Source: Dendrophyllia cribrosa (lineage: Eukaryota > Cnidaria > Anthozoa > Scleractinia > Dendrophylliidae). Taken from it: a stretch of 64,000 nt of DNA. The notes below the pieces were generated by a model, which saw only the letters and a list, made by a program, of their open reading frames with translations, ran no database searches and was not told the DNA's origin. A program made the position numbers and the translations under genes. The stretch spans positions 28,384,210-28,448,209 of the forward strand of contig JAJLRJ010000009.1 of assembly GCA_024195265.1 (NCBI GenBank), given 5' to 3'. Positions 1 to 64,000 of this stretch are shown piece after piece (the stretch's first letter is position 1; the number at the start of each line of letters is the position of its first letter).

Positions 1-943
1 TGCTTCACAAAATTAAGCAACGTGGCCCAAAACACAGACAACCATAATAAAGGTATTTCGTTTCATGTTTAATGTGAAGGCAAACGTTTTGATGATGAGG
101 TTTACAACAAAAACTTCCCTTACGAAAAACGTTATAAAATCCGATAGCCAGGCATGACTGAACTTCTTTAAACACGTAATTACTTATAAATAATTTCTAC
201 TTATCACATTTTGTATTACTGTTGTTGTTAGCAATAATTCCTTTTAACGTGATTAATTTTATAACATCTCTACTTTTAAGCGGTCAGTTGGCTATTCTCT
301 GAGGGTGACTGTAAGTTACAAAACGTTCCGCATTTATTCTTGTTGAATTTCCTAAAATTTTCCCAAGTTTCGGTCCGCGGGGACTGGACGAGAGTTTATC
401 TACGTCACTATCAAGAATATTATGGACTGGCCCATGAGCTCGCATTCCGATGTCAACAAGTGTGGGTGTTTCTTGGTGTTGCGGAAGCCATTGTTGGTTA
501 GCTTTTGTGTTGTGGTGTGGGTATTGTTCAGTGTCTTTTGAATCTTTTGTTTTACGTCATTTGGTGATCACACCATCCGCAACACCAAGAAACTACCACA
601 AGTGTAAACTGTTCTTAGATTTTGTATCTGTTTGTCGGATTTTCTTTTCACGTTTTTTCGAGCTAGCAAAATCTTGTAAGTATTGGTTTTCTTTTGAGTA
701 TTTTCACGTGGTTTTTCGCTTTATTTACAATCGTTCCTTTTCTACAGTCGAACCAGATCTTTGAATTTACGAATCTTGGAACCAGATGTCAATATTCAGT
801 CATTCAATAAAGTTGAGAATTGTGAAAATCTACAGTGACCGCTTAACAGAAGTTTGACTGTACTGGCGGAATTCTCTCTTGGCGCTCTCTCCTTTGTCTC
901 CCTCTTTATCTACGTAAGCTTAGCAGCTAAACAACAATCCCAC
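1..943. other. LOX-A intron 3 and flank; no other exon seen
   Basis: Downstream of LOX-A exon 3 on the minus strand. I searched it for an FN2 exon and for a counterpart of the exon at 62596 and found neither. It is AT-rich sequence with no recognised protein. A CAGTCGAACC-like fragment near 742 resembles the ends of pogo/Tigger-type elements. Confidence 0.4.
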
Positions 944-1082
944 CTTGTTTGTGAATTGTCACCCGTTGGATTGAGAGGGGATTATTTCCTGCCAGGCGCT
1001 GCTGAGTAAAGTATTTGTCACTTATCCATTCGGTTTTGTTGTTAATAAAGGACTCGTACTTTGATGGTAGTCTGGCATTTTC
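944..1082 (-). CDS. LOX-A exon 3: lipoxygenase domain, W-D-F-Q-G-NP segment
   Basis: This is an internal exon of a lipoxygenase, a non-haem iron dioxygenase of polyunsaturated fatty acids. Read on the minus strand it starts after an acceptor (tgcag) at 1082 and ends at 944 before a GTGGGA donor; the end phase is 1. It encodes about 46 residues starting ENARLPSKYESF and containing TEWISDKYFTQQRLAGNNP. This matches the animal lipoxygenase pattern W..D..F..Q.L.G.NP followed by a basic I/L-x-R stretch. It is 139 bases long, the same as its LOX-B counterpart at 57012-57150, and most residues agree. Many differences are at third codon positions, which suggests both copies were under protein-level selection. 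The next exons lie left of the window. With only 943 bases remaining, I cannot tell whether LOX-A also carries FN2 modules. Confidence 0.82.
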
Positions 1083-1415
1083 CTGCAAGCACAAATCATG
1101 CGTCAATTGTTCATTGCAAAATTATTGTAAGCATAGCTAGGGTGGTTCCACATTTAAAGCATTTTTCAAGAATTCTTTTTTAAGTTATTTTTATTGTATA
1201 AATTATTTTGTCTCCTCAGTTAACTCCGTGTCACTTAAAGTAAATAAACAATTCATTCATTCAAACATGAAACATACATTCAAACTAGCAAAGGATACAA
1301 GGATGCATGCATGCATCCTTGCATCCCATGCATCCATTCATCCATCTATTCATGTTCCTGACCACTGATTACTGGTTAAAGTTAAAAAAATAAGAAAAAA
1401 GAAAACGGTATTTAC

Positions 1416-1767
1416 CCCCACAAGTGGCTCCAATACCGACTGGAAGAACGCTGACATCTTAAGATACTCTGAGAAGTCGTCAATCGCCTGCCCAGAGGTT
1501 TGATTATTGTACTGCTCCAAAACTCCCTCATTGATACGTAACGTCTGCACGTACGCTGTAGTATAGTATCTAGTGAAGGGGTCTTTAGTAACAATACCTG
1601 CCAACTCCGCTTGGGTCATATTTAGCCGGGCGAAGCCATACAAAGCTGGATCATGTTTCAAAGTCCACGTCTTCTTGTTTTCAGCAAGAGCAGAATTTCT
1701 CATGGCCTTACACTCCGGACTAGACTTTTGGGGAAGGGAGACGTCACAGAGAACCGCGGATGCATTC
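1416..1767 (-). CDS. LOX-A exon 2: N-terminal part of lipoxygenase domain
   Basis: The exon runs on the minus strand from an acceptor (tttgtttaag) at 1767 to a GTAAAT donor after 1416. It is 352 bases long and enters needing one base to finish a split codon. The product begins NASAVLCDVSLPQKSSPEC, continues through RNSALAENKKTWTLKHDP and ends LEPLVG, which joins in phase 0 to ENARLPSKYESF of exon 3. The LPQ..SP...R...LA....W pattern is what opens the catalytic domain of PLAT-less lipoxygenases such as bacterial and cyanobacterial forms (family knowledge). It is paralogous to 55000-55348: CDVSLPQ and CEVSLPQ differ mainly at synonymous sites. No stop interrupts the exon. The matching first exon on this strand at 26924-26937 is truncated, so LOX-A may be a pseudogene or use another start. 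Confidence 0.82.
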
Positions 1768-1858
1768 CTTAAACAAAAGACAGTGTTAATAGTTCAATGG
1801 GTGCCTTGAATAATAAAACAAATGTCCTTTGAAATGACCATTTGGAAATTAAAGCATG

Positions 1859-2324
1859 CAGTACTCGTTTTGCTTTTAAACATAAACTTATGGATACTTG
1901 AATAAAAAATTTCAAAAGAAGATTTTGTTGTCCTTTTTTATGCGTAATTTGTTCATTGTTGAAAAGCGATTTTATGTAAACAAAACAAGAAAAATTTTAT
2001 AGTTCTAACTTCATTCGCGTCGCCTTATGCAAAGATGTCTGTGTATTTTTTTGCAATTTTGATTTCCAAATCAGTTTCTCGGCAATTCTCGATACGCAAC
2101 AGGTGTATTTTATTTGGAAATTAGTCATACCAGTTATTCTAGACCGAGAAAAGTTGTTTTTGTGAGACTGTGCAGACGGTCAAGTAATACTGTTTTAAAA
2201 ATTGAAAAATAGCCCGGTCCAGTGGTCGTCAATCTTAATCGAGTCTTGTGCTTCCGACCTTCCACCTTAGTTAAGCTTATCATTAGCTTTCTGCTCAGAG
2301 AGCTTCGCTGTTAGGCTCAGCCCA

Positions 2325-2345
<21 letters not shown>
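1859..2345 (+). repeat. Dispersed ~490-bp repeat, copy 1 (ends in TA run)
   Basis: Matches 11018-11540 in the same orientation with frequent substitutions and a few indels; both copies end in GTTAGGCTCAGCC followed by a (TA)n run. A shared end at a simple repeat suggests a retroelement with a TA tail, or an old duplication. No coding capacity is seen. Confidence 0.6.

Positions 2346-2396
<51 letters not shown>
2327..2396. repeat. (TA)n microsatellite, about 35 units
   Basis: Uninterrupted TA dinucleotides that end exactly at the long hairpin at 2394-2594. Confidence 0.95.
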
Positions 2397-2399
<3 letters not shown>

Positions 2400-2594
2400 A
2401 TGAATTGCTGGAGTCGGACTAGTTCAAAAACATTTAATCGCTACTCGGAGTTTCATGCTTCTAATGAAGCAATCATCAGGCAACTGATGATTGAGTTGAT
2501 TGAGTTGCCTGATGATTGCTTCATTAGAAGCATGAAACTCCGAGTAGCGATTAAATGTTTTTGAACTAGTCCGACTCCAGCAATTCATCTTTAT
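2394..2594. repeat. Near-perfect palindrome, 92-bp arms, 17-bp spacer
   Basis: Arms 2394-2485 and 2503-2594 are inverted copies, starting ATAAAGATGAATTG and ending CAATTCATCTTTAT. It sits at the end of a (TA)n run. The sequence resembles the terminal part of Penelope-like elements and contains a hammerhead-type core (separate entry). Confidence 0.85.
2505..2540 (+). ncRNA. Possible hammerhead ribozyme core
   Basis: CTGATGA (2509-2515) is followed by a 6-bp hairpin (TGCTTC, loop ATTA, GAAGCA) and then GAAA (2534-2537). This is the conserved core order of hammerhead ribozymes, CUGAUGA-stem II-GAAA. Hammerheads are known in terminal repeats of Penelope-like elements. I could not place stems I and III and the cleavage triplet convincingly. 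The mirrored arm carries the same core on the minus strand. Confidence 0.4.
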
Positions 2595-2661
2595 TCACAG
2601 CTCTGGTTCTACCATCGAGCACTTTTATAGCAGATGAAGTCTTCAGTTTTACCACTGGTAG

Positions 2662-2663
<2 letters not shown>

Positions 2664-2710
<47 letters not shown>
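2664..2710. repeat. (TA)n microsatellite
   Basis: A TA run between two hairpins; it abuts the palindrome at 2711. Confidence 0.93.
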
Positions 2711-2715
<5 letters not shown>

Positions 2716-2872
2716 TCGTTTTCAAAAAGATTGACGTTTCAGAAATATATCTTTATTATATATATACCTTTTGTATTCCCATCTAATAGGTGACGTTTTT
2801 GATGGGAATACAAAAGGTATATATAATAAATATATATTTCTGAAACGTCAACCTTTTCGAAAACGAGTGTAT
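2711..2872. repeat. Palindrome, ~70-bp arms, flanked by TA runs
   Basis: The left arm starts CACTCGTTTTC and the right arm ends GAAAACGAGTG, with a spacer of about 17 bases and few mismatches. This is a foldback/MITE-like element at a TA-rich target. Confidence 0.8.
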
Positions 2873-3359
2873 ATATTACGATAAATATCGAGTTCAGTCA
2901 TTTCGATTGAGGAAGCCAGAGATGCGAAAAAACTAAAATCGGATAAATGAATCTTTGAAGATTTTGCACACAGATATTCAATGAGCTCAAAATCGCTTCT
3001 CTTTGAGAAAAGTGTTTTCTTAGCTTTCAAATGACAAATTTCCCTTAGAAATTGTTCGGCAGAATTAGGACAAAAGAGTCATTTTTCATGAGACTAGGTT
3101 CAAAGAGTACCCTCTTGAAGGCGTTATTCTTTTGTTGCAACCAGACGGGAAACTGAGTAAAAAGCGCCATTATTTTTATGCGATATTTATTTCCTTCAGC
3201 TCAAAATCATTTGGCTTCAAAAGATCCATGATCTGTAAGCTTCAAAACTACACATTAAACTTGGATATCAGTAAGCAAAATTAGGAGAAAAAAATATTTT
3301 CATGAGAGGCTCAGTGAATTTACCGCTTGAAGGCGTCATTGTGTGAACCAGACACGAAT

Positions 3360-4035
3360 ATAATCACCGAACGCCGGTTTACGGGCTCCCGCTTAATACG
3401 GAGACCCCGCTATTACGGACAGGTTTCTTGGTCCCGGCCGAAAGCCCATATATTTTCTCTAAAAATTGCCTGTTAATACGGAGACCCATTGATACGGACA
3501 ACGCACAGCTTATCCCGTCCAGTCTCCGCTAAAACAATCTCATTAAAAGTTAACCGGTTCGTCCATACTGACAAATAGGCCATTTCCGAGTTGCCTTTAG
3601 CCTCTCTATCAAAGCGAGGCTAGGTGCGAAACCTTTCATATGAAAATGAGTTTTCATTCACATGCAAATAAGGTTTACTTGCATGTGAATGAAAACTCAT
3701 TTTCATATGAAAGGTTTTGCACCTAGCCTCGCTTTGATAGAGAGGCTAAAGGCAACTCGGAAATGGCCTATTGGCTAAATATAAGATTTAATATTCTCTC
3801 GAATGCGAAAGCATATACTAAACATATAGCTAAACATAAACTAAAACAATAATTATGTAGTGTCTTATTTAGTGGGGTTAGATATGATAATTTAGTACTG
3901 AAGTTTTTCGTAAGAACAACTGATGAACGCTTACATGTAAATTACGTCATTCATAAGAACCCACTTAGTACGCACACTCCGTTAATTACGGACAGTTTCC
4001 ATGGTCCCTTCGGTGCCTGTATTAACATGGTTTGA
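3360..4035. mobile_element. Decayed pogo/Tigger-like remnant
   Basis: Short motifs of the type TTAATACGGAGACC and TTAATTACGGACAG recur near 3390-3500 and 3970-4010, and the right end contains GGTTTGACTG, the complement of the CAGTCAAACC start common in pogo/Tigger-derived elements. It is interrupted by the palindrome at 3574-3772. No transposase remains. Confidence 0.35.
3574..3772. mobile_element. Foldback MITE, AATAGGCCATTT ends
   Basis: Almost perfect inverted repeat from AATAGGCCATTTCCGAG to its complement at 3772, arms near 95 bp. It shares the first 12 terminal bases with the element at 32947-33132, suggesting one family. Confidence 0.8.
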
Positions 4036-5160
4036 CTGTTACTGAGTGAAAAGCACTTTGGTGCAGGATTGCAGAAAACTAGTCAGTAATGAGATGGAAA
4101 TCATGTTTCTATCTCATTGAGTAACAATACATCCCATTGTATCATGCTTCGTTCTAAAAAAGAAACTGAATTAATTTTCTGCGCGGTGCATTTTGGTAGC
4201 TTACGCAGTGCACCTGGTAAAAGTTAGCAAAGCTCACTCGCTCCGCAACAATAGTTACTATTCATATGTGATTTTGAACGTGTATAATGCGTTGTAAGAC
4301 GATTTCAATATCATAAGCCAGCCTGCACCTATTCCATTATTCTGTATCCTGTTGCACAGCAGCTAAAAAAATAATGGATGTTTGCATGCCATCTACTTAA
4401 GCTTAGTAACGGTGCTTTCAAATTTTACATTACCAAAAACATCAGATGCATAACTCTTTTTAAATTAATGTTTCGACACGGGCAACTTTTCGCGTTAGTT
4501 AAGCAGCAACCTGGCTTGGTCATGTTAACACTTTCGGAGAAAAAAAAAATCACCTTCAAACCAAAATGTGTCACAATGCAAGTTGGACTTAACCCTTTAA
4601 GCCCTAAGAGTGATCAGCATCAAATTTCTCCTTGTAATATCAACGCCTTATCAATCAAAACAGTCATGAGAATTAAGGCCATGATCACACAAGATGAATT
4701 CTCTTGATATATAAACAATTTCTTCCCACTACCTTCTATAGGAAATGTATAGGAACAAGAAATGAGAATTTAAATTTTAAAATTAGGGTCTGTCGTCCGA
4801 AATAACGAAATTGCGTTTACTTTTAATTTCCATGTTATATCGCCAACTTGAAGAAAAAGTTTCTGTATATAAAGCAAAACAGGAGCAGTAGTTTGGTGAA
4901 AAAGTGCAGGATTGCAAGGATGGAAGTGGATTACAGTTCATCAATTTTGATTTTGTAACAGGCGGTCAAGAAATCAAAGTTTCCATTCTGGTGGAATTTC
5001 GAGTTTGTTTAGTCGTTATTTTGTCGTTATAGTTCATATTTTTTTGCGTTTATCACTTCTGGAATTTTTTTCTTCCCATTTTAAAATAATAAAGTTAGCT
5101 TAAAGCAAGCTTCTGTTCATAATCATGAAAACACGATATTTCAGCCGGGACACTGTACTA
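3773..5160. other. LOX-A intron 1: no recognised gene
   Basis: AT-rich. Open frames near 4378-4707 show no recognisable family. The part around 4900-4960 shares GGATGGAAGTGGATT with the element at 13844-14216, so it is probably repeat-derived. Confidence 0.4.
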
Positions 5161-7061
5161 AGATCGTTTTCACGTGACGTCACGACAGATCCGCCGCCAT
5201 ATTGGTGGACCACTTTCGATTGCGTAATAGCAGTAATAGGGTGCAATGCAAGTCATATCTACAGTTGTCGCATTTTAGAAATTAATACTTCGGGACGTGA
5301 AGCAAAGTCTGGGGAAAATCGTTATTTGACTTGTTCTTTTCCCATTTCGGAATATGCTAAGAAGTTGGAATCGCGAGTTAAGCAGCGTTATTTGGAGAAA
5401 ATCTCGGCAATAAGTGAATCCATCCCGTGTTGAAATTTTTTTGAGCCGGTCTGCTTGTCTCCTATTCAAACAGTTGAATCAACAACCTTTACATCCACCA
5501 GCAGTTTAAAACTTTCCGAAGCCTACACCAGGAGCTAAGTCATGTACACAAACTCAGTCATGTACACATTATGCGAGTGGAGAATTTTTAACGATCAGTT
5601 TGAAAGATGAACTAGTGGAGAGCACTTGCGAACTATAAGCTGCAAAAGTTCTTTATTTCTCCTTCATACTTCGTTTAACTTAGTATCGTGGACTTCATCA
5701 GGGAGTTTTAGGACTGCATCGAATTCGAGGCATAAAAATGGAAATTGCATGGGCGCAAACAACAGCGGAGAATGTTTTGGTCGAATTTGCGTAAAAGAAA
5801 GGCGAAACTCAGATGAAATCATGATTTCAGTAGGGCAAGGCATGAAATATTCTTGGGGGCTTAGTTTTAACTTTTGGACATTCGTTCTCGGACAATATCA
5901 GACATTTGCCCTCTGGGTTAATTTAGTTCGCGTTTCTTTGCTGCGATTTTTTCGGGTACAATCGCTTTCGCTTGACTCCTCTCTCTCTGTTCTCGCTGCG
6001 ACGCTTGTTCGACGTTTCTTTTATCTTGTTCTTTTTTTTTTGTCTTTCCCGAGTATTAATGAAACCCAGTCCGACAGATTATATCTATCCCTGTTATAGC
6101 CGCTTGTCCAGAAAGAAAATATCTGGCTTATACACTATCGTTCATAACTCGTCCGTAAGAATTCTGCCCGAATAATAGCGGAAATCCATCGCGATCGCCT
6201 CTCTTGCGGCAATTTTTTCGGTTTCTTTGATTTGATTCATAACTGCAGAACTTACTCAAACGAAATAATTGGGGGCTTGCGCATTACGTCATAAAAATTC
6301 AAAAATCTAAAGTGTACGTCCTACAAAGCTGTTTCTAATATGGTATGTGGATACCAGTGTTATAATCTTTCACAATTAAAAAGTTTCAGGTTTTAACGAT
6401 GTTTTGCTTCCGATTTATAAAGGTTTTAAATGTGTCACGCAATTCATCACACTATTTCAGATAAGCCGTGAAAATAAACAAAATTGAACCAGTTGAAAGT
6501 TATTTTATTTAAGCCGATTTAATGAAACTGATATAGGGAATAAAATAATTTTTGATTTTGATTTGATTTTTGGTGTAACTAAGACTTTAAATTTTTGGCC
6601 GCCATGTTGGTGCCCCTAAGTGGGGTACCAAGATGGCCGTTCTATACATTTCTTACAAAAAATGTCTAATACTCGTTCGCCTATAACTCTTGAACGAAAT
6701 GCTCTTGCGCTTCAAACTTTGGCCCAGATGGGTAGTTTTAAACATTTTGAATTCGAAATCGGTTGTTTAATACTTCTGAATTTTGACAAGACGTAAGTGA
6801 AAACCCCCAATAGCCAGCGAGCAAGCTCTCGGGCTCGGGCTTCCCCCCTCCCCCTATCCCAACTCCTGAGCCTGAGAGCTTGCTCGCATGCTAACGAAAT
6901 AAATAACCGTATCTCGACCGCTTTTGCTTCCGCATCGAACAACTGATCACAGCACCCGTATAATTAAGAGGACGCGATTCGGGTTTGTTTACACTTGGTC
7001 CACCAATATGGCGGCGTAGCAACGGTTGTCAAGATTTTTGTTACTTGAGTGAAAACGATCT
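5161..7061. mobile_element. 1.9-kb element with AGATCGTTTTCAC inverted ends
   Basis: The left end AGATCGTTTTCAC and a CCGCCGCCATATTGGTGGACCA segment are mirrored at the right end (about 6991-7061). A short relative lies at 44490-44639. A reading frame at 5125-5433 runs out of the left flank into the left end; its C-terminal part (residues SGREAKSGENRYL, KQRYLEKISAIS) looks protein-like, but I cannot assign a family. The remainder is unassigned; the target duplication is unclear (perhaps TA). Confidence 0.55.
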
Positions 7062-9125
7062 ATGAGCATAATTTGATCGCCGACAAGGTGGTCTTCCGTC
7101 TCTGTTCCTGGATTAACTGAACAATCCGACTAAGCAGCAACCCGGCTTTGTCTGCTTAACACTTGCGGAGAAAAAAAGTCAACTTCAAGGCAAAATGTGT
7201 TACAAATGGGTCTTATATTAGCACTGGCAGACACGATGGTCGCTCCTGGATACTAATAAATTTGCGTTGAACTTGTATTCGCTCGTCGGATTATTTTTTA
7301 TGTATTTTGTCCCGCACGCTCTTCAGCGATGTTGAGAACGTGAGTGAATATCCCACGATTTTTAATTTGGCGGCCATTTACGCAGAAAAAGGGCTCGGAT
7401 GCTTTTAGCTGCTCCAACTTTAGACGCAGACGGAAATGGCGCGATATAAATATTTATTACTAGTAATTATTACAGTTTTCTTAAAAGTGGTGAGTGTACG
7501 AATTCTTTCCTAAAGGACACCCGCGAAGGAATATCCTGAGTCAGACAAGCATTGACATGCCCACGTGGAGGTTGTACAAACAACATTTTACTTATAACAA
7601 ATAACCCTAACGAAAACCAAAGAAACTGGCTACAAAATTCTTTTAATAATTTAATTACTTCTGAAAATCCCCTTTGAGGAAAATTGGCTCGTGATATATG
7701 GCCCAAAAGTACAAGCTAACGTGTAAAGACTTGAGGCAATTATTGTCGCTTGTTTCAACGAGAAACATTTTGAATAACGCGAAATTGAAGCTTAAAATAA
7801 GAAAGGAAGCCAAGAAAGCAAAGCTAACTTATATTTTGCCATTTAACAGAGGTATGGCACGAAGATGGCCGCGGCCGCTTAACAGAAATCCACGTTTAAT
7901 ACATGTAAGCGTATCGTCCCAATTGTTTTCCTTGATCAACAAACGACAAGTAAGCGTATCGTCTCAATTTTTTTTCTTGACCGACAAACGATACATGACT
8001 TAATTGGCAAACAGCAAACACAACGAACGGTTATCACAAATAGCAAGTATCTCGCCTCAACATCAATATCTATTCCGGATCAGGCAACAAAATAATGTCG
8101 ACTATGCTTTGAAACAGTACAAATTAGTTCCAAACGAGTGACAAATAGATAAATATGTTAACCTTACCTCGAGAGTGATATTAAACCTCCGATTACGGAC
8201 ACCAATAAGGCCAAACGTCTCATGTTCCAGGGTGGAGCTGGAGGTGAAAGCTTTCCTAATCGTGGGAGGAGCTCTCGTTAGTCTGATTCAACTTACCTCA
8301 GGCCATCGAATGACTGAGCTTCGTTTAAAAAGTGATATTATAATTAAGCTAAGCTGTCCCTAGGTAGCACGAAACTCTTTAAACTATGAATATCTCATTT
8401 CATTGGACCTGGGTATCCCGCAGCTCATATTGTTTTTAGGACTAGGGTCCATTGTTCTGTTGGTCGTTTGTTGTTTTCTCAGCCAATCATGTGACGCGCC
8501 CGGCGAACTGAGGCTGACGTTTTCATCAGTCATGCAAAAACGATATTTGAATCATAACCTAAATCAACACCTTTGTCGAGTTAAGGTGTACCTGTGCGTC
8601 ATGCACCATTATTTTAAAACCACGGAAACTCCAAAAAGGCAATTAATTTTCGAAGGTGATAGTTGTACTAAAGTGTCTGCACGGCTACTTCTCAAAACAT
8701 TAACAGTTCGCTTTTCCGCACAGTTTTAAGCCGAAATATATATATACAAACAAATAAACGCCCGCAGGCGCGACAATTTGTCGGCTTTCGTCTGATGGTT
8801 CTTGAATCTGATTGGCCGTAACACAATAAATTTTCCAGACATATTTTTGGCGTTCTTACCGCGAAACACCTCTTACAAAACTGTTTCCAGAGTGAAGCAG
8901 TTAAACAGGTGAAATCAAACGCCTAGCAATAATTATTGACACAGAAAATGGACAGTGAAATACGGGGTATAAACAATGTTTGAGCAATAGCAAGCATACG
9001 TGGGAACAAATTCTTGATTTATATCGAAAAATGTAGGAGTATCTTTCCTGTTTCAATGAAATTTCGATCTTTCTAAGTTACGCATCACAATTCCAAACTT
9101 TTATAGGGAGTGCTTGGCTAAACTG
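7062..9125. other. LOX-A intron 1: no recognised gene
   Basis: Repeat-poor sequence with several short open frames, none with recognisable motifs or good splice context. A duplicated GTAAGCGTATCGTC motif occurs near 7905-7965. Confidence 0.35.
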
Positions 9126-9246
9126 TAGAATACCCGGCCACTTATTTGCATGTCACTGAATATGAATGGTTTCTTTTGTTTTCATATGCCTCGTTCTACC
9201 AAACGTTTAGCGAAAAATATATGTAAATAAGTGGCCGGGTATTCTA
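9126..9246. mobile_element. 121-bp MITE with TAGAATACCCGGCCAC ends
   Basis: Perfect terminal inverted repeats of about 22 bp, TAGAATACCCGGCCACTTAT and its complement. TA at each tip suggests a Tc1/mariner-type target. Confidence 0.75.
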
Positions 9247-11017
9247 AAATCGCTCCCAGTTTATAAACAGAAGTTTATTAACAACGTTATAAATGTTTGC
9301 TAAAAGACATGACAACTGAAGAGGATGATTTCGAGCAAACTTTGTTATATAATAATATGTAATCTGAGAATACATTAATATTCTCCGTTCAGACCAGAAA
9401 GCCATTCGGTCGTATCGTTCATGCGTTGTGCTTTTTACCCAGCAAATGACGTTTTTAATCCGTGAATACGAGCACACAATTTATAATTAGCTTTTGAAAA
9501 CACTTCTTACAAGAAAAATTCAATCCTCGGTTAAGTTTTAATCCTGGGTTAGCGTTAACCAGCTTCCGAACAATCGGGCCCAGGTGTATATGAAATTGAA
9601 AAAAAGAACATTGAATGAAGAAATGATAAATTACAGACACAAGTTCTTCAAAGAATGGAAAAATAAGCCCATAGATTAAACGATATACTGTCTTAATAGC
9701 TTTAGAAAACTATATATTATTTAGCTTTGCGTAGTTAATATATATTACGCGTATTTTATATTTTCATCTTCAGTTGTTATTTTCAGCTTATATAAAGTGT
9801 TTGTTAACGTAGTATAATGTACAAGCAGCAGTAAAGAGCAAACGTGATTTGAATTTATTTAGTCCCCTCTCAGTCCATGAATCAAATCACCCACGGCCAG
9901 TGACGCGGACCGGTGAACAAAAGCACTGCTACAGAATGTCACAACAAAGATGAAAATCATTTATACTATTACCGATTCCAAGATCTATAAGACGTGAGCC
10001 TGGTCCGCGCATGCGAATCCGTGACAGTGTCCCTTTTTAGGGTCAATTGTAAAAGGGGAAAGTTTTAACCAAGCGACAGAACTACGCTATAATCGATGCT
10101 AAATATATAATTACTTTAAGATATTACACATTTCAAAAACACGACACAATGTTGAAGTTTTGAAAACATGTTTCGGATACAAGATGTTTACAAAATTAGT
10201 AACTGTATATATAAAGTTAATAACAAAGAAATGTTGATTATCAATAGAAGGAATAATAGCTAATTACAAATTTGTGTGCATATTAGCGGAGCTCTCGCGG
10301 GCCGAAGGCCAGCTGCGGAGCCCCATATTCATAGAACCTATACCTGTCATTTTTCATGGTCATGGCTAGCGGAATGTTTCGCGGGCGGCGCCTGTACATG
10401 TGTGCCCGAGCGTTGGGCAGGGCTAATTTGCGGGCGCGTGTGACGTCGCAAAACATGCGCGTTAATGACGCCACAAAACATCCGGGATCTTAGCAATTTT
10501 GTTTCCAAAGCGAGGCTTTGTTTTTCGCACGGCTACACGGCCGAATGTCACGTCAACACGGTAAACACTTTGATGTTTTGTTGTGTTTAGCAAAGTAAAC
10601 CAGTTCAAATAACAGTCCTCATTTCCCTGCATTTTTTCGCGGTTTGCTACTCAAGACAGGGATACTAATTAAAGGATACTCAGAAGCCACTGTAGTGGAA
10701 AAAAAAGACCTTTCAGGGATAAAATCTTACTTCGAGGAACTTCATATGTTTAAATCAATGCGGGAGCAATGCGGGGAGATGTTTGTCACTTCGGATTTCA
10801 GAACTGAAGAAGCGGAGATGTAAAGAATTTCTTAAAGGTAAAACAAATTACATTTTTTTAATGGGAATTTATGTTGATATCAATCTGTGATTGACATTTT
10901 CTTTGTATTCTTGTTAGTTTTGGAGAGTTAATTTTGTTTATAAAACGTGCTCAAATTCAGTCGTTTCATGATTTCTTTCGTCGAAGACAGCTCGGCCTCG
11001 ATGCGCTATACATGGTT
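9247..11017. other. LOX-A intron 1: no recognised gene
   Basis: AT-rich, with a GC-richer island at about 10280-10560 containing several CpG-rich motifs (GCGGGCGGCGCC). I see no coding exon, RNA gene or element boundary I can support. Confidence 0.35.
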
Positions 11018-11540
11018 CGCGTTTTGCTTTTAAACACAAACTTATGGAGATTTGAATAAAATGTTTCGAAAGAAGATTGTGTTGTCCATTTTTATGTATT
11101 TGTTCATTCATTACATAGGTTGAAAAGAGATTTTATGTAAACAAAACAAGACTTTGATTTTATAGTTCTAATTATAACTTCATTCGTGTGGCCTTATGCA
11201 AATATGTTTGTGTATTTTTTTTTTTTGCAATTTTGATTTCCAAATCAGTTTCTCGGGCAATTTTTGAAAAGCAACAGGTGTATTTTATTCGGAAAGTAGT
11301 CGTACTAGTTATTCTAGACGGAGAAAAAGTTGTTTTTGTGAACTTTTGTACGGTCTAAATGTATTGTACAGACGGTCGCGTAATTCTGTTTTTGAGAATT
11401 GTTAAAATTTAAAAAAAGCCCGGTCGTCAATTGCAATCTTACTTCTTGTGCTTTCGACCTTTCACCTCAGTTAAGTTTATCATCGGCTTTCTGTTCAGAG
11501 AGCTACGCTGTTAGGCTCAGCCTATATATATATATATATA
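11018..11540 (+). repeat. Dispersed ~490-bp repeat, copy 2 (ends in TA run)
   Basis: Second copy of the repeat at 1859-2345, again closing with GTTAGGCTCAGCC and a short (TA)n. It lies directly beside the Penelope-like fragment at 11690-12180. Confidence 0.6.
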
Positions 11541-11689
11541 TTACATAATATGGGATACAACGGAATTAGCGGAATACAAATAATGTGATACAGATATAGA
11601 TCTGTAAAAATATTACATAATACAAGGGATACAACAAAATATGTGATACTTCTATGAAAAACAAAACGTAGTGATGATAACAAGGATGA

Positions 11690-12180
11690 AAAATTAAAGT
11701 GTTAAATTAACATGTTTAACTTGTTTGTTGAGCGCGGGTCGTTCCCATTCAATATGAAGGGCTTCTTTCAACTTAAGTTGGAAAATAGTGGGAGCCGAGT
11801 CCAAAATGGAAAAACAGCTCACAGAACATAAATTTTTACATGATTAAGTGAACCCTGTAAATGTTTGTAGATTTGGGAATTACGATCCCAAAGAAGATGC
11901 TCACGAACCCTGGTGCCAAAATGTCTGATGGTTTCACCGACATAGCAAGCATTACAACCTGCACATGTAAATTTAATAATATACCACCTGCAGTGAGAAC
12001 GCAGCGCAATGGGGATCGAATTCTTCACAATAAACAAGTTTTCTGAACTTATAAAAAGTGAAAACTAACCTAATGTCTGGATCCTTACAATGTCTCTTAG
12101 CAATAATTTTGATTTTACGTTGTGCTGAAAGTGAAAAGGGGCCAATAAACGGTAATTTGAAGAAACAAGGTTTGGTCGTT
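11690..12180 (-). pseudogene. Penelope-like element fragment (GIY-YIG endonuclease, 3' end)
   Basis: Minus-strand translation gives LPFIGPFSLSAQRKIK, then YIIKFTCAGCNACYVGETIRH with RVREHL and YKHLQ, followed after one frameshift near 11835 by CFSILDSAPTIFQLKLKEAL and ERPALNKQVKH. These are the C-terminal landmarks of Penelope-like retroelements: the CxxC..YxGET.R...R..EH GIY-YIG nuclease and the ILD...FQLK.KEAL tail. The reverse transcriptase is missing, so the copy is 5'-truncated. It lies next to a TA run and a TA-tailed repeat. It is non-functional (truncated, frameshifted). Confidence 0.82.
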
Positions 12181-12553
12181 TTGGAAATTCGTTTTTATCT
12201 CGTTAATGCGTAAGCCGCACAAACGAGATATAGTATACGGGTATAGATATGCAGTCGATGTCCCTCAGTCGTAAACTTTTGTCCGCCACCAAAGAAACTT
12301 TTTTCGATTAGAGTTAATGCTGCTTTATTTAGTACCACTTGTTGGGGTCAGGGTTAGTACAGTACAAATCGTATTAGTGGAGTGGAAGGTATTTCGTTTT
12401 AAAACTAAACATCAAAATCAAAAATCAAAAATTGCCATTGGTAATTTTTTTTTGTTTAATGACGAGATAATCAATCATTATTATTATCATTGAGAGCATC
12501 ATCGAGATGCATCATTGAGAAGTCTTTGAGAGCATCACACAAGTCTCGATGCT
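12181..12553. other. Unassigned spacer left of the CACTA-like element
   Basis: AT-rich, with an imperfect GAGAGCATCA(T/C) repeat at about 12493-12545. The last three bases (GCT, 12551-12553) are the left target duplication of the next element. Confidence 0.5.
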
Positions 12554-12579
12554 CACTGGAAAAGTTGAAAATTTACATT

Positions 12580-13250
12580 GTATGTAAATAACATGTAAAT
12601 AACATGCAAAGATACTGTAAATGATAATTTACATGTAAATAACATGTAAATCGAAAAAGGGGGGCTATCATGTAAATCGAAAAAGGAACCCTGTAAATAA
12701 CATGTAAATCGAAAAACGGAGCCTGTAAGAAACCCTGTAAATAACATGTAAATCGAAAAGGGGGGCTATCATGTAAATCGAAAAAGGGGGGCTATCCTGT
12801 AAATAACATGTAAATCGAAAAAGGGAGGCTATCCTGTAAATAACATGTAAATCAAAAAGGGGGGCTATCATGTAAATAACATGTAAATCGAAAAAGGAAG
12901 CCTGTAAGGAACCCTGTAAATAACATGTCAATCGAAAAGGGGGGCTATCATGTAAATAACATGTAAATCGAAAAAGGGGAGCTATCCTGTAAATAACATG
13001 TAAATCGAAGAAGGAACCCTGTAAATAACATGTAAATCGAAAAAGGGGGGCTATCATGTAAATAACATGTAAATCGAAAAAGGGAGGCTATCCTGTAAAT
13101 AACATGTAAATCAAAAAGGGGGGCTATCATGTAAATAACATGTAAATCGAAAAAGGAAGCCTGTAAGGAACCCTGTAAATAACATGTAAATTTAAAATGG
13201 GAGCCTGCAAAAGGGGGTTGTCAAGACCATGTAAATAACATATAAAATGA
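12580..13250 (+). repeat. Left subterminal tandem array of the CACTA-like element
   Basis: Many degenerate units of the form GTAAATAACATGTAAATCGA followed by AAAAGGGGGGCTATC or AAAAGGAACCCT. Units are about 30-40 bp and alternate between two tail types. The inverted counterpart is at 21130-21720. Confidence 0.88.
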
Positions 13251-13843
13251 AAAAGGGAATGTCTTCAAAAAAATGTCTTCAACTGAAAAACATTTTTGCA
13301 CACCATACCATAATTTGAGGACCTTACTGTTTAGACAAGTACAGCTGTAAGTCTAGCAATGCAATAGTCCCAATTTGTTTCGATTTAATGCTGGTTCCTT
13401 ATTATCACATAAAATATTCCCTGCCACAAAAATGAATACAAGACGGAATGTGCAAGACATGTCACTTTAAATGCATACATGTTAATAATAATCTTTATTG
13501 AGGATGCCAACTTCACCAGTAGTGACTTACAGAGGGATCCTCTAAAAGACTATAAGATGTTAATTTTCTTTAACTTGTTGAAAAAGACCATGAACATCTG
13601 TGCCCTGGCCAAATGGAGAGACAAGTCAACATCAATAATAAGTTACATCAATAACTTTTGTCCAATTCGATCAAGCATAGATTCTTGTCACTACTGTTTA
13701 CTTTGGTTTGGATGAATGTGCGAGACTACATGTACATTGAAATGGCTTGTTTACAACTTGGAACAACTTGCAGGCATATACTTGCAGTCAGTTTGGCCAA
13801 GACTTAGGCGGGTATTTTTCTGCCTGTGACTAAATAATATTAA

Positions 13844-14216
13844 GGGGACACTGTCACCTATTTTTAGTATCACTTTGAAAAGCCAAAAAACGTATTTGTT
13901 TCAATGGAAACCTACACATAATGGTCCAGTTTTGTTAACAAATACTCTACCAGTGCACAGAAACTAGTATTCGTTCTCTTTGGCTGCGGATAGCCAGGAT
14001 GGAAGTGGATTGCAACTTGAAAAAATTGGCCAATTTTTTTCTAGTTCCTCCCAAGAGTCGTGGAAAAAACGCAGAAAACCTTATTATAGTTTGTTCTTCC
14101 TTAAAGAAATCACTTGATATTATCTTCTTGGTGTTCTAAAAGTAATTTTATGTTTGAGCAAAGGTACTTAGTGTATTTTGACCAAAACACAGCAAAATTT
14201 GCGTGACAATGTCCCT
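13844..14216. mobile_element. 373-bp MITE with TTAA target duplication
   Basis: Ends GGGGACACTGTCAC and the complement of AGGGACATTGTCAC, flanked by TTAA at 13840-13843 and 14217-14220. This is a TTAA-target (piggyBac or Kolobok) type. Confidence 0.65.
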
Positions 14217-17200
14217 TTAAGGCAAGTTTTAACAAGAATTTGTCAAAATATATTTTCATTTGTCATGTAAACACAATGGCAGCTGACTATAACTGTAACT
14301 ATATAACTCAAATGCTATTTTTAGTAGAACCTATATGGCACAGTATAGTAACTGATCATTTTTTAGCATTCTTTGTTTCTGTTTTGCATTGTTCCTTTTA
14401 AAGAGCTACATGTACACTGTACAGTGTACATTGACTGCAGCTTTGGTATCTTTTCAGCCAGAGCTTGGCCATGGGGATGCTCTTGCTCTTAAAGCCTGTG
14501 AAACAAAACAAAAAACAGCTGCAGTGAGCAGAAGTCTGTCTTGTAGTAGTCTGCCTAGAATACTGTCAACCTTGGGGAATAGCCAACTGACCGCTTAATA
14601 GAGGAGATCGCTTAAAAGAGGTCAAGTTTACAGTAAATATGCGGAGCGATTTAATTCCGGGCATTTGTTAAGTGGGAACCACTTAAAGTGCCCCTGTGAT
14701 CAAATTTTTGATTTTCATTTTTTTACATTTTCATGTACTATTAGACTTTCTTACTCATCTTGCCAAATTTCAATCCATTGGGAACATCTGCCGGGTTAAT
14801 TTAGCATTTCTCCTTTAATTAATAGGCCAGGTACCTGCAGTCTATGAATATAATTATGCCAAAATGGCATTAAAGATCTGACAAAATGCTGTCACTTGCT
14901 GAACTGAAGCTACAATCTGTAATCAGTCTGAATGTGGTCACAAAGATCTGATAACATACTGTCACCTGCAACTGACCTGTGCATAAGATTTTACATTGTG
15001 AAAAGCCTAATGGAAACTACATGTAAAGCTTGTTTTTAATAACAATTTAAAGGCCATAACATCCCAGTTATACATGTTAGTCCTGGGCTTATACAAATTT
15101 GTAAGAGTTTATTGGATGATAAGCACAAAGTATTGTGATATGTTACAGTACTGTTCAATTATTTCAGTCAGTTTATGTTCTTTATGTAAAGAATTGTTGT
15201 GGAGGAGATGTGTGAAGCTTACATCCAGAAGGGGTTATTACTGGAAGAATTTTGTTGGCCTATAACCGGGTGGGCTTACAACCAGGATTTTAAGTTTACA
15301 ATAAACATGAGTATGGAAAATCCAGCGACAAGTAATGGACTTTGGATCAAAGGTTTCTTATTAACACAGTGATTGCAATCCAATTTCTCCAGAGAATATC
15401 AATAAAACACAGCCATGAGTTTCCGAGAATGATGAACTGATAAAAAAATCAGTCATCAAGGGACAATGAATAAAATGCTGGTCTCTAAATAAACACCTGG
15501 TTCAAATTTTTCTGGGTTAACAAGACCAGGGACATTTAACTCAAGAAAATACACAATGTACCAAAAATTTAGGTGCAGTTTATCAGATTTGACCATGAAT
15601 GTTTGGCAGGGTAAATTAATTATGTCTACATCAAAAGAAAACAACACCAAATTATGTTATTCCATACAGTAGTAGTCAACTAAAACACTGATTTTTAGAT
15701 CAGACCTAAGGATCCCATTTGAATAATGTTTAGTGCTGCAGCAAAATATTAACACAATCATTGTACATGTAGGTGCCAATGTCAGTTACTTAGGTGCCTA
15801 ATTGCTAATAGGCTCCTGTTAGAAACAGCCTTATTGTGTACATGGACCTTTAACATCAATAATTATTCTCTCACCATAAAAAGCTCTCCTTGAATCTCTT
15901 TGAATAATGCCATATTTCTAATGTGAGAAAAGAAATCATAAATTACATGTTATGTATTTCAAATTGAGAAAATATGAAGCATACTCTCACATCACTACTA
16001 TACATTAAATATACAGAGATGTATTATCCTCAGAGTCACTATTTAATATTACCAGTGAATAGATGGGTATGGTCGATGTGAATAATATATATGAACTGAA
16101 CATCGCCAAACCCACGATATAATAGGGGGCTGGACTGTCCAACTCATGCAAATCAGCAAAATCTATTCTTGCTCATTTGTATTACATTCGGCATGGGGCT
16201 TTGCCCTTTTATACCGCAGGTTCGCGTTTAAGAAAAAAAAATGACTTGTAAATACAGTGTACAAAAGGAGGATTTTACCATCTTCCCGGCATGCACTGCA
16301 AGCAAACTACATGTATATTATCAAAAGGCGGTGAACCACAAGCAGCTCATTTTACACAGACGCCGTTGAGGTTGGAGGTCAGTTGGTCATAGCAGTAGAA
16401 ATGTTAACCTATTTACAGGGATGTAGATAATAGCCGGGAACTGGGTAAATTACCCGGCTGTGAACTTTATTTTTCCAGCTGTAAAAGCCAAGTGCAGCTT
16501 TAAAAGGACTACATTTTTCTCTTTTTTACCTATCTGTCAGTTCTATATTCCCACCTGTTAAAAATTGAATCTACATGCTGATTTATTCTATTCACCTTTA
16601 CAGAATATTTTCCATTTCGTGTTATGTTTACAGTTTGCTTTAAGGCCGCTTAAATTCCCAGAGGGGCCAAAGCTCTCAATCGGCGTCGGATGGTAGACGC
16701 TTGAAATCTCTTCACAGATTCGTGGAATCAATAAACCTTCTTGCCATTTCAAAACAATGCCGGCTTATATTAGAAGAAATATTCGTATAGCCTTGCTTTG
16801 ACTTATTGAATCTAACACTGGTTGTGTTGTTTTTAGTTCAAAATCAATCTTCGCTTTTCTCACAATTTTCTGAATTTTCTGATACAAGCATTAATAATTC
16901 AGTTTTATTTCATCTTACTGTATATTTTCCTGTGATCAACATAAAACTCTAATCAGAGGTCATTCGCCTGAATTTTAACCAAAGCATGCTGGACAGATGG
17001 TAATATCCTCCTTTCAGTTTCAAGACAGAACAATTTACAGCTCTTATATAAATTTTGCTTTTGTCTTGGTGCATATTCACACTCTAAAATACTATGAACA
17101 ACAATACAGATAATAATACAGTGTAAAGACAATTTCTGTGAACCTAAAACTACCTAGCTTGCACTTTATACTGATATTAAAAATTTCAAGTTACACTGTA

Positions 17201-17227
17201 ATGTAAACCTACACCACTGTACATGTT

Positions 17228-17405
17228 CAGGGGTGTAGCTAAGAAAAAACTGAGCAGGCTCATTAAAAAGCCCAGCTGGTTTTTCTGGCTTGTGCACCTT
17301 CAAAATCACCCCAAGTCTTTTTTTTTCTAGTAAAATTTCAGCCGGTGATAAGTTCTTTTTCAGCTGGTGGAATTAGCCGGTAACCGGCTCTTGGCTACAT
17401 CCCTG
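17228..17405. mobile_element. hAT-like MITE, CAGGGGTGTAGC ends
   Basis: CAGGGGTGTAGC at the left and GCTACATCCCTG at the right form inverted ends typical of hAT elements. A half-copy starts near 16420 (ACAGGGATGTAG). The 8-bp target duplication is not clear. Confidence 0.55.
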
Positions 17406-18179
17406 CACGTATACGAAAAACACCCTCATCTCTCTCTACAGTTACATCTCATTCTGGTTATTTATTACTCAACATGTGTTGCTTTTAACTGCTTAGAATA
17501 TTTGATTTCACATTGGAAGTTTAAAAAGAATGATGCAATCCATTCACAATTACAGTGTATGAACATTATTTTTGAATAATGTGCAGAAAGAGGTGACCGA
17601 TAATTTTTAACTTTAATACTCCATAGTACAATGTACAAGTCGATCAATCCCACTCATCAAGACCAACAGGGTATTTTTATGTAAGGTTATATACTGTCTT
17701 TAAGTGATCAACCAAGTTACAATCTTGGACGTTACAAAATTTAGACTGCAGATTGCAGACTGGCATAAGCACATATTAGGTATCAAGTGCAGTCTGCTGA
17801 CTGGGTATAAAATGCAGACTGAGTCCAAAACTGTCACTTCATCCTAAGTTATGACTTAATCTATTAAGCAATCCGCTGCAAAACTGTCCTTCTAACTGTC
17901 CTCCTTCTTTTATCTGTAATGTTATGAAAATGAATTGTATGGAGTACCTATCAGAGATACAGCTGTAGGTACTCAGAGATCGTCAGCACACAACTGCACA
18001 CCGCTGTAGGCACTAAGAAATATTTTTGGTCTTAAAATTGTATATTATTATAGTCAGTATTTTATACTCGGTCTGGAGTCCAAAATCTAAAGTCTATAAT
18101 GACTTTTATTTATTACATACATGTAGCATTTGAGGGCACAAATAAGCAACAAAACCAGTCAAATATGCCATGTCTTTGC

Positions 18180-18356
18180 AGGGCTGTCATTAAGGGCCAT
18201 CAACCGTAGCATCTGTTACGGGTGAGTGCACTTGATGAGACCTTGATGTTACGGGTGATCTTGCCTGTCATAGGTTAAATTGAACGACAAAGCAACAAGA
18301 TTGTTACGGGTGTTAAGATCAGTGCAACGCCTGCCTCAAATCTCAATGACAGCCCT
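18180..18356. mobile_element. 177-bp hAT MITE with 8-bp target duplication
   Basis: Ends AGGGCTGTCATT and AATGACAGCCCT, flanked by perfect 8-bp repeats GTCTTTGC (18172-18179 and 18357-18364). The internal motif GTTACGGGTG occurs three times. An 8-bp duplication with AGGG ends is diagnostic of the hAT superfamily. Confidence 0.82.
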
Positions 18357-20164
18357 GTCTTTGCACTTGTCTCGACTATAGGCTAGAGAAAACATTAATT
18401 TTTTTTCAAAAACTTATATTTGGGAATAGATGTTTGTTGTATAATAGTAATAATAGGTAAACTATATAAAAAATAACATATACATGTATAACAAACAATT
18501 TAATCAGCGGAAAGTTGTGTATAGTAATGGGGCCGGGCATTTTTACTCATCTTGCAGTTTTTATTTTTTCTCACCTGATTTGTAAAAATGCAAAGCCATA
18601 TTACACAACTTTTCGCTGAATAACCTCTATTTATACTGACCAGTCACAATACAATCTGCATATTAAGCTTAATTTATACTTAATGTTGTTGTTTTAAAGA
18701 CTGAGTTGACTGTGAGTTTAGCCAAGTACTAAAATTAACTGCTGCTGTGGTCACAAAGTGGTTGACTGTGAATTTAGGAAAGTATTCTCGCCGTTTTATA
18801 TTTTTCGCTCTCACTGTTTTACATTATTTTTCGCTTGGCACGCTTAAAGAACAAGAAATACACACAATGCTTTTGTTTCGTTGTGGAGGTCAGTTGCAGT
18901 TATGTAAATAATGTTGATTGTGGGACTGCAGACCGCAGTAGCAGCTCCAAAAAGAGATTGCGGGTTTATTATGTAAATTATGATTTGGTGACTGCCGGAC
19001 CACAGTAGCAGTCTTGATTTATGTAGTTGAAAATGGGCCAGGTATTCTGCCCCTTCATGTATTGTAAAGCTTTGCAGGTATAAACTTACATGTAAGCTTA
19101 TATAATAACATGTGTTCATGCATTGACCTGCGTTTTTGTAACTCTCTGTAAAATATACCCTAGTGTACATTTCTCAAAACTGATCAAAACTGATCTTTTT
19201 CGATTTTCTATCAAGTCGTGGCAGTTTAAAGTGAAAGATATCCCACCATTTTTGTGAAACTAAACTGATTTGAGTATTTAGCATTTCAAAAATCAATTGA
19301 ATTTGACAAAAATGATTTGTGTTACATGTAGATTCATGCCAGAAATGCACGCATGGTTGACAGTACAAATTAAATCGAAACGCTACCCGGCGGTAAAAAC
19401 ATACCTGCAAAGATGCGTGGGTTCTTCTTCATTCTGTTAGGGCATTTTGTATCGAGATTTCCACTGAATAAAGCCGTTTTAAGCCAGAAGCCAGTAGTCA
19501 AACTCGACCGCCATTCGACCGTTGAAAATATCCTGCCTTCGCCGCCTTCGGGTCAGTGGCCTTCATTATTCAGCGGTGGATGCGTCATGTATAGGGACAT
19601 AGATTGTACCCTTTCATACGCCCTGAGTTGCATGGATTAAATTACCGGAAAGATTTTGGAGAATTTTAATTCAGTTAAAACTGGAGCCGTCAGAGGAAAC
19701 TTAAAACAGTTCGAGTTAATAAAATTTCAAGTTATTGGGGGTAACGAATAATTGTAATAGAGTGAAGCAGGGGAAAAACTGCCTTTAGTTCTAGCTATCG
19801 AGAAGTTCGATACTGTGACTCTCTAGCCCTCGAGGGGAGGCGCAAAGCGCCGATGCTCGCACGCGTGTTTCAGCTTTTCGTGCTCCTCCCTCGAACGTTA
19901 GAGAATGTTAGTGAGAGAAACCGACTGTCTGTTACTCGGTCGCTCGATCGGTCAATTGGATGTAAACTTTTATGGTTAATTCCGCTGACCAGTGGGTATG
20001 TACCGCTCCTGGTATGTACTAATTTTTCGCATTTGGACCGCATTTTGGAATCCTCTGAAAGCACAAGCTGTAGAAAACGAAAACCGATCTGCAGAATTCA
20101 GGGGGGTGGGGTGAGAGTGAGCCCTGAGGGAAAATGTTTTAGACTGAAAAACATTTCGGCCTAA

Positions 20165-20328
20165 TAAAGGCCCATGTTCACCCAATCTGCTTTGCGCGCC
20201 CGGGCTGATTTTCGCACAGACGGAAAATCCAAAAATCGACGTGCCAGCCAATCATAACGCTACATTGAACAATTGAACCGTTTCAAAACAAAAACACAAG
20301 CGCGCGATTGGGTGAACATGGGCTTTTA
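20165..20328. mobile_element. ~160-bp MITE, GGCCCATGTTCACCCAAT ends
   Basis: GGCCCATGTTCACCCAAT at the left is mirrored by ATTGGGTGAACATGGGC at the right, with GCGCGC inside each end. Confidence 0.7.
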
Positions 20329-20524
20329 AGACATTACTTTTTAAAGCAAAAAGGGGAAGGGGACAACCACCACTGGAATTGAAAATTGATATTTCAAGCC
20401 TTTAATAGGAAAACGCTACAGAACGGTAAATGTTATGCTAAGTGGCTCAACATTTATTTGTACCCTTCGCATTCTCATTGCCACGAATTGCCACCCACGA
20501 TCTACCCACGATCTGCTCCCGTAC

Positions 20525-20601
20525 GGCCTCGTGGTTCAAGCGGCAGAGCGATCGACGGAAGATCTGATCAGGAGGTCGTGGGTTCGAATCCCACCGAGGT
20601 C
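20525..20601 (+). repeat. tRNA-like sequence (tRNA pseudogene or SINE head)
   Basis: A perfect B box (GGTTCGAATCC), T stem GTGGG/CCCAC, a D stem and a 7-bp acceptor stem (GGCCTCG with CGAGGTC, one G-T pair) can be formed. The anticodon arm does not fold normally and the segment between D and T arms is about five bases too long. The flank continues CTTACTGGGGCTAACGC, as expected for a SINE body. Not a functional tRNA. Confidence 0.55.
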
Positions 20602-21129
20602 AAAGATTTTTTCTTTTCCTCGTGTGGTCCCTTATTTCCTTACTGGGGCTAACGCTTAGTGCAGGGAAATTCATGGGTTGACCTTAGTACTATAATTTAC
20701 ACACAGAGTTAATTCTCTGATTCCTTGTTATTTTTAAATGTTGATTACAGTACGGTAAATGTTGCCAGTCCACAAAAAAATAACGTTTTCATAGTTTGCT
20801 TGCTTCCGAAAGCAAAATTTGCAAATCTGCAAAAGCTGTTTGTCTGTTATGCAGTGTTTATGTGAATAATTAATTTTGGCTGTCAAATTTCTCTGATGAA
20901 TTTTTCTGTTTAATATAGTTTCACAAGAGAGAATGAGGTAAGAGAACAGATCCTCCATACATCTGCTCTCAAGCGAAATCAAACTTGAAATCGCTTTTAT
21001 ATCCTTGAGTTTTTCTACTGAACTGCGTAAGTAAACCTTAAATATCACACATATCGTATCGTGGATTATTGTATTTTCACCGGTTGGCTTAAATGAGCCT
21101 TTCATTCGATTAACATGTTATTTATAACG

Positions 21130-21720
21130 TTCCTTACAGACTCCCTTTTTCGATTTACATGCTATTTACAGGTTAGCCTCCCTTTTTGTATTTACATGTT
21201 ATTTACAGGATAGCCCCCCTTTTTATTTACATGTTATTTACAGGTTAGCCTTCCTTTTTCGATTTACATGTTATTTACATGTTAGCCTCCCTTTTTCGAT
21301 TTCCATGTTATTTACATGATAGCCTTCCTTTTTTCGATTTACATGTTATTTACAGGGTTCTTTATAGGCTCCCTTTCTCGATTTACATGTTATTTACAGG
21401 ATAGCCTCCCTTTCTCGATTTACATGTTATTTACAGGGTTCCTTGCAAGCTCCGTTTCTCGATTTACATGTTATTTACAGGGTCTAGATACTGTAAATGT
21501 GTGTGAAATAATTTCCATGTTATTTACATGTGTCCCTTTTTTCTCACTGTAACAAGAACCATGTAAATAACTATTTACAGTAGATTTACATGTGTGCTCA
21601 AACCTGTAAATTTCATGTAAATTTTATTTACAAAATCCTAACATGTAAATCGCAGTTTACAAAGTATGTAAACCCATATTTACATGTTGTAAATTTATTT
21701 TTACATGTGCATGTAAATTT
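21130..21720 (-). repeat. Right subterminal tandem array of the CACTA-like element
   Basis: The same units as at 12580-13250 but inverted: TCGATTTACATGTTATTTAC followed by AGGATAGCCCCCC or AGGGTTCC. The last 150 bp degenerate into GTAAAT/ATTTAC motifs up to the terminus. Confidence 0.88.
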
Positions 21721-22017
21721 TCAACTTTTCCTGTGGCTCTTACAATTATAAAACATACATGCAATATATAAGAAAGAAATTTCATATCTCCCATGTATTT
21801 ATTCTTTTTATAATATTTACTCTTACAATAAAACCTGCAATATGCAATATATGAGAAACATACTGAATAAGAGAAACTAAAAGATGATAGATGTAACATC
21901 TGGAAAATATTCTTAAAAAAAAACAGCAAAGTAGATAAAATAGAACTATTATCAACAGTTAATTTAAAACTGTTTGACAATATTGGTCGTTGCATGAAGT
22001 TGATATAACCTGAATAA

Positions 22018-22560
22018 AAACAAGAAGCTGTACAAAGCTTGAACTCGTGGTGTCACCCATTGCAGTATAACGATTCCCGAGTGTTTTGAGTGCTTTTACG
22101 GAGAAACACGAGCTTAAAATTATGTCTAAAAAGTAAATTTACACTAATTATTCACTACATTCAGTAGAACAAAAAACTTGTCGGAACAAAAATCCCACAG
22201 CAATAAGCGGCGAACACAATATCAAACGGTCCTATCCGTCCATAAACGCCTTGCATTGTCTTGAAAACTTGCAATTGTACGCTGTACGTAATTCTCTGTC
22301 CTTCTGCTTCTCAAGTCACAACACGGAGAGATTTAATTTGCGGTATGTACTTCATGGCTGGTCATGGCTGAAAGACTGAAATGTGTGTGCATTGCTTGAA
22401 AGATCGCTTGTCAGTATTGCTGAAAGCGGAAAAACTTCAGTGACAAAAACTGACAAGCGCAATATGTGATTGTTTTACAATTTTCCTTATTTAAACGCAC
22501 TGAAGTGCGAATTCACAATATGGAGAAAAGTGCAGACGTCGCAAATAAAAACAGTAACTA
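22018..22560 (+). repeat. Dispersed repeat, copy 1 of 3
   Basis: Contains ATTCCCGAGTGTTTTGAGTG and TTACGGAGAAACACGAG, also found at 56045-56425 (same strand) and about 46770-47740 (opposite strand). The part after 22380 also matches 51610-51790. An old interspersed element without visible ends. Confidence 0.55.
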
Positions 22561-24754
22561 GAAGTACGTGTCTCGCAGAGCCTCGCGAAGCTCGGGGGAG
22601 GATGCACTGCAAAATTTTAGCGATGTGGGAGGGAGAGATGGAATTTCTGATTTAAATGGAGAGGTTGGGTTCCTTGCTGGCAATGGCCCCAAAATTAAAA
22701 GTTGAGGCTTTTTCGTTCCCAGTCTCTTCCAATGATTTAACTTGTACTTTGCGCCCTGTCGTCCTAAAATAAAATAAATGGGAGTTGGTGCTGGTCAGTT
22801 TTGGGTTTTGAGCTGTGGGTCGCTGTTACTGCTATGGGACTGGGTACCAAACAATCCTCAGGCCGTTCCTCCCTCCCCCCCCCCCCCACCCCCCCGCCCA
22901 CCTATCTTCATTAATTTTTGGCAGAAGGAAAATTGGTCTGAAAGTGGATGTATTAAGTACTGTTGTGGACACGGGTCCAGGATAATATGTAGTGGTATTC
23001 TGTTTATTTTGATTGTCTCAATTAAATAATTCCTTTTTTGAAGCTTGTGAGTGCTATCTCCCAAATTAACGTGTTCCCTTTAGATACTGCTATAGTTTTT
23101 GTTCTATATATATATATATATATACTGGGTATCAAATAATTGGTAACCCAATTCTCTATTTGCTTGAATGGTTGAGATCACAGGAGTTTACTGCTGCTGA
23201 AAAGTGATGTTGTCCAAAGAATAACAACTCAACGGTGAAAGTGGCATGAGATTCTCCCAGCTATACACCTTATTCATAAATGGCGACCGATTCATGATTC
23301 TTTTATATCTATGTTAATTTGCCTCACTAGCCTCATTTTAGCGTGTAAATTCTTTTGAATTTTGCACATGCTAACGAGGCTTGTGAGGCTAATTAAAATA
23401 AATACAAAAGAATAATAAATCCGCCGCCATTTATGAATAAGGTGTATAACAATACTATATTTTGGATACAGGTCATGGGAATTACGAAATTGATAACAAA
23501 ACATGAATATTCAAGAAGAAGCAACAGATTCTCTGCAAATACCATAAGCAATGTATAGAGACCTGCATGGAGAATTTGTAGGTTAAGACCAGGACTTAGG
23601 CCTTCATGACCAGTTAGCCCCATTAAAAATTTCGAAATCAAAATTAATTTGTTTATGTATATTCTCCTTACCGGTGTCAATACAGTTCACATAGCCATAT
23701 AACTACAGTGAATTTGTATTCAATTTCCACAGACAACTCGTGTTGAAGGCGATCAGGTTCTCAATTTGCATAATCTATGTACTTGCTCGTACACTGATAT
23801 TGTGAGGAGATTTAAGATACTGATCACCGTTCCAATAATAAATGTGAAGCAGAAATGTTGATGTGTCATGTGTTTACCTACATGTATAGAGACAATTGCT
23901 ACACTTAAGCTGGCCATGATTGCTAACAGAAAATTGTTTTTTCCTAACAAAATGTTTTTATCCAAATTGTAAACAGAAATTCTCCTTACTAAACCATTCG
24001 AATGTTATTTCTTATTGAACTATTTTTATGAAGAATGCTGTAAACATTAAATTACAGTGTGTGCACTAAGAGAATTAATTTTCAGTGTTTGATTATCCTC
24101 TCAGTAGTTTTGCCACTTAAAATCTTTTTTTTTTTGCAAAAGCCGGTGATTTGAGCTACATTTCTTAATCGCTCTTCTTCTCTGAGCCTTTCCTGTAATC
24201 AGTGTTTGCTTTTCCCTACCGTACTATCACGTATGAAAGATATTCCAGATATTCGTCACGAGTATTTAGCTGATCGTGTAATTCTTGTCGCCTCTCGTTG
24301 CGTCTACAAAATCATTTTGTCCAATACTTCCAGTCGGTGTCGCCTCTCCTGATCGGTTTCGTTCAGAATTCTAATGGCGGCATTTTGTCAAGGCCTTTGA
24401 ACCTAGTCAAACGGTGTGCCTAGGCTGTTCGAAGTCTTTGTAATCTATGCTCTCGTTGTCTCTTCGTTCAATGCTCGATCGCGCTGAATTTCAAGTCACC
24501 GTTCAGCGGAGTTTAGGTGGTTAATTTTCTCGGACAAGGATTTCCAGCCACTTGTTGAATCCAGTGTTGTTGTATTTGCTGTTCTTTTTTATTTGCATCA
24601 GAAATTGGTTGTGTTTTACCGAGAGTAAACATTTTTTCAGAGAGGATGAGTAAGGGTAAACGGCCGCCAACACGGCCTCCATGAATAAACATGAGAGTGC
24701 GCCATTGTCAGCGGTCGCGACTTTTGTTGCCAGGCAACTACAGGACACCATCAA

Positions 24755-24755
<1 letters not shown>
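22561..24755. other. LOX-A intron 1: mostly unassigned
   Basis: Holds a poly-C tract (22876-22899), a short TA run (about 23104-23123) and the MITE at 23266-23444. No coding sequence is recognised. Confidence 0.4.
23266..23444. mobile_element. 179-bp mariner-type MITE, copy 1
   Basis: Ends CACCTTATTCATAAATGGC and its complement, flanked by TA (23264-23265, 23445-23446). It has the same length and end pattern as 29485-29663, so the two are one family. Confidence 0.82.

Positions 24756-24833
<78 letters not shown>
24756..24833. repeat. (TA)n microsatellite, about 39 units
   Basis: A pure TA run. Open frames across it are artefacts (Tyr-Ile repeats). Confidence 0.96.
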
Positions 24834-24837
<4 letters not shown>

Positions 24838-24989
24838 TATTTTTCGCTCGAATTCACGCGGCTCAGCTCCCGAGGAACGACAAATTTATTAACGTCGCTA
24901 CGCTCGGGCCTTCGGCCCTCGCTTCGCGAGGAATAAAATATCAATATGTAAAAAAAAATATGTAAGAGAAATTTTTAGTATTTTTCAAA

Positions 24990-26937
24990 ATGAAAAAGAT
25001 TTGACATTTTCTTCATTAGCAAAAATCTGTCTTTCTGATTTTTAATTTGTTTTTGCATAAATGTTTATTTTTAACCTCTCCCCAAATCCTGAATTTTGAG
25101 GTAGGGTTCTGCGGCTACATCTTGAGAAAAATGTCCTCAAAAAGTCTACTTCCTAGTTTCTCTCAGAGCTCCGTCTGTTAAATTTAATATTTTCCAAGCT
25201 TCTCGTCAGTTTCTTTCCCAGGTTAAGGGTTTCATCCACAAAATAAAAGCCTGGAGGCGCGCATATTGCGCAACGAGCACCAATACACAGTGTCAAAACT
25301 TGCTAAACAACTGTGCCGTGCGTTTAAGTTATGCAGGATTTTTTGCAATTAAGAAGGCTTAGTTCTGTCCGTAAGTGGATTCACACTCCAGTGCGTTTTT
25401 AACAATAAAAACAATTTAAATAGTAAAGCTTCAGTTTGCAAAACATTCACATATTGCGCTTGTATTCGTCCGATTGACGTTTTTTTTGCTTTCATGATTA
25501 TATTGATAAGCGTTCTTTCGGTAAATACTTTACTTGCGACGCCTACAACCATTTTCATGGTCTGCAGTCAATCTTCTGATTATATCATGCTACATGTACA
25601 TGCAACTTAACAAGTATGTATAAGGGAACAAATTTTTGGCCACTAGAGAATTTTGCTTTGAGCTAAGACTTTGTTTTCAGCGTTTCTAAAAAAACGCCAG
25701 CCAAAAATATAACTTGCACTCCTTAAACTTTGATTATCTCGCCATTAAATACAATACGTTTTTAATTATCAATGGCAACTTTTGAGGTCAAGTTGTTCAG
25801 ATTTCAACTGAAATGACAAAGAAAGCCGAATTAATTCAATACACTCAACCAAGATGACAACTTTTTATCATGTAGATACGAACAAAATCTTAGAAAATAC
25901 TCTTCAAGTATGATGTGTAATAATAGCCTTTAATTCTTTTGTTTATACCGTTAAAACAACCTATTCGAAGATTCCGAATTTGTGGTATTGTGATATAAGC
26001 AGCGTGTATTATAGCGCGGTTTACAACCCGATAGACCACAACAGATCGCACTAACTAAAGCAGCATTAAAACAACATTCGAAAAAGGTTCACGCTTAGAA
26101 ATGCCAGCTGTTCAAATACGAATTTAAAATGCATAATTTACTTTTCTGGCTAATATAATTTAGTATCGATAAATGTTCTCGCGCTTGGCAGCTATATTTC
26201 CCCCTCAATTCAATTTTTGGACTAGCACGTTTGAAAATTTCGAATGTAATTTTACATGTCGATTTTTCCCAACCCCATCATTTCACCTTTAGCTTGCCAG
26301 TAAAAATATCTTATTGAACGAAGAAAACATAATAAATAAATTGAATAATTTTATTATTGAAAACATGAGTTAAACAAAATTACGAGTTTTTTTTTTTAAT
26401 TTTTTTACTCTTTTGTTAAGAAAAGAAAACGCTGAAGTGATTTAAAAGGAGGCTTACATGTAAATCATAATGATCTATTTGTTACTTTTTTTGTGGTAAT
26501 TACAGTTTATTTTTTTTCTATATATATATATGGCTACAAATGCGATAAAATTCCGTTTGGAGACTGTTCAAGAATTCTTAGCAGACAGAGCTAACAACTA
26601 AATGTCAGGCGAGCCAATCTGTTGATATTTAAAGTACAAAAAAACGTATCGATTGCGTGCGAAGAACATGAAATATTTAATATGGGCACGCTACTTAAAT
26701 ATCTGCAGAAAACCATTAGCCTGATCAGATTGCACCACACACCACAAGTAAAAAGAAGCTTTTGATCTTTTGTGAATATTAAACTAAAACCACCGAACAA
26801 AGTTGATATCAAGTACGAATATACACTCACGCAGCACAGGTTTGCAGGTAAAGAAAAAACGACTTTGGTTACACTTTGTCGAAATCTCCAATTATAGTAG
26901 AAAAGGAAAAACTTATACTATACCTTGAAACTGTTAT
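24990..26937 (-). repeat. Segmental copy I of the LOX 5' region (inverted)
   Basis: Read on the minus strand this matches, with interruptions, the segments following the signal exons at 33871 and 49917: first exon end, donor, and about 1.9 kb of intron 1. It retains empty sites for the TTAA element (25745-25748) and for the 7145-bp element (25901-25909). The match ends sharply at 26937 inside the signal exon. Confidence 0.75.
26924..26937 (-). pseudogene. Truncated remnant of LOX-A signal-peptide exon
   Basis: On the minus strand the last 14 bases of the signal-peptide exon (ATAACAGTTTCAAG) are intact and followed by a GTATAG donor and intron sequence matching those after the plus-strand copies at 33926 and 49972. 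Upstream of 26937 the match stops abruptly: the ATG, the hydrophobic codons and the promoter are replaced by unrelated sequence with an in-frame TAG just before the remnant. The donor phase (codon split after two bases) fits the LOX-A exon 2 acceptor at 1767, giving TVSR-NASA. The intron would be about 25 kb. This looks like the decapitated first exon of LOX-A. Confidence 0.65.
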
Positions 26938-27784
26938 GATTATCTACGATTTTTGGTAAGTTCACAGCCATTTTTCATCTTTAGTAGCTGCCTGATGAGC
27001 ATCATTAAGCTTGAAGGTAGTTCAGAGTCCACTTTCTCAAAGAAGCGAGTTAGGTGTTGTACTTCGCTCGCTACTTGGCTCGTTGCTCGTTGAACTGGAA
27101 AAATGGCCGCCCAGAAACGAAGTAGCCTTGGGACTCGACTCTGGATGAATTTCGACCTACCGCGGCATATTTTGGAAGTTGCGACCATGGGAGAACACAA
27201 CAAGCGCGAAATTTCGGCGGTGGGTCGGAGTGGCTGTGGACTTAGTATAAATATGAAATGTGTGGAGGACGGAAGGAACGCTGTCAAAAATTTTGGCCAT
27301 TTTCCAGCATGCAGTGCGGTGGTGATGTTGAAAATCGAGGCAAGGTCAGTATGCACTAGAACGAGAGGCTGTAGCTCGGCCCGAGAAACGAATAAGAATA
27401 AAAAAAAAATCGCTGCTAAGCTAGGACTAGGACTGAATTTTGCTGTGAATGTTGACTTTTGGGTTTGCCACGATGATTTGAATAAAAAAAACTAAAGGCA
27501 AAAACGTGATTTTTGTTGTTTTTCTATGACGTTAAAAACGGTCATTTTTGTTATTGTCCAAATTCAGACGCTGATATTCTGCAAAAATCGCTGACTTTTT
27601 TTGTTTATTGGGTATCTCAATTTGAGGTACTTTCTAGTCAATGCTCACAACTGCTAGTTAAGGCAATGTTAGCACGATTGAGAAAGTTGCAATTTTTTAA
27701 AGCAGTGGAGTCTTGTACGAGCGGTTTCGGGCGGTTCAGGTGTCAATGGGTTAAAAGGTTGTTTGTGTAAAGGTATTTGTTTAA
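26938..27784. other. Breakpoint flank upstream of LOX-A remnant
   Basis: Sequence that replaces the LOX-A promoter and signal-peptide start. It has overlapping open frames on both strands (plus 27103-27495, minus 26940-27356) and is GC-richer than its neighbours. I recognise no protein family; it may be part of a mobile element that cut the gene. Confidence 0.4.
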
Positions 27785-28261
27785 GGTGGCTCCGTTGTTA
27801 TTTCGGGCGCACTCGTCTATGACAAACTTTGTCTCATAACTTTTCCGACTCTAAAGCGATGCTTCTAAAACTTTGACCTAGCAATAATATGATAGAATTC
27901 GATTTTCATGGGAAAAAATATATTTAGTGATAATCGGGCTTAAATGAACCCCACTTTTTGAACAAAATCGCACCCTGTGAAAAATTTTGCTGTTATATTT
28001 TTGTTAAATTTCTGGAATCAGCTTGCATTGACTTAATACATACCCTTACCAAGTTTCAGCAAAATCGTTGGAGCAGAAATGCGGAAGAATTAACGCCATC
28101 AAAATTTAGCCCTAAAATTCTCTTAAAATTTTAAATACTTCGTGCTCTTTGACTAAACAATCTACGAACTCAAATTTCTGGGAGAAGCCTTCCCAATGCT
28201 TGCTAAATCTGAATTGTAAGCCGATTACAAATCGTGCGAACCGTTAAAAAGTATTCACTAG

Positions 28262-29113
28262 GGCCCGAAACGCACTTGCGGACAACTTTTGAATTGTTCG
28301 CGACAATTTGAACAGAAATTGGCATACAAAATTGTCCAAGACAACTTTTCAATTTCTGAGCTAAAATTTGCAAGACAATAAGAAAAGTGCACATTACGGT
28401 ATGGAAACAATTTTAAAGGTGTGGAGCACTTCGACTTTCAATCTGAGCATCAAGCCTTTTCAAAGCGCACGTGACTTTAAATCTCATTAGTATGTATTTT
28501 ATGCGGTATGAAACTGGCTTGTTTTCCCCGGTTTTTTGCAATATTACTCAGTACTCGTCATTGAACACCGCTAAACATGATTCGATTCCAAAATAACGCA
28601 AAGTATTTTTTTTATTTCTAAGCCTTTTCAAGGGTTTTTCTACTTTTAGTGATTAAATTGTTTTTGCACACTGCCATTTACCGTGATAAATTTGAATAAA
28701 AAGAAACATGCTGCATATTGATTTGTTTATCTCAGGGAAGGGCACAATGGTTAATCAAGAAAGCATTGTTATCTGGATTCGCGGGTGCGTCGGAATGTAC
28801 CGGACAGGCGTGTTGTCCTGCCAGAAGGCAGGACTTCGGCTCCTTTGAAGTTTCGGCTGTTTTGTCGAAACTTTTTCGACTTGGCAAAAGTAGGTCGCAC
28901 TTGTCTTTGCGGTGATTTTCCGTTATAATGACGAACGAATTGCACGTGCAACGTGGACCAATCAGCAGGTGGCGGTGTTTTTAAAGTTTTATTTGTCTGC
29001 CTAGTTCGTATCTCTGAAAAGTGTAGGTCGCACTTGTCTTTGCCAAGTCAGACACTTAAATAAATCGAAATTCGATAAAAATGTACAAAATTGTCCCAAG
29101 TGCGATTTGGGCC
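28262..29113. mobile_element. 852-bp element nested in the foldback, TAG duplication
   Basis: Ends GGCCCGAAACGCACTTG and the complement of GGCCCAAATCGCACTTG, flanked by TAG (28259-28261, 29114-29116). The opposite arm of the host foldback shows the uninterrupted site (CACTAGTTCTG read on minus, near 30213). A 3-bp duplication suggests a PIF/Harbinger-type element. Confidence 0.72.
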
Positions 29114-29484
29114 TAGTTCTGTAAATGTTATAAAATGCTCCAAAACCTACTCAAATCTTCAATGCTGCGTTTTCCATCATTTTTCGAAAATTATCTTGCA
29201 GTTTGGTGTCAGACTCCTTCCACATGAATTTCAAGGTACTGCAATACTTTTACATCGATCGTTTTTTGCTTAGAAGGGCTTGCAGTTGGAGAAATAGTTG
29301 TTTTTTTATAAGCTGCTCCGCATTTGAGCTCAGGCGAAGCTGACAAGCAGTTTTCAGAGTTTTGTTTATGAATACGAAATGAGCACGTGTGGAATTTATT
29401 CTAATAATTCGCACCTTTATCAGGGAGCGAACGAAATATGCGCGCTAGTTACCCCAGGAGGGGAGAGAGCATGTACGCTCCATA

Positions 29485-29663
29485 CACCTTATTCCAAAAT
29501 GGCGGCCATTTTATTATTCTTTTATTTACATGTAAATTAGCCCTCTTGGCCTCGTCAGCATGTGCAAAATACAAAAGAATTTTCAAGTGAAAATGAGGCC
29601 ACGAGGGCTAATTAACATGCATATAAAAGAATAATAAATTGGCCGCCATTTTGGAATAAGGTG
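29485..29663. mobile_element. 179-bp mariner-type MITE, copy 2
   Basis: Ends CACCTTATTCCAAAATGGCG and its complement, with TA duplications (29483-29484, 29664-29665). Nested in the TTAA foldback. It carries the same internal AGAATAATAAAT motif as 23266-23444. Confidence 0.82.
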
Positions 29664-29858
29664 TATTAGAAGTTTCCATGGGGTGCAATGTTTTTAAATG
29701 CGGGGACTAAGCTGACTACGCGCGCATATCACGTACACCCCCCTAACTAAGGTGCGAATTCTCAGAATAAATTCCACATGTGCTCATTTCGTATTCATAA
29801 ACGAAACTCTGAAAACTGCTTGTCAGCTTCGCCTGAGCTTAGATGCGGAGTAGCTTAG

Positions 29859-30020
29859 GGCCTGGACGCACTACAGTCAAAAACAAAAATTAGCCCGCGC
29901 AAAATGACATAAAAACAAAAACATTCCACAAAAAGCGTGTCCTACAGGAGCGGTTTCTTTTGTTTTCCTCGATTTTTGCACGGGCTAATTTTTGTTTTTG
30001 ACTGTAGTGCGACCAGGTCC
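29859..30020. mobile_element. Foldback MITE, GGCCTGGACGCACTACAG ends
   Basis: About 40-bp inverted ends containing CACTACAGTCAAAAACAAAA and its complement. Nested in the foldback element. Confidence 0.7.
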
Positions 30021-31149
30021 TTATAATCCCAACAACTATTACTCCAATTGCAAACCTTTCTAGGCAAAAAACAATCGATGTAAAAGTATTGCAGTACCTT
30101 GAAATTCACGTGGAAGGAGTTTGACTCCCAACTGCAGGATAATTTTCGAAAAATGACGGAAAACGCAACATTGGAGATTTGAGCAGGTTTTGCAGCATTT
30201 TATGATATTTACAGAACTAGTGAATACTTTTTAACGGTACGCACGATTTGCAATCGGCTTATTATTTAGATTTAGCAAGCATTGGGAAGGCTTCTACCAG
30301 AAATTTTAGGGCTAAATTTTGATGGCGTTAATTCTTCCGCATTTCTGCATCAACGATTTTGCTGAAACTTGGTAAGGGTATGTATTAAGTCAATGTAAGC
30401 TGATTCCAGAAATTTAACAGAAGTATGACAGAAAAATTTTTCACAGGGTGCGATTTTGTTCAAAAAGTGGGGTTTATTTAAGCCCGATTATCACTAAATA
30501 TATTTTTTCCCATGAAAATCGAATTCTATCATATTATTGCTAAATAATAGCTGTAAGTTTTCGCAAAGGTTTCGAAGCATCGCTTTAGAGCCGGAAAAGT
30601 TATGAGACAAAGTTTGTCATAGACGAGTGCGCCCGAAATAACAACAGAGCCACCTTAATAGCGGTGTGGGAGGAAAGCGTGAAGGGTGAATCGTCTTGTG
30701 AGCGTTTAAAGAGGTTTAAAAGACACTGACCTGGCATTAATAGATTAAAAAGGGTGAAACCCGTACAAAAAATTATAGCCTGACATAGCGAGAATCCGGC
30801 CTGTAGTGAGTTTTACGGCGTGCATTGAATGAGACAAAGCGAGACACCAAATTGGTCTCGCTTTACGCCTACAACGAGCCATTCTTCTCGGAGTCCTCCT
30901 CCAGGATTTTCAAGTGTTTTGGAGAAGCTTAAAAAAGTTTAATTTCTCAATCTCAAATTTACGCCAAAATGTGTGTTTAGTGTATGAGATGAAACTATGA
31001 AAGTTTGAAAGCGTTTCTCGTTTTAAACTTTTATGGTCGTTTCTTTATAATATGAACAACATTGTTTCGAAGTTTCATCTTGATTGAAACATTCTCAAAC
31101 TCATTAATTATTCATGAGGTTATCACCAATGAGGGGAAAGTATTTCGTC

Positions 31150-31248
31150 ACATGCATGAATTTAGATACCCAATGAAAACCCATATATATCCAAATCACT
31201 AGTGAGCTGGATATGCGTTTTTATTGGATATCTAGATTCATGCATGTC
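31150..31248. repeat. Small palindrome, ATGCATGAAT ends
   Basis: ACATGCATGAATTTAGATA and its near-complement around an internal spacer. A degenerate MITE inside the foldback. Confidence 0.6.
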
Positions 31249-31406
31249 ATGAAATGCAAATAAGAAAAATTACACAATCATTGACACAATTAAGGTAAGA
31301 TTTCCGTACAACCCCGTACATTAATTATACATGTATGCGCTATTGTTTTTCTTCAGGCGTTTTATTGTTTTGGTTTTTGTTTTAGTTTTGAGAAAAGTAT
31401 GCATAA

Positions 31407-31634
31407 CTAATGTATGGGGTTATACGGAATAGTCCAATCTTTAAACACGCCACCAGAATCTATTACAGGAACTTGCACTACGCGACTCATTTGCCATTCT
31501 CGGAAAAGTTTCGCAGACCATCTATTCTTGTAAACGGTTGATTTGTGAACACTTTCCTTTAGCAGTTTACTTTCCTCTTCACCGCTTTTTGGGACACGAA
31601 AACGGTTAACTTCATTACTTTCTGCCATAATCAA
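31407..31634 (-). pseudogene. Possible Crypton/DUF3504-type N-terminal fragment
   Basis: A 75-codon frame beginning MIMAESNEVNRFRVPKS and continuing KESVHKSTVYKNRW and KLFREWQMSR. A short acidic start, RF-V motif and a helical K.ST..K.RW....F.EW segment recall the N-terminal region before the DUF3504/tyrosine-recombinase-like domain abundant in cnidarian genomes. The catalytic part is absent. It lies inside a foldback element. Assignment is tentative. Confidence 0.35.
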
Positions 31635-31837
31635 GCTCCGACTAACAACGGAGCTATAAGCTTAATGAGCAAAACTACCATAACTTTAGCATACACTTTG
31701 AATTCCCCAAAGAAACCAGGAGACAACAGATGAATGGTAGCTGATAATGATGTCCAAAATTATGCAACCAATGAAAAGAACGTAACAATAGTGTTACGAT
31801 TTAGGTGATAATTAATATAGGCAGTTTGAGAAGCAAT

Positions 31838-31978
31838 CTAAAAAACTCGTGCTTCGGGTTTGATCGTGGTATCCAAACATCTCGAAACAAATAAAAGCAA
31901 TCGGCCGAAGCGGCCTCGTGCTTTCATTTGTTTCTCGATATTTGGATACCACGATCAAACCCTCGCACTCGTTTTTTA
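31838..31978. repeat. Palindrome with GTTTGATCGTGGTATCCAAA arms
   Basis: Inverted arms of about 55 bp with few mismatches and a GC-rich tip (CGGCCGAAGCGGCC). Hairpin MITE. Confidence 0.7.
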
Positions 31979-32946
31979 TATACTACTTATAACATGGTCA
32001 AGTAAAATAATAAAGTTCACCTAAAACGCGATTGAGACTTTGTGTTTTGATTGCACGGTCGAAGGCGCACAAAGACGCATTATTAAACTAATCCAGGTGA
32101 AGTGTAACGCATTTCTGCGTGTTGAGAATTATGCAAATTGCGTTGACTTCATTTCTTTTCCCTACAATTCAGAATGCCGAGAGTGTCCAGTGCACGTCAA
32201 ATGCGAATAAAAAACCTGCTTTCAAATAAACGTCCTAATGAAATTCGTGAGAATGATGAAAATAACGTGGAACACAGCCCCTAATCCTAACGTTACTTCG
32301 CAAAACATGATGGTCACGCAGAAATGCGTTACGCTTGACTTGAATTAATTAAAGCGTCTTTGTGCGCCTTCAACCGTGCAATGAAAACACAAAGTCTCAA
32401 ACGCGTTTTAGGTGAACTTTATTATTTTATTTGACCATGTTGCAATGTTTCAATCAAAATGAAACTTCGAGACAATGTTGTTCATATTATAAAGAAACGA
32501 CCATAAAAGTTTTAAAAAAATCTATCTCGCGGTTTTTGAAATATGTAGAAAAGTTCTAAAACTACAATATCAAGGACTCAGTCAAAAAGCTATGGTTTCC
32601 TATAGAAAATCGAATCTCGAAAACTAAAACGAGAAACGCTTTCAAACTTTCAAAGTTTCATCTCATACACTAAACACACATTTTGGCGTAAATTTGAGAT
32701 TGAGAAATTAAACTTTTATAAACTTAATTGAGGAACTTATGGATGTGCTCATACACATGGAAAATCACAAGTTCGAAAAATCGGCTTGACAAAAGTTTCT
32801 ATTTTTTTGATATTTTGTTTGCCGTATGTCATAGTTTATCGTAATAGTTTTGATTTTTCGAGATGCCATCGCAATCGCTCGGAATTTAGACTAAAGTGAT
32901 TTCAATTTTTCCCGTTTATCTCCGCAATTTTAAATGCGATTCACAC

Positions 32947-33132
32947 AATAGGCCATTTGCACGATGGCGTCATTTGACTACAACTACCAGAATTTCGTTT
33001 TTCCTTTCTTATTTAAATTTTGTAATCCCAGTGCGGTTTAAATAACAATGGCCCTAATTTGCACTACAAAACAAAAAACTGAAGGATTCTGGTAGTTGTA
33101 GTCATATGACGTCATCGTGCAAATGGCCTATT
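32947..33132. mobile_element. 186-bp MITE, AATAGGCCATTTGCACGATG ends
   Basis: About 45-bp inverted ends including GACTACAACTACCAGAA. It shares the terminal AATAGGCCATTT with 3574-3772. Confidence 0.78.
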
Positions 33133-33759
33133 GCTACACTCTTGTAGTAAACTTCAAACTAAGTAAAATATTATGTGTAAGTTTCATACTAATTCAGTAA
33201 AGGAAAGTTAGTTAAACGGCCGCTCAAAAATGGTCGGTGCGGCTGCATGGAAACTGGAGGGAAACACCTTAAAGCTTATCGTATATCCTTTCATAATAAC
33301 AGTACGCTATTAGCGATTTCTAGAAGACAGCTGATGCAGTGTTGAGCTCTTTTTACGTTATGTTTGAAGAAATACAATGTATCAAAAAGTGCAAAATTGT
33401 TGTGGGTGGCAAACGCGCTAATGAGCCATAATTCTTTGTAAACAGCATTGCACGAAGAGTATCTAGCCTCCGGGCTCAAATTAACAGAGAAAGCTAATTG
33501 TGCTATGCCCTTTCAATATTATATTCGGAGTTGATTATTTTGTTGCTCTCTTGCAGAATGAGAAAAAAAATATTGCACAGCCATTGTCTCTGATCATAAA
33601 ATTAGGAGCAAAGAAAAAAAAACGTGATTTGCTTTTTTCATTGCTCATTGGTAAGTCAAATTGCATTTATGACATCTTTATGAAGGTATTGAACAACAGT
33701 TGCCGTATGCAAATACGTTTTTCCTGCGTGCATATTTTAAAAATACCCACGCCTTATAG

Positions 33760-33798
33760 TATAAACCCTCGTTCTCTAAACTAAGAAGTCAATCAGTT
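33760..33798 (+). promoter_or_regulatory. Candidate core promoter, first copy (TATA + initiator)
   Basis: TATAAA at 33760-33765 is followed 35 bases later by TCAGTT (33793-33798), a plausible initiator. The signal-peptide ATG lies 73 bases further on at 33871. The same two motifs with identical spacing are conserved upstream of the other signal exon at 49917, while the surrounding bases have diverged. This is inference from motif and spacing conservation only. Confidence 0.45.
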
Positions 33799-33870
33799 GC
33801 CGCCCTGAAGCAGGTCGCTGATTGCACACGTTCAATCGATGATCAGCAATCTTTCGCGTTGGCCACGAAC

Positions 33871-33926
33871 ATGAAGTTTCTGTTTGCACTGTTATCATTA
33901 ATTGGAGCCTTGCTAACAGTTTCAAG
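33871..33926 (+). CDS. Duplicate LOX signal-peptide exon (alternative or orphan first exon)
   Basis: Encodes MKFLFALLSLIGALLTVS plus two bases of a split codon, then a GTATGG donor. It is a classic secretory signal: one basic residue, a long hydrophobic core and small residues near the end. It differs from the copy at 49917-49972 by one codon (L versus I at residue 15). The split phase lets it join the lipoxygenase exon at 55000 (AG+G = Arg), so it could be an alternative LOX-B first exon 21 kb upstream, or the orphan start of a third, lost LOX gene. No LOX exon 2 copy lies between it and 49917 on the plus strand. Confidence 0.65.
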
Positions 33927-34329
33927 GTATGGTATATTAAAGTTTTTCCTTTTCTACTGTTGGAGATTTCGAACCAAAGTCGTTTTTTGTTTATCTGCAA
34001 ACCTGTGCTGTGCGAGTGTATATACGCACGTGACATCAACTTTGCTTCGGTAGTTTTAGTTTAATGTACACAAAAGATCAAAAGCTTCTTTTTACTTGTG
34101 GTGTGTGGTGCAATCTGATCAGGTTAATGGTTTTCTGCGGATATTTAAAGTAGCGTGCCGAAATTGAATATTTCATGTTCTTCGTACGCAATCGATACGT
34201 TTTTAGTACTTGAAATATCAGCAGATTGGCTCACCTGACATTTAGTTGTTGTTAGCTCTGTCTGCTAAGAATTCTTGAACGGTCTCCAAACGGAATTTTA
34301 TCGCATTTATAGCCTGATATGCAAAAAAA

Positions 34330-37079
34330 AATAAACTGCAATTGCCACAAAAAGAAAATAACAAAATAACAAATAGATCATTATGATTTACATGTAAGCC
34401 TCCTTATAAATCACTTTTTTTCAGTTCAGCGTTTTCTTTTCTTGACAAGATTATTTATTATGTTTTCTTCGTTCAATAAGATATTTTTACTGGCAAGCTG
34501 AAGGTGAAATGGAGTTGGGAAAAATTGACATGTAAAATTACATTCGAAATTTTCAAACGCGCTAGTCCAAAAATTGAGGGGGAATATAACCAAGCGCGAG
34601 AACATTAATCGATACTAAATTACATTAGCCAGAAAAGTAAATTAAGCACTTTAAATTCGTATTTGGACACCTGGCATTTTTAAGCGTGAACCTTTTTCTA
34701 ATGCTGTTTTAATGCTGCTTTAGTTAGTGCGATATGTTGTGGTCTATCGGGTTGAAAACCGCGCTATAACACTAATAACAACGGATCAATGCGACCATGG
34801 AAGGTTTGCAGGGCGTAGCTGAAACAGTGTTACTCGTATATTTTAAACAAACTTACTGTATGTTTAGCAAAGCGCGTGTCGACACGCTGCTCATATCTCT
34901 TATAATTATTTATCCTAATTGCAGCGCGGAGCACGACCGTCTCAGCTGTCTGCGATTTCTATTATAAACATCACAAAATTATATTTAAATTCAGCAACCT
35001 GCTTCCTTATTATATCTAGTGTTTTCTAAAATTGCCGACTTTTCCTGTGTATATAGAATGCCATTCTTATCCGTAAAGATGATTCGCATGTTTTCGCGAA
35101 TAAAAAAGTCTTGAAAGCAAACTTAATGTTTCAGAAAGCGCTATTTAACTTAATTATATTTACTAGCGTGCCTTTACCGTGATTATTGGCTTCACGAAGA
35201 AAACATTCGAACAAGTTTGATCGCAATTTGCAATGTTTCTTACAACGTAAATGGACATTCAAAAATTTTTTTGAAGGTGAAATTGGATTGGGAAAAATTG
35301 ACATGTAAAATTACATTTGAATATTCAAACGCGCTAGTCCAAAAATTGAGGGGAAATATAACCAAGCACGAGAACATTCATCAATACTAAATTATATTAG
35401 CCAGAAAAGTAATTTAAACACATTAAATTCGTATTTTAACAGCTGGCATTTTAAAGCGTGAACCTTTTTCGAATGCTGTTTTAATTCTGCTTTTGTTAGT
35501 GCGATTTGTTGTGGTCTTATCGGGTTGTAAACCACGCTATGATATTAACAAGACGCTGTGGGAGCACACATTTGGGCGTATTGGGTTAGGGTTAAAAATT
35601 GAAAATGTGTATTCACGTCAGTTCAGGGTTTGATGATAGGGAGTACTAAGCATTGGGATAGTCTTGCTGTTGATGCACATTTGTAAAGTGGAACACGTGA
35701 AGTGCGGTTGCGCCTGTAGAATTTGGAAAAGCTTAATTGTAATTTGGCGAGCAAAACTGCAAGGAAAACAGAGAATTCATGGAAGTGCATAGTCTGTATT
35801 CAGGTTTTACATTACCCTTTTGACACTTTTTCCTGACAACTACAACAAACTTAAAAGGGCTAAATTTGTTTTCTGCTACGTACCTTTCCTGCTGTCTGTT
35901 ATTATTATTATAGTTAGTTTTATTCAAGATTTATCTTCACAATTGGTAAACATGAAGTTCAGAAAGAATTTTACACATGAATTTTGCGTGACTTTATCTG
36001 CACTGGCACTTGGGGCCACTTGTATACATAATTTTGTTCGCTTTCTGTCAGAAAACTAACTCCATTCGAAATTTTTCCATAGCCGTTCGCAGCCAACCGT
36101 TCGAAATTTTTGTTCTGTTCAGCCGTTCATAGAAGAAATTTAAGAGAGAAAAAATCGTGCACAAGAAAGCACGTGAAAAAAATTCAAGCATTTTGTTAAA
36201 AAAAATTCGTACAAATTGTGATGCTGAAAAAAAATCATACTCAGAAAAAATTGCTCCCCTTCCACAAAAAAATAAATGGTGCCTAGCACGTGGTCAAAAT
36301 CTACCGTGAAGAAATTGTTCTTTCTTGTTGCACCTTTCTCGATGTAGTGCGAAAGTTATTTTATTGTTATATCTAGAACTAGTCGTTTAAAGCTGATAAT
36401 GTTTGTAATGGACGATTTTATATAAGTGACGATTTATCTGCCCGATTTAGCGCACGGGTGAGAAATGGTCATAAATCGGACCGTTCCATTCTAAAGATGT
36501 ACATGTACCTTTGAGAATTTGTAACTCGAATAATGTTCCATCGATTCAATTAAATTAAAGACTGAATTACATCTAAAGAGTAAGCGATCAAGATTTCAGA
36601 ATTTATCTGCCACTTGATTTAATATTCGCTGGCGAGCCTATCAAGAAAGCTTTGAAACTAGCCGAGACGCCAGCTGACGAGTTGACGGAATTCTTCTCGT
36701 CGTTACGCTTGGCTGAGTTTGATGGATTACGCACGCGTATTAGAGCCCGATTACAAATACAGCATTTTATAACTTGGACGCTACGCCCAAGTAATAACAA
36801 CGAATCAAGTTTGCAGGGCGTAGCTGAAACAGTGTTACTCATTTATTTTAAACAAACTTTCTGTATATTTAGCAAAGCGCGTGTCGACACGCTGCTTATA
36901 TCACATTACCACAAATTCGGAAACGTTGAATTAAAGTTGTTTTAACAACTTTAATTAAACAGCTTTAATTAATTAACCGAAATTGTATCTGTTGTAATTG
37001 GAAGGGTGAAATAAAATTGTTGTTGTTGTTTGTTGTTAATGTATAAACAAAAGAATTAAATGCAATTATTACACATCAT
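34330..37079. other. LOX intron region, internally repeated, no recognised gene
   Basis: Holds a ~290-bp internal repeat (34500-34770 and 35270-35560) and a 110-bp segment (GGTTTGCAGGGCGTAGCTGA) seen at about 34800, 36810 and 50970. A frame at 36590-36790 (EPIKKALKLAETPADELTEF) looks protein-like with balanced composition, but I cannot place it in a family. Confidence 0.4.
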
Positions 37080-38109
37080 ACTTAAATACATCCTCGGAGA
37101 CCCAGGGGCAGTTAGTCGGGGAGGGACGAAGTAAAAACTCGGCAAAAATCAGCGCGACGAAAGTTTTCAAGAGCGAGCGAACGAGCCCCCTGGGTTTCTA
37201 CACTTACCGAACCAGTTCCACGACCATTTGAAATCCCCGTCTCCGATTGGGCAGAAAATTTCTGGCATTGTATTTTTCTGCCCAATCAGCGAGCTGCATC
37301 TATCGCGCCATTTTCGTGCCTTCTTACACGACGATTATTTTTTCTTGATCGCCATTGCGTTGCTCGTTCAACTGAGGCGGCTCGCTTGGAAAGTTTCTTA
37401 AAAAAACGTTATGGCCTCAAAGCCGAGAATAATCGCGAGATTCAACGTGGCCGCATCGAAATCAAACACTCACTGTCACATTCAAATGTATTGTATCCTT
37501 TCAACTCGGTAAGTTGTTTTTTTTTGGTAGACTCCGAGAAACAGTCTGCATTTCGTGGTGAATCCCACGCCGAAGATACACTAAAAGTTTTCGAAATCTA
37601 CGCCATGCAGAGTTCTATGAAACCTGAAATATGAATGAATCACTGATCACAAGCCGGAATACTATACGCCAAAGACTGCAATAGTACGCCGCAGCCCTTT
37701 GAAACCCACGCCATAAAAAGATGCACATGAAGTGGACACTGGCGCTCGAAATCATTAAAATTGTTTGGTAGACCAAAAACAAAATTCCCCTGTTTTATTA
37801 CCGGGTAGTGGATAGCTAATCTCTAACCGAAACTTTCCATGTAAAGGAATATTCCTTTACACGGGCCACGCGGTTAACGTTCCTGACTTGCTTTTCGTGC
37901 GAATTTTAAAAAGAGGTAAGCTTATACATATTTGTAACTTGAGCTTAAATAAAAAAAAATGAATTAACAGCTCTCAAAATGTCTTAGTAATGATTGACCC
38001 AACTTCTCTTTAATAGGGACCGTTCATTATTTTTGGGAGGGGAAGGAATGGATGAGAAAATGGGGGGACCTGAACTTTTAGCCACTGCAAAGGGGAGGTC
38101 CTGGGGAAA

Positions 38110-41100
38110 TTTTTTTTTTTTTTTTTTTTTTTAACTTGAACAGCCAATTTTTATTTACAATAAAGTGCGACTACTTACAATACAGTACAGCTAATTACAT
38201 ACTACACAATACTAATATGACTACATACAATACAGTACAGCTAATTACATACTCAAGATACTTACACTATTTACAATAACAATCACGACAGATACTTACA
38301 ATACTAAAGCTACTTACATTATTTACAATACTAATAAAACTACTTACAATACTAACCCAGTTACTTGCTATTAGTTTCGATACTTAAAATAAAATAAAGA
38401 TTACATCCACACCATTCAAACTCATTACTAGGATCTATTTACACGGGTGCAAAGCCCATGCACGGAGCCCACTTTTTATTGAATTTATCCATGCTATTAG
38501 TTTTAACACATATAAACTTTTCTGTTTCATACTTAGTTTTAACCTTTAGTTTAAAGGCAGTTATGCTAGGAAGTGTCTGATTTCTTCTGCAATCCCATAT
38601 ATACAATTTAGCATTCAGTAACAGATAGTTTAGTAAAGGGCACTTTGCGTATATTATTCCAATTATAACGTCTTGCAGGGTGAGATGGAAGAATTCTCTT
38701 GTCAAAAAGTAGAAATAGTATTCAAAATCTTTCCAAAAGCGTTGTACATGGCGACAATCAAAAAGAACGTGGTGGAGGGTTTCCAGTTCCGATTTACAGA
38801 ATGAACATTTATCATCTAAGATGTATCCTATCTTACACAACTTTGTATTGGTAAATAATATTGAATTAAGGACTTTGTATTGAAATGCTTTTAAGTATGG
38901 TTCAAAGGACACCTTATGAGGCAACCAAAAAACACTTTTCCAGTCGTCTTCTGATAAATTAAAAGTTTGTCTCAAATGTTGAAAATAATTTGGGAACTGG
39001 GCTTTTGTCCTTTTGATTAATGTATAGTAATCCTTAGATTTCTTTTTTAACACGTCAAAGTCATTGTTATCTATCGTCAAAGATAGTGAAATTTCCGAAG
39101 GGGCACTGGTCCCATTGTTTGTTTTTAAGTGTGGTGGTACAGAATGACGAAGTCCTGCCCAAATTAAAAAATTAATTTTACTGATTTTACTCGAAATAAT
39201 CTTAAGCGAGGTTGAAGTATCTGTGTCAAATAAAAGATCCTTTACATAAATAATGCCGTTTTCAAAAAAATTCCGATAAAAGATAGGCCTGTTGTTTATA
39301 CGTATTTCTTTGTTATTCCACACTACCAGTTGCCATTCTTTTCCAGTGTCAAAACCGTCACGGAATTCTGACCACCACTGAAGGAGCTCGGAATAAAATT
39401 GGGAAGGAATAGCGAGATCTTTGATATCATAATTGCAATAAAATAAAAAAAGCCCTCCGAAACGCTCCAATGTCACGCGTAAATAGTTTTTCTAAGGACC
39501 CTCATTGTTCCCAAAGATTCTTTTCAGCCAGGCTAGCCGTAATGATTTGATCATACTTTCAAGGTCAATCATTTTTAATCCACCGTTCTCATATTCATTT
39601 ATCGTGGACAGTCTTGTTACTTTATCCGTTCCTTTCCATAAAAATTTAAATAATAATCGGTTTAACTCTTGAACGATTTCCTTAGGGGCAGGCAGAAGTG
39701 ACAGAATATAAACAAATTTAGGAATAAGTAATGACTTGATAATTGTCACTTTGCCATAAACAGAAAGACCTCTGGAAGACCAGATATTTATAAGTTTTTT
39801 AACACTATCTAACCTCTCGATGAAATTTTTCTCGTGTAGCAATTTAATATCATACGAATAATAAACTCCGAGGGCTTTGATAGGTTCGTCAGGCCACTTA
39901 ATACCGAAGGGTTTTGACTTGTTACTTCTGGAAGATCCTACCCACATACCCTCAGTTTTGGATGTATTGATCCTGAGTCCTGACAATTTTCTGAAAACAT
40001 CTAAAAGTTTGAAAAGAACGCGTGCCGATTCTGTGTCTGACAAAACTGCTGTTGTATCGTCAGCGTATTGGAGAAGCTTTGTTTCTTCTTTGCCAATTGC
40101 AATGTCTTTTATCGCTATATTTTGTCGAATTGCTATAGCAAGAGTTTCAACTACAACCACGAATAGATATGGAGAGAGGGGATCACCCTGTCTTACTCCT
40201 CGTTCCAGAGCAAAATAGTCTGTTGTAAGACCATTATTAATAACACAGCTTTGTATATTTTTATACAGTGTCTTAACCCATCGGATAAAATCAGGACCAA
40301 ACCGAAATGCCTCCAAACAGCTAACAAGATAATTCCACTCTACGCTATCAAATGCTTTATGAAAGTCTATAAAAATCATGAGACCTGGGATGTTTTCTTT
40401 AAGAGTAAAATCCATTAAATCGAAGATCGAACGTACAGTTTCACCTATATAGCGATCTTTAACGAAGCCACTTTGGTTGTGATGGATAATATTTGGAAGA
40501 ACATTTTTTATCCTGGTCGCTAAGACCTTAGACATAATTTTTGCATCTACGTTAACAAGGGAGATTGGTCTCCAATTTTCTAAAAAAGAACGATCCTTAC
40601 CTTTTTTTTCGATAAGAGTAATTACTGCTTGTTTCTGGGAACACGACATTTCGCCTTTTTCAAAACACTCATTCGCACAATGAATGAAAGGTTCGCTAAT
40701 AAGTGGCCAGAATGTATTATAGAATTCAACTGGAATTCCGTCATTTCCCGGGGATTTGTTACGTTGAAAACTTTCCAGAACCTTAGCACATTCTTCTGGA
40801 GTTATTTTGCCCTCATACGATAACGTTTGTTGTTCTGTAAGTGTAGGAATGTTTAAATTGTTCAAGAAAAATTCCGTCGCTTGCGTGTTATCTGCATTCT
40901 TATTCTTGCTTGTGTATAATTCTTGGTAAAAACGTTTTTGTTCGGAGAGTATATTAAAGGGATCTGTGACGATCGCACCACTAGTTTTCAATTTTCGCAC
41001 ATGTTTTTTAACATGGTTTCTTTTCTCCAAATTAAGAAAATATTTTGTACTCTTTTCACCATGTTCCCACCAACGCGCGCGTGCGCGAATAATAATACCT

Positions 41101-41765
41101 TGAAGTTTTTCTTCTTAAAGAAGTTCTAATTTTTCTTTAGCCGAATTGAGAACGTTTGCATTGTTGTCATTAGGGTCAGAATCAAATATTTTCTTTGCTT
41201 TATCAAATTCCTTTTGAAGTTTCATCTCTTTTTCTTTTCTTTCCATTGCTTTTCGTTTTGAATGCTGAATTGCGTGAACTCGGATATTATACTTAGTCCA
41301 ATCCCAGATACTTCTATTATCTGTCAATTCATTACGACCTTCTCTCAGCCACATAGGTATTTTAGCTGTTACTTCTCTAACATAGTCTTCATCTTCCAAA
41401 AGCGAGCAGTTCATTTTCCAATGGCCGGGACCTTTGATATTTTTATCACTGATACAGAACTCTATAGAAATGGCTGCATGGTCAGTTTTTATGGCTGGAG
41501 TAATATCCGTCGTTGTAACTAAATCTTGTAAGTTATTTGAAATAAGCCAGTAGTCTAAGCGGCACAGAATCATTGGCGAGTTTTGACTCCACGTAAAGCT
41601 TTTTGTGGTGGGATTTTTCACTCTCCAAATATCAATCAAGTCAAGATCATCACATAAACAATCAATGGTTGATATGACCGATTTCCTCGGTAAAAGTATG
41701 CCTCCTTTCTTGTCTAGCACCGGATTAATTGGGCAATTAAAGTCCCCTCCAAGAAATTTTTTTGT
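38110..41765 (-). mobile_element. 5'-truncated L1/Tx1-like LINE
   Basis: A minus-strand non-LTR retrotransposon: 23-base poly(A) tail (T run 38110-38132), 3' untranslated region with degenerate ACTTACAATACT repeats (38150-38400), and most of ORF2. The 5' end stops within the endonuclease, just upstream of GGDFNC. AAATTTTTTT occurs beside both ends and may be the target duplication, but cannot be separated from the tail. Confidence 0.85.
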
Positions 41766-41775
41766 TATGGAGGGG
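38439..41775 (-). pseudogene. LINE ORF2: endonuclease, reverse transcriptase, CCHC (two stops)
   Basis: One continuous minus-strand frame with two nonsense codons (TAA near 41115, TAG near 39492). Endonuclease motifs: GGDFNCPINPVLDKKGG, CRLDYWLIS, KTDHAAISIEF. Reverse transcriptase motifs: FIDFHKAFDSVEWNYL, GVRQGDPLSPYLFVVVVETL, LLQYADDTTAVLSD (YADD catalytic pair). C-terminal zinc-knuckle-type motif: CSFCKSELETLHHVLFDC. Order and motifs match the L1/Tx1 group of LINEs, whose ORF2 nicks target DNA and primes reverse transcription. The N-terminal endonuclease is missing, so it is dead, but only two stops suggest a fairly recent insertion. Confidence 0.88.
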
Positions 41776-42331
41776 GTTCTTGAAATTTTGAACAGATGAT
41801 GTATTAAATAAAAAAGCAAAAACATAACTACAGTGTACCAATAAGAGCGGGGCACCCCAGATTTCATGGCTGGGAGCCTTTGGGCTCTCTATGATTCTTC
41901 TAAGAGCACAGCCTTGCAAAGTATTTTGGTGCAGTCATGGAGCATGATTTATAATTTTAATTTCTTTATTTGGTACTGCCATAAATGTACACGACATTAC
42001 TTACAGTTTTAACCCATCATTAAACATATTACTGGATTGTAAGAGTATTAAACTGGACGGTTTTAGTGATTGACGTTAAAAGTATTAATTAGGGATGGAC
42101 CATTATTTTTTTGACTGGGGGGTGTTGGAAAATTTTCACATGCAGACATTTTTTTATATGCGGCAGCTGCTGCAAACAATTTGAAATCCTTCCCCAACAG
42201 AACAGGGGGGACCTGAAAAAATCCAGATTCACTAAGGGGGGAACATGAAAAAGAAAATGAAAATTTGTTAATATCTCACCCATACCCCCCCCCCCCCCCC
42301 CCCCCCCCAAATAAATAATGAACGGTCCTTT

Positions 42332-42735
42332 ATGCTTGTCCAACCATAGCCGGAGGTCCTTAAAATCAAGGCTTGAAATTGGATCTTTTGGAAGTGTTCC
42401 AATTCCATGGTGTGTCCTGCCAGGAATTTCCTGCAAAGCATCAACTTCCTTTTAGGTGTTCACAACCGCATAAATGTCATCATCCCTTCTTATCTTGTGC
42501 TTTGTTGAATGCATTCAAAGTTTATTTTCGTTGTCAAAATTGTTACTAATGTCTTTAATTGTATTGGATGCCCTACTGAATACTTGGGCAGAATTGAAAG
42601 TTAAGTTTGGTCCATGTGCATACATCAGGTCTCTGGTTGCCTAACGTTATGTCAATGGCTACATTTCTGCCAACCCCACCCTTCAGGTTAATTGTAACAA
42701 CCATGAACTTAATGTCCATGGAGTGAGAATCCAAG
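42332..42735 (-). pseudogene. Inverted copy of DUF6589-like fragment
   Basis: The complement of about 43010-43430, including the segments encoding IPGRTHHGIGTLPKDP and DFK-LRLWLDKHK. It forms one inner arm of the palindromic 7145-bp element. Frames are broken. Confidence 0.65.
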
Positions 42736-43436
42736 ACAACAGTCCAGATAAAAGCCCACCTAACCCCAGAGATGAGGATGGCATATTCAACTCCTCCCAC
42801 AACATTCTTAAAAGTGGACTCCTCTTCCGAGATTTCAAAATTATGTCAAAGAAGGGGATGGTGGAAAGATAGAGTATCTCTGGAAATTTCTAATGTTGCT
42901 GTTTAAGGTATGCAAGACGACAAAGTATGCCCTTACTGCAATACACCTCCATGCCCAACTAAATGCCTTGTTAACACCAAGCTGAGAGGCCCATTCACTC
43001 AAGTGGAATCGTACAATTAACCTGAAGGGTAGGGTTGGCAGAAGTGTAGCCATTGACCAAGTGATGGAACATAACATTAGGGAAACCAAAGACCTGATGT
43101 ATGCACATGGACCAAACGTAACTTTCAATTCTGCCCAAGTATTCAGTAGGGCATCCAATCCAATTAAAGACATTAGTAACAATTTTGATAACAAAAACAA
43201 ACTTCGAATGCATTCAACAAAGCACAAGAGAAGGTTGTGAAGAATGCGGTTGTGAACACCTTAAAGGAAGTTAATGCTTTGCAGCTAGAAATTCCTGGCA
43301 GGACACACCATGGAATTGGAACACTTCCAAAAGATCCAATTTCAAGACTTGATTTTAAGAACCTCCGGCTTTGGTTGGACAAGCACAAGAGAAGCTGGAT
43401 CAATCATTACTACGACATTTTGAGAGCTGTTAATTC
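42722..43436 (+). pseudogene. DUF6589-like element-encoded protein, frame-broken
   Basis: Joining plus-strand frames across one frameshift and several stops gives LLFRDFKIMSKKG, IEYLWKFLMLLFKVC, KYALTAIHLHAQLNALLTP, HSLKWNRTINLKGRVG, AIDQVMEHNIRETKDLMYAH, GPNVTFNSAQVFSRAS and then LEIPGRTHHGIGTLPKDP. The run of a helical WK....FK...KYA.......Q...L.P, then KWNR..N..G..G, then D..MEH, then GPN.T matches DUF6589 proteins, which are repeat-associated and abundant in cnidarians and fungi. Their function is unknown. Located in the centre of the palindromic element, it could derive from its mobility gene or be captured cargo. Confidence 0.6.
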
Positions 43437-44393
43437 AATTTTTTTATTTAAGCTGAAGTTACAATGTATAAGCTTACCTCTTTTTAAAATTCGCACGAAA
43501 AGCAAGTCAGGAACGTTAACCGCATGGCCCGTGTAAAGGAATATTCGTTTACATGGAAAGTTTCTGTTAGAGATTAGCATCCACTACCCGGTAATAAAGC
43601 AGGGGAATTTTATGGCGTGGGTTTCAAAGGGCTGCGGCGTACTATTGCAGTCTTTGGCGTATAGTATTCCGGCTTGTGATCAGTGATTCATTCATATCTC
43701 AGGTTTCATAGAACTCTGCATGGCGTAGATTTCGAAAACTTTTAGTGTATCTTCGGCGTGGGATTCACCACGAAATGCAGACTGTTTCTCGGAGTCTACC
43801 AAAAAAACAACTTACCGAGTTGAAAGGATACAATACATTTGAATGTGACAGTGAGTGTTTGATTTCGATGCGGCCACGTTGAATCTCGCGATTATTCTCG
43901 GCTTTGAGGCCATAATTATTTTTAAGAAACTTTCCAAGCGAGCCGCCTCAGTTGAACGAGCAACGCAATGGCGATCAAGAAAAAATAATCTTCGTGTAAG
44001 AAGGCACGAAAATGGCGCGATAGATGCAGCTCGCTGATTGGGCAGAAAAATACAATGCCAGAAATTTTCTGCCCAATCGGAGACGGGGATTTCAAATGGT
44101 CGTGGAACTGGTTCGGTAAGTGTAGAAACCCAGGGGCTCGTTCGCTCGCTCTTAAAAACTTTCGTCGCGCTGATTTTTGCCGAGTTTTTACTTCCTCCCT
44201 CCTCGACTAACTGCCCCTGGGTCTCCGAGGATGACTTAAATAGTATTTTCTAAGATTTTGTTCGTATCTACATGACAAAAAGTTTAGTCATCTTGGTTTA
44301 GTGTATTGCATTATCGGCTTTCTTTGTCATTTTAAAGCTGAACAAATTGACCTCAAAACTTTCCACTGATAATTAAAAACGTATTTTATTTAA

Positions 44394-45091
44394 GGTGGCT
44401 CCGTATAGTTATTGGCGAGTCTTCCTAATAAAATATACACGATCTTATTGCTGTCTTTCGAGAGTTTTGTTTAGCGATACTAAACGTAATATAGAGCGTT
44501 TTCACTTGACGTCATAGCCGCCATATTGGTGTTCCCGTACAAAAGAATTTTAATTAACTTCTACTGTTAGGAACACCAACATGTCTGCCATGGCCTTTGT
44601 CATTTGAGTCCCACGGGACTGAGTGAAAACGCTCTATACACATTCACGTAACTTAGTCTTTCTCGTTAACAGAGAAGTCTAATTTGGCAGTCTTGTCTCG
44701 TTACCATGGCAACCAATGATTGAGTTGTTGGGTTTGTTGTTGTATTCACGATTTTTGGTGAAACAGAAGAAACATTCAGTAAATCTAATCTAACAAAGCC
44801 ATAAAAAAATCGGTACATAATTTTCGGCAATTTTCTCACTTTTCGTTTTTTACGTTTACTGGGTTTGTGTATGTACAAAAATTGTTGTCTTTTGTTTTGT
44901 GATCGAGAACAAAGAAAATCCTACCAATTTGTCGATTTTTATAAAAATTCACCATGTGGAATGCGCGCAATAAACGTTTTAGTTACCGTAAAAACCTCTT
45001 TATTTTCGTGACGTCATCAAAATAAACAAACGCGCGCTCGCGCCATTTTGGCGCCCATGCCTCGCGCGCCAAAAAACTACATGGAGCCACC
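44394..45091. mobile_element. 698-bp TTAA element with two empty-site paralogues
   Basis: Ends GGTGGCTCCGT and GGAGCCACC, flanked by TTAA (44390-44393) and TTAT (45092-45095). Homologous segments at 51473-51476 and 25745-25748 (inverted) carry a single TTAA with matching flanks and no insert. Terminal similarity puts it in the same family as 27785-30654. It contains the smaller MITE 44490-44639. Confidence 0.82.
44490..44639. mobile_element. MITE with TAGAGCGTTTTCACTTGACG ends
   Basis: TATAGAGCGTTTTCACTTGA at the left is mirrored by GAGTGAAAACGCTCTATA at the right; internal CCGCCATATTGGTG links it to the 1.9-kb element at 5161-7061. TA at both tips fits a Tc1/mariner target. Confidence 0.72.
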
Positions 45092-46077
45092 TTATTGACG
45101 AGATAATTTTAGAAACGCTGAAAACGAAGTCTTAGCTCAAAGCAAAATTCTCATGTGGCCAAAAATGTGCTCTCCTGTACAGTGTAGTTGTTAAATGCAT
45201 GGAGTTGACATAATCTAAAGATTGACTGCAGACCACGAAAAAGGTCGTAGGCGTCGCAAATAAAATACTTACAGTGATTACCGAAAGAGCGCTTATCAAT
45301 ATCATGAAAGCAGAAAAACCGTCAGTGACCAAAACAAGTGCAATATGTGATTGCTTTGCAAACTGAAGCTTCCCTAATCCTAGCGTGCCTTTACCGTGAT
45401 TATTGGCTTCACGAAGAAAACATTCGAACAAGTTTAATCGCAATTTGCCTTTGCACAGGAAAAAGGACAACGAATTCTCTCAGTTGAACGTTTTATTCAA
45501 ATATCTATTAGTTTAGTCTCAAGAGCAAAATGCGTTAAATTATCGCATCGAGGAAACCGTGTCAGCAACGCAAGCAAATTTGTTTAGCACATGTCGAAGA
45601 ACAAAAAGTCTACGAAATGTCTCTTACAAAAAAAATGGACATTCAAAAATGTTATTTTCTTTACCGTAGTTTTCCAGGAATGCTTGAAAATTCTTAGTAA
45701 AGTCTGCCGCTTCGCGCTTCGAGATGTCCCGCTTTGTGATAAATCACAGGATCCTGACAGGAAGATTCCATCGCTTTCCGCTCTCTAACCGCCAATTCAG
45801 AGGCATACAAATCGTCTTATGGACTTTTTCTTTCCATTTCGATGTCTTAAAAGGCGTGTTTCCATTTTGGTAATGGCAAATGAACGTCTGAAAAATTGAA
45901 GTGTAGAGTACAGAAGAGGCCATATTTGTTTGAAAGTGAAAGTCTTCTCCGAATGACAAACCGGTTCTCTCTAGTCCCCCCTAAAATCGAGACATTTGCT
46001 CAGTAGACGGATTCTGATTTTAAAACGATAGGAGACGAAAATAACTTTCTAGGGGAGGCAGGGGCGAGTTCGCGTAC

Positions 46078-46760
46078 ACTAAAATATGCGTGCATAAATT
46101 TGCATGCAAAATCGTAACACAAAAAAATAAAAACAAGAAAAACGAAGCCGGAACCGGTTAACATTTATTTCCATCTATCAAACTGACTTTTCATTTTCAC
46201 TTAAAGTTACATGAAGTGAAACCTATTTCACACTTCAGATCAGAATAGTGTATGCATCGAACCCGAGTCGTTCGCTTCAAAAGTAATATCCTTATCCACT
46301 GTACCAACGAGGACTAGCTACCGGGAGCTGTAATTTTTAACATATTTATAGAGTTACCCATAACAATAAATGAAAGCTAACCGTTTTCAAATCAGTGCTT
46401 AACCCTAAACACTGTAGATCAATGCTAAACCCCAAAACGTTCTTCTTTGCTTAACCGGAGCTCTGTTCTCTCAGATTTCTGAGTAATATATCAGGTTTTG
46501 TTCCCGTATACGTCAGTAATACAACGATGAAGAATGCTACATTGTGTAAACCTCATAATGTGTCATACGTCAGTTTGACAGATGGAAATAAGTGTTGACC
46601 GCCGGAACCTTACCTCATGCCGCTTTGCGCATGAGTAATAATCTCCCCCGGCTCTTTTTACTCGTGGCGAAGCACACGAGTTGTAAATCCGGCTCTGACT
46701 TTTCTTCTTATTTTTTCGTGTCACATTAGCGCATGCAAATTTATGCACGCATATTTTAGT
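46078..46760. mobile_element. 683-bp element, ACTAAAATATGCGTGCATAA ends
   Basis: About 30-bp nearly perfect inverted ends plus further similarity to about 70 bp. A half copy of the end is present at 56890-56960. It contains a tRNA-like head on the minus strand (46250-46318). Confidence 0.7.
46250..46318 (-). repeat. tRNA-derived SINE head
   Basis: Minus strand: TCCTCGTTGGTACAGTGG (A box) and GGGTTCGATGC (B box) about 33 bases apart, as in RNA polymerase III promoters derived from tRNA. No matching acceptor stem, so not a functional tRNA. Confidence 0.55.
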
Positions 46761-46769
46761 TTATGTCGA

Positions 46770-47780
46770 GGACTATATGGCTTTCAGCCATGAAATACAT
46801 ACCGCAAAATTTCTCCGTGTGTTGACAGTAACAAGCAAAATAAAGAACTACAGCGTACAATTGCACGTTTTCAAGACAATGCATGGCGTTCATGGATGGA
46901 TAGGACCGTTTGATATTGTGTTCGCGGCTTATTCCTGTTGTTCCGGCAAGTTTTGTGTTTTATATAACTTGCAATTTGCTTAGCGATCGAGCTTTGAAGT
47001 GTCGGCTACTGAATGTAGTTAATGTAGTGTAGTCTTACTTTTAAACCCGTGTATACACGCAAGCGTAATGAACGGGTTATCGGAAACGTTGAATAAATAA
47101 AATTCACTCACTCACTCACTCACTCGCTCCTCAATTCCATCAGCTGTAAACTTAGTGAGTAATGCTTTGTTACGAATACGTTTCGTAACAAGAACAACAT
47201 GAATCCAGCGATAACATTAATTAATTTGATTTAAACGACTATAGACAACAATAAGCTTAAAGATGTTTCGCATTTGGAGTTTTTAGTGCAACGTTAAAAT
47301 CGACTTAAAAGGATTTTTCAACCGAGACACGCGTTTTGATGCGTATCTACTTTAAAACAATAAAATTCAGTCGTAATTGACCAAGTGTTCTTCGATAATG
47401 TAGTGGATAGATATTGTGGCTTAGCCCCGGACGCCCGAGTTTAAGTCACGCTCGAGACTATTTTTTTTTTCTACTTTTTTTTCTTTCTTCGGACTGGACA
47501 TTATGAAAGTGATGTTCTGTTTTTTTTTTGCGTTCGTCAAAAATCCTTACGTTTAATTTTTTTTTTAAATATCGAACCGTGTCAGTGTGAAAACGTAAGC
47601 TTACGGCAATATTGCGTTACGTGTTAGCATTTCTTCTTCACGGGTTGGCTCTTAGGAGCCTTTGATTAGACATAATTTTAAGCTTATGTTAATTTCTCCG
47701 TAAAAGCACTCAAAACATCCGGGAATCAATGCTGCAATAATTTAAAGGCGCCACGAGTTCAGACTGTTTACAACTTCTTG
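46770..47780 (-). repeat. Dispersed repeat, copy 3 (inverted, interrupted)
   Basis: The complement of the repeat at 22018-22370 and 56045-56425 in two blocks (about 46770-46985 and 47640-47770). The interruption includes a CTCACTCACT run (47103-47127) and a tRNA-like head at 47399-47460. Confidence 0.5.
47399..47460 (+). repeat. Degenerate tRNA-derived SINE head
   Basis: TAGTGGATAGATATTGTGG resembles an A box and GAGTTTAAGTCACGCTCGAG a B box with a short stem; followed by a T-rich tail. Degenerate. Confidence 0.4.
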
Positions 47781-48649
47781 TTCGAGGAAATACGGTATTT
47801 ATGCCACGCTGATGTTTTCTTATTTGTAAACTGAATATATACTTATTATTAAACTGCAAATGAAATTAAAATGGCCATGGCAAGTTAACATTTATCATTT
47901 TCCTGTTTTTGTTTTCGCTCTTTGTTTTAGGCTTATTCTTTCAAATCGCTGCCTGCTGCTTTGAAACCATGAAGTCGTGGGTTCTCGCGCGAGTCTGCTA
48001 GAGAATTTAATACCGTAAAATAACTCCTTCCCCTCCTCGCCCCCGCTCACAAGGGTTTTTGTGCAATGAATTCCTTGCTGACTGAGTCCGATGGATATTT
48101 TTTCGAAGTTGAAGGATTATCACTAAGCTTGAAACGTAATTACAAAACATCAAGAACAACTAAAATTAACCTTACGTTTCGTATTCATGAGATGGCTCTC
48201 AAGAACCTTTTGATTTCGTTCATTCGTGTGATCAATATTTTTACTCTTCTTACTTTCTTTAAAATCAGATTGAAAACCAAACTACGAACCACTATGAATA
48301 AAATAGAGGAAGTAAGAGAAAATAAACGAGCACAATTTTTCTGAAAAAGCCTCTTATAAATTGCTTTGAAATATCGTATAAGCTTTATGTTTCTTTGAAA
48401 ATTTTCTAAACATTGTTTGAAGCGGATTGGAACTGAAAGAGACTGTGCAGCACAAAAACCGTTGTTAATTGAGGGGAGGACAGTTTATGCTTTCAGTATG
48501 AATTGACTTTGGACTTGATATGCGTGGTCTGAAGATGCGGGTTCTTTAGCAAATCCATGGTCAATGTCACAATAAGTTCACAATCTTTTTGTGTACATTC
48601 CTTCTTTTACATTTACATTCAACCTCGTTCCCAGGCTCATTTTTTATAA
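47781..48649. other. Unassigned sequence between repeats
   Basis: Open frame at 48066-48344 has no recognisable motif. No splice context supporting an exon was found. Confidence 0.35.
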
Positions 48650-48988
48650 TTACAGTACCGATTCTCGGAGGTGTTTACGAACCTTATCTGAAGATTATGT
48701 AATTTTGATCTCTTTTTACGTAATGTTAATTAAGGAAATATATTCTATCAAAAACTGGAAAATTGTTGGGTGGCAAAAGCGCTAATGAACCATACATTCT
48801 TTGTAAACAGCACTGCACAAAAAGCATCCAGTATACCGTGCACAAATTCACAGAGAAAGCTAATTTCGCTATGCCCTTTCAATATTCGGAGTTGATTTTT
48901 TGTTACTCGTTTACAGAATGAGAAGCATTATGTTTATGAAACAATAATTATACTGAACCATTTGTGCAAAATATATTGCATAGTTATT

Positions 48989-49621
48989 GGCTACGTCCGC
49001 ATTTGGTGAGTAAACTGGGTTATTTTTTTAGTAACCCGGTTAAAATAACTCCGTGAAAAGGTGTTTGTAATAAAATAACCGAGTTTACTTTTCTGAGCGG
49101 CCGCACTTCAGAAGGTTGAACTTTGAACGTAAGAGATCATGTTATCATTTGCCAGCGAGAGCTGCACAAAACAATACGATTAATGAGCGAAAACAATGCC
49201 TCTGCACGTGCATTTTACATATTGTTATTCCCTGCAAAACAACATCGTCAAATGATCAAATTTTAGGTTTTGTGGGGAACATAAACACACGACGGTTTTC
49301 CTTTCTCTATTTGAAATTGGAAGTCGTCCCTACGAAGGTCTACGAATTCAACAGGAAGCCAAAAATTACCGCGTAGGCGAAGATGATTGACAGATCGGGA
49401 AAGTTAACTTGTACTAAACTAGCTAGCGAGGTTAAATAAACCTAACCCGGTTAAAAAATCTATTGTTCTTTAATTAATTTCCATAGGAACCGCTAACACG
49501 GTTAAAATTCGGTGAACGCCAAAAATACGCGGCCGCATCAGGAAATTTGTTAAACCAGTTGATTTTAATTAATTTATTAATTGCAAATAACCGGGTTAAC
49601 TACTCTAGTGCGGCCGTAGCC
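48989..49621. mobile_element. 633-bp element with repeated AACCCGGTTA motifs
   Basis: Ends GGCTACGTCCGCA and TGCGGCCGTAGCC, flanked by ATT (48986-48988 and 49622-49624). The homologous site in copy II (near 33580, CAGCCATTGTCTCTG) is uninterrupted. At least four AACC(C/G)GGTTA-like motifs are spread through it, perhaps subterminal protein-binding repeats. Confidence 0.68.
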
Positions 49622-49803
49622 ATTGTCTCTGATCATAAAATTAGGAGCAAAGAAAAAAAAAATGTGTTTGCTTAACATATTTTTTTGCACTTCGGTGAAT
49701 CCAATTGCATTTATGACATTTTCATGAAGATATTGAACAACAGTTGTCGAATGCAAATACGTTTTTCCAGCTCGCATATTTTAAAAAGACCCACAACTTA
49801 TAA

Positions 49804-49842
49804 TATAAACCCTCGTTCTCTAAACTAAGACCTCAATCAGTT
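49804..49842 (+). promoter_or_regulatory. Candidate LOX-B core promoter (TATA + initiator)
   Basis: TATAAA at 49804-49809 and TCAGTT at 49837-49842 are 35 bases apart, with the ATG 75 bases further at 49917. The arrangement is repeated at 33760-33798. It would give a 5' leader of about 78 bases. No transcription data are available to me. Confidence 0.48.
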
Positions 49843-49916
49843 GGCGCCCTGAAGGAGGTCGGTGGTTGCACACACGTTCAATCGATGTTCAGCAATCTTT
49901 TGCCTTGGCTACGAAC

Positions 49917-49972
49917 ATGAAGTTTCTGTTTGCACTGTTATCATTAATTGGAGCCTTGATAACAGTTTCAAG
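49917..49972 (+). CDS. LOX-B exon 1: signal peptide
   Basis: ATG at 49917 opens MKFLFALLSLIGALITVS, followed by two bases of a split codon and a GTATGG donor. The peptide has the Lys-then-hydrophobic pattern of a secretory signal. Joining AG to the G that opens the exon at 55000 makes Arg and gives TVSR-YTSAQCEVSLPQ, in frame with the lipoxygenase. The start is chosen because it is the only ATG in frame, has TATA and initiator motifs at suitable spacing, and is conserved in the duplicate at 33871. Known animal lipoxygenases are mostly intracellular and begin with a PLAT (C2-like) domain; here the signal peptide leads straight into the catalytic domain, so the enzyme is predicted to be secreted. 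The splice itself is inference from phase and homology. Confidence 0.7.
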
Positions 49973-50375
49973 GTATGGTATAAGATTTTCCTTTTCTACT
50001 ATTGGAGATTTCGACAAAGTGTAACCAGTCATTTTTTCTTTACCAATAAACCTGTGCTGCGTGAGTGTATATTCGCACGTGATATCAACTTTGCTTCGGT
50101 GGTTTTAGTTTAATATCCACAAAAGATCAAAAGCTTCTTTTTACTTGTGGTGTGTGGTGCAATCTGGTCAGGTTAATGGTTTTCTACGGATATTTAAAGT
50201 AGTGTGCCGAAATTAAATATTTCATCAGTGTTCTTCGTACGCAATCGATATGTGTTTAGTACTTGAAATATCAACACATTTGGCTCACCGCACATTTAGT
50301 AGTTGTTAGCTCTGTCTGCTAAGAATTCTTGAACAGTCTCTAAACGGAATTTTATCACATTTATAGCCAGATATT

Positions 50376-50935
50376 CTATATTGTTCGAGGTCGTCGTGCA
50401 TTATGACAACATCATCTAACTTCTTTTCTAAATTTACTCCCTTTTCATCGCTTGACGTGAGTTTGTTTTCTATAGTATATATTGTTCCTCTAGTTTTCGA
50501 GTGGTCTTCTCCATTGTTTCAAATTTTTGTTTTAAATCTTTGTTTGATTTTACAATGTCGTCCATCTTGGCCTGCGTGAATTCTAGGCTCTTTCTCAGTC
50601 TTTTTTGTTCGCTCATGATTAGGTTAGTGTCAAATCTTTTCACAGCCTCCCAAATAGACGCCAAAGCCGGGACTTGATCTTCTCCGCGTTGTCTTTGTCT
50701 GAGATTTCATCTTTGTTCGTCGGCGCCATGAGCTTTGCGTTGCTATATTTTGCCTCCGGGGTTCTTTGAGAGTTTTCACTGCTAAGACTACTGAGAACCT
50801 CTCTTTTTCGTTTTACTTCACTTTTGTTCTTTTGGGGTCTCCCCATTGTCGTCCTTATTCATGTCTACTTCTTAAGAAGTTAACGTAGCTCAAGAAGACA
50901 CGTCCGCCATTACCGCTCTCCCCAGGAATCTGTTA
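50376..50935 (-). pseudogene. LINE ORF1 fragment (coiled coil), frameshifted
   Basis: The minus-strand frame starts MGRPQKNKSEVKRKREVLSS and ends in a stop near 50640; after a shift it continues ALASIWEAVKRFDTNLIMSE, LRKSLEFTQAKMDDIVKSN, KQKFETMEKTTRKLEEQ. A basic N-terminus followed by a long heptad-rich coiled coil is typical of ORF1 proteins of L1/Tx1-like LINEs, the RNA-binding partner of ORF2. Only a 5' portion is present, the opposite of normal LINE truncation. It is absent from copies I and II. Confidence 0.6.
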
Positions 50936-52205
50936 TAATACTAATAAGAACGAATCAAAGCGACCATGGAAGGTTTGCAGGGCGTAGCTGAAACAGTGTT
51001 ACTCATTTATTTTAAACAAACTTACTGTATGTTTAGCAAAGCGCGTGTCGACGCGCTGCTTATATTTCAATACCCCAAATTCGGAAACCTTGAATAAAAG
51101 TTGTGTATGAATATTCACAGTTGATATCAACTTTGGTTCGGTGGTTTTAGTTATCTACGAAAGATCTATAGTTTATTTTTACTTGAGGTGTGTTGTGCAA
51201 TGTGATCAGGTTAATGGTTTTCTGCGGATAAGTAGCGTGCTGACATTAAATATTTCATGTTCTTCGTACGTCGCAATCGATACGTTTTTAGTACTTGAAA
51301 TATCAACAGATTGGCTCACCGGATATTTAGTTGTTAGCTCTGCAGTCTGCTAAAAATTCTTGAACAGTCTGTTTATTGTATTGCATTATCAGCTTTCTTT
51401 GTCATTTTAAAGCTGAACAATTTTTTTAATTGACCCCAAAAGTTTCCACTGATAATTAAAAACCTATTTTATTTAATCGCGAGATAATCTTAGAAACGCT
51501 GAAAACAACGTCTTAGCTCAAAGCAAAATTATCATGTGGCCAAAAATGTGCTCTCTTGTATTTGTTAAATGCATGGAGTTGTTATAAACTGAGGATAGAC
51601 TGCAGACCATGAAAAAGGTTGTAGGCGTCGCAAATAAAAAAATACTGTAATTACCGAAAGAGCGCTTATCAATATGAAAGCGGAAAAACCGTCAGTGACC
51701 AAAACAAGCGCAATATGTGTGATTGCTTTGCAAACTGAAGCCTCACTATATAAATTGTTTTTATTGTTAAAAACGCACTGGAGTGTGAATCCACTTACGG
51801 ACTGAACTAAGCCTTCTCAAGTGCAAAAATTCTTACATAACTTAAACGCACGGCAAAGTTTTCAGCAGCTGCCTTCCCATTACACAAGTTTTGACACTGT
51901 GTATTGGTGCTCGTTGCGCAATATGCGTGCCTCCAGGCTTCTATTTTGTGGATGAAACCCTTAACCTGGAAAAGAAACTAACGAGAAGCTTGGAAAAAAA
52001 TTAAATTTACAGGCGGAGCTCTAAGGAAAACTAGAAACTAGACCTTTTCAGGGCTTTTTTCTCAAGATGTAGCCATGGGACCCTACCTCAAAATTTTAGG
52101 ATTTGGGAAGAGGTTTATATATATAAACATTTATGCAAAAAACAATTAAATCAGGAAGACAGAGTTTTGCTAATGAATTAGAAAATGTCAAATCTTTCTC
52201 ATATT

Positions 52206-53253
52206 TTATTACTGGTATAAAATTGATTCCGTCTGTAATACGGTCAGCTTTGGCGTGAAACGTCGATTTTTTTATCAAACACTCAGGTGTATGTAATAGT
52301 TTGTGATATTTTGGGACAATTTACTTGAGGTATTTATCCCAAATAGCCCTAGAAACCATTGAATTACCTATACAAATACTATTATATTAATAAGGCTATA
52401 GTAATTCGTTTAAAAAGGGTGTATTTACTTCGGCTAGAAAACTCCTCTTAAACCTGTCAGTTAAAAATAAAATTCATTCAAGGGAAAATGCCTGGAAAAA
52501 ATCATGCAAAGAAAAGAATTCGTGCAGAAGGAAAAGTCCTATTGCGGTCTTCATTTAATAAATAACATTCTGCCTAAGTGCCTATTAAAAATAGCGCTCT
52601 TGGTGTTTCAAATATTCAAAATATTCTTGGGGCCCTACCCTGGTCCTTAATAGTGTTGTTGAAGTGTTTTCCTTACACTGCATGAAATGACAACAGAACG
52701 ATAAGGTGATGAATTCATATTTTTTCAATAACCGGAAATGTCATTCAGAAATAATCAATATTGCCAGGCACAATAGTAATAAACAAAACATAACTATATT
52801 TTTATCGAAAGAAGACAAATATAACTTTTTTTTGTTTTCATAAACAACCTTTATATCATACCACAAAGTCTGGTTTTTATTTCCCATCTGGTTTTCAGTG
52901 TACCTGCAACATACACTGTATACTACATTATGATAAACGTGATAAATACATAAAATTGTTTTTATCCATAAACAGCTTCAATATTAAACTTATTAACATG
53001 TAAATATTTGTGATAAGTAGAATTTGGTATCTTTGTTATATTTAATAAAATTATTTGTGCCCAAATGCCCAGTAAAATTTAATAGAGGAGGGGTCTTGTC
53101 CCCTTGAATAATAAATACACAACATAATGAAAAAGTTCATTTGTATATAGCTAGTTAGGGTTAAACCTTTTTAACACAACAACAACACAACACTGCTACT
53201 TTTAAAACATTAATGCTATAAAGTCTGGTTTTCATTGGCAGCCAGTGGTATGA
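52206..53253. other. LOX-B intron 1: no recognised gene
   Basis: AT-rich, with short open frames only. No repeat boundary I can support. Confidence 0.4.
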
Positions 53254-53770
53254 TAGACCTTGTCACGGTTTCTGACGCCATTTTGGTTTGGGGGCAAACA
53301 CGGCAAAATTTACATTAAATGTATGGGAAAAATCGGGAGTTTGATACTCGATAATTTGAGGTAGGTTGACATTCTGCAATTTCTATGAATAACAAAGTAA
53401 AGATACTTAGCAAAGGATCCTGCTGATCAAATTTAAAGGGTACAGGTTAGCTGAAAAGCGAGAAATCGTATTTTTAATTTTTCTTACAAATGCTTCTAAA
53501 TTTTCCCGCGAACGGCGGCTCGGTTTTACAGACAAATATATGAAAATTGAAAATCTTAATTTGCGGCTTTCTTAGAGAGACTACATTTCTCAAATTTGAT
53601 AAGTAAACTCTTTTAGCTGATATCTTTAGTTTGTAATTCATAGAAATTGCAGAATGTCAACCTTCCTCAAATTATCGAGTATCAAACTCCCGAGTTTCCC
53701 ATACATTAACTGTAAATTTTGCCGTGTTTGCCCCCAACCAAGATGGCGTCAGAAACCGTGACAAGGTCTA
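53254..53770. mobile_element. 517-bp element, TAGACCTTGTCACGG ends
   Basis: The arms are inverted copies for about 150 bp, beginning TAGACCTTGTCACGGTTTCT, with a unique centre. In LOX-B intron 1. Confidence 0.8.
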
Positions 53771-53847
53771 TTGTGATAGAAATAGAATTTCAAATGTTGC
53801 CTACTATAGTTTTAATATAAAGCTTCTTGACGCCAACATTTGTAAAA

Positions 53848-54319
53848 CATTCGATATGAATTGCTGTTTATAAAAAGTGTAAGCGAAAAGAAAACAATCA
53901 GTAAATAACAAACATTAGTATATACTGAAACAGTGGATAGCATTGTTGGCGCGCTCTGATTGGCTACTGAAACTCGGAATAGCAAGTGCTATTCACCTCC
54001 CAGCAATTTGCGCGTGAAAATTGTAATCGTTGACAGGAATAAATGAGTTAAAAAGCATCATTTTCGTTATATTATCTCACTACCATTCGATATGAATTGC
54101 TGTTTATAAAAAGTGTAAGCGAAAAGAAAACAATCAGTAAATAACAAACATTAGTATATACTGAAACAGTGGATAGCATTGTTGGCGCGCTCTGATTGGC
54201 TACTGAAACTCGGAATAGCAAGTGCTATTCACCTCCCAGCAATTTGCGCGTGAAAATTGTAATCGTTGACAGGAATAAATGAGTTAAAAAGCATCATTTT
54301 CGTTATATTATCGCACTGT
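53848..54319 (+). repeat. Tandem duplication, 2 x 236 bp
   Basis: Units 53848-54083 and 54084-54319 are almost identical, indicating a recent duplication. Each contains GTTGGCGCGCTCTGATTGGC. Confidence 0.9.
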
Positions 54320-54999
54320 TCTATAAATATAATGATCAAAATGGTCTTTAACCTACGAAGAACAAGAATTTTTTTGTTACCAAAGCAATATTGCAATATT
54401 TGTCTAAAAAAAATTCGTGCGGAGGGTTTCACCCGAAAAAAAAAATCCTGCACAAGCAATGGGAGGAAAAAAATTCGTTCAACTTGAAAATTCCGTTGAT
54501 ATTCCGTTGGAGCGGTGCCGTACCAGCTGTCGGAAAGTACCGAAAAGCTAGCCAATGAGGTTAGAGGGCGTGTTCAGCTAGGATATAAGTTGGATTGCAC
54601 AACCTACTTGTATTCTTCCTTCTTACCCTGGCGATCAGATCGAACAGATCCCCATTTATTCAATTACTTTTCTCTTATTTTAGTAATCTACATATTTATG
54701 GCGGATTTTTGTCGGCTCATTTTTGTTCAATAGCTTAATCTGTTTAGATTTATCGCTGTGTTGTGAATTTTAGCTTTGATTACATGATTTAAACCTGCCA
54801 CAAACATGGCCAGAAATTTTTCAATACAGTTGTCCAATTTCTGTGTTTCATGGAGTCTTAATCAAATAACCGCGAATTCAAGCAGAGCAAGCGCTTAAGG
54901 GTTGGCCTTGTTTTACAAATGCACATGCCTCGATATAAACATGTTTTCTTTTGAAAAGGATACTTTGCTAATATGCAAAAATTTAATTGCTATCTTAAG
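54320..54999. other. LOX-B intron 1, 3' part
   Basis: Leads to the acceptor at 54998-54999. A short frame (54515-54733) has no recognisable motif. No exon seen. Confidence 0.4.
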
Positions 55000-55348
55000 G
55001 TATACATCAGCCCAATGTGAAGTTTCCCTTCCCCAGCAGTCCAGTCCTGTCTGTAAACTTACGAGAAGTGCTGCCCTTGCTCAAAACAAAAAGATCTGGA
55101 CGTTAAAACATGATCCAGCTTCGCATGACTTCGCCGTGGTGAATATGACCTCGCAGCAGCTTGCAGCCATTCTTTTGGAGGATCCTTTTACAAGATATTA
55201 CTTAACGCTGTATTCTCAAACTACATCAGCAAGTAGCAAATCGTTCGATTTGTACAACAATATAACCGCTGGACAGGAAATAACCGACATCTCTGAACAT
55301 CTGAGGCTGACAGCGTTTTTCCAGTCTGCTCTGGAACCAGTAATTGGG
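55000..55348 (+). CDS. LOX-B exon 2: N-terminal lipoxygenase domain
   Basis: This exon (residues about 19-135 of the model) lies between an acceptor (ctatcttaag) and a GTAAAT donor at 55349. It encodes YTSAQCEVSLPQQSSPVC, then RSAALAQNKKIWTLKHDP, DPFTRYYLTLY and finally AFFQSALEPVIG. The opening LPQ-SP-R-LA-W pattern is typical of the start of the catalytic domain in PLAT-less lipoxygenases. Its paralogue is LOX-A exon 2 (1416-1767), with one residue fewer and otherwise nearly gap-free alignment. The acceptor assignment is supported by matching AAG/G positions in both genes and by synonymous differences extending up to it. It ends in phase 0 and joins the exon at 57012. Confidence 0.84.
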
Positions 55349-55466
55349 GTAAATACAGTTACTTCTTTAAAAATGTACTGGCGTTTGCAATAAAAAGAGG
55401 TCTTCTACTAGAACTTTTGTTGAATAATGATCTTACGATTACTTTTTCACGTCCATAGACATTATC

Positions 55467-55638
55467 AATAGACCGATTTCGATTGTATTAACATTCATAC
55501 TTGGCTCCGAGGCTAATGAGGGAATAAAACAAAAGAAATGAATAATTCAACGCTGAACCTCAAATGTGATTTCTTTTGTTTTATTTCCCCAAGCTTCGGA
55601 GCCAAGTATGAAGTTTAATATATCGAAATTGGTCTATT
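55467..55638. mobile_element. 172-bp MITE in LOX-B intron 2
   Basis: Ends AATAGACCGATTTCGAT and its complement; internal CTTGGCTCCGA also mirrored. Confidence 0.75.
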
Positions 55639-56044
55639 AAAAAAAAAACAGTTCAGCAAAATAAAATCGGGATACTAAACCTCTCGTGCCATACTGATGT
55701 AATTGTTATACTTTTCTTTTTTAAAGTCGACTGCTAGAAAACGTTCCCTTTCAAATATAATAATTTGCGTTCATATTATTATTAATATATTTTTTAATGT
55801 TGTTATCATCTTGTAAGCACGTTGAGATTTTTTAACGCGAGCTAATTACATTGTTATTATTTGACAGTGAACGTGGACAGCGTGTAAAAATGTGATCATT
55901 GTTCAACGTGGTTTGTAAGAAAGCTAGTAAATGCTTTTCCATTAGCGATTACTGTTAGTCTTCATGCATGAGGCAATTTTTAATAGCATTAGCAGTCGAA
56001 ACGTCGCAAAGTCAATCCATCGTGAGACAAATGAATAGGCATTC

Positions 56045-56425
56045 AAGAAACAAGATGCTGTACACAGCGGCTTGAACTCTTGACGTCCTTAACCCATGCA
56101 TTGCAGTATTGCATGATTCCCGAGTGTTTTGAATGCTTTTACGGAGAAACATAAGCAATTAAAATTATAAAAGTAAGACCACACTAAGAAAGAAACTTCG
56201 ATCGCTAAACAAATTGCAAGTTAAATAGAACAAAAAAACTTGCCGGAACAAAATTCCCACAGCAAAAAGCGGCGAAGACATTATCAAACGGTCGTATTCA
56301 TTCATGAACGTTCGCATTGTCTTGAAAATTTTCAATTGCACGCTGAAATTCTTCCTTCTGCTTCTTCAGTCAAAACACGAAGAGATTTTGCGGTAGGTAC
56401 TTCGTGGCTTAAAGCCATATACATT
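56045..56425 (+). repeat. Dispersed repeat, copy 2 of 3
   Basis: Same family as 22018-22370 and 46770-47780 (shared CCGAGTGTTTTGAATG and AAGCGGCGAA). In LOX-B intron 2. Confidence 0.55.
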
Positions 56426-56877
56426 AAAAACCCGCATATAAGAACCTAAAGATTTAAGAACCTACAGGCTGAAGTTTGGCATTTTAATACTCAATTTTAT
56501 AAGAACCTGTTCAGCCTGGCGAGGAAAAAGAGGTTCTTATACAAAAGATCACTCCAATTTCGATTATCAAAATTCTGGATATTAACTGTATGCGAAACCT
56601 CTAACAAAAAATTATTGAAGACAATTTAAAACATGATTTCCAGTTGATACAGTACAGATGCTTTTCCATAAAGTTATGGTGCATTGAAGACATTTTTCTA
56701 AACCATTATGTACTAGTAGTGTAATATTTCTGTGAATGATTATGCTACGACAAACTCTGAAAAATATAAGAACCTATTAAGAACCTAATCAGCCTGATTT
56801 GTCAAAAAGTACCCTGAAATATAAGAACCTGTTCAGCCTGATCTCGAAAATTCTAGGTTCTTATATGCGGGTTTTTA
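56426..56877. mobile_element. 452-bp element with TATAAGAACCT repeats
   Basis: Ends AAAACCCGCATATAAGAACC and its complement. The motif ATAAGAACCTGTTCAGCCTG or close variants recurs at least five times, also once inverted. In LOX-B intron 2, just upstream of exon 3. Confidence 0.72.
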
Positions 56878-57011
56878 CCATAGTCGTCCCCATAAATTAA
56901 AATATGCGTGCATAAATTTGCATCCACTAATGTGACACACAAAAAAGAGTCCCAGCCAAAAAGATGACTCGTCGGCTATGCCACAAGTAAAAACTTTTTT
57001 ATTGCTTTTAG

Positions 57012-57150
57012 GAGTATGCCAGGCTACCATCCCGATATGAAGCCTTCGCGGACAACAAAACCGAATGGATAAGCGATAAGCACTTTACCCAACAGCGTCT
57101 GGCAGGTCCCAATCCAATGTCACTTAAACGAGTAACCATTCACGGTGGAG
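57012..57150 (+). CDS. LOX-B exon 3: lipoxygenase W-D-F-Q-G-NP segment
   Basis: The exon begins after a polypyrimidine acceptor (attgcttttag) and ends before GTAAGC. It covers residues about 136-181 and encodes EYARLPSRYEAFADNK, then TEWISDKHFTQQRLAGPNP and MSLKRVTIHGG. The W..D..F..Q.LAG.NP..L+R motif is a recognised hallmark of animal lipoxygenases, near the N-terminal side of the catalytic core. It ends in phase 1 (GGT GGA G). In LOX-A the homologous exon (944-1082) ends at the same point and phase. The following exon is not lipoxygenase but an FN2 module, so this intron is the site where foreign modules entered the gene. Confidence 0.86.
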
Positions 57151-57199
57151 GTAAGCCGTTACTGGGCAACCAACGATCTTCAAAACGTAACTCTTGTGA

Positions 57200-57485
57200 C
57201 TAGTAAAGGTCACACATAGTACAGTCGAACTTGTCTCCTGAGCGACCACTTTTCCAAAATACTAATTTTCTTCCAGTCAAATAAATATAAGTCGAATTGA
57301 ATTATGTGTTGCAGGAAAACGAAAAGTTTGTCAACTGCATAAAAAAACACGTCAATATGATACAATATTTTGCGCTGATAGATGCTTTGCACATTGAAAT
57401 TGCTAGTTGATATGATTCAAAGTCAAGACCCCTGTACGTGGTCTGACCTCTCGTAAGCGACCACCTCCCGTAAGCAACCACCGGT
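57200..57485. mobile_element. pogo/Tigger-like remnant in LOX-B intron 3
   Basis: ACAGTCGAACTTGTCTCCTG-type start at 57221 and GACCTCTCGTAAGCGACCAC near 57445 resemble degenerate pogo-type ends. Confidence 0.35.
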
Positions 57486-57660
57486 GGCTTTGTATTTTGT
57501 GTGATCAAGGCAAACCAGTAAGACACATTCTGGAACTCATTAATAATTCATCAAGTTGGAACAAACAAAATCGTGACGGTGGTTTGGTTTATTCCTTCTT
57601 TTCTCTTAATTCAATGTTCAGTTTCAGACTACATCAGACACTCGAAATAGAAATGTTTTT

Positions 57661-57690
57661 TTATTATTATTATTATTATTATTATAGTTA
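57661..57690. repeat. (TTA)n microsatellite
   Basis: Short ATT/TTA run. Confidence 0.85.
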
Positions 57691-57954
57691 TTATTGGTAT
57701 GTATTTTAACAAACCCTTAGATGAGTCTACAAAATTATTTTAGCATTTTCATGTTTAGTACTAAGACTTTCTAGCGCAGAGTCTTCAGTGGAAAATGATG
57801 AGAATTTTTAAGTTATGTCTTTAGGGACATATGTTGATCCTTGCAATACACTGAGTATTTATAGTGGTGAAGTCAAAGCGATGAGACAGATTTCGGTCAA
57901 GTTTTCTTGTCATTTTTTCGTTGTGGTGGTTGTGATTAGGATGTTAATGTTGAG

Positions 57955-58215
57955 TTGGATGGAGATGACGAGGATGAGAATGATGCTGCTGCTGCTGATG
58001 TCGATGTCGACGACGACGACGACGACGACGATGATGCTAATGATGACAATGGTAATGGTGGTGGTGGTGCTGCTGCTGATGTTGATGTCGATGACGATGA
58101 CGACGATAATGCTGCATGATGATGACGATGGTAATGGTGGTGGTGCTGCTGATGATGATTGATAATGATGATAACTATGATGCTGATGACTATGATGGTG
58201 AAGGTGGTTGTGGTA
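57955..58215. repeat. (GAY)n-rich trinucleotide repeat
   Basis: Interrupted GAT/GAC/GCT/GGT triplets upstream of the first FN2 exon. Frames across it are low-complexity; no splice context makes it an exon. Confidence 0.8.
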
Positions 58216-58285
58216 GTACCCGAGGGTAATAATGAGTTATGACGATGGTGGTGAAGTAATTCTACCTTACGTTTGTTCCAAATAG

Positions 58286-58444
58286 AAAAGAGAAGATGTA
58301 CAGTGAAGACTACCGACGGCAGATGGTGCCATTTTCCATTTATTTATCGCGGTAAACTTTACCGCAAGTGTACAAGTGTTGGCCATAATAAGCCTTGGTG
58401 TTCAACAACGGAAAAATATTATGGCAGATGGGGAAACTGCAAAG
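58286..58444 (+). CDS. LOX-B exon 4: first fibronectin type II module
   Basis: A 159-base exon, phase 1 at both ends, between acceptor caaatag and donor GTAACA. It encodes EKRRCTVKTTDGRWCHFPF, then IYRGKLYRKCTS, NKPWCSTTEKYYGRWGNCK. The C-x-FPF, Y..C, WC and W-G-x-C pattern is the fibronectin type II fold, known from matrix metalloproteinases 2/9 and seminal plasma proteins, where it binds collagen, other matrix components or phospholipid head groups. FN2 modules have four conserved cysteines; this one has a fifth near its start. Being an extracellular disulfide module, it agrees with the signal peptide. Its entry and exit phases match the flanking lipoxygenase exons, which supports insertion in the same transcript rather than a separate gene. 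Confidence 0.83.
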
Positions 58445-58761
58445 GTAACAAAGAAAATGTTTGAACGTTAATTTATTCTTAGTGACGATTAATAAAGTTA
58501 AGAAAACAAGGGGAATGTGAGCAGTACAAAAGCAATAAGGCAAACAATAGACTCATATTATTGTGTTCAGGCTTAACAAGTTAGCCATGAAGTTGCAACA
58601 ATGTTGACGATAATAAGCCTTTGTTTTTAACAAGTAATTTTGGAAGATGAGGAACCTTCGAATATATCTTTACCACAATGTATCCTAACATGAATGGATA
58701 ATTCCGTTGTTGCTATTTGAATTGTATACTTATTTATGTTCTTTATTTTTTGCCTGTTTAG

Positions 58762-58782
58762 AGAGCGAGAACTCGGAAGAAG
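58762..58782 (+). CDS. LOX-B exon 5: 21-base acidic linker microexon
   Basis: A strong acceptor (ttttttgcctgtttag) and a consensus GTAAGT donor bound a 21-base exon in phase 1-1. With the flanking G it encodes ESENSEE. It separates the two FN2 modules. Support comes from the splice sites, phase and similarity to the later acidic microexon at 61685. A microexon cannot be proven from sequence alone. Confidence 0.62.
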
Positions 58783-58972
58783 GTAAGTCGATTTCTCATT
58801 TGCTTCTTTTCCTAGCTGTTTATTATAGTGAGGAAACAAGAATGGAGGCAAAGTTTATTCCTAAATAAAAAATAAGTAAATATCGATTGAATTATGGTAA
58901 ATAAAATAACAATTTCACTGACGAGTCTACGGAATTGCCGTTGATATAATTTTTAATTAACGAACCATCTGC

Positions 58973-59553
58973 CCCATTCGGCCTGGTGGGGGGGGGGGGG
59001 GCACAAAGTGCCCGCGCTAACTTTTAACATTCATAACTTCTTTAATATGTATTCAAACGCCATCAAACTTTGTGACTTTTCCTAAAATTTATCTGGCAAC
59101 AATTTCATATGACAATTTTCTGATCACGTGACTTGACGTTTCCATGGCAACAAGATTTTGACAGCTATGTTTTTGGAAATTTGCATATTTATACTTTTGA
59201 ATGAAGAAAAAACAATGTTTATTAGTATAACTTTTGTATTTTTACGTCATTTAGCGTTTATTTATTGGTTTTTATTAATTTTGCGTCAATTTGGACGGTT
59301 TTTAAGAGGTTTTAAAAAAATTCAGAAATCCAAGATGGCGGATCCAAGATGGCGGCCGTATAACTAATTACCTAATAACTACGTCATATGACGTCATCAT
59401 TCCATTGTGCGGACCGCAAAGGAGACAGTTTTGGACGTATTATGTACCCTCTAGGTTTCATTGTCATAGCCTTAATGTTCTTGAAGTTACGAAGGCGGAG
59501 CACAATGTGCCCCCCCAGGCTCAGGAACTCAAAACAAGCCCAGGCCGAATAGG
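58973..59553. mobile_element. ~580-bp element, CCCATTCGGCCTGG ends, in LOX-B intron
   Basis: CCCATTCGGCCTGG and poly-G are mirrored by poly-C and CCAGGCCGAATAGGG; GCACAAAGTGC and GCACAATGTGC flank inside. It lies between the acidic microexon and the second FN2 exon. Confidence 0.65.
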
Positions 59554-61017
59554 GTGGTTAAACAAAAGAAGCAGAGGGACACTGGTGTTAAGTATGGCGG
59601 GTGTCGCGTTGAATGTTGAAAGTGAATTATCATCCGTTTTGAATTTGTACCTTCGAGATTTTGTTCTTAAATCCTTGAAGGACAAGCTGAGAGAATGTAT
59701 TAGACCAATTATTTGTTTTGCGAGAAGTAGCTCTCGCTCTGACCAGCCTGGTAGAAGTTATTCAAAGAGCGTTTTTTTACCCAAAATATTCGAAGCTCAA
59801 AATATTCGAAGCTTTCTTTGAACTTGGAGTTAATCTCTTTGGCAAAATATTGTGAAGCCGTATTGTTGCACAGTCAGTTACTTTTCCTTGTAATTTTAGA
59901 ACGGTCATGAGTTCGGCGAGGAATCTTTCCACAATTTCGTGACCCTTGCCTCTGCAGAATGGATGTTTATTATTCCGACGTTCTTAATAAAATCTGCTAA
60001 AATAATGCTTTCAGCTGCAGCTCTTTCCACAGTGCACCTACAGTTAAACTGGTTTCGCAAAAGTAGCAATAATTTCGTTAGCGACATGTCAACTTGCCAT
60101 TTTTTACTGATCGGAAAACCAAGCATTTTTACCACAAATCCCCACCCCCCCTTCCCCGGGATTTTTTTCTAGCCGCAGACTTTGCGAGTTGCCGCCTTCG
60201 TATAATTCCAGCCAAGCCCCAACTAAAAACAACAAGAAACGTGATTTTCGGAAAAAATCTGATTGGCTACATTTTTCGATAACATCGCTGATGACAGATT
60301 TTTTAATTTGGTGGCGGCAGACGGCTCGTTAAATAAATATATCAGGCGTTTTTCCCCTTTTCACTGCGATACCATGGTCTGGCGGGGAAGCTCTTTTTCG
60401 CAACTTACGTTGAATTTCCCGACATTCTTTGGGCCAAACTTTGTCACCCTATGTCCATTGAATGTCCCGACATGCTTTGCGACTTCACGAACACATTCAC
60501 TTCGACGTCATGCACACATCAGTTTCTCCCCTCTTTTCTTCTTTCCACGCGCTCTGCCGATTTTAGCTTTTAAGAAAAGAGCGCCGGATCGCAGGTAACA
60601 CTTGACTAATTCGTCTCAGTGCCCAGGCCCCTTTTTAACTTGTGAATACGCGAAGCCTTGAACAAGTTATACCAGTGGGACAATATTTCACTGGATGGGT
60701 CGAACCGCTGTTACCACTGAGCCCGCGAAATGTAATAGTCACCTGTCTTACCCATACGGACGGCGTTGGAGGAAGGGGAGAGTGGGGAGTTGGACGCAGG
60801 GGGTGGGGGCCGGTGAAGCAAATGTCAAGGAGAAGGGAGGTCTGAACGTTTAGTATCCACGAGTTGGCCCATAGAAGCTTTTGATTTGTATCTTACTCTG
60901 GATACAGCGTCGATGAATAATTGCTGAATAGATGCACGGAAAATGCAATCTATGTTCTTCAAGAACGTTGTTCATAATATTATTAATATGACCCTAATAC
61001 TTGTTGTTCACTTTCAG
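59554..61017. other. LOX-B intron 5, unassigned
   Basis: Several short open frames on both strands with no recognisable domain. No further FN2 copy was found. Confidence 0.4.
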
Positions 61018-61179
61018 AGGCGGAGGACTGCAGTATTCAGACAACAAAAGGTGAATGGTGCCATTTTCCATTTACCTACCATGGAAAAGTTTACCACAAG
61101 TGTACCAGTGATTACCATCATAGACGTTGGTGCTTGACTACGAAAACGTATACTAGAGGCAAATGGGGAAATTGTAAAG
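61018..61179 (+). CDS. LOX-B exon 6: second fibronectin type II module
   Basis: A 162-base exon, phase 1-1, between acceptor cactttcag and donor GTAAAT. It encodes EAEDCSIQTTKGEWCHFPF, then TYHGKVYHKCTS, RRWCLTTKTYTRGKWGNCK. It is clearly a paralogue of the module at 58286, with the same FPF, Y-KC, WC and KWGNC landmarks and the same extra N-terminal cysteine, so it arose by duplication of the exon or by import of a tandem pair. The two copies have diverged at many positions but kept all cysteines and aromatic residues, suggesting both are functional. Confidence 0.83.
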
Positions 61180-61684
61180 GTAAATATGTAGGAATAATCT
61201 ATGTCATGATATTCTACAACAGGCGTGCCCAAAAAAGGGACGTTATAACTATTTCCATACCTCTGTTGACGTAATTGATCAGACTTTGTGACAAATCAAT
61301 ATGCATGCAAAGTGACCAGGATGAATGTAGTGAGGACGAGGCCCTATGATGTCTAGAAGAATTGTGCAAAACATGTTCTTACTCACTTTCTAATTTTTTA
61401 CTTTTACTTTCATTAAGTTGACCTTTGAAAAAGACAAAGCGCTGAATTTGCAAATACAGACCAAAAAGAAGCATGCAAAACTTGCTTCAAGTTCATTAAA
61501 AGACTCAAATCTGTTTCATAAAAAAGAAGCGCGGAAGACAAGTATCGTACGGTAGTCTTCCATCGCATTACCCTTGTTAATTTATTTCAAAACCATAATG
61601 AGGTAGATTAAGCGCCTTTTTTTCAATATAATTTCTTGTTAATGCATTTATGTTGGAACTGATGTAGCTTTTCTTTTCTTTCAG

Positions 61685-61714
61685 GAAATGAAGAGAAGGA
61701 AGAAAAAGAAGAAG
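61685..61714 (+). CDS. LOX-B exon 7: 30-base acidic linker microexon
   Basis: Bounded by an excellent acceptor (cttttcttttctttcag) and a GTAATC donor, this 30-base phase 1-1 exon encodes GNEEKEEKEE. It has the same relation to the second FN2 module as the 21-base microexon has to the first, so the inserted unit looks like FN2 plus acidic linker, present twice. The charged spacer probably keeps the modules clear of the catalytic surface (inference). Confidence 0.62.
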
Positions 61715-61836
61715 GTAATCTAAAAATGCACTCCCTCAGTGGTTCATATGTATCTTTATACCAATGGTATCATGGTGATGATTAGATGACGTGACATTTA
61801 TCGGAGAAGTAACTAGTTCGTTAAAAAATATGCGAC

Positions 61837-62310
61837 TTTAAAGTGCACCTAACCCCCAATTTTCTTTTCCTTTTAAACAACTCAATGTATGTTAAACAGT
61901 CGAATAGTGAAATATTTCTTGTTTTTAACGTCGCGTAAGTGACTTTTAGAGATTTGAATTTACAAAATGCTAATTAGATTACGTCAAATCAAGACTTTAC
62001 CATTATTTCTACTTCAATTTACAATACGCAGTTCACAGCTTAAGGATAATCAATTTAAGAAATACGAAATAAAAACTGTTAATAGTCAATTGATTTGTAA
62101 AAAAAACATTACTTGGAGGTGGCAAAAAGTAGTTGTATAATAAACGATTCTTGATTTGACGTCATCTTATTAACATTTTGTAAATTCAAACCTCTATAAT
62201 TCACTAACGTAACGTTAAAAACAAGGAGTATTTAGCTAGTCAACTTTTCAACGCACATAGAGTTGATTAAGCGAAAAAAAAAAACAATTTTGGGGTTAGG
62301 TACACTTTAA
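61837..62310. mobile_element. 474-bp element, TTTAAAGTGCACCTAACCCC ends
   Basis: Inverted ends (right end GGGGTTAGGTACACTTTAA) with extended internal symmetry over about 150 bp. In the intron before LOX-B exon 8. Confidence 0.75.
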
Positions 62311-62595
62311 ATGTTTGGGGAATAACGAGAAGGCAATGTCACTGTTTTACATTCGCTACAGGATACCCCTTGCTACTGATGTCCTCGGAAGCTAAAAGGG
62401 ACAAGCAGTCGGAACCACTGACTTTTCCTTTGCTCTTTTTGTAGTTCAGGAATATGTATACAAAAGGCGAATGTCTAGACCAATCAAAGTGCAGGATAAG
62501 TACACAAAAGGGCAGAAAAAGGAGCTATATGTAGTGACTTAGGGATATAGAAGCCTTCCAATTTAACAAGTTTTTCCTTCTGTTCCTATATACAG

Positions 62596-62702
62596 GACCA
62601 ATAGGACTGGATTGGAACAAATTGGATGAAACACTGAATCCCAACTTTGACTGGGAAGCCGCTGTACAAGCGACACTAAAAACTGAGGACTCTTTGGAAG
62701 AG
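62596..62702 (+). CDS. LOX-B exon 8: lipoxygenase domain resumes
   Basis: After acceptor tatatacag the reading frame continues (phase 1) as GPIGLDWNKLDETLNPNF, then DWEAAVQATLKTEDSLEE, and stops at a GTTATC donor in phase 0. The amphipathic helix followed by L..+DSLEE fits the lipoxygenase segment before the conserved AI..G+IF+.D(Y/F) region, expected in the next exon beyond 64000. It therefore belongs to the same domain as exons 2-3, so the FN2 modules interrupt the domain rather than flank it. The model to this point is 341 codons without a stop. Identification rests on position and pattern, weaker than for exon 3. Confidence 0.68.
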
Positions 62703-64000
62703 GTTATCTTTCTTTCTGCTTCTAATAATTAATATGCATGTTTGAGGATTTTCAATTCAGCTAAAAGTTACCACTCCAAGCACACATTTATCCCTCGTAG
62801 TTTCTTGAACGACACTATATGCAAAGCTGACTCACAAACAAGACATGATTATTACTACAGTCGAACTTTTACTAACGGCCACTTCTCTACAACGGCCACT
62901 TTGTTTTTGTCCCGGCGGACAGTCCATACATTCACTCTTGTTTTTACCTCTCTACAACGGCCACATCTCCACAACTAAAGCGCGTCCAGGCTACCAAAAT
63001 AACCTCTCCACAACGGCCACTTTATCAACGACTGACGAACAGTGTTTTGGCGTACAGTAATAAAAGGTTAAGAAACCTGATCCGTACTGCGCGACGTCGA
63101 GCTGTACCGTATCTAACAAGGAGCCCGATGGGCTTCGAAACTGGCTCGTTTGGCCTCAGTTTCCACGCACCCGGTTTTCACTTTTGAGTTTTATATTAGC
63201 AAGCCACAATATACAATCTAGAATCTATCAATATGCACAGTCCAGTCCACAGCCCGCTTCAAGCACTCCTTTCTCTGATCGGCTCGGTACTGTTAGAAAA
63301 AACATAAGTTTAGAACTTTGTATATTTTTTTCGCTTTAAAATCCTTGAAACCACCTACTACAAGGAATCAGGATTGTTCAAACACAGGCATTTTGGAGAA
63401 TCGGTGATGGGGCAATTACCAAAAAAAAAATTCCTGCACAGCAAAAGTAAAGAAAAAAAGGAATGAACAGCAAGCTAAAGGAAAAAGGGTATGGAACAAT
63501 CCCGAAAAAAAAATTATTGTACAACATCAAGACGGAACATTATCAGAAAAATTGCCCAACACGCTCGCTACCACCCCCCCCCCCCCCCCCACCCTCCCCC
63601 CCCCCCCTCTCCCCGCCGACAAATATAAAATTGTCCATCCCTTTGCAGGCTACAATTATTCCAAGTCTATATTTTTTCTCTGATCGGCTCTGTACTGTTA
63701 GCAAAAACATAAGTTTAGAACTTTGTATATTTTTTTCGCTTTAAAATCCTTAAAACCACCTACTACAAGGAATCCCAATTAATTTCACTTCTTTCGGATT
63801 TTTGCCTTTCATGAATTTTTATTTCGTGAAGTTGAAGGAACAGAACAGCCAACTGAAAATTCACCGCCGTCGGAGAAGATGTAAACAATGCACGTGTCTT
63901 GCGAGTTTCGCTGGCGCTAGTGAATGTTTCTCGAGCGAACCTTAAAGCGATCACTTTTTCATTTAATTTTCTTTTCTGTGTTTCGGATACAGAGGAATAA
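62703..64000. other. LOX-B intron 8 start; repeats only
   Basis: Contains repeated CTCTACAACGGCCAC motifs (62855-63060), probably a pogo-type remnant, and poly-C (63573-63606). The next lipoxygenase exon was not found before the window ends. Confidence 0.45.
63276..63776 (+). repeat. ~100-bp direct repeat pair, about 400 bp apart
   Basis: 63276-63373 and 63678-63776 are nearly identical (TCTCTGATCGGCTC...CTACTACAAGGAATC). They could be remnants of a target-region duplication or flanking repeats of a small element. Confidence 0.8.

Follow-up and report, generated by a model that had tools for sequence, protein, structure and literature searches.

Gene A of the stony coral Dendrophyllia cribrosa almost certainly encodes a lipoxygenase (LOX) whose catalytic domain contains two fibronectin type II (FN2) modules and acidic linkers, as judged from its exons and its coral homologues. 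The gene lies on the forward strand of the window, i.e., the 64,000-nucleotide stretch of contig JAJLRJ010000009.1 that was analyzed. An earlier reading of the letters (the sequence-only reading) had proposed that two FN2 modules interrupt the LOX catalytic domain; the interruption is real and is present in several stony corals.

Exon Structure of Gene A

Joining and translation of the window DNA placed all the exons claimed for gene A (7/7) where the sequence-only reading had put them. They are listed here with two candidates for exon 1.

33871..33926, + strand: candidate signal-peptide exon 1 MKFLFALLSLIGALLTVSR, end AG/GTATGG, phase 2 (pattern scan and donor check)
49917..49972, + strand: another candidate for the signal-peptide exon 1, differing from the first by one residue (found by the same scan and donor check)
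55000..55348, + strand: LOX exon 2, mature-protein start and N-terminal part (tblastn, 70% identical to P0001 12-134)
57012..57150, + strand: LOX exon 3 ISDKHFTQQRLAGPNPMSLKRVT, phase 1 end at the insertion site (tblastn, 88% identical to P0001 135-182)
58286..58444, + strand: FN2 module a (FN2a) exon, phase 1-1 (Pfam fn2, comparison with solved chains)
58762..58782, + strand: acidic linker exon 1, 7 codons, phase 1-1 (counterpart in homologue linker)
61018..61179, + strand: FN2 module b (FN2b) exon, phase 1-1 (Pfam fn2, comparison with solved chains)
61685..61714, + strand: acidic linker exon 2, 10 codons, phase 1-1 (a linker in the same place is the only difference between P0020 and P0024)
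62596..62702, + strand: LOX exon downstream of the insert GLDWNKLDETLNPNFDWEAAVQATLKTEDSLEE (identity of 56-79% with seven coral homologues)

The joined exons encode 322 residues in one frame without a stop, and all the introns among them (6/6) are GT-AG, which bears out the claim of seven exons on one strand with consistent phases. The intron after 55348 is in phase 0, while those after 57150, 58444, 58782, 61179 and 61714 are in phase 1. The inserted exons of 159, 21, 162 and 30 nt are all symmetric 1-1, so that the description of four phase 1-1 exons in a phase-1 intron holds at every junction computed. Given that symmetric exons occupy one phase-1 intron, pieces could be gained, lost or skipped with the frame intact. 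Position 55000 is not the gene start, as its frame requires an upstream exon ending in AG. At 62702 the donor reads GTTATC, which is unusual, but it is the sole GT before an in-frame stop and matches the homologous boundary.

A tblastn search of the window with the homologue P0001, in which Pfam recognizes both PF00305 and PF00040, matched five exons separately and in order: the LOX exons at 55000, 57012 and 62596 (66% identity for the last) and the exons of FN2a and FN2b (65 and 77%). At 7 and 10 codons, the linker exons are below the length for a tblastn match of their own. The joined protein of gene A aligned with P0001 over 99% of its length. A Pfam search of the joined protein, suggested with the sequence-only reading as a check, agreed with it in part: two stretches were recognized as fn2 (4e-28, 97.6 bits, cut-off 22.2), but the 322-residue fragment alone had no Pfam LOX match. 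With coral homologues as tblastn queries, no exons for the iron ligands or catalytic half of gene A were found before position 64000. The window thus stops upstream of the iron-ligand exons, and the designation as lipoxygenase for that half rests on the homologues. Nor were further significant FN2 exons found in the window when the translated FN2 exons served as tblastn queries (best other E 0.23).

Coral Homologues and Isoforms

One search of about 5.8 billion proteins returned 40 proteins, and the top matches, from Porites lutea, Oculina patagonica, Montipora capricornis and M. foliosa, contained both PF00305 and PF00040. A profile search gave 97 proteins, in which all the named two-domain rows were from stony corals and the Actinia and Nematostella rows were without FN2. 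Both searches detect only relatives that have exact five-residue words in common with the query. Each of the eight homologues scanned by Pfam contained the LOX domain (E 2.3e-38 or better), and none of these eight contained PLAT (PF01477). By motif, 36 FN2 modules were counted across twenty LOX-type proteins or fragments. The insertion loop lies between a strand ending NPMSLKRV and a GLDW segment, and at this single site the number of modules among relatives ranges from 0 to 6, the six being in P0041 of M. capricornis. Several relatives, including those of Pocillopora and Acropora, are without FN2; thus, a LOX of the gene A family can do without the modules. The FN2-less LOXs of this family from stony corals (Pocillopora P0022 and Acropora P0034) and sea anemones (Nematostella P0079 and Actinia P0072) have in common with the FN2-bearing ones a CxVSLPQ-like start, NP....VT followed by G..W, and a PNG[IV]QT end, but differ in having a short loop at the insertion site. 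Some models are irregular: P0016 falls below Pfam fn2 recognition, module 1 of P0007 is odd, and the Oculina gene model P0012 has neither the NPMS flank nor the stretch with the first His ligand of the iron.

The 742-aa P0007 is encoded on a contig of 2,443 bases, with 33 sequences in its cluster, and the 679-aa P0047 on one of 2,173 bases, with 46 sequences in its cluster. Because the first part of gene A alone spans >7 kb, these contigs are most simply cDNA. As they contain the entire fusion within 2.2-2.4 kb, they contradict the suggestion that the FN2 exons belong to a separate transcript. Among database gene models, P0005 and P0046 of M. foliosa have in common 182 residues before and 448 residues after the site, where one has a 114-residue insert with two FN2 modules and the other a single residue. 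P0008 and P0019 likewise differ, by 54 residues, and the sole difference between P0020 and P0024 of M. capricornis is an 8-residue linker. From their identity and isoform names, we infer that each pair represents one gene. Models that skip the FN2 exons, which the sequence-only reading had regarded as evidence against itself, do occur, but alongside models that include them. The symmetric exons, the in/out isoform models and the presence of 0 to 6 modules at one site all support the exon shuffling proposed in that reading. A one-off recent insertion in the present genome is ruled out by the relatives in Porites, Montipora, Oculina and Desmophyllum.

Comparison of the FN2 Modules with Known Modules

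Fibronectin FN2 modules are collagen binders, and the FN2 modules of MMP2 and MMP9 are nested inside a catalytic domain. By score, the solved FN2 chains nearest to both FN2a and FN2b were MMP9 and MMP2 (whole chains with three repeats) rather than PDC-109; these gelatinases, however, are metalloproteases and have three modules. FN2a aligned without gaps to domain a of PDC-109, a binder of sperm without an enzyme domain, and is without the insertion of two residues that MMP and fibronectin modules have. This is not so for FN2b, whose match to PDC-109 is weak (21st of 25 chains). According to passages of PMC2823774, phosphorylcholine is contacted in PDC-109 by Y30, W47, Y54 and W58. The same Tyr/Trp/Tyr/Trp set is found in both gene A modules, in 21 of the 36 coral LOX modules and in 0/6 MMP9 modules. 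It is absent from the other 15 coral LOX modules and present in two of the three modules (the third cut short) of the non-LOX protein P0102, so that it is not diagnostic.

These comparisons bear on whether the FN2 pair would bind choline phospholipids, which we propose tentatively by analogy with PDC-109, or would tether the enzyme to collagen or other matrix, as the insert of MMP2 and MMP9 does, rather than to membrane lipids. The matrix tether is possible, if on the doubtful side: it fits the top PDB scores of MMP9 and MMP2 modules, their identical nesting in a catalytic domain, and Tyr at position 30, which alignments show in fibronectin modules too, but this position is Phe in 6/6 MMP9 modules from two species, and the gapless match of FN2a is to PDC-109. 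Passages of PMC2823774 also describe collagen binding by PDC-109b; thus, docking on choline lipid and docking on matrix are not exclusive, and we judge the two targets to be about level.

Origin of the Modules

Phylogenetic trees were made with 39 and 36 rows, two of them the window genes, out of 103 proteins. The Montipora FN2-less isoforms P0019, P0020, P0024, P0043-P0046 and P0048, as well as P0023, are absent from the trees; the 36-row tree also omits P0083, P0010 and P0011 (long or partial). In the 36-row tree, where P0015 was retained and scored as FN2-absent although it may be a skipped-exon model, FN2-bearing rows fall into two coral groups (support 88/83 and 90/90), and FN2 presence requires at least 6 changes. 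Early gain with losses and repeated gains are both consistent with this pattern. In a tree of modules, the LOX modules form one group (98/88) relative to the outside modules, i.e., three from a single MMP9 and three from P0102, and the forks inside the LOX group are mostly unresolved. Among 383 modules drawn from the protein-search returns, the best matches outside LOXs to both gene A modules (62 and 61%) were in P0104 of M. foliosa, an array of ten FN2 modules without an enzyme domain, which makes coral FN2 arrays a plausible donor pool.

It seems improbable that the insert has no part in binding and is tolerated as a passenger or spacer. The range of 0 to 6 modules, the degenerate ones in P0016 and P0007, and the module-free relatives of Pocillopora and Acropora would be expected of a passenger, as would the fact that just 2/7 partners have a module 2 that is closer than their module 1 to module 2 of gene A. 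Module 1, however, is closer to the partners' module 1 in 6/7, FN2 has been kept in corals of both tree groups, and between FN2a and FN2b dN is 0.24 against a dS of 1.34 (NG86; YN00 gave no value).

Catalytic Residues and LOX Fold

PLAT-LOXs (animal 5/12/15-LOX and 8R/11R-LOX) are defined by an N-terminal PLAT/C2 domain. The best match in both sequence and structure was the 8R-LOX/AOS-LOX of the coral Plexaura homomalla (PDB 2fnq, 3fg1, 4qwt and 3dy5), which is similar in LOX fold and ligand positions but differs in having an N-terminal PLAT/C2-like domain (title of 2fnq) and no FN2 insert. The coral LOX-FN2 family was found to have the LOX fold; a first AlphaFold model from 26 rows (mean pLDDT 71.2) was superseded by a second from 58 rows. 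In the A3 alignment, which holds 58 of the 103 proteins then found and leaves out P0012 and P0041, H443, H448 and H630 (P0001 numbering) are kept in 58/58 rows and N634 in 57/58. Every FN2-bearing row (14/14) retains the four side-chain ligands of the iron. The stereo-control position is Gly in 45 rows, Ala in 11, and Val and Ser in one each; among the FN2-bearing rows it is Gly in 13/14 and Val in P0007. Passages of PMC5793058 associate this Gly with R products in stony corals, and their authors state that sequence has almost no value for predicting LOX specificity. The C-terminal residue, usually Ile or Thr in stony corals according to the same passages, is Thr in 40/58 rows, and Thr, Ser or Asn rather than Ile in 44/58.

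The product of the gene A family is predicted to be a fatty-acid-oxidizing enzyme. A catalytically dead or non-oxygenase LOX fold serving as a scaffold is quite unlikely: it would suit the terminal residues other than Ile and the statement in passages of PMC5793058 that no stony coral LOX had been characterized by 2018, but it sits poorly with the kept iron ligands and stereo-control Gly of the FN2-bearing rows, and the 8R-LOX of P. homomalla also ends in Thr in those passages. Least credible of all is an artefact, either exons misjoined or a separate FN2 gene nested in a LOX intron, for although the gene A joins were read from genomic DNA alone, across long introns and up to an odd donor, single proteins and short contigs of other corals contain the entire fusion in the same place, and with the in/out models these contradict a nested gene.

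Candidate Leader Exons and Probable Secretion

A scan of the window for hydrophobic leaders ending AG/GT gave six candidates for exon 1, three of which resembled coral leaders. Those at 65-99, 52075-52112 and 53323-53360 (+ strand) were set aside solely for their unlikeness to coral leaders. The leader at 33871-33926 resembles homologue leaders, such as that of P0002 (MKRLIFLLSLIGGLITASR), and the one at 49917-49972 lies within a duplicated block that is 88% identical to the block of 33871-33926. Either would be spliced to 55000. The homologues of gene A have hydrophobic leaders as judged by eye. The gene A product is probably secreted, and the likely signal-peptide exons and homologue leaders support the extracellular enzyme proposed earlier.

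Paralog B

By tblastn with the LOX exons of gene A, a paralog (B) was found on the minus strand, head-to-head with gene A.

8168..8223, - strand: likely signal-peptide exon MRRLALLVSVIGGLISLSR (leader scan)
1416..1767, - strand: LOX exon 2, 59% identical to gene A exon 2 and 74% to P0017 of Porites
944..1082, - strand: LOX exon 3, 139 nt, donor CAAG/GTGGGA, phase 1 (tblastn and donor check)

The leader would be spliced to 1767. Exon 3 is 139 nt long with a phase 1 end in both genes, and the part of paralog B downstream of it, including any FN2 site, lies beyond the window edge. Over exons 2-3, dN between the genes (0.26-0.28) is well under dS (1.19-1.45), which points to selection on the encoded protein, although dS is close enough to saturation to call for caution.

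Novelty and Proposed Role

The sequence-only reading knew of no described LOX of this kind. No report of FN2 within a LOX was found in the literature searched (titles and abstract openings, in the best-ranked part of longer result lists), and the word fibronectin is absent from the main text of PMC5793058, but fusion proteins are already in NCBI, several as 'polyunsaturated fatty acid 5-lipoxygenase-like'. Since both domains are recognizable in these, what is new is the description and not the sequence. Lipoxygenase and fibronectin type II are both present in two papers on Plasmodium LCCL proteins.

Corals are rich in LOXs, the enzymes that supply signaling lipids in inflammation and wounding. 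On balance, we favor a secreted LOX with the FN2 pair as a docking device as the best explanation overall; for the docking role taken by itself, which is argued by analogy, the chances are about even. The product would be secreted with the FN2 pair carried on flexible acidic tethers, and the pair may dock the enzyme on choline phospholipids of cell surfaces, as in the sperm-binding PDC-109, or on collagenous matrix. It would then substitute for the PLAT/C2 domain of other animal LOXs and bring the enzyme to polyunsaturated fatty acids released from membranes, and isoforms with 0, 1 or 2 modules may represent a single enzyme in its soluble and docked states. More speculatively, the phase-1 intron might be a plug-in slot, at which alternatively spliced FN2 cassettes (0 to 6 modules) shift a secreted LOX between soluble, membrane-docked and matrix-docked forms, PLAT being replaced, so that one gene sets the site of extracellular oxylipin synthesis.

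Gene A is also, like the gelatinases, a clear example of a catalytic domain that received modules by exon shuffling. If the proposed role is true, the secreted LOX of stony corals would carry within its catalytic domain a binding cassette that can be exchanged, which would show how exon skipping can retarget an enzyme, and FN2 modules would provide a second route, besides PLAT, of LOX to membranes.

Repeats and mobile-element-like sequences in the window

The following repeat and element-like features were observed in the window:

12692-13156, minisatellite array, 37-bp unit
20525-20602, tRNA-like element
21141-21481, minisatellite array, related 37-bp unit
38442-41888 (-), non-LTR retrotransposon-like unit, open stretches labeled by eye
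53848-54317, 236-bp tandem repeat, two copies

The two minisatellite arrays are in opposite orientations. The copies of the 236-bp unit, which are 99% identical, lie shortly 5' of the lipoxygenase (LOX) exon at 55000..55348 (+). The anticodon of the tRNA-like element is ambiguous, and this element is possibly a tRNA-derived repeat. By eye, an open stretch of 540 aa in the retrotransposon-like unit resembles a reverse transcriptase, and further open stretches, endonuclease-like and C-terminal, lie on either side of it.

LOX proteins of other organisms

Outside the stony corals, a LOX of the bacterium Endozoicomonas sp. Mp262 (P0103), whose genus is associated with corals, matched the profile of the window LOX family weakly (2.3e-14), and the gene model of P0042 from the sea anemone Actinia tenebrosa predicts a single protein of 1274 aa with two LOX units. 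In the stony coral Montipora capricornis, the LOX P0041 contains six fibronectin type II modules, which are found at the same insertion site as in the window gene.
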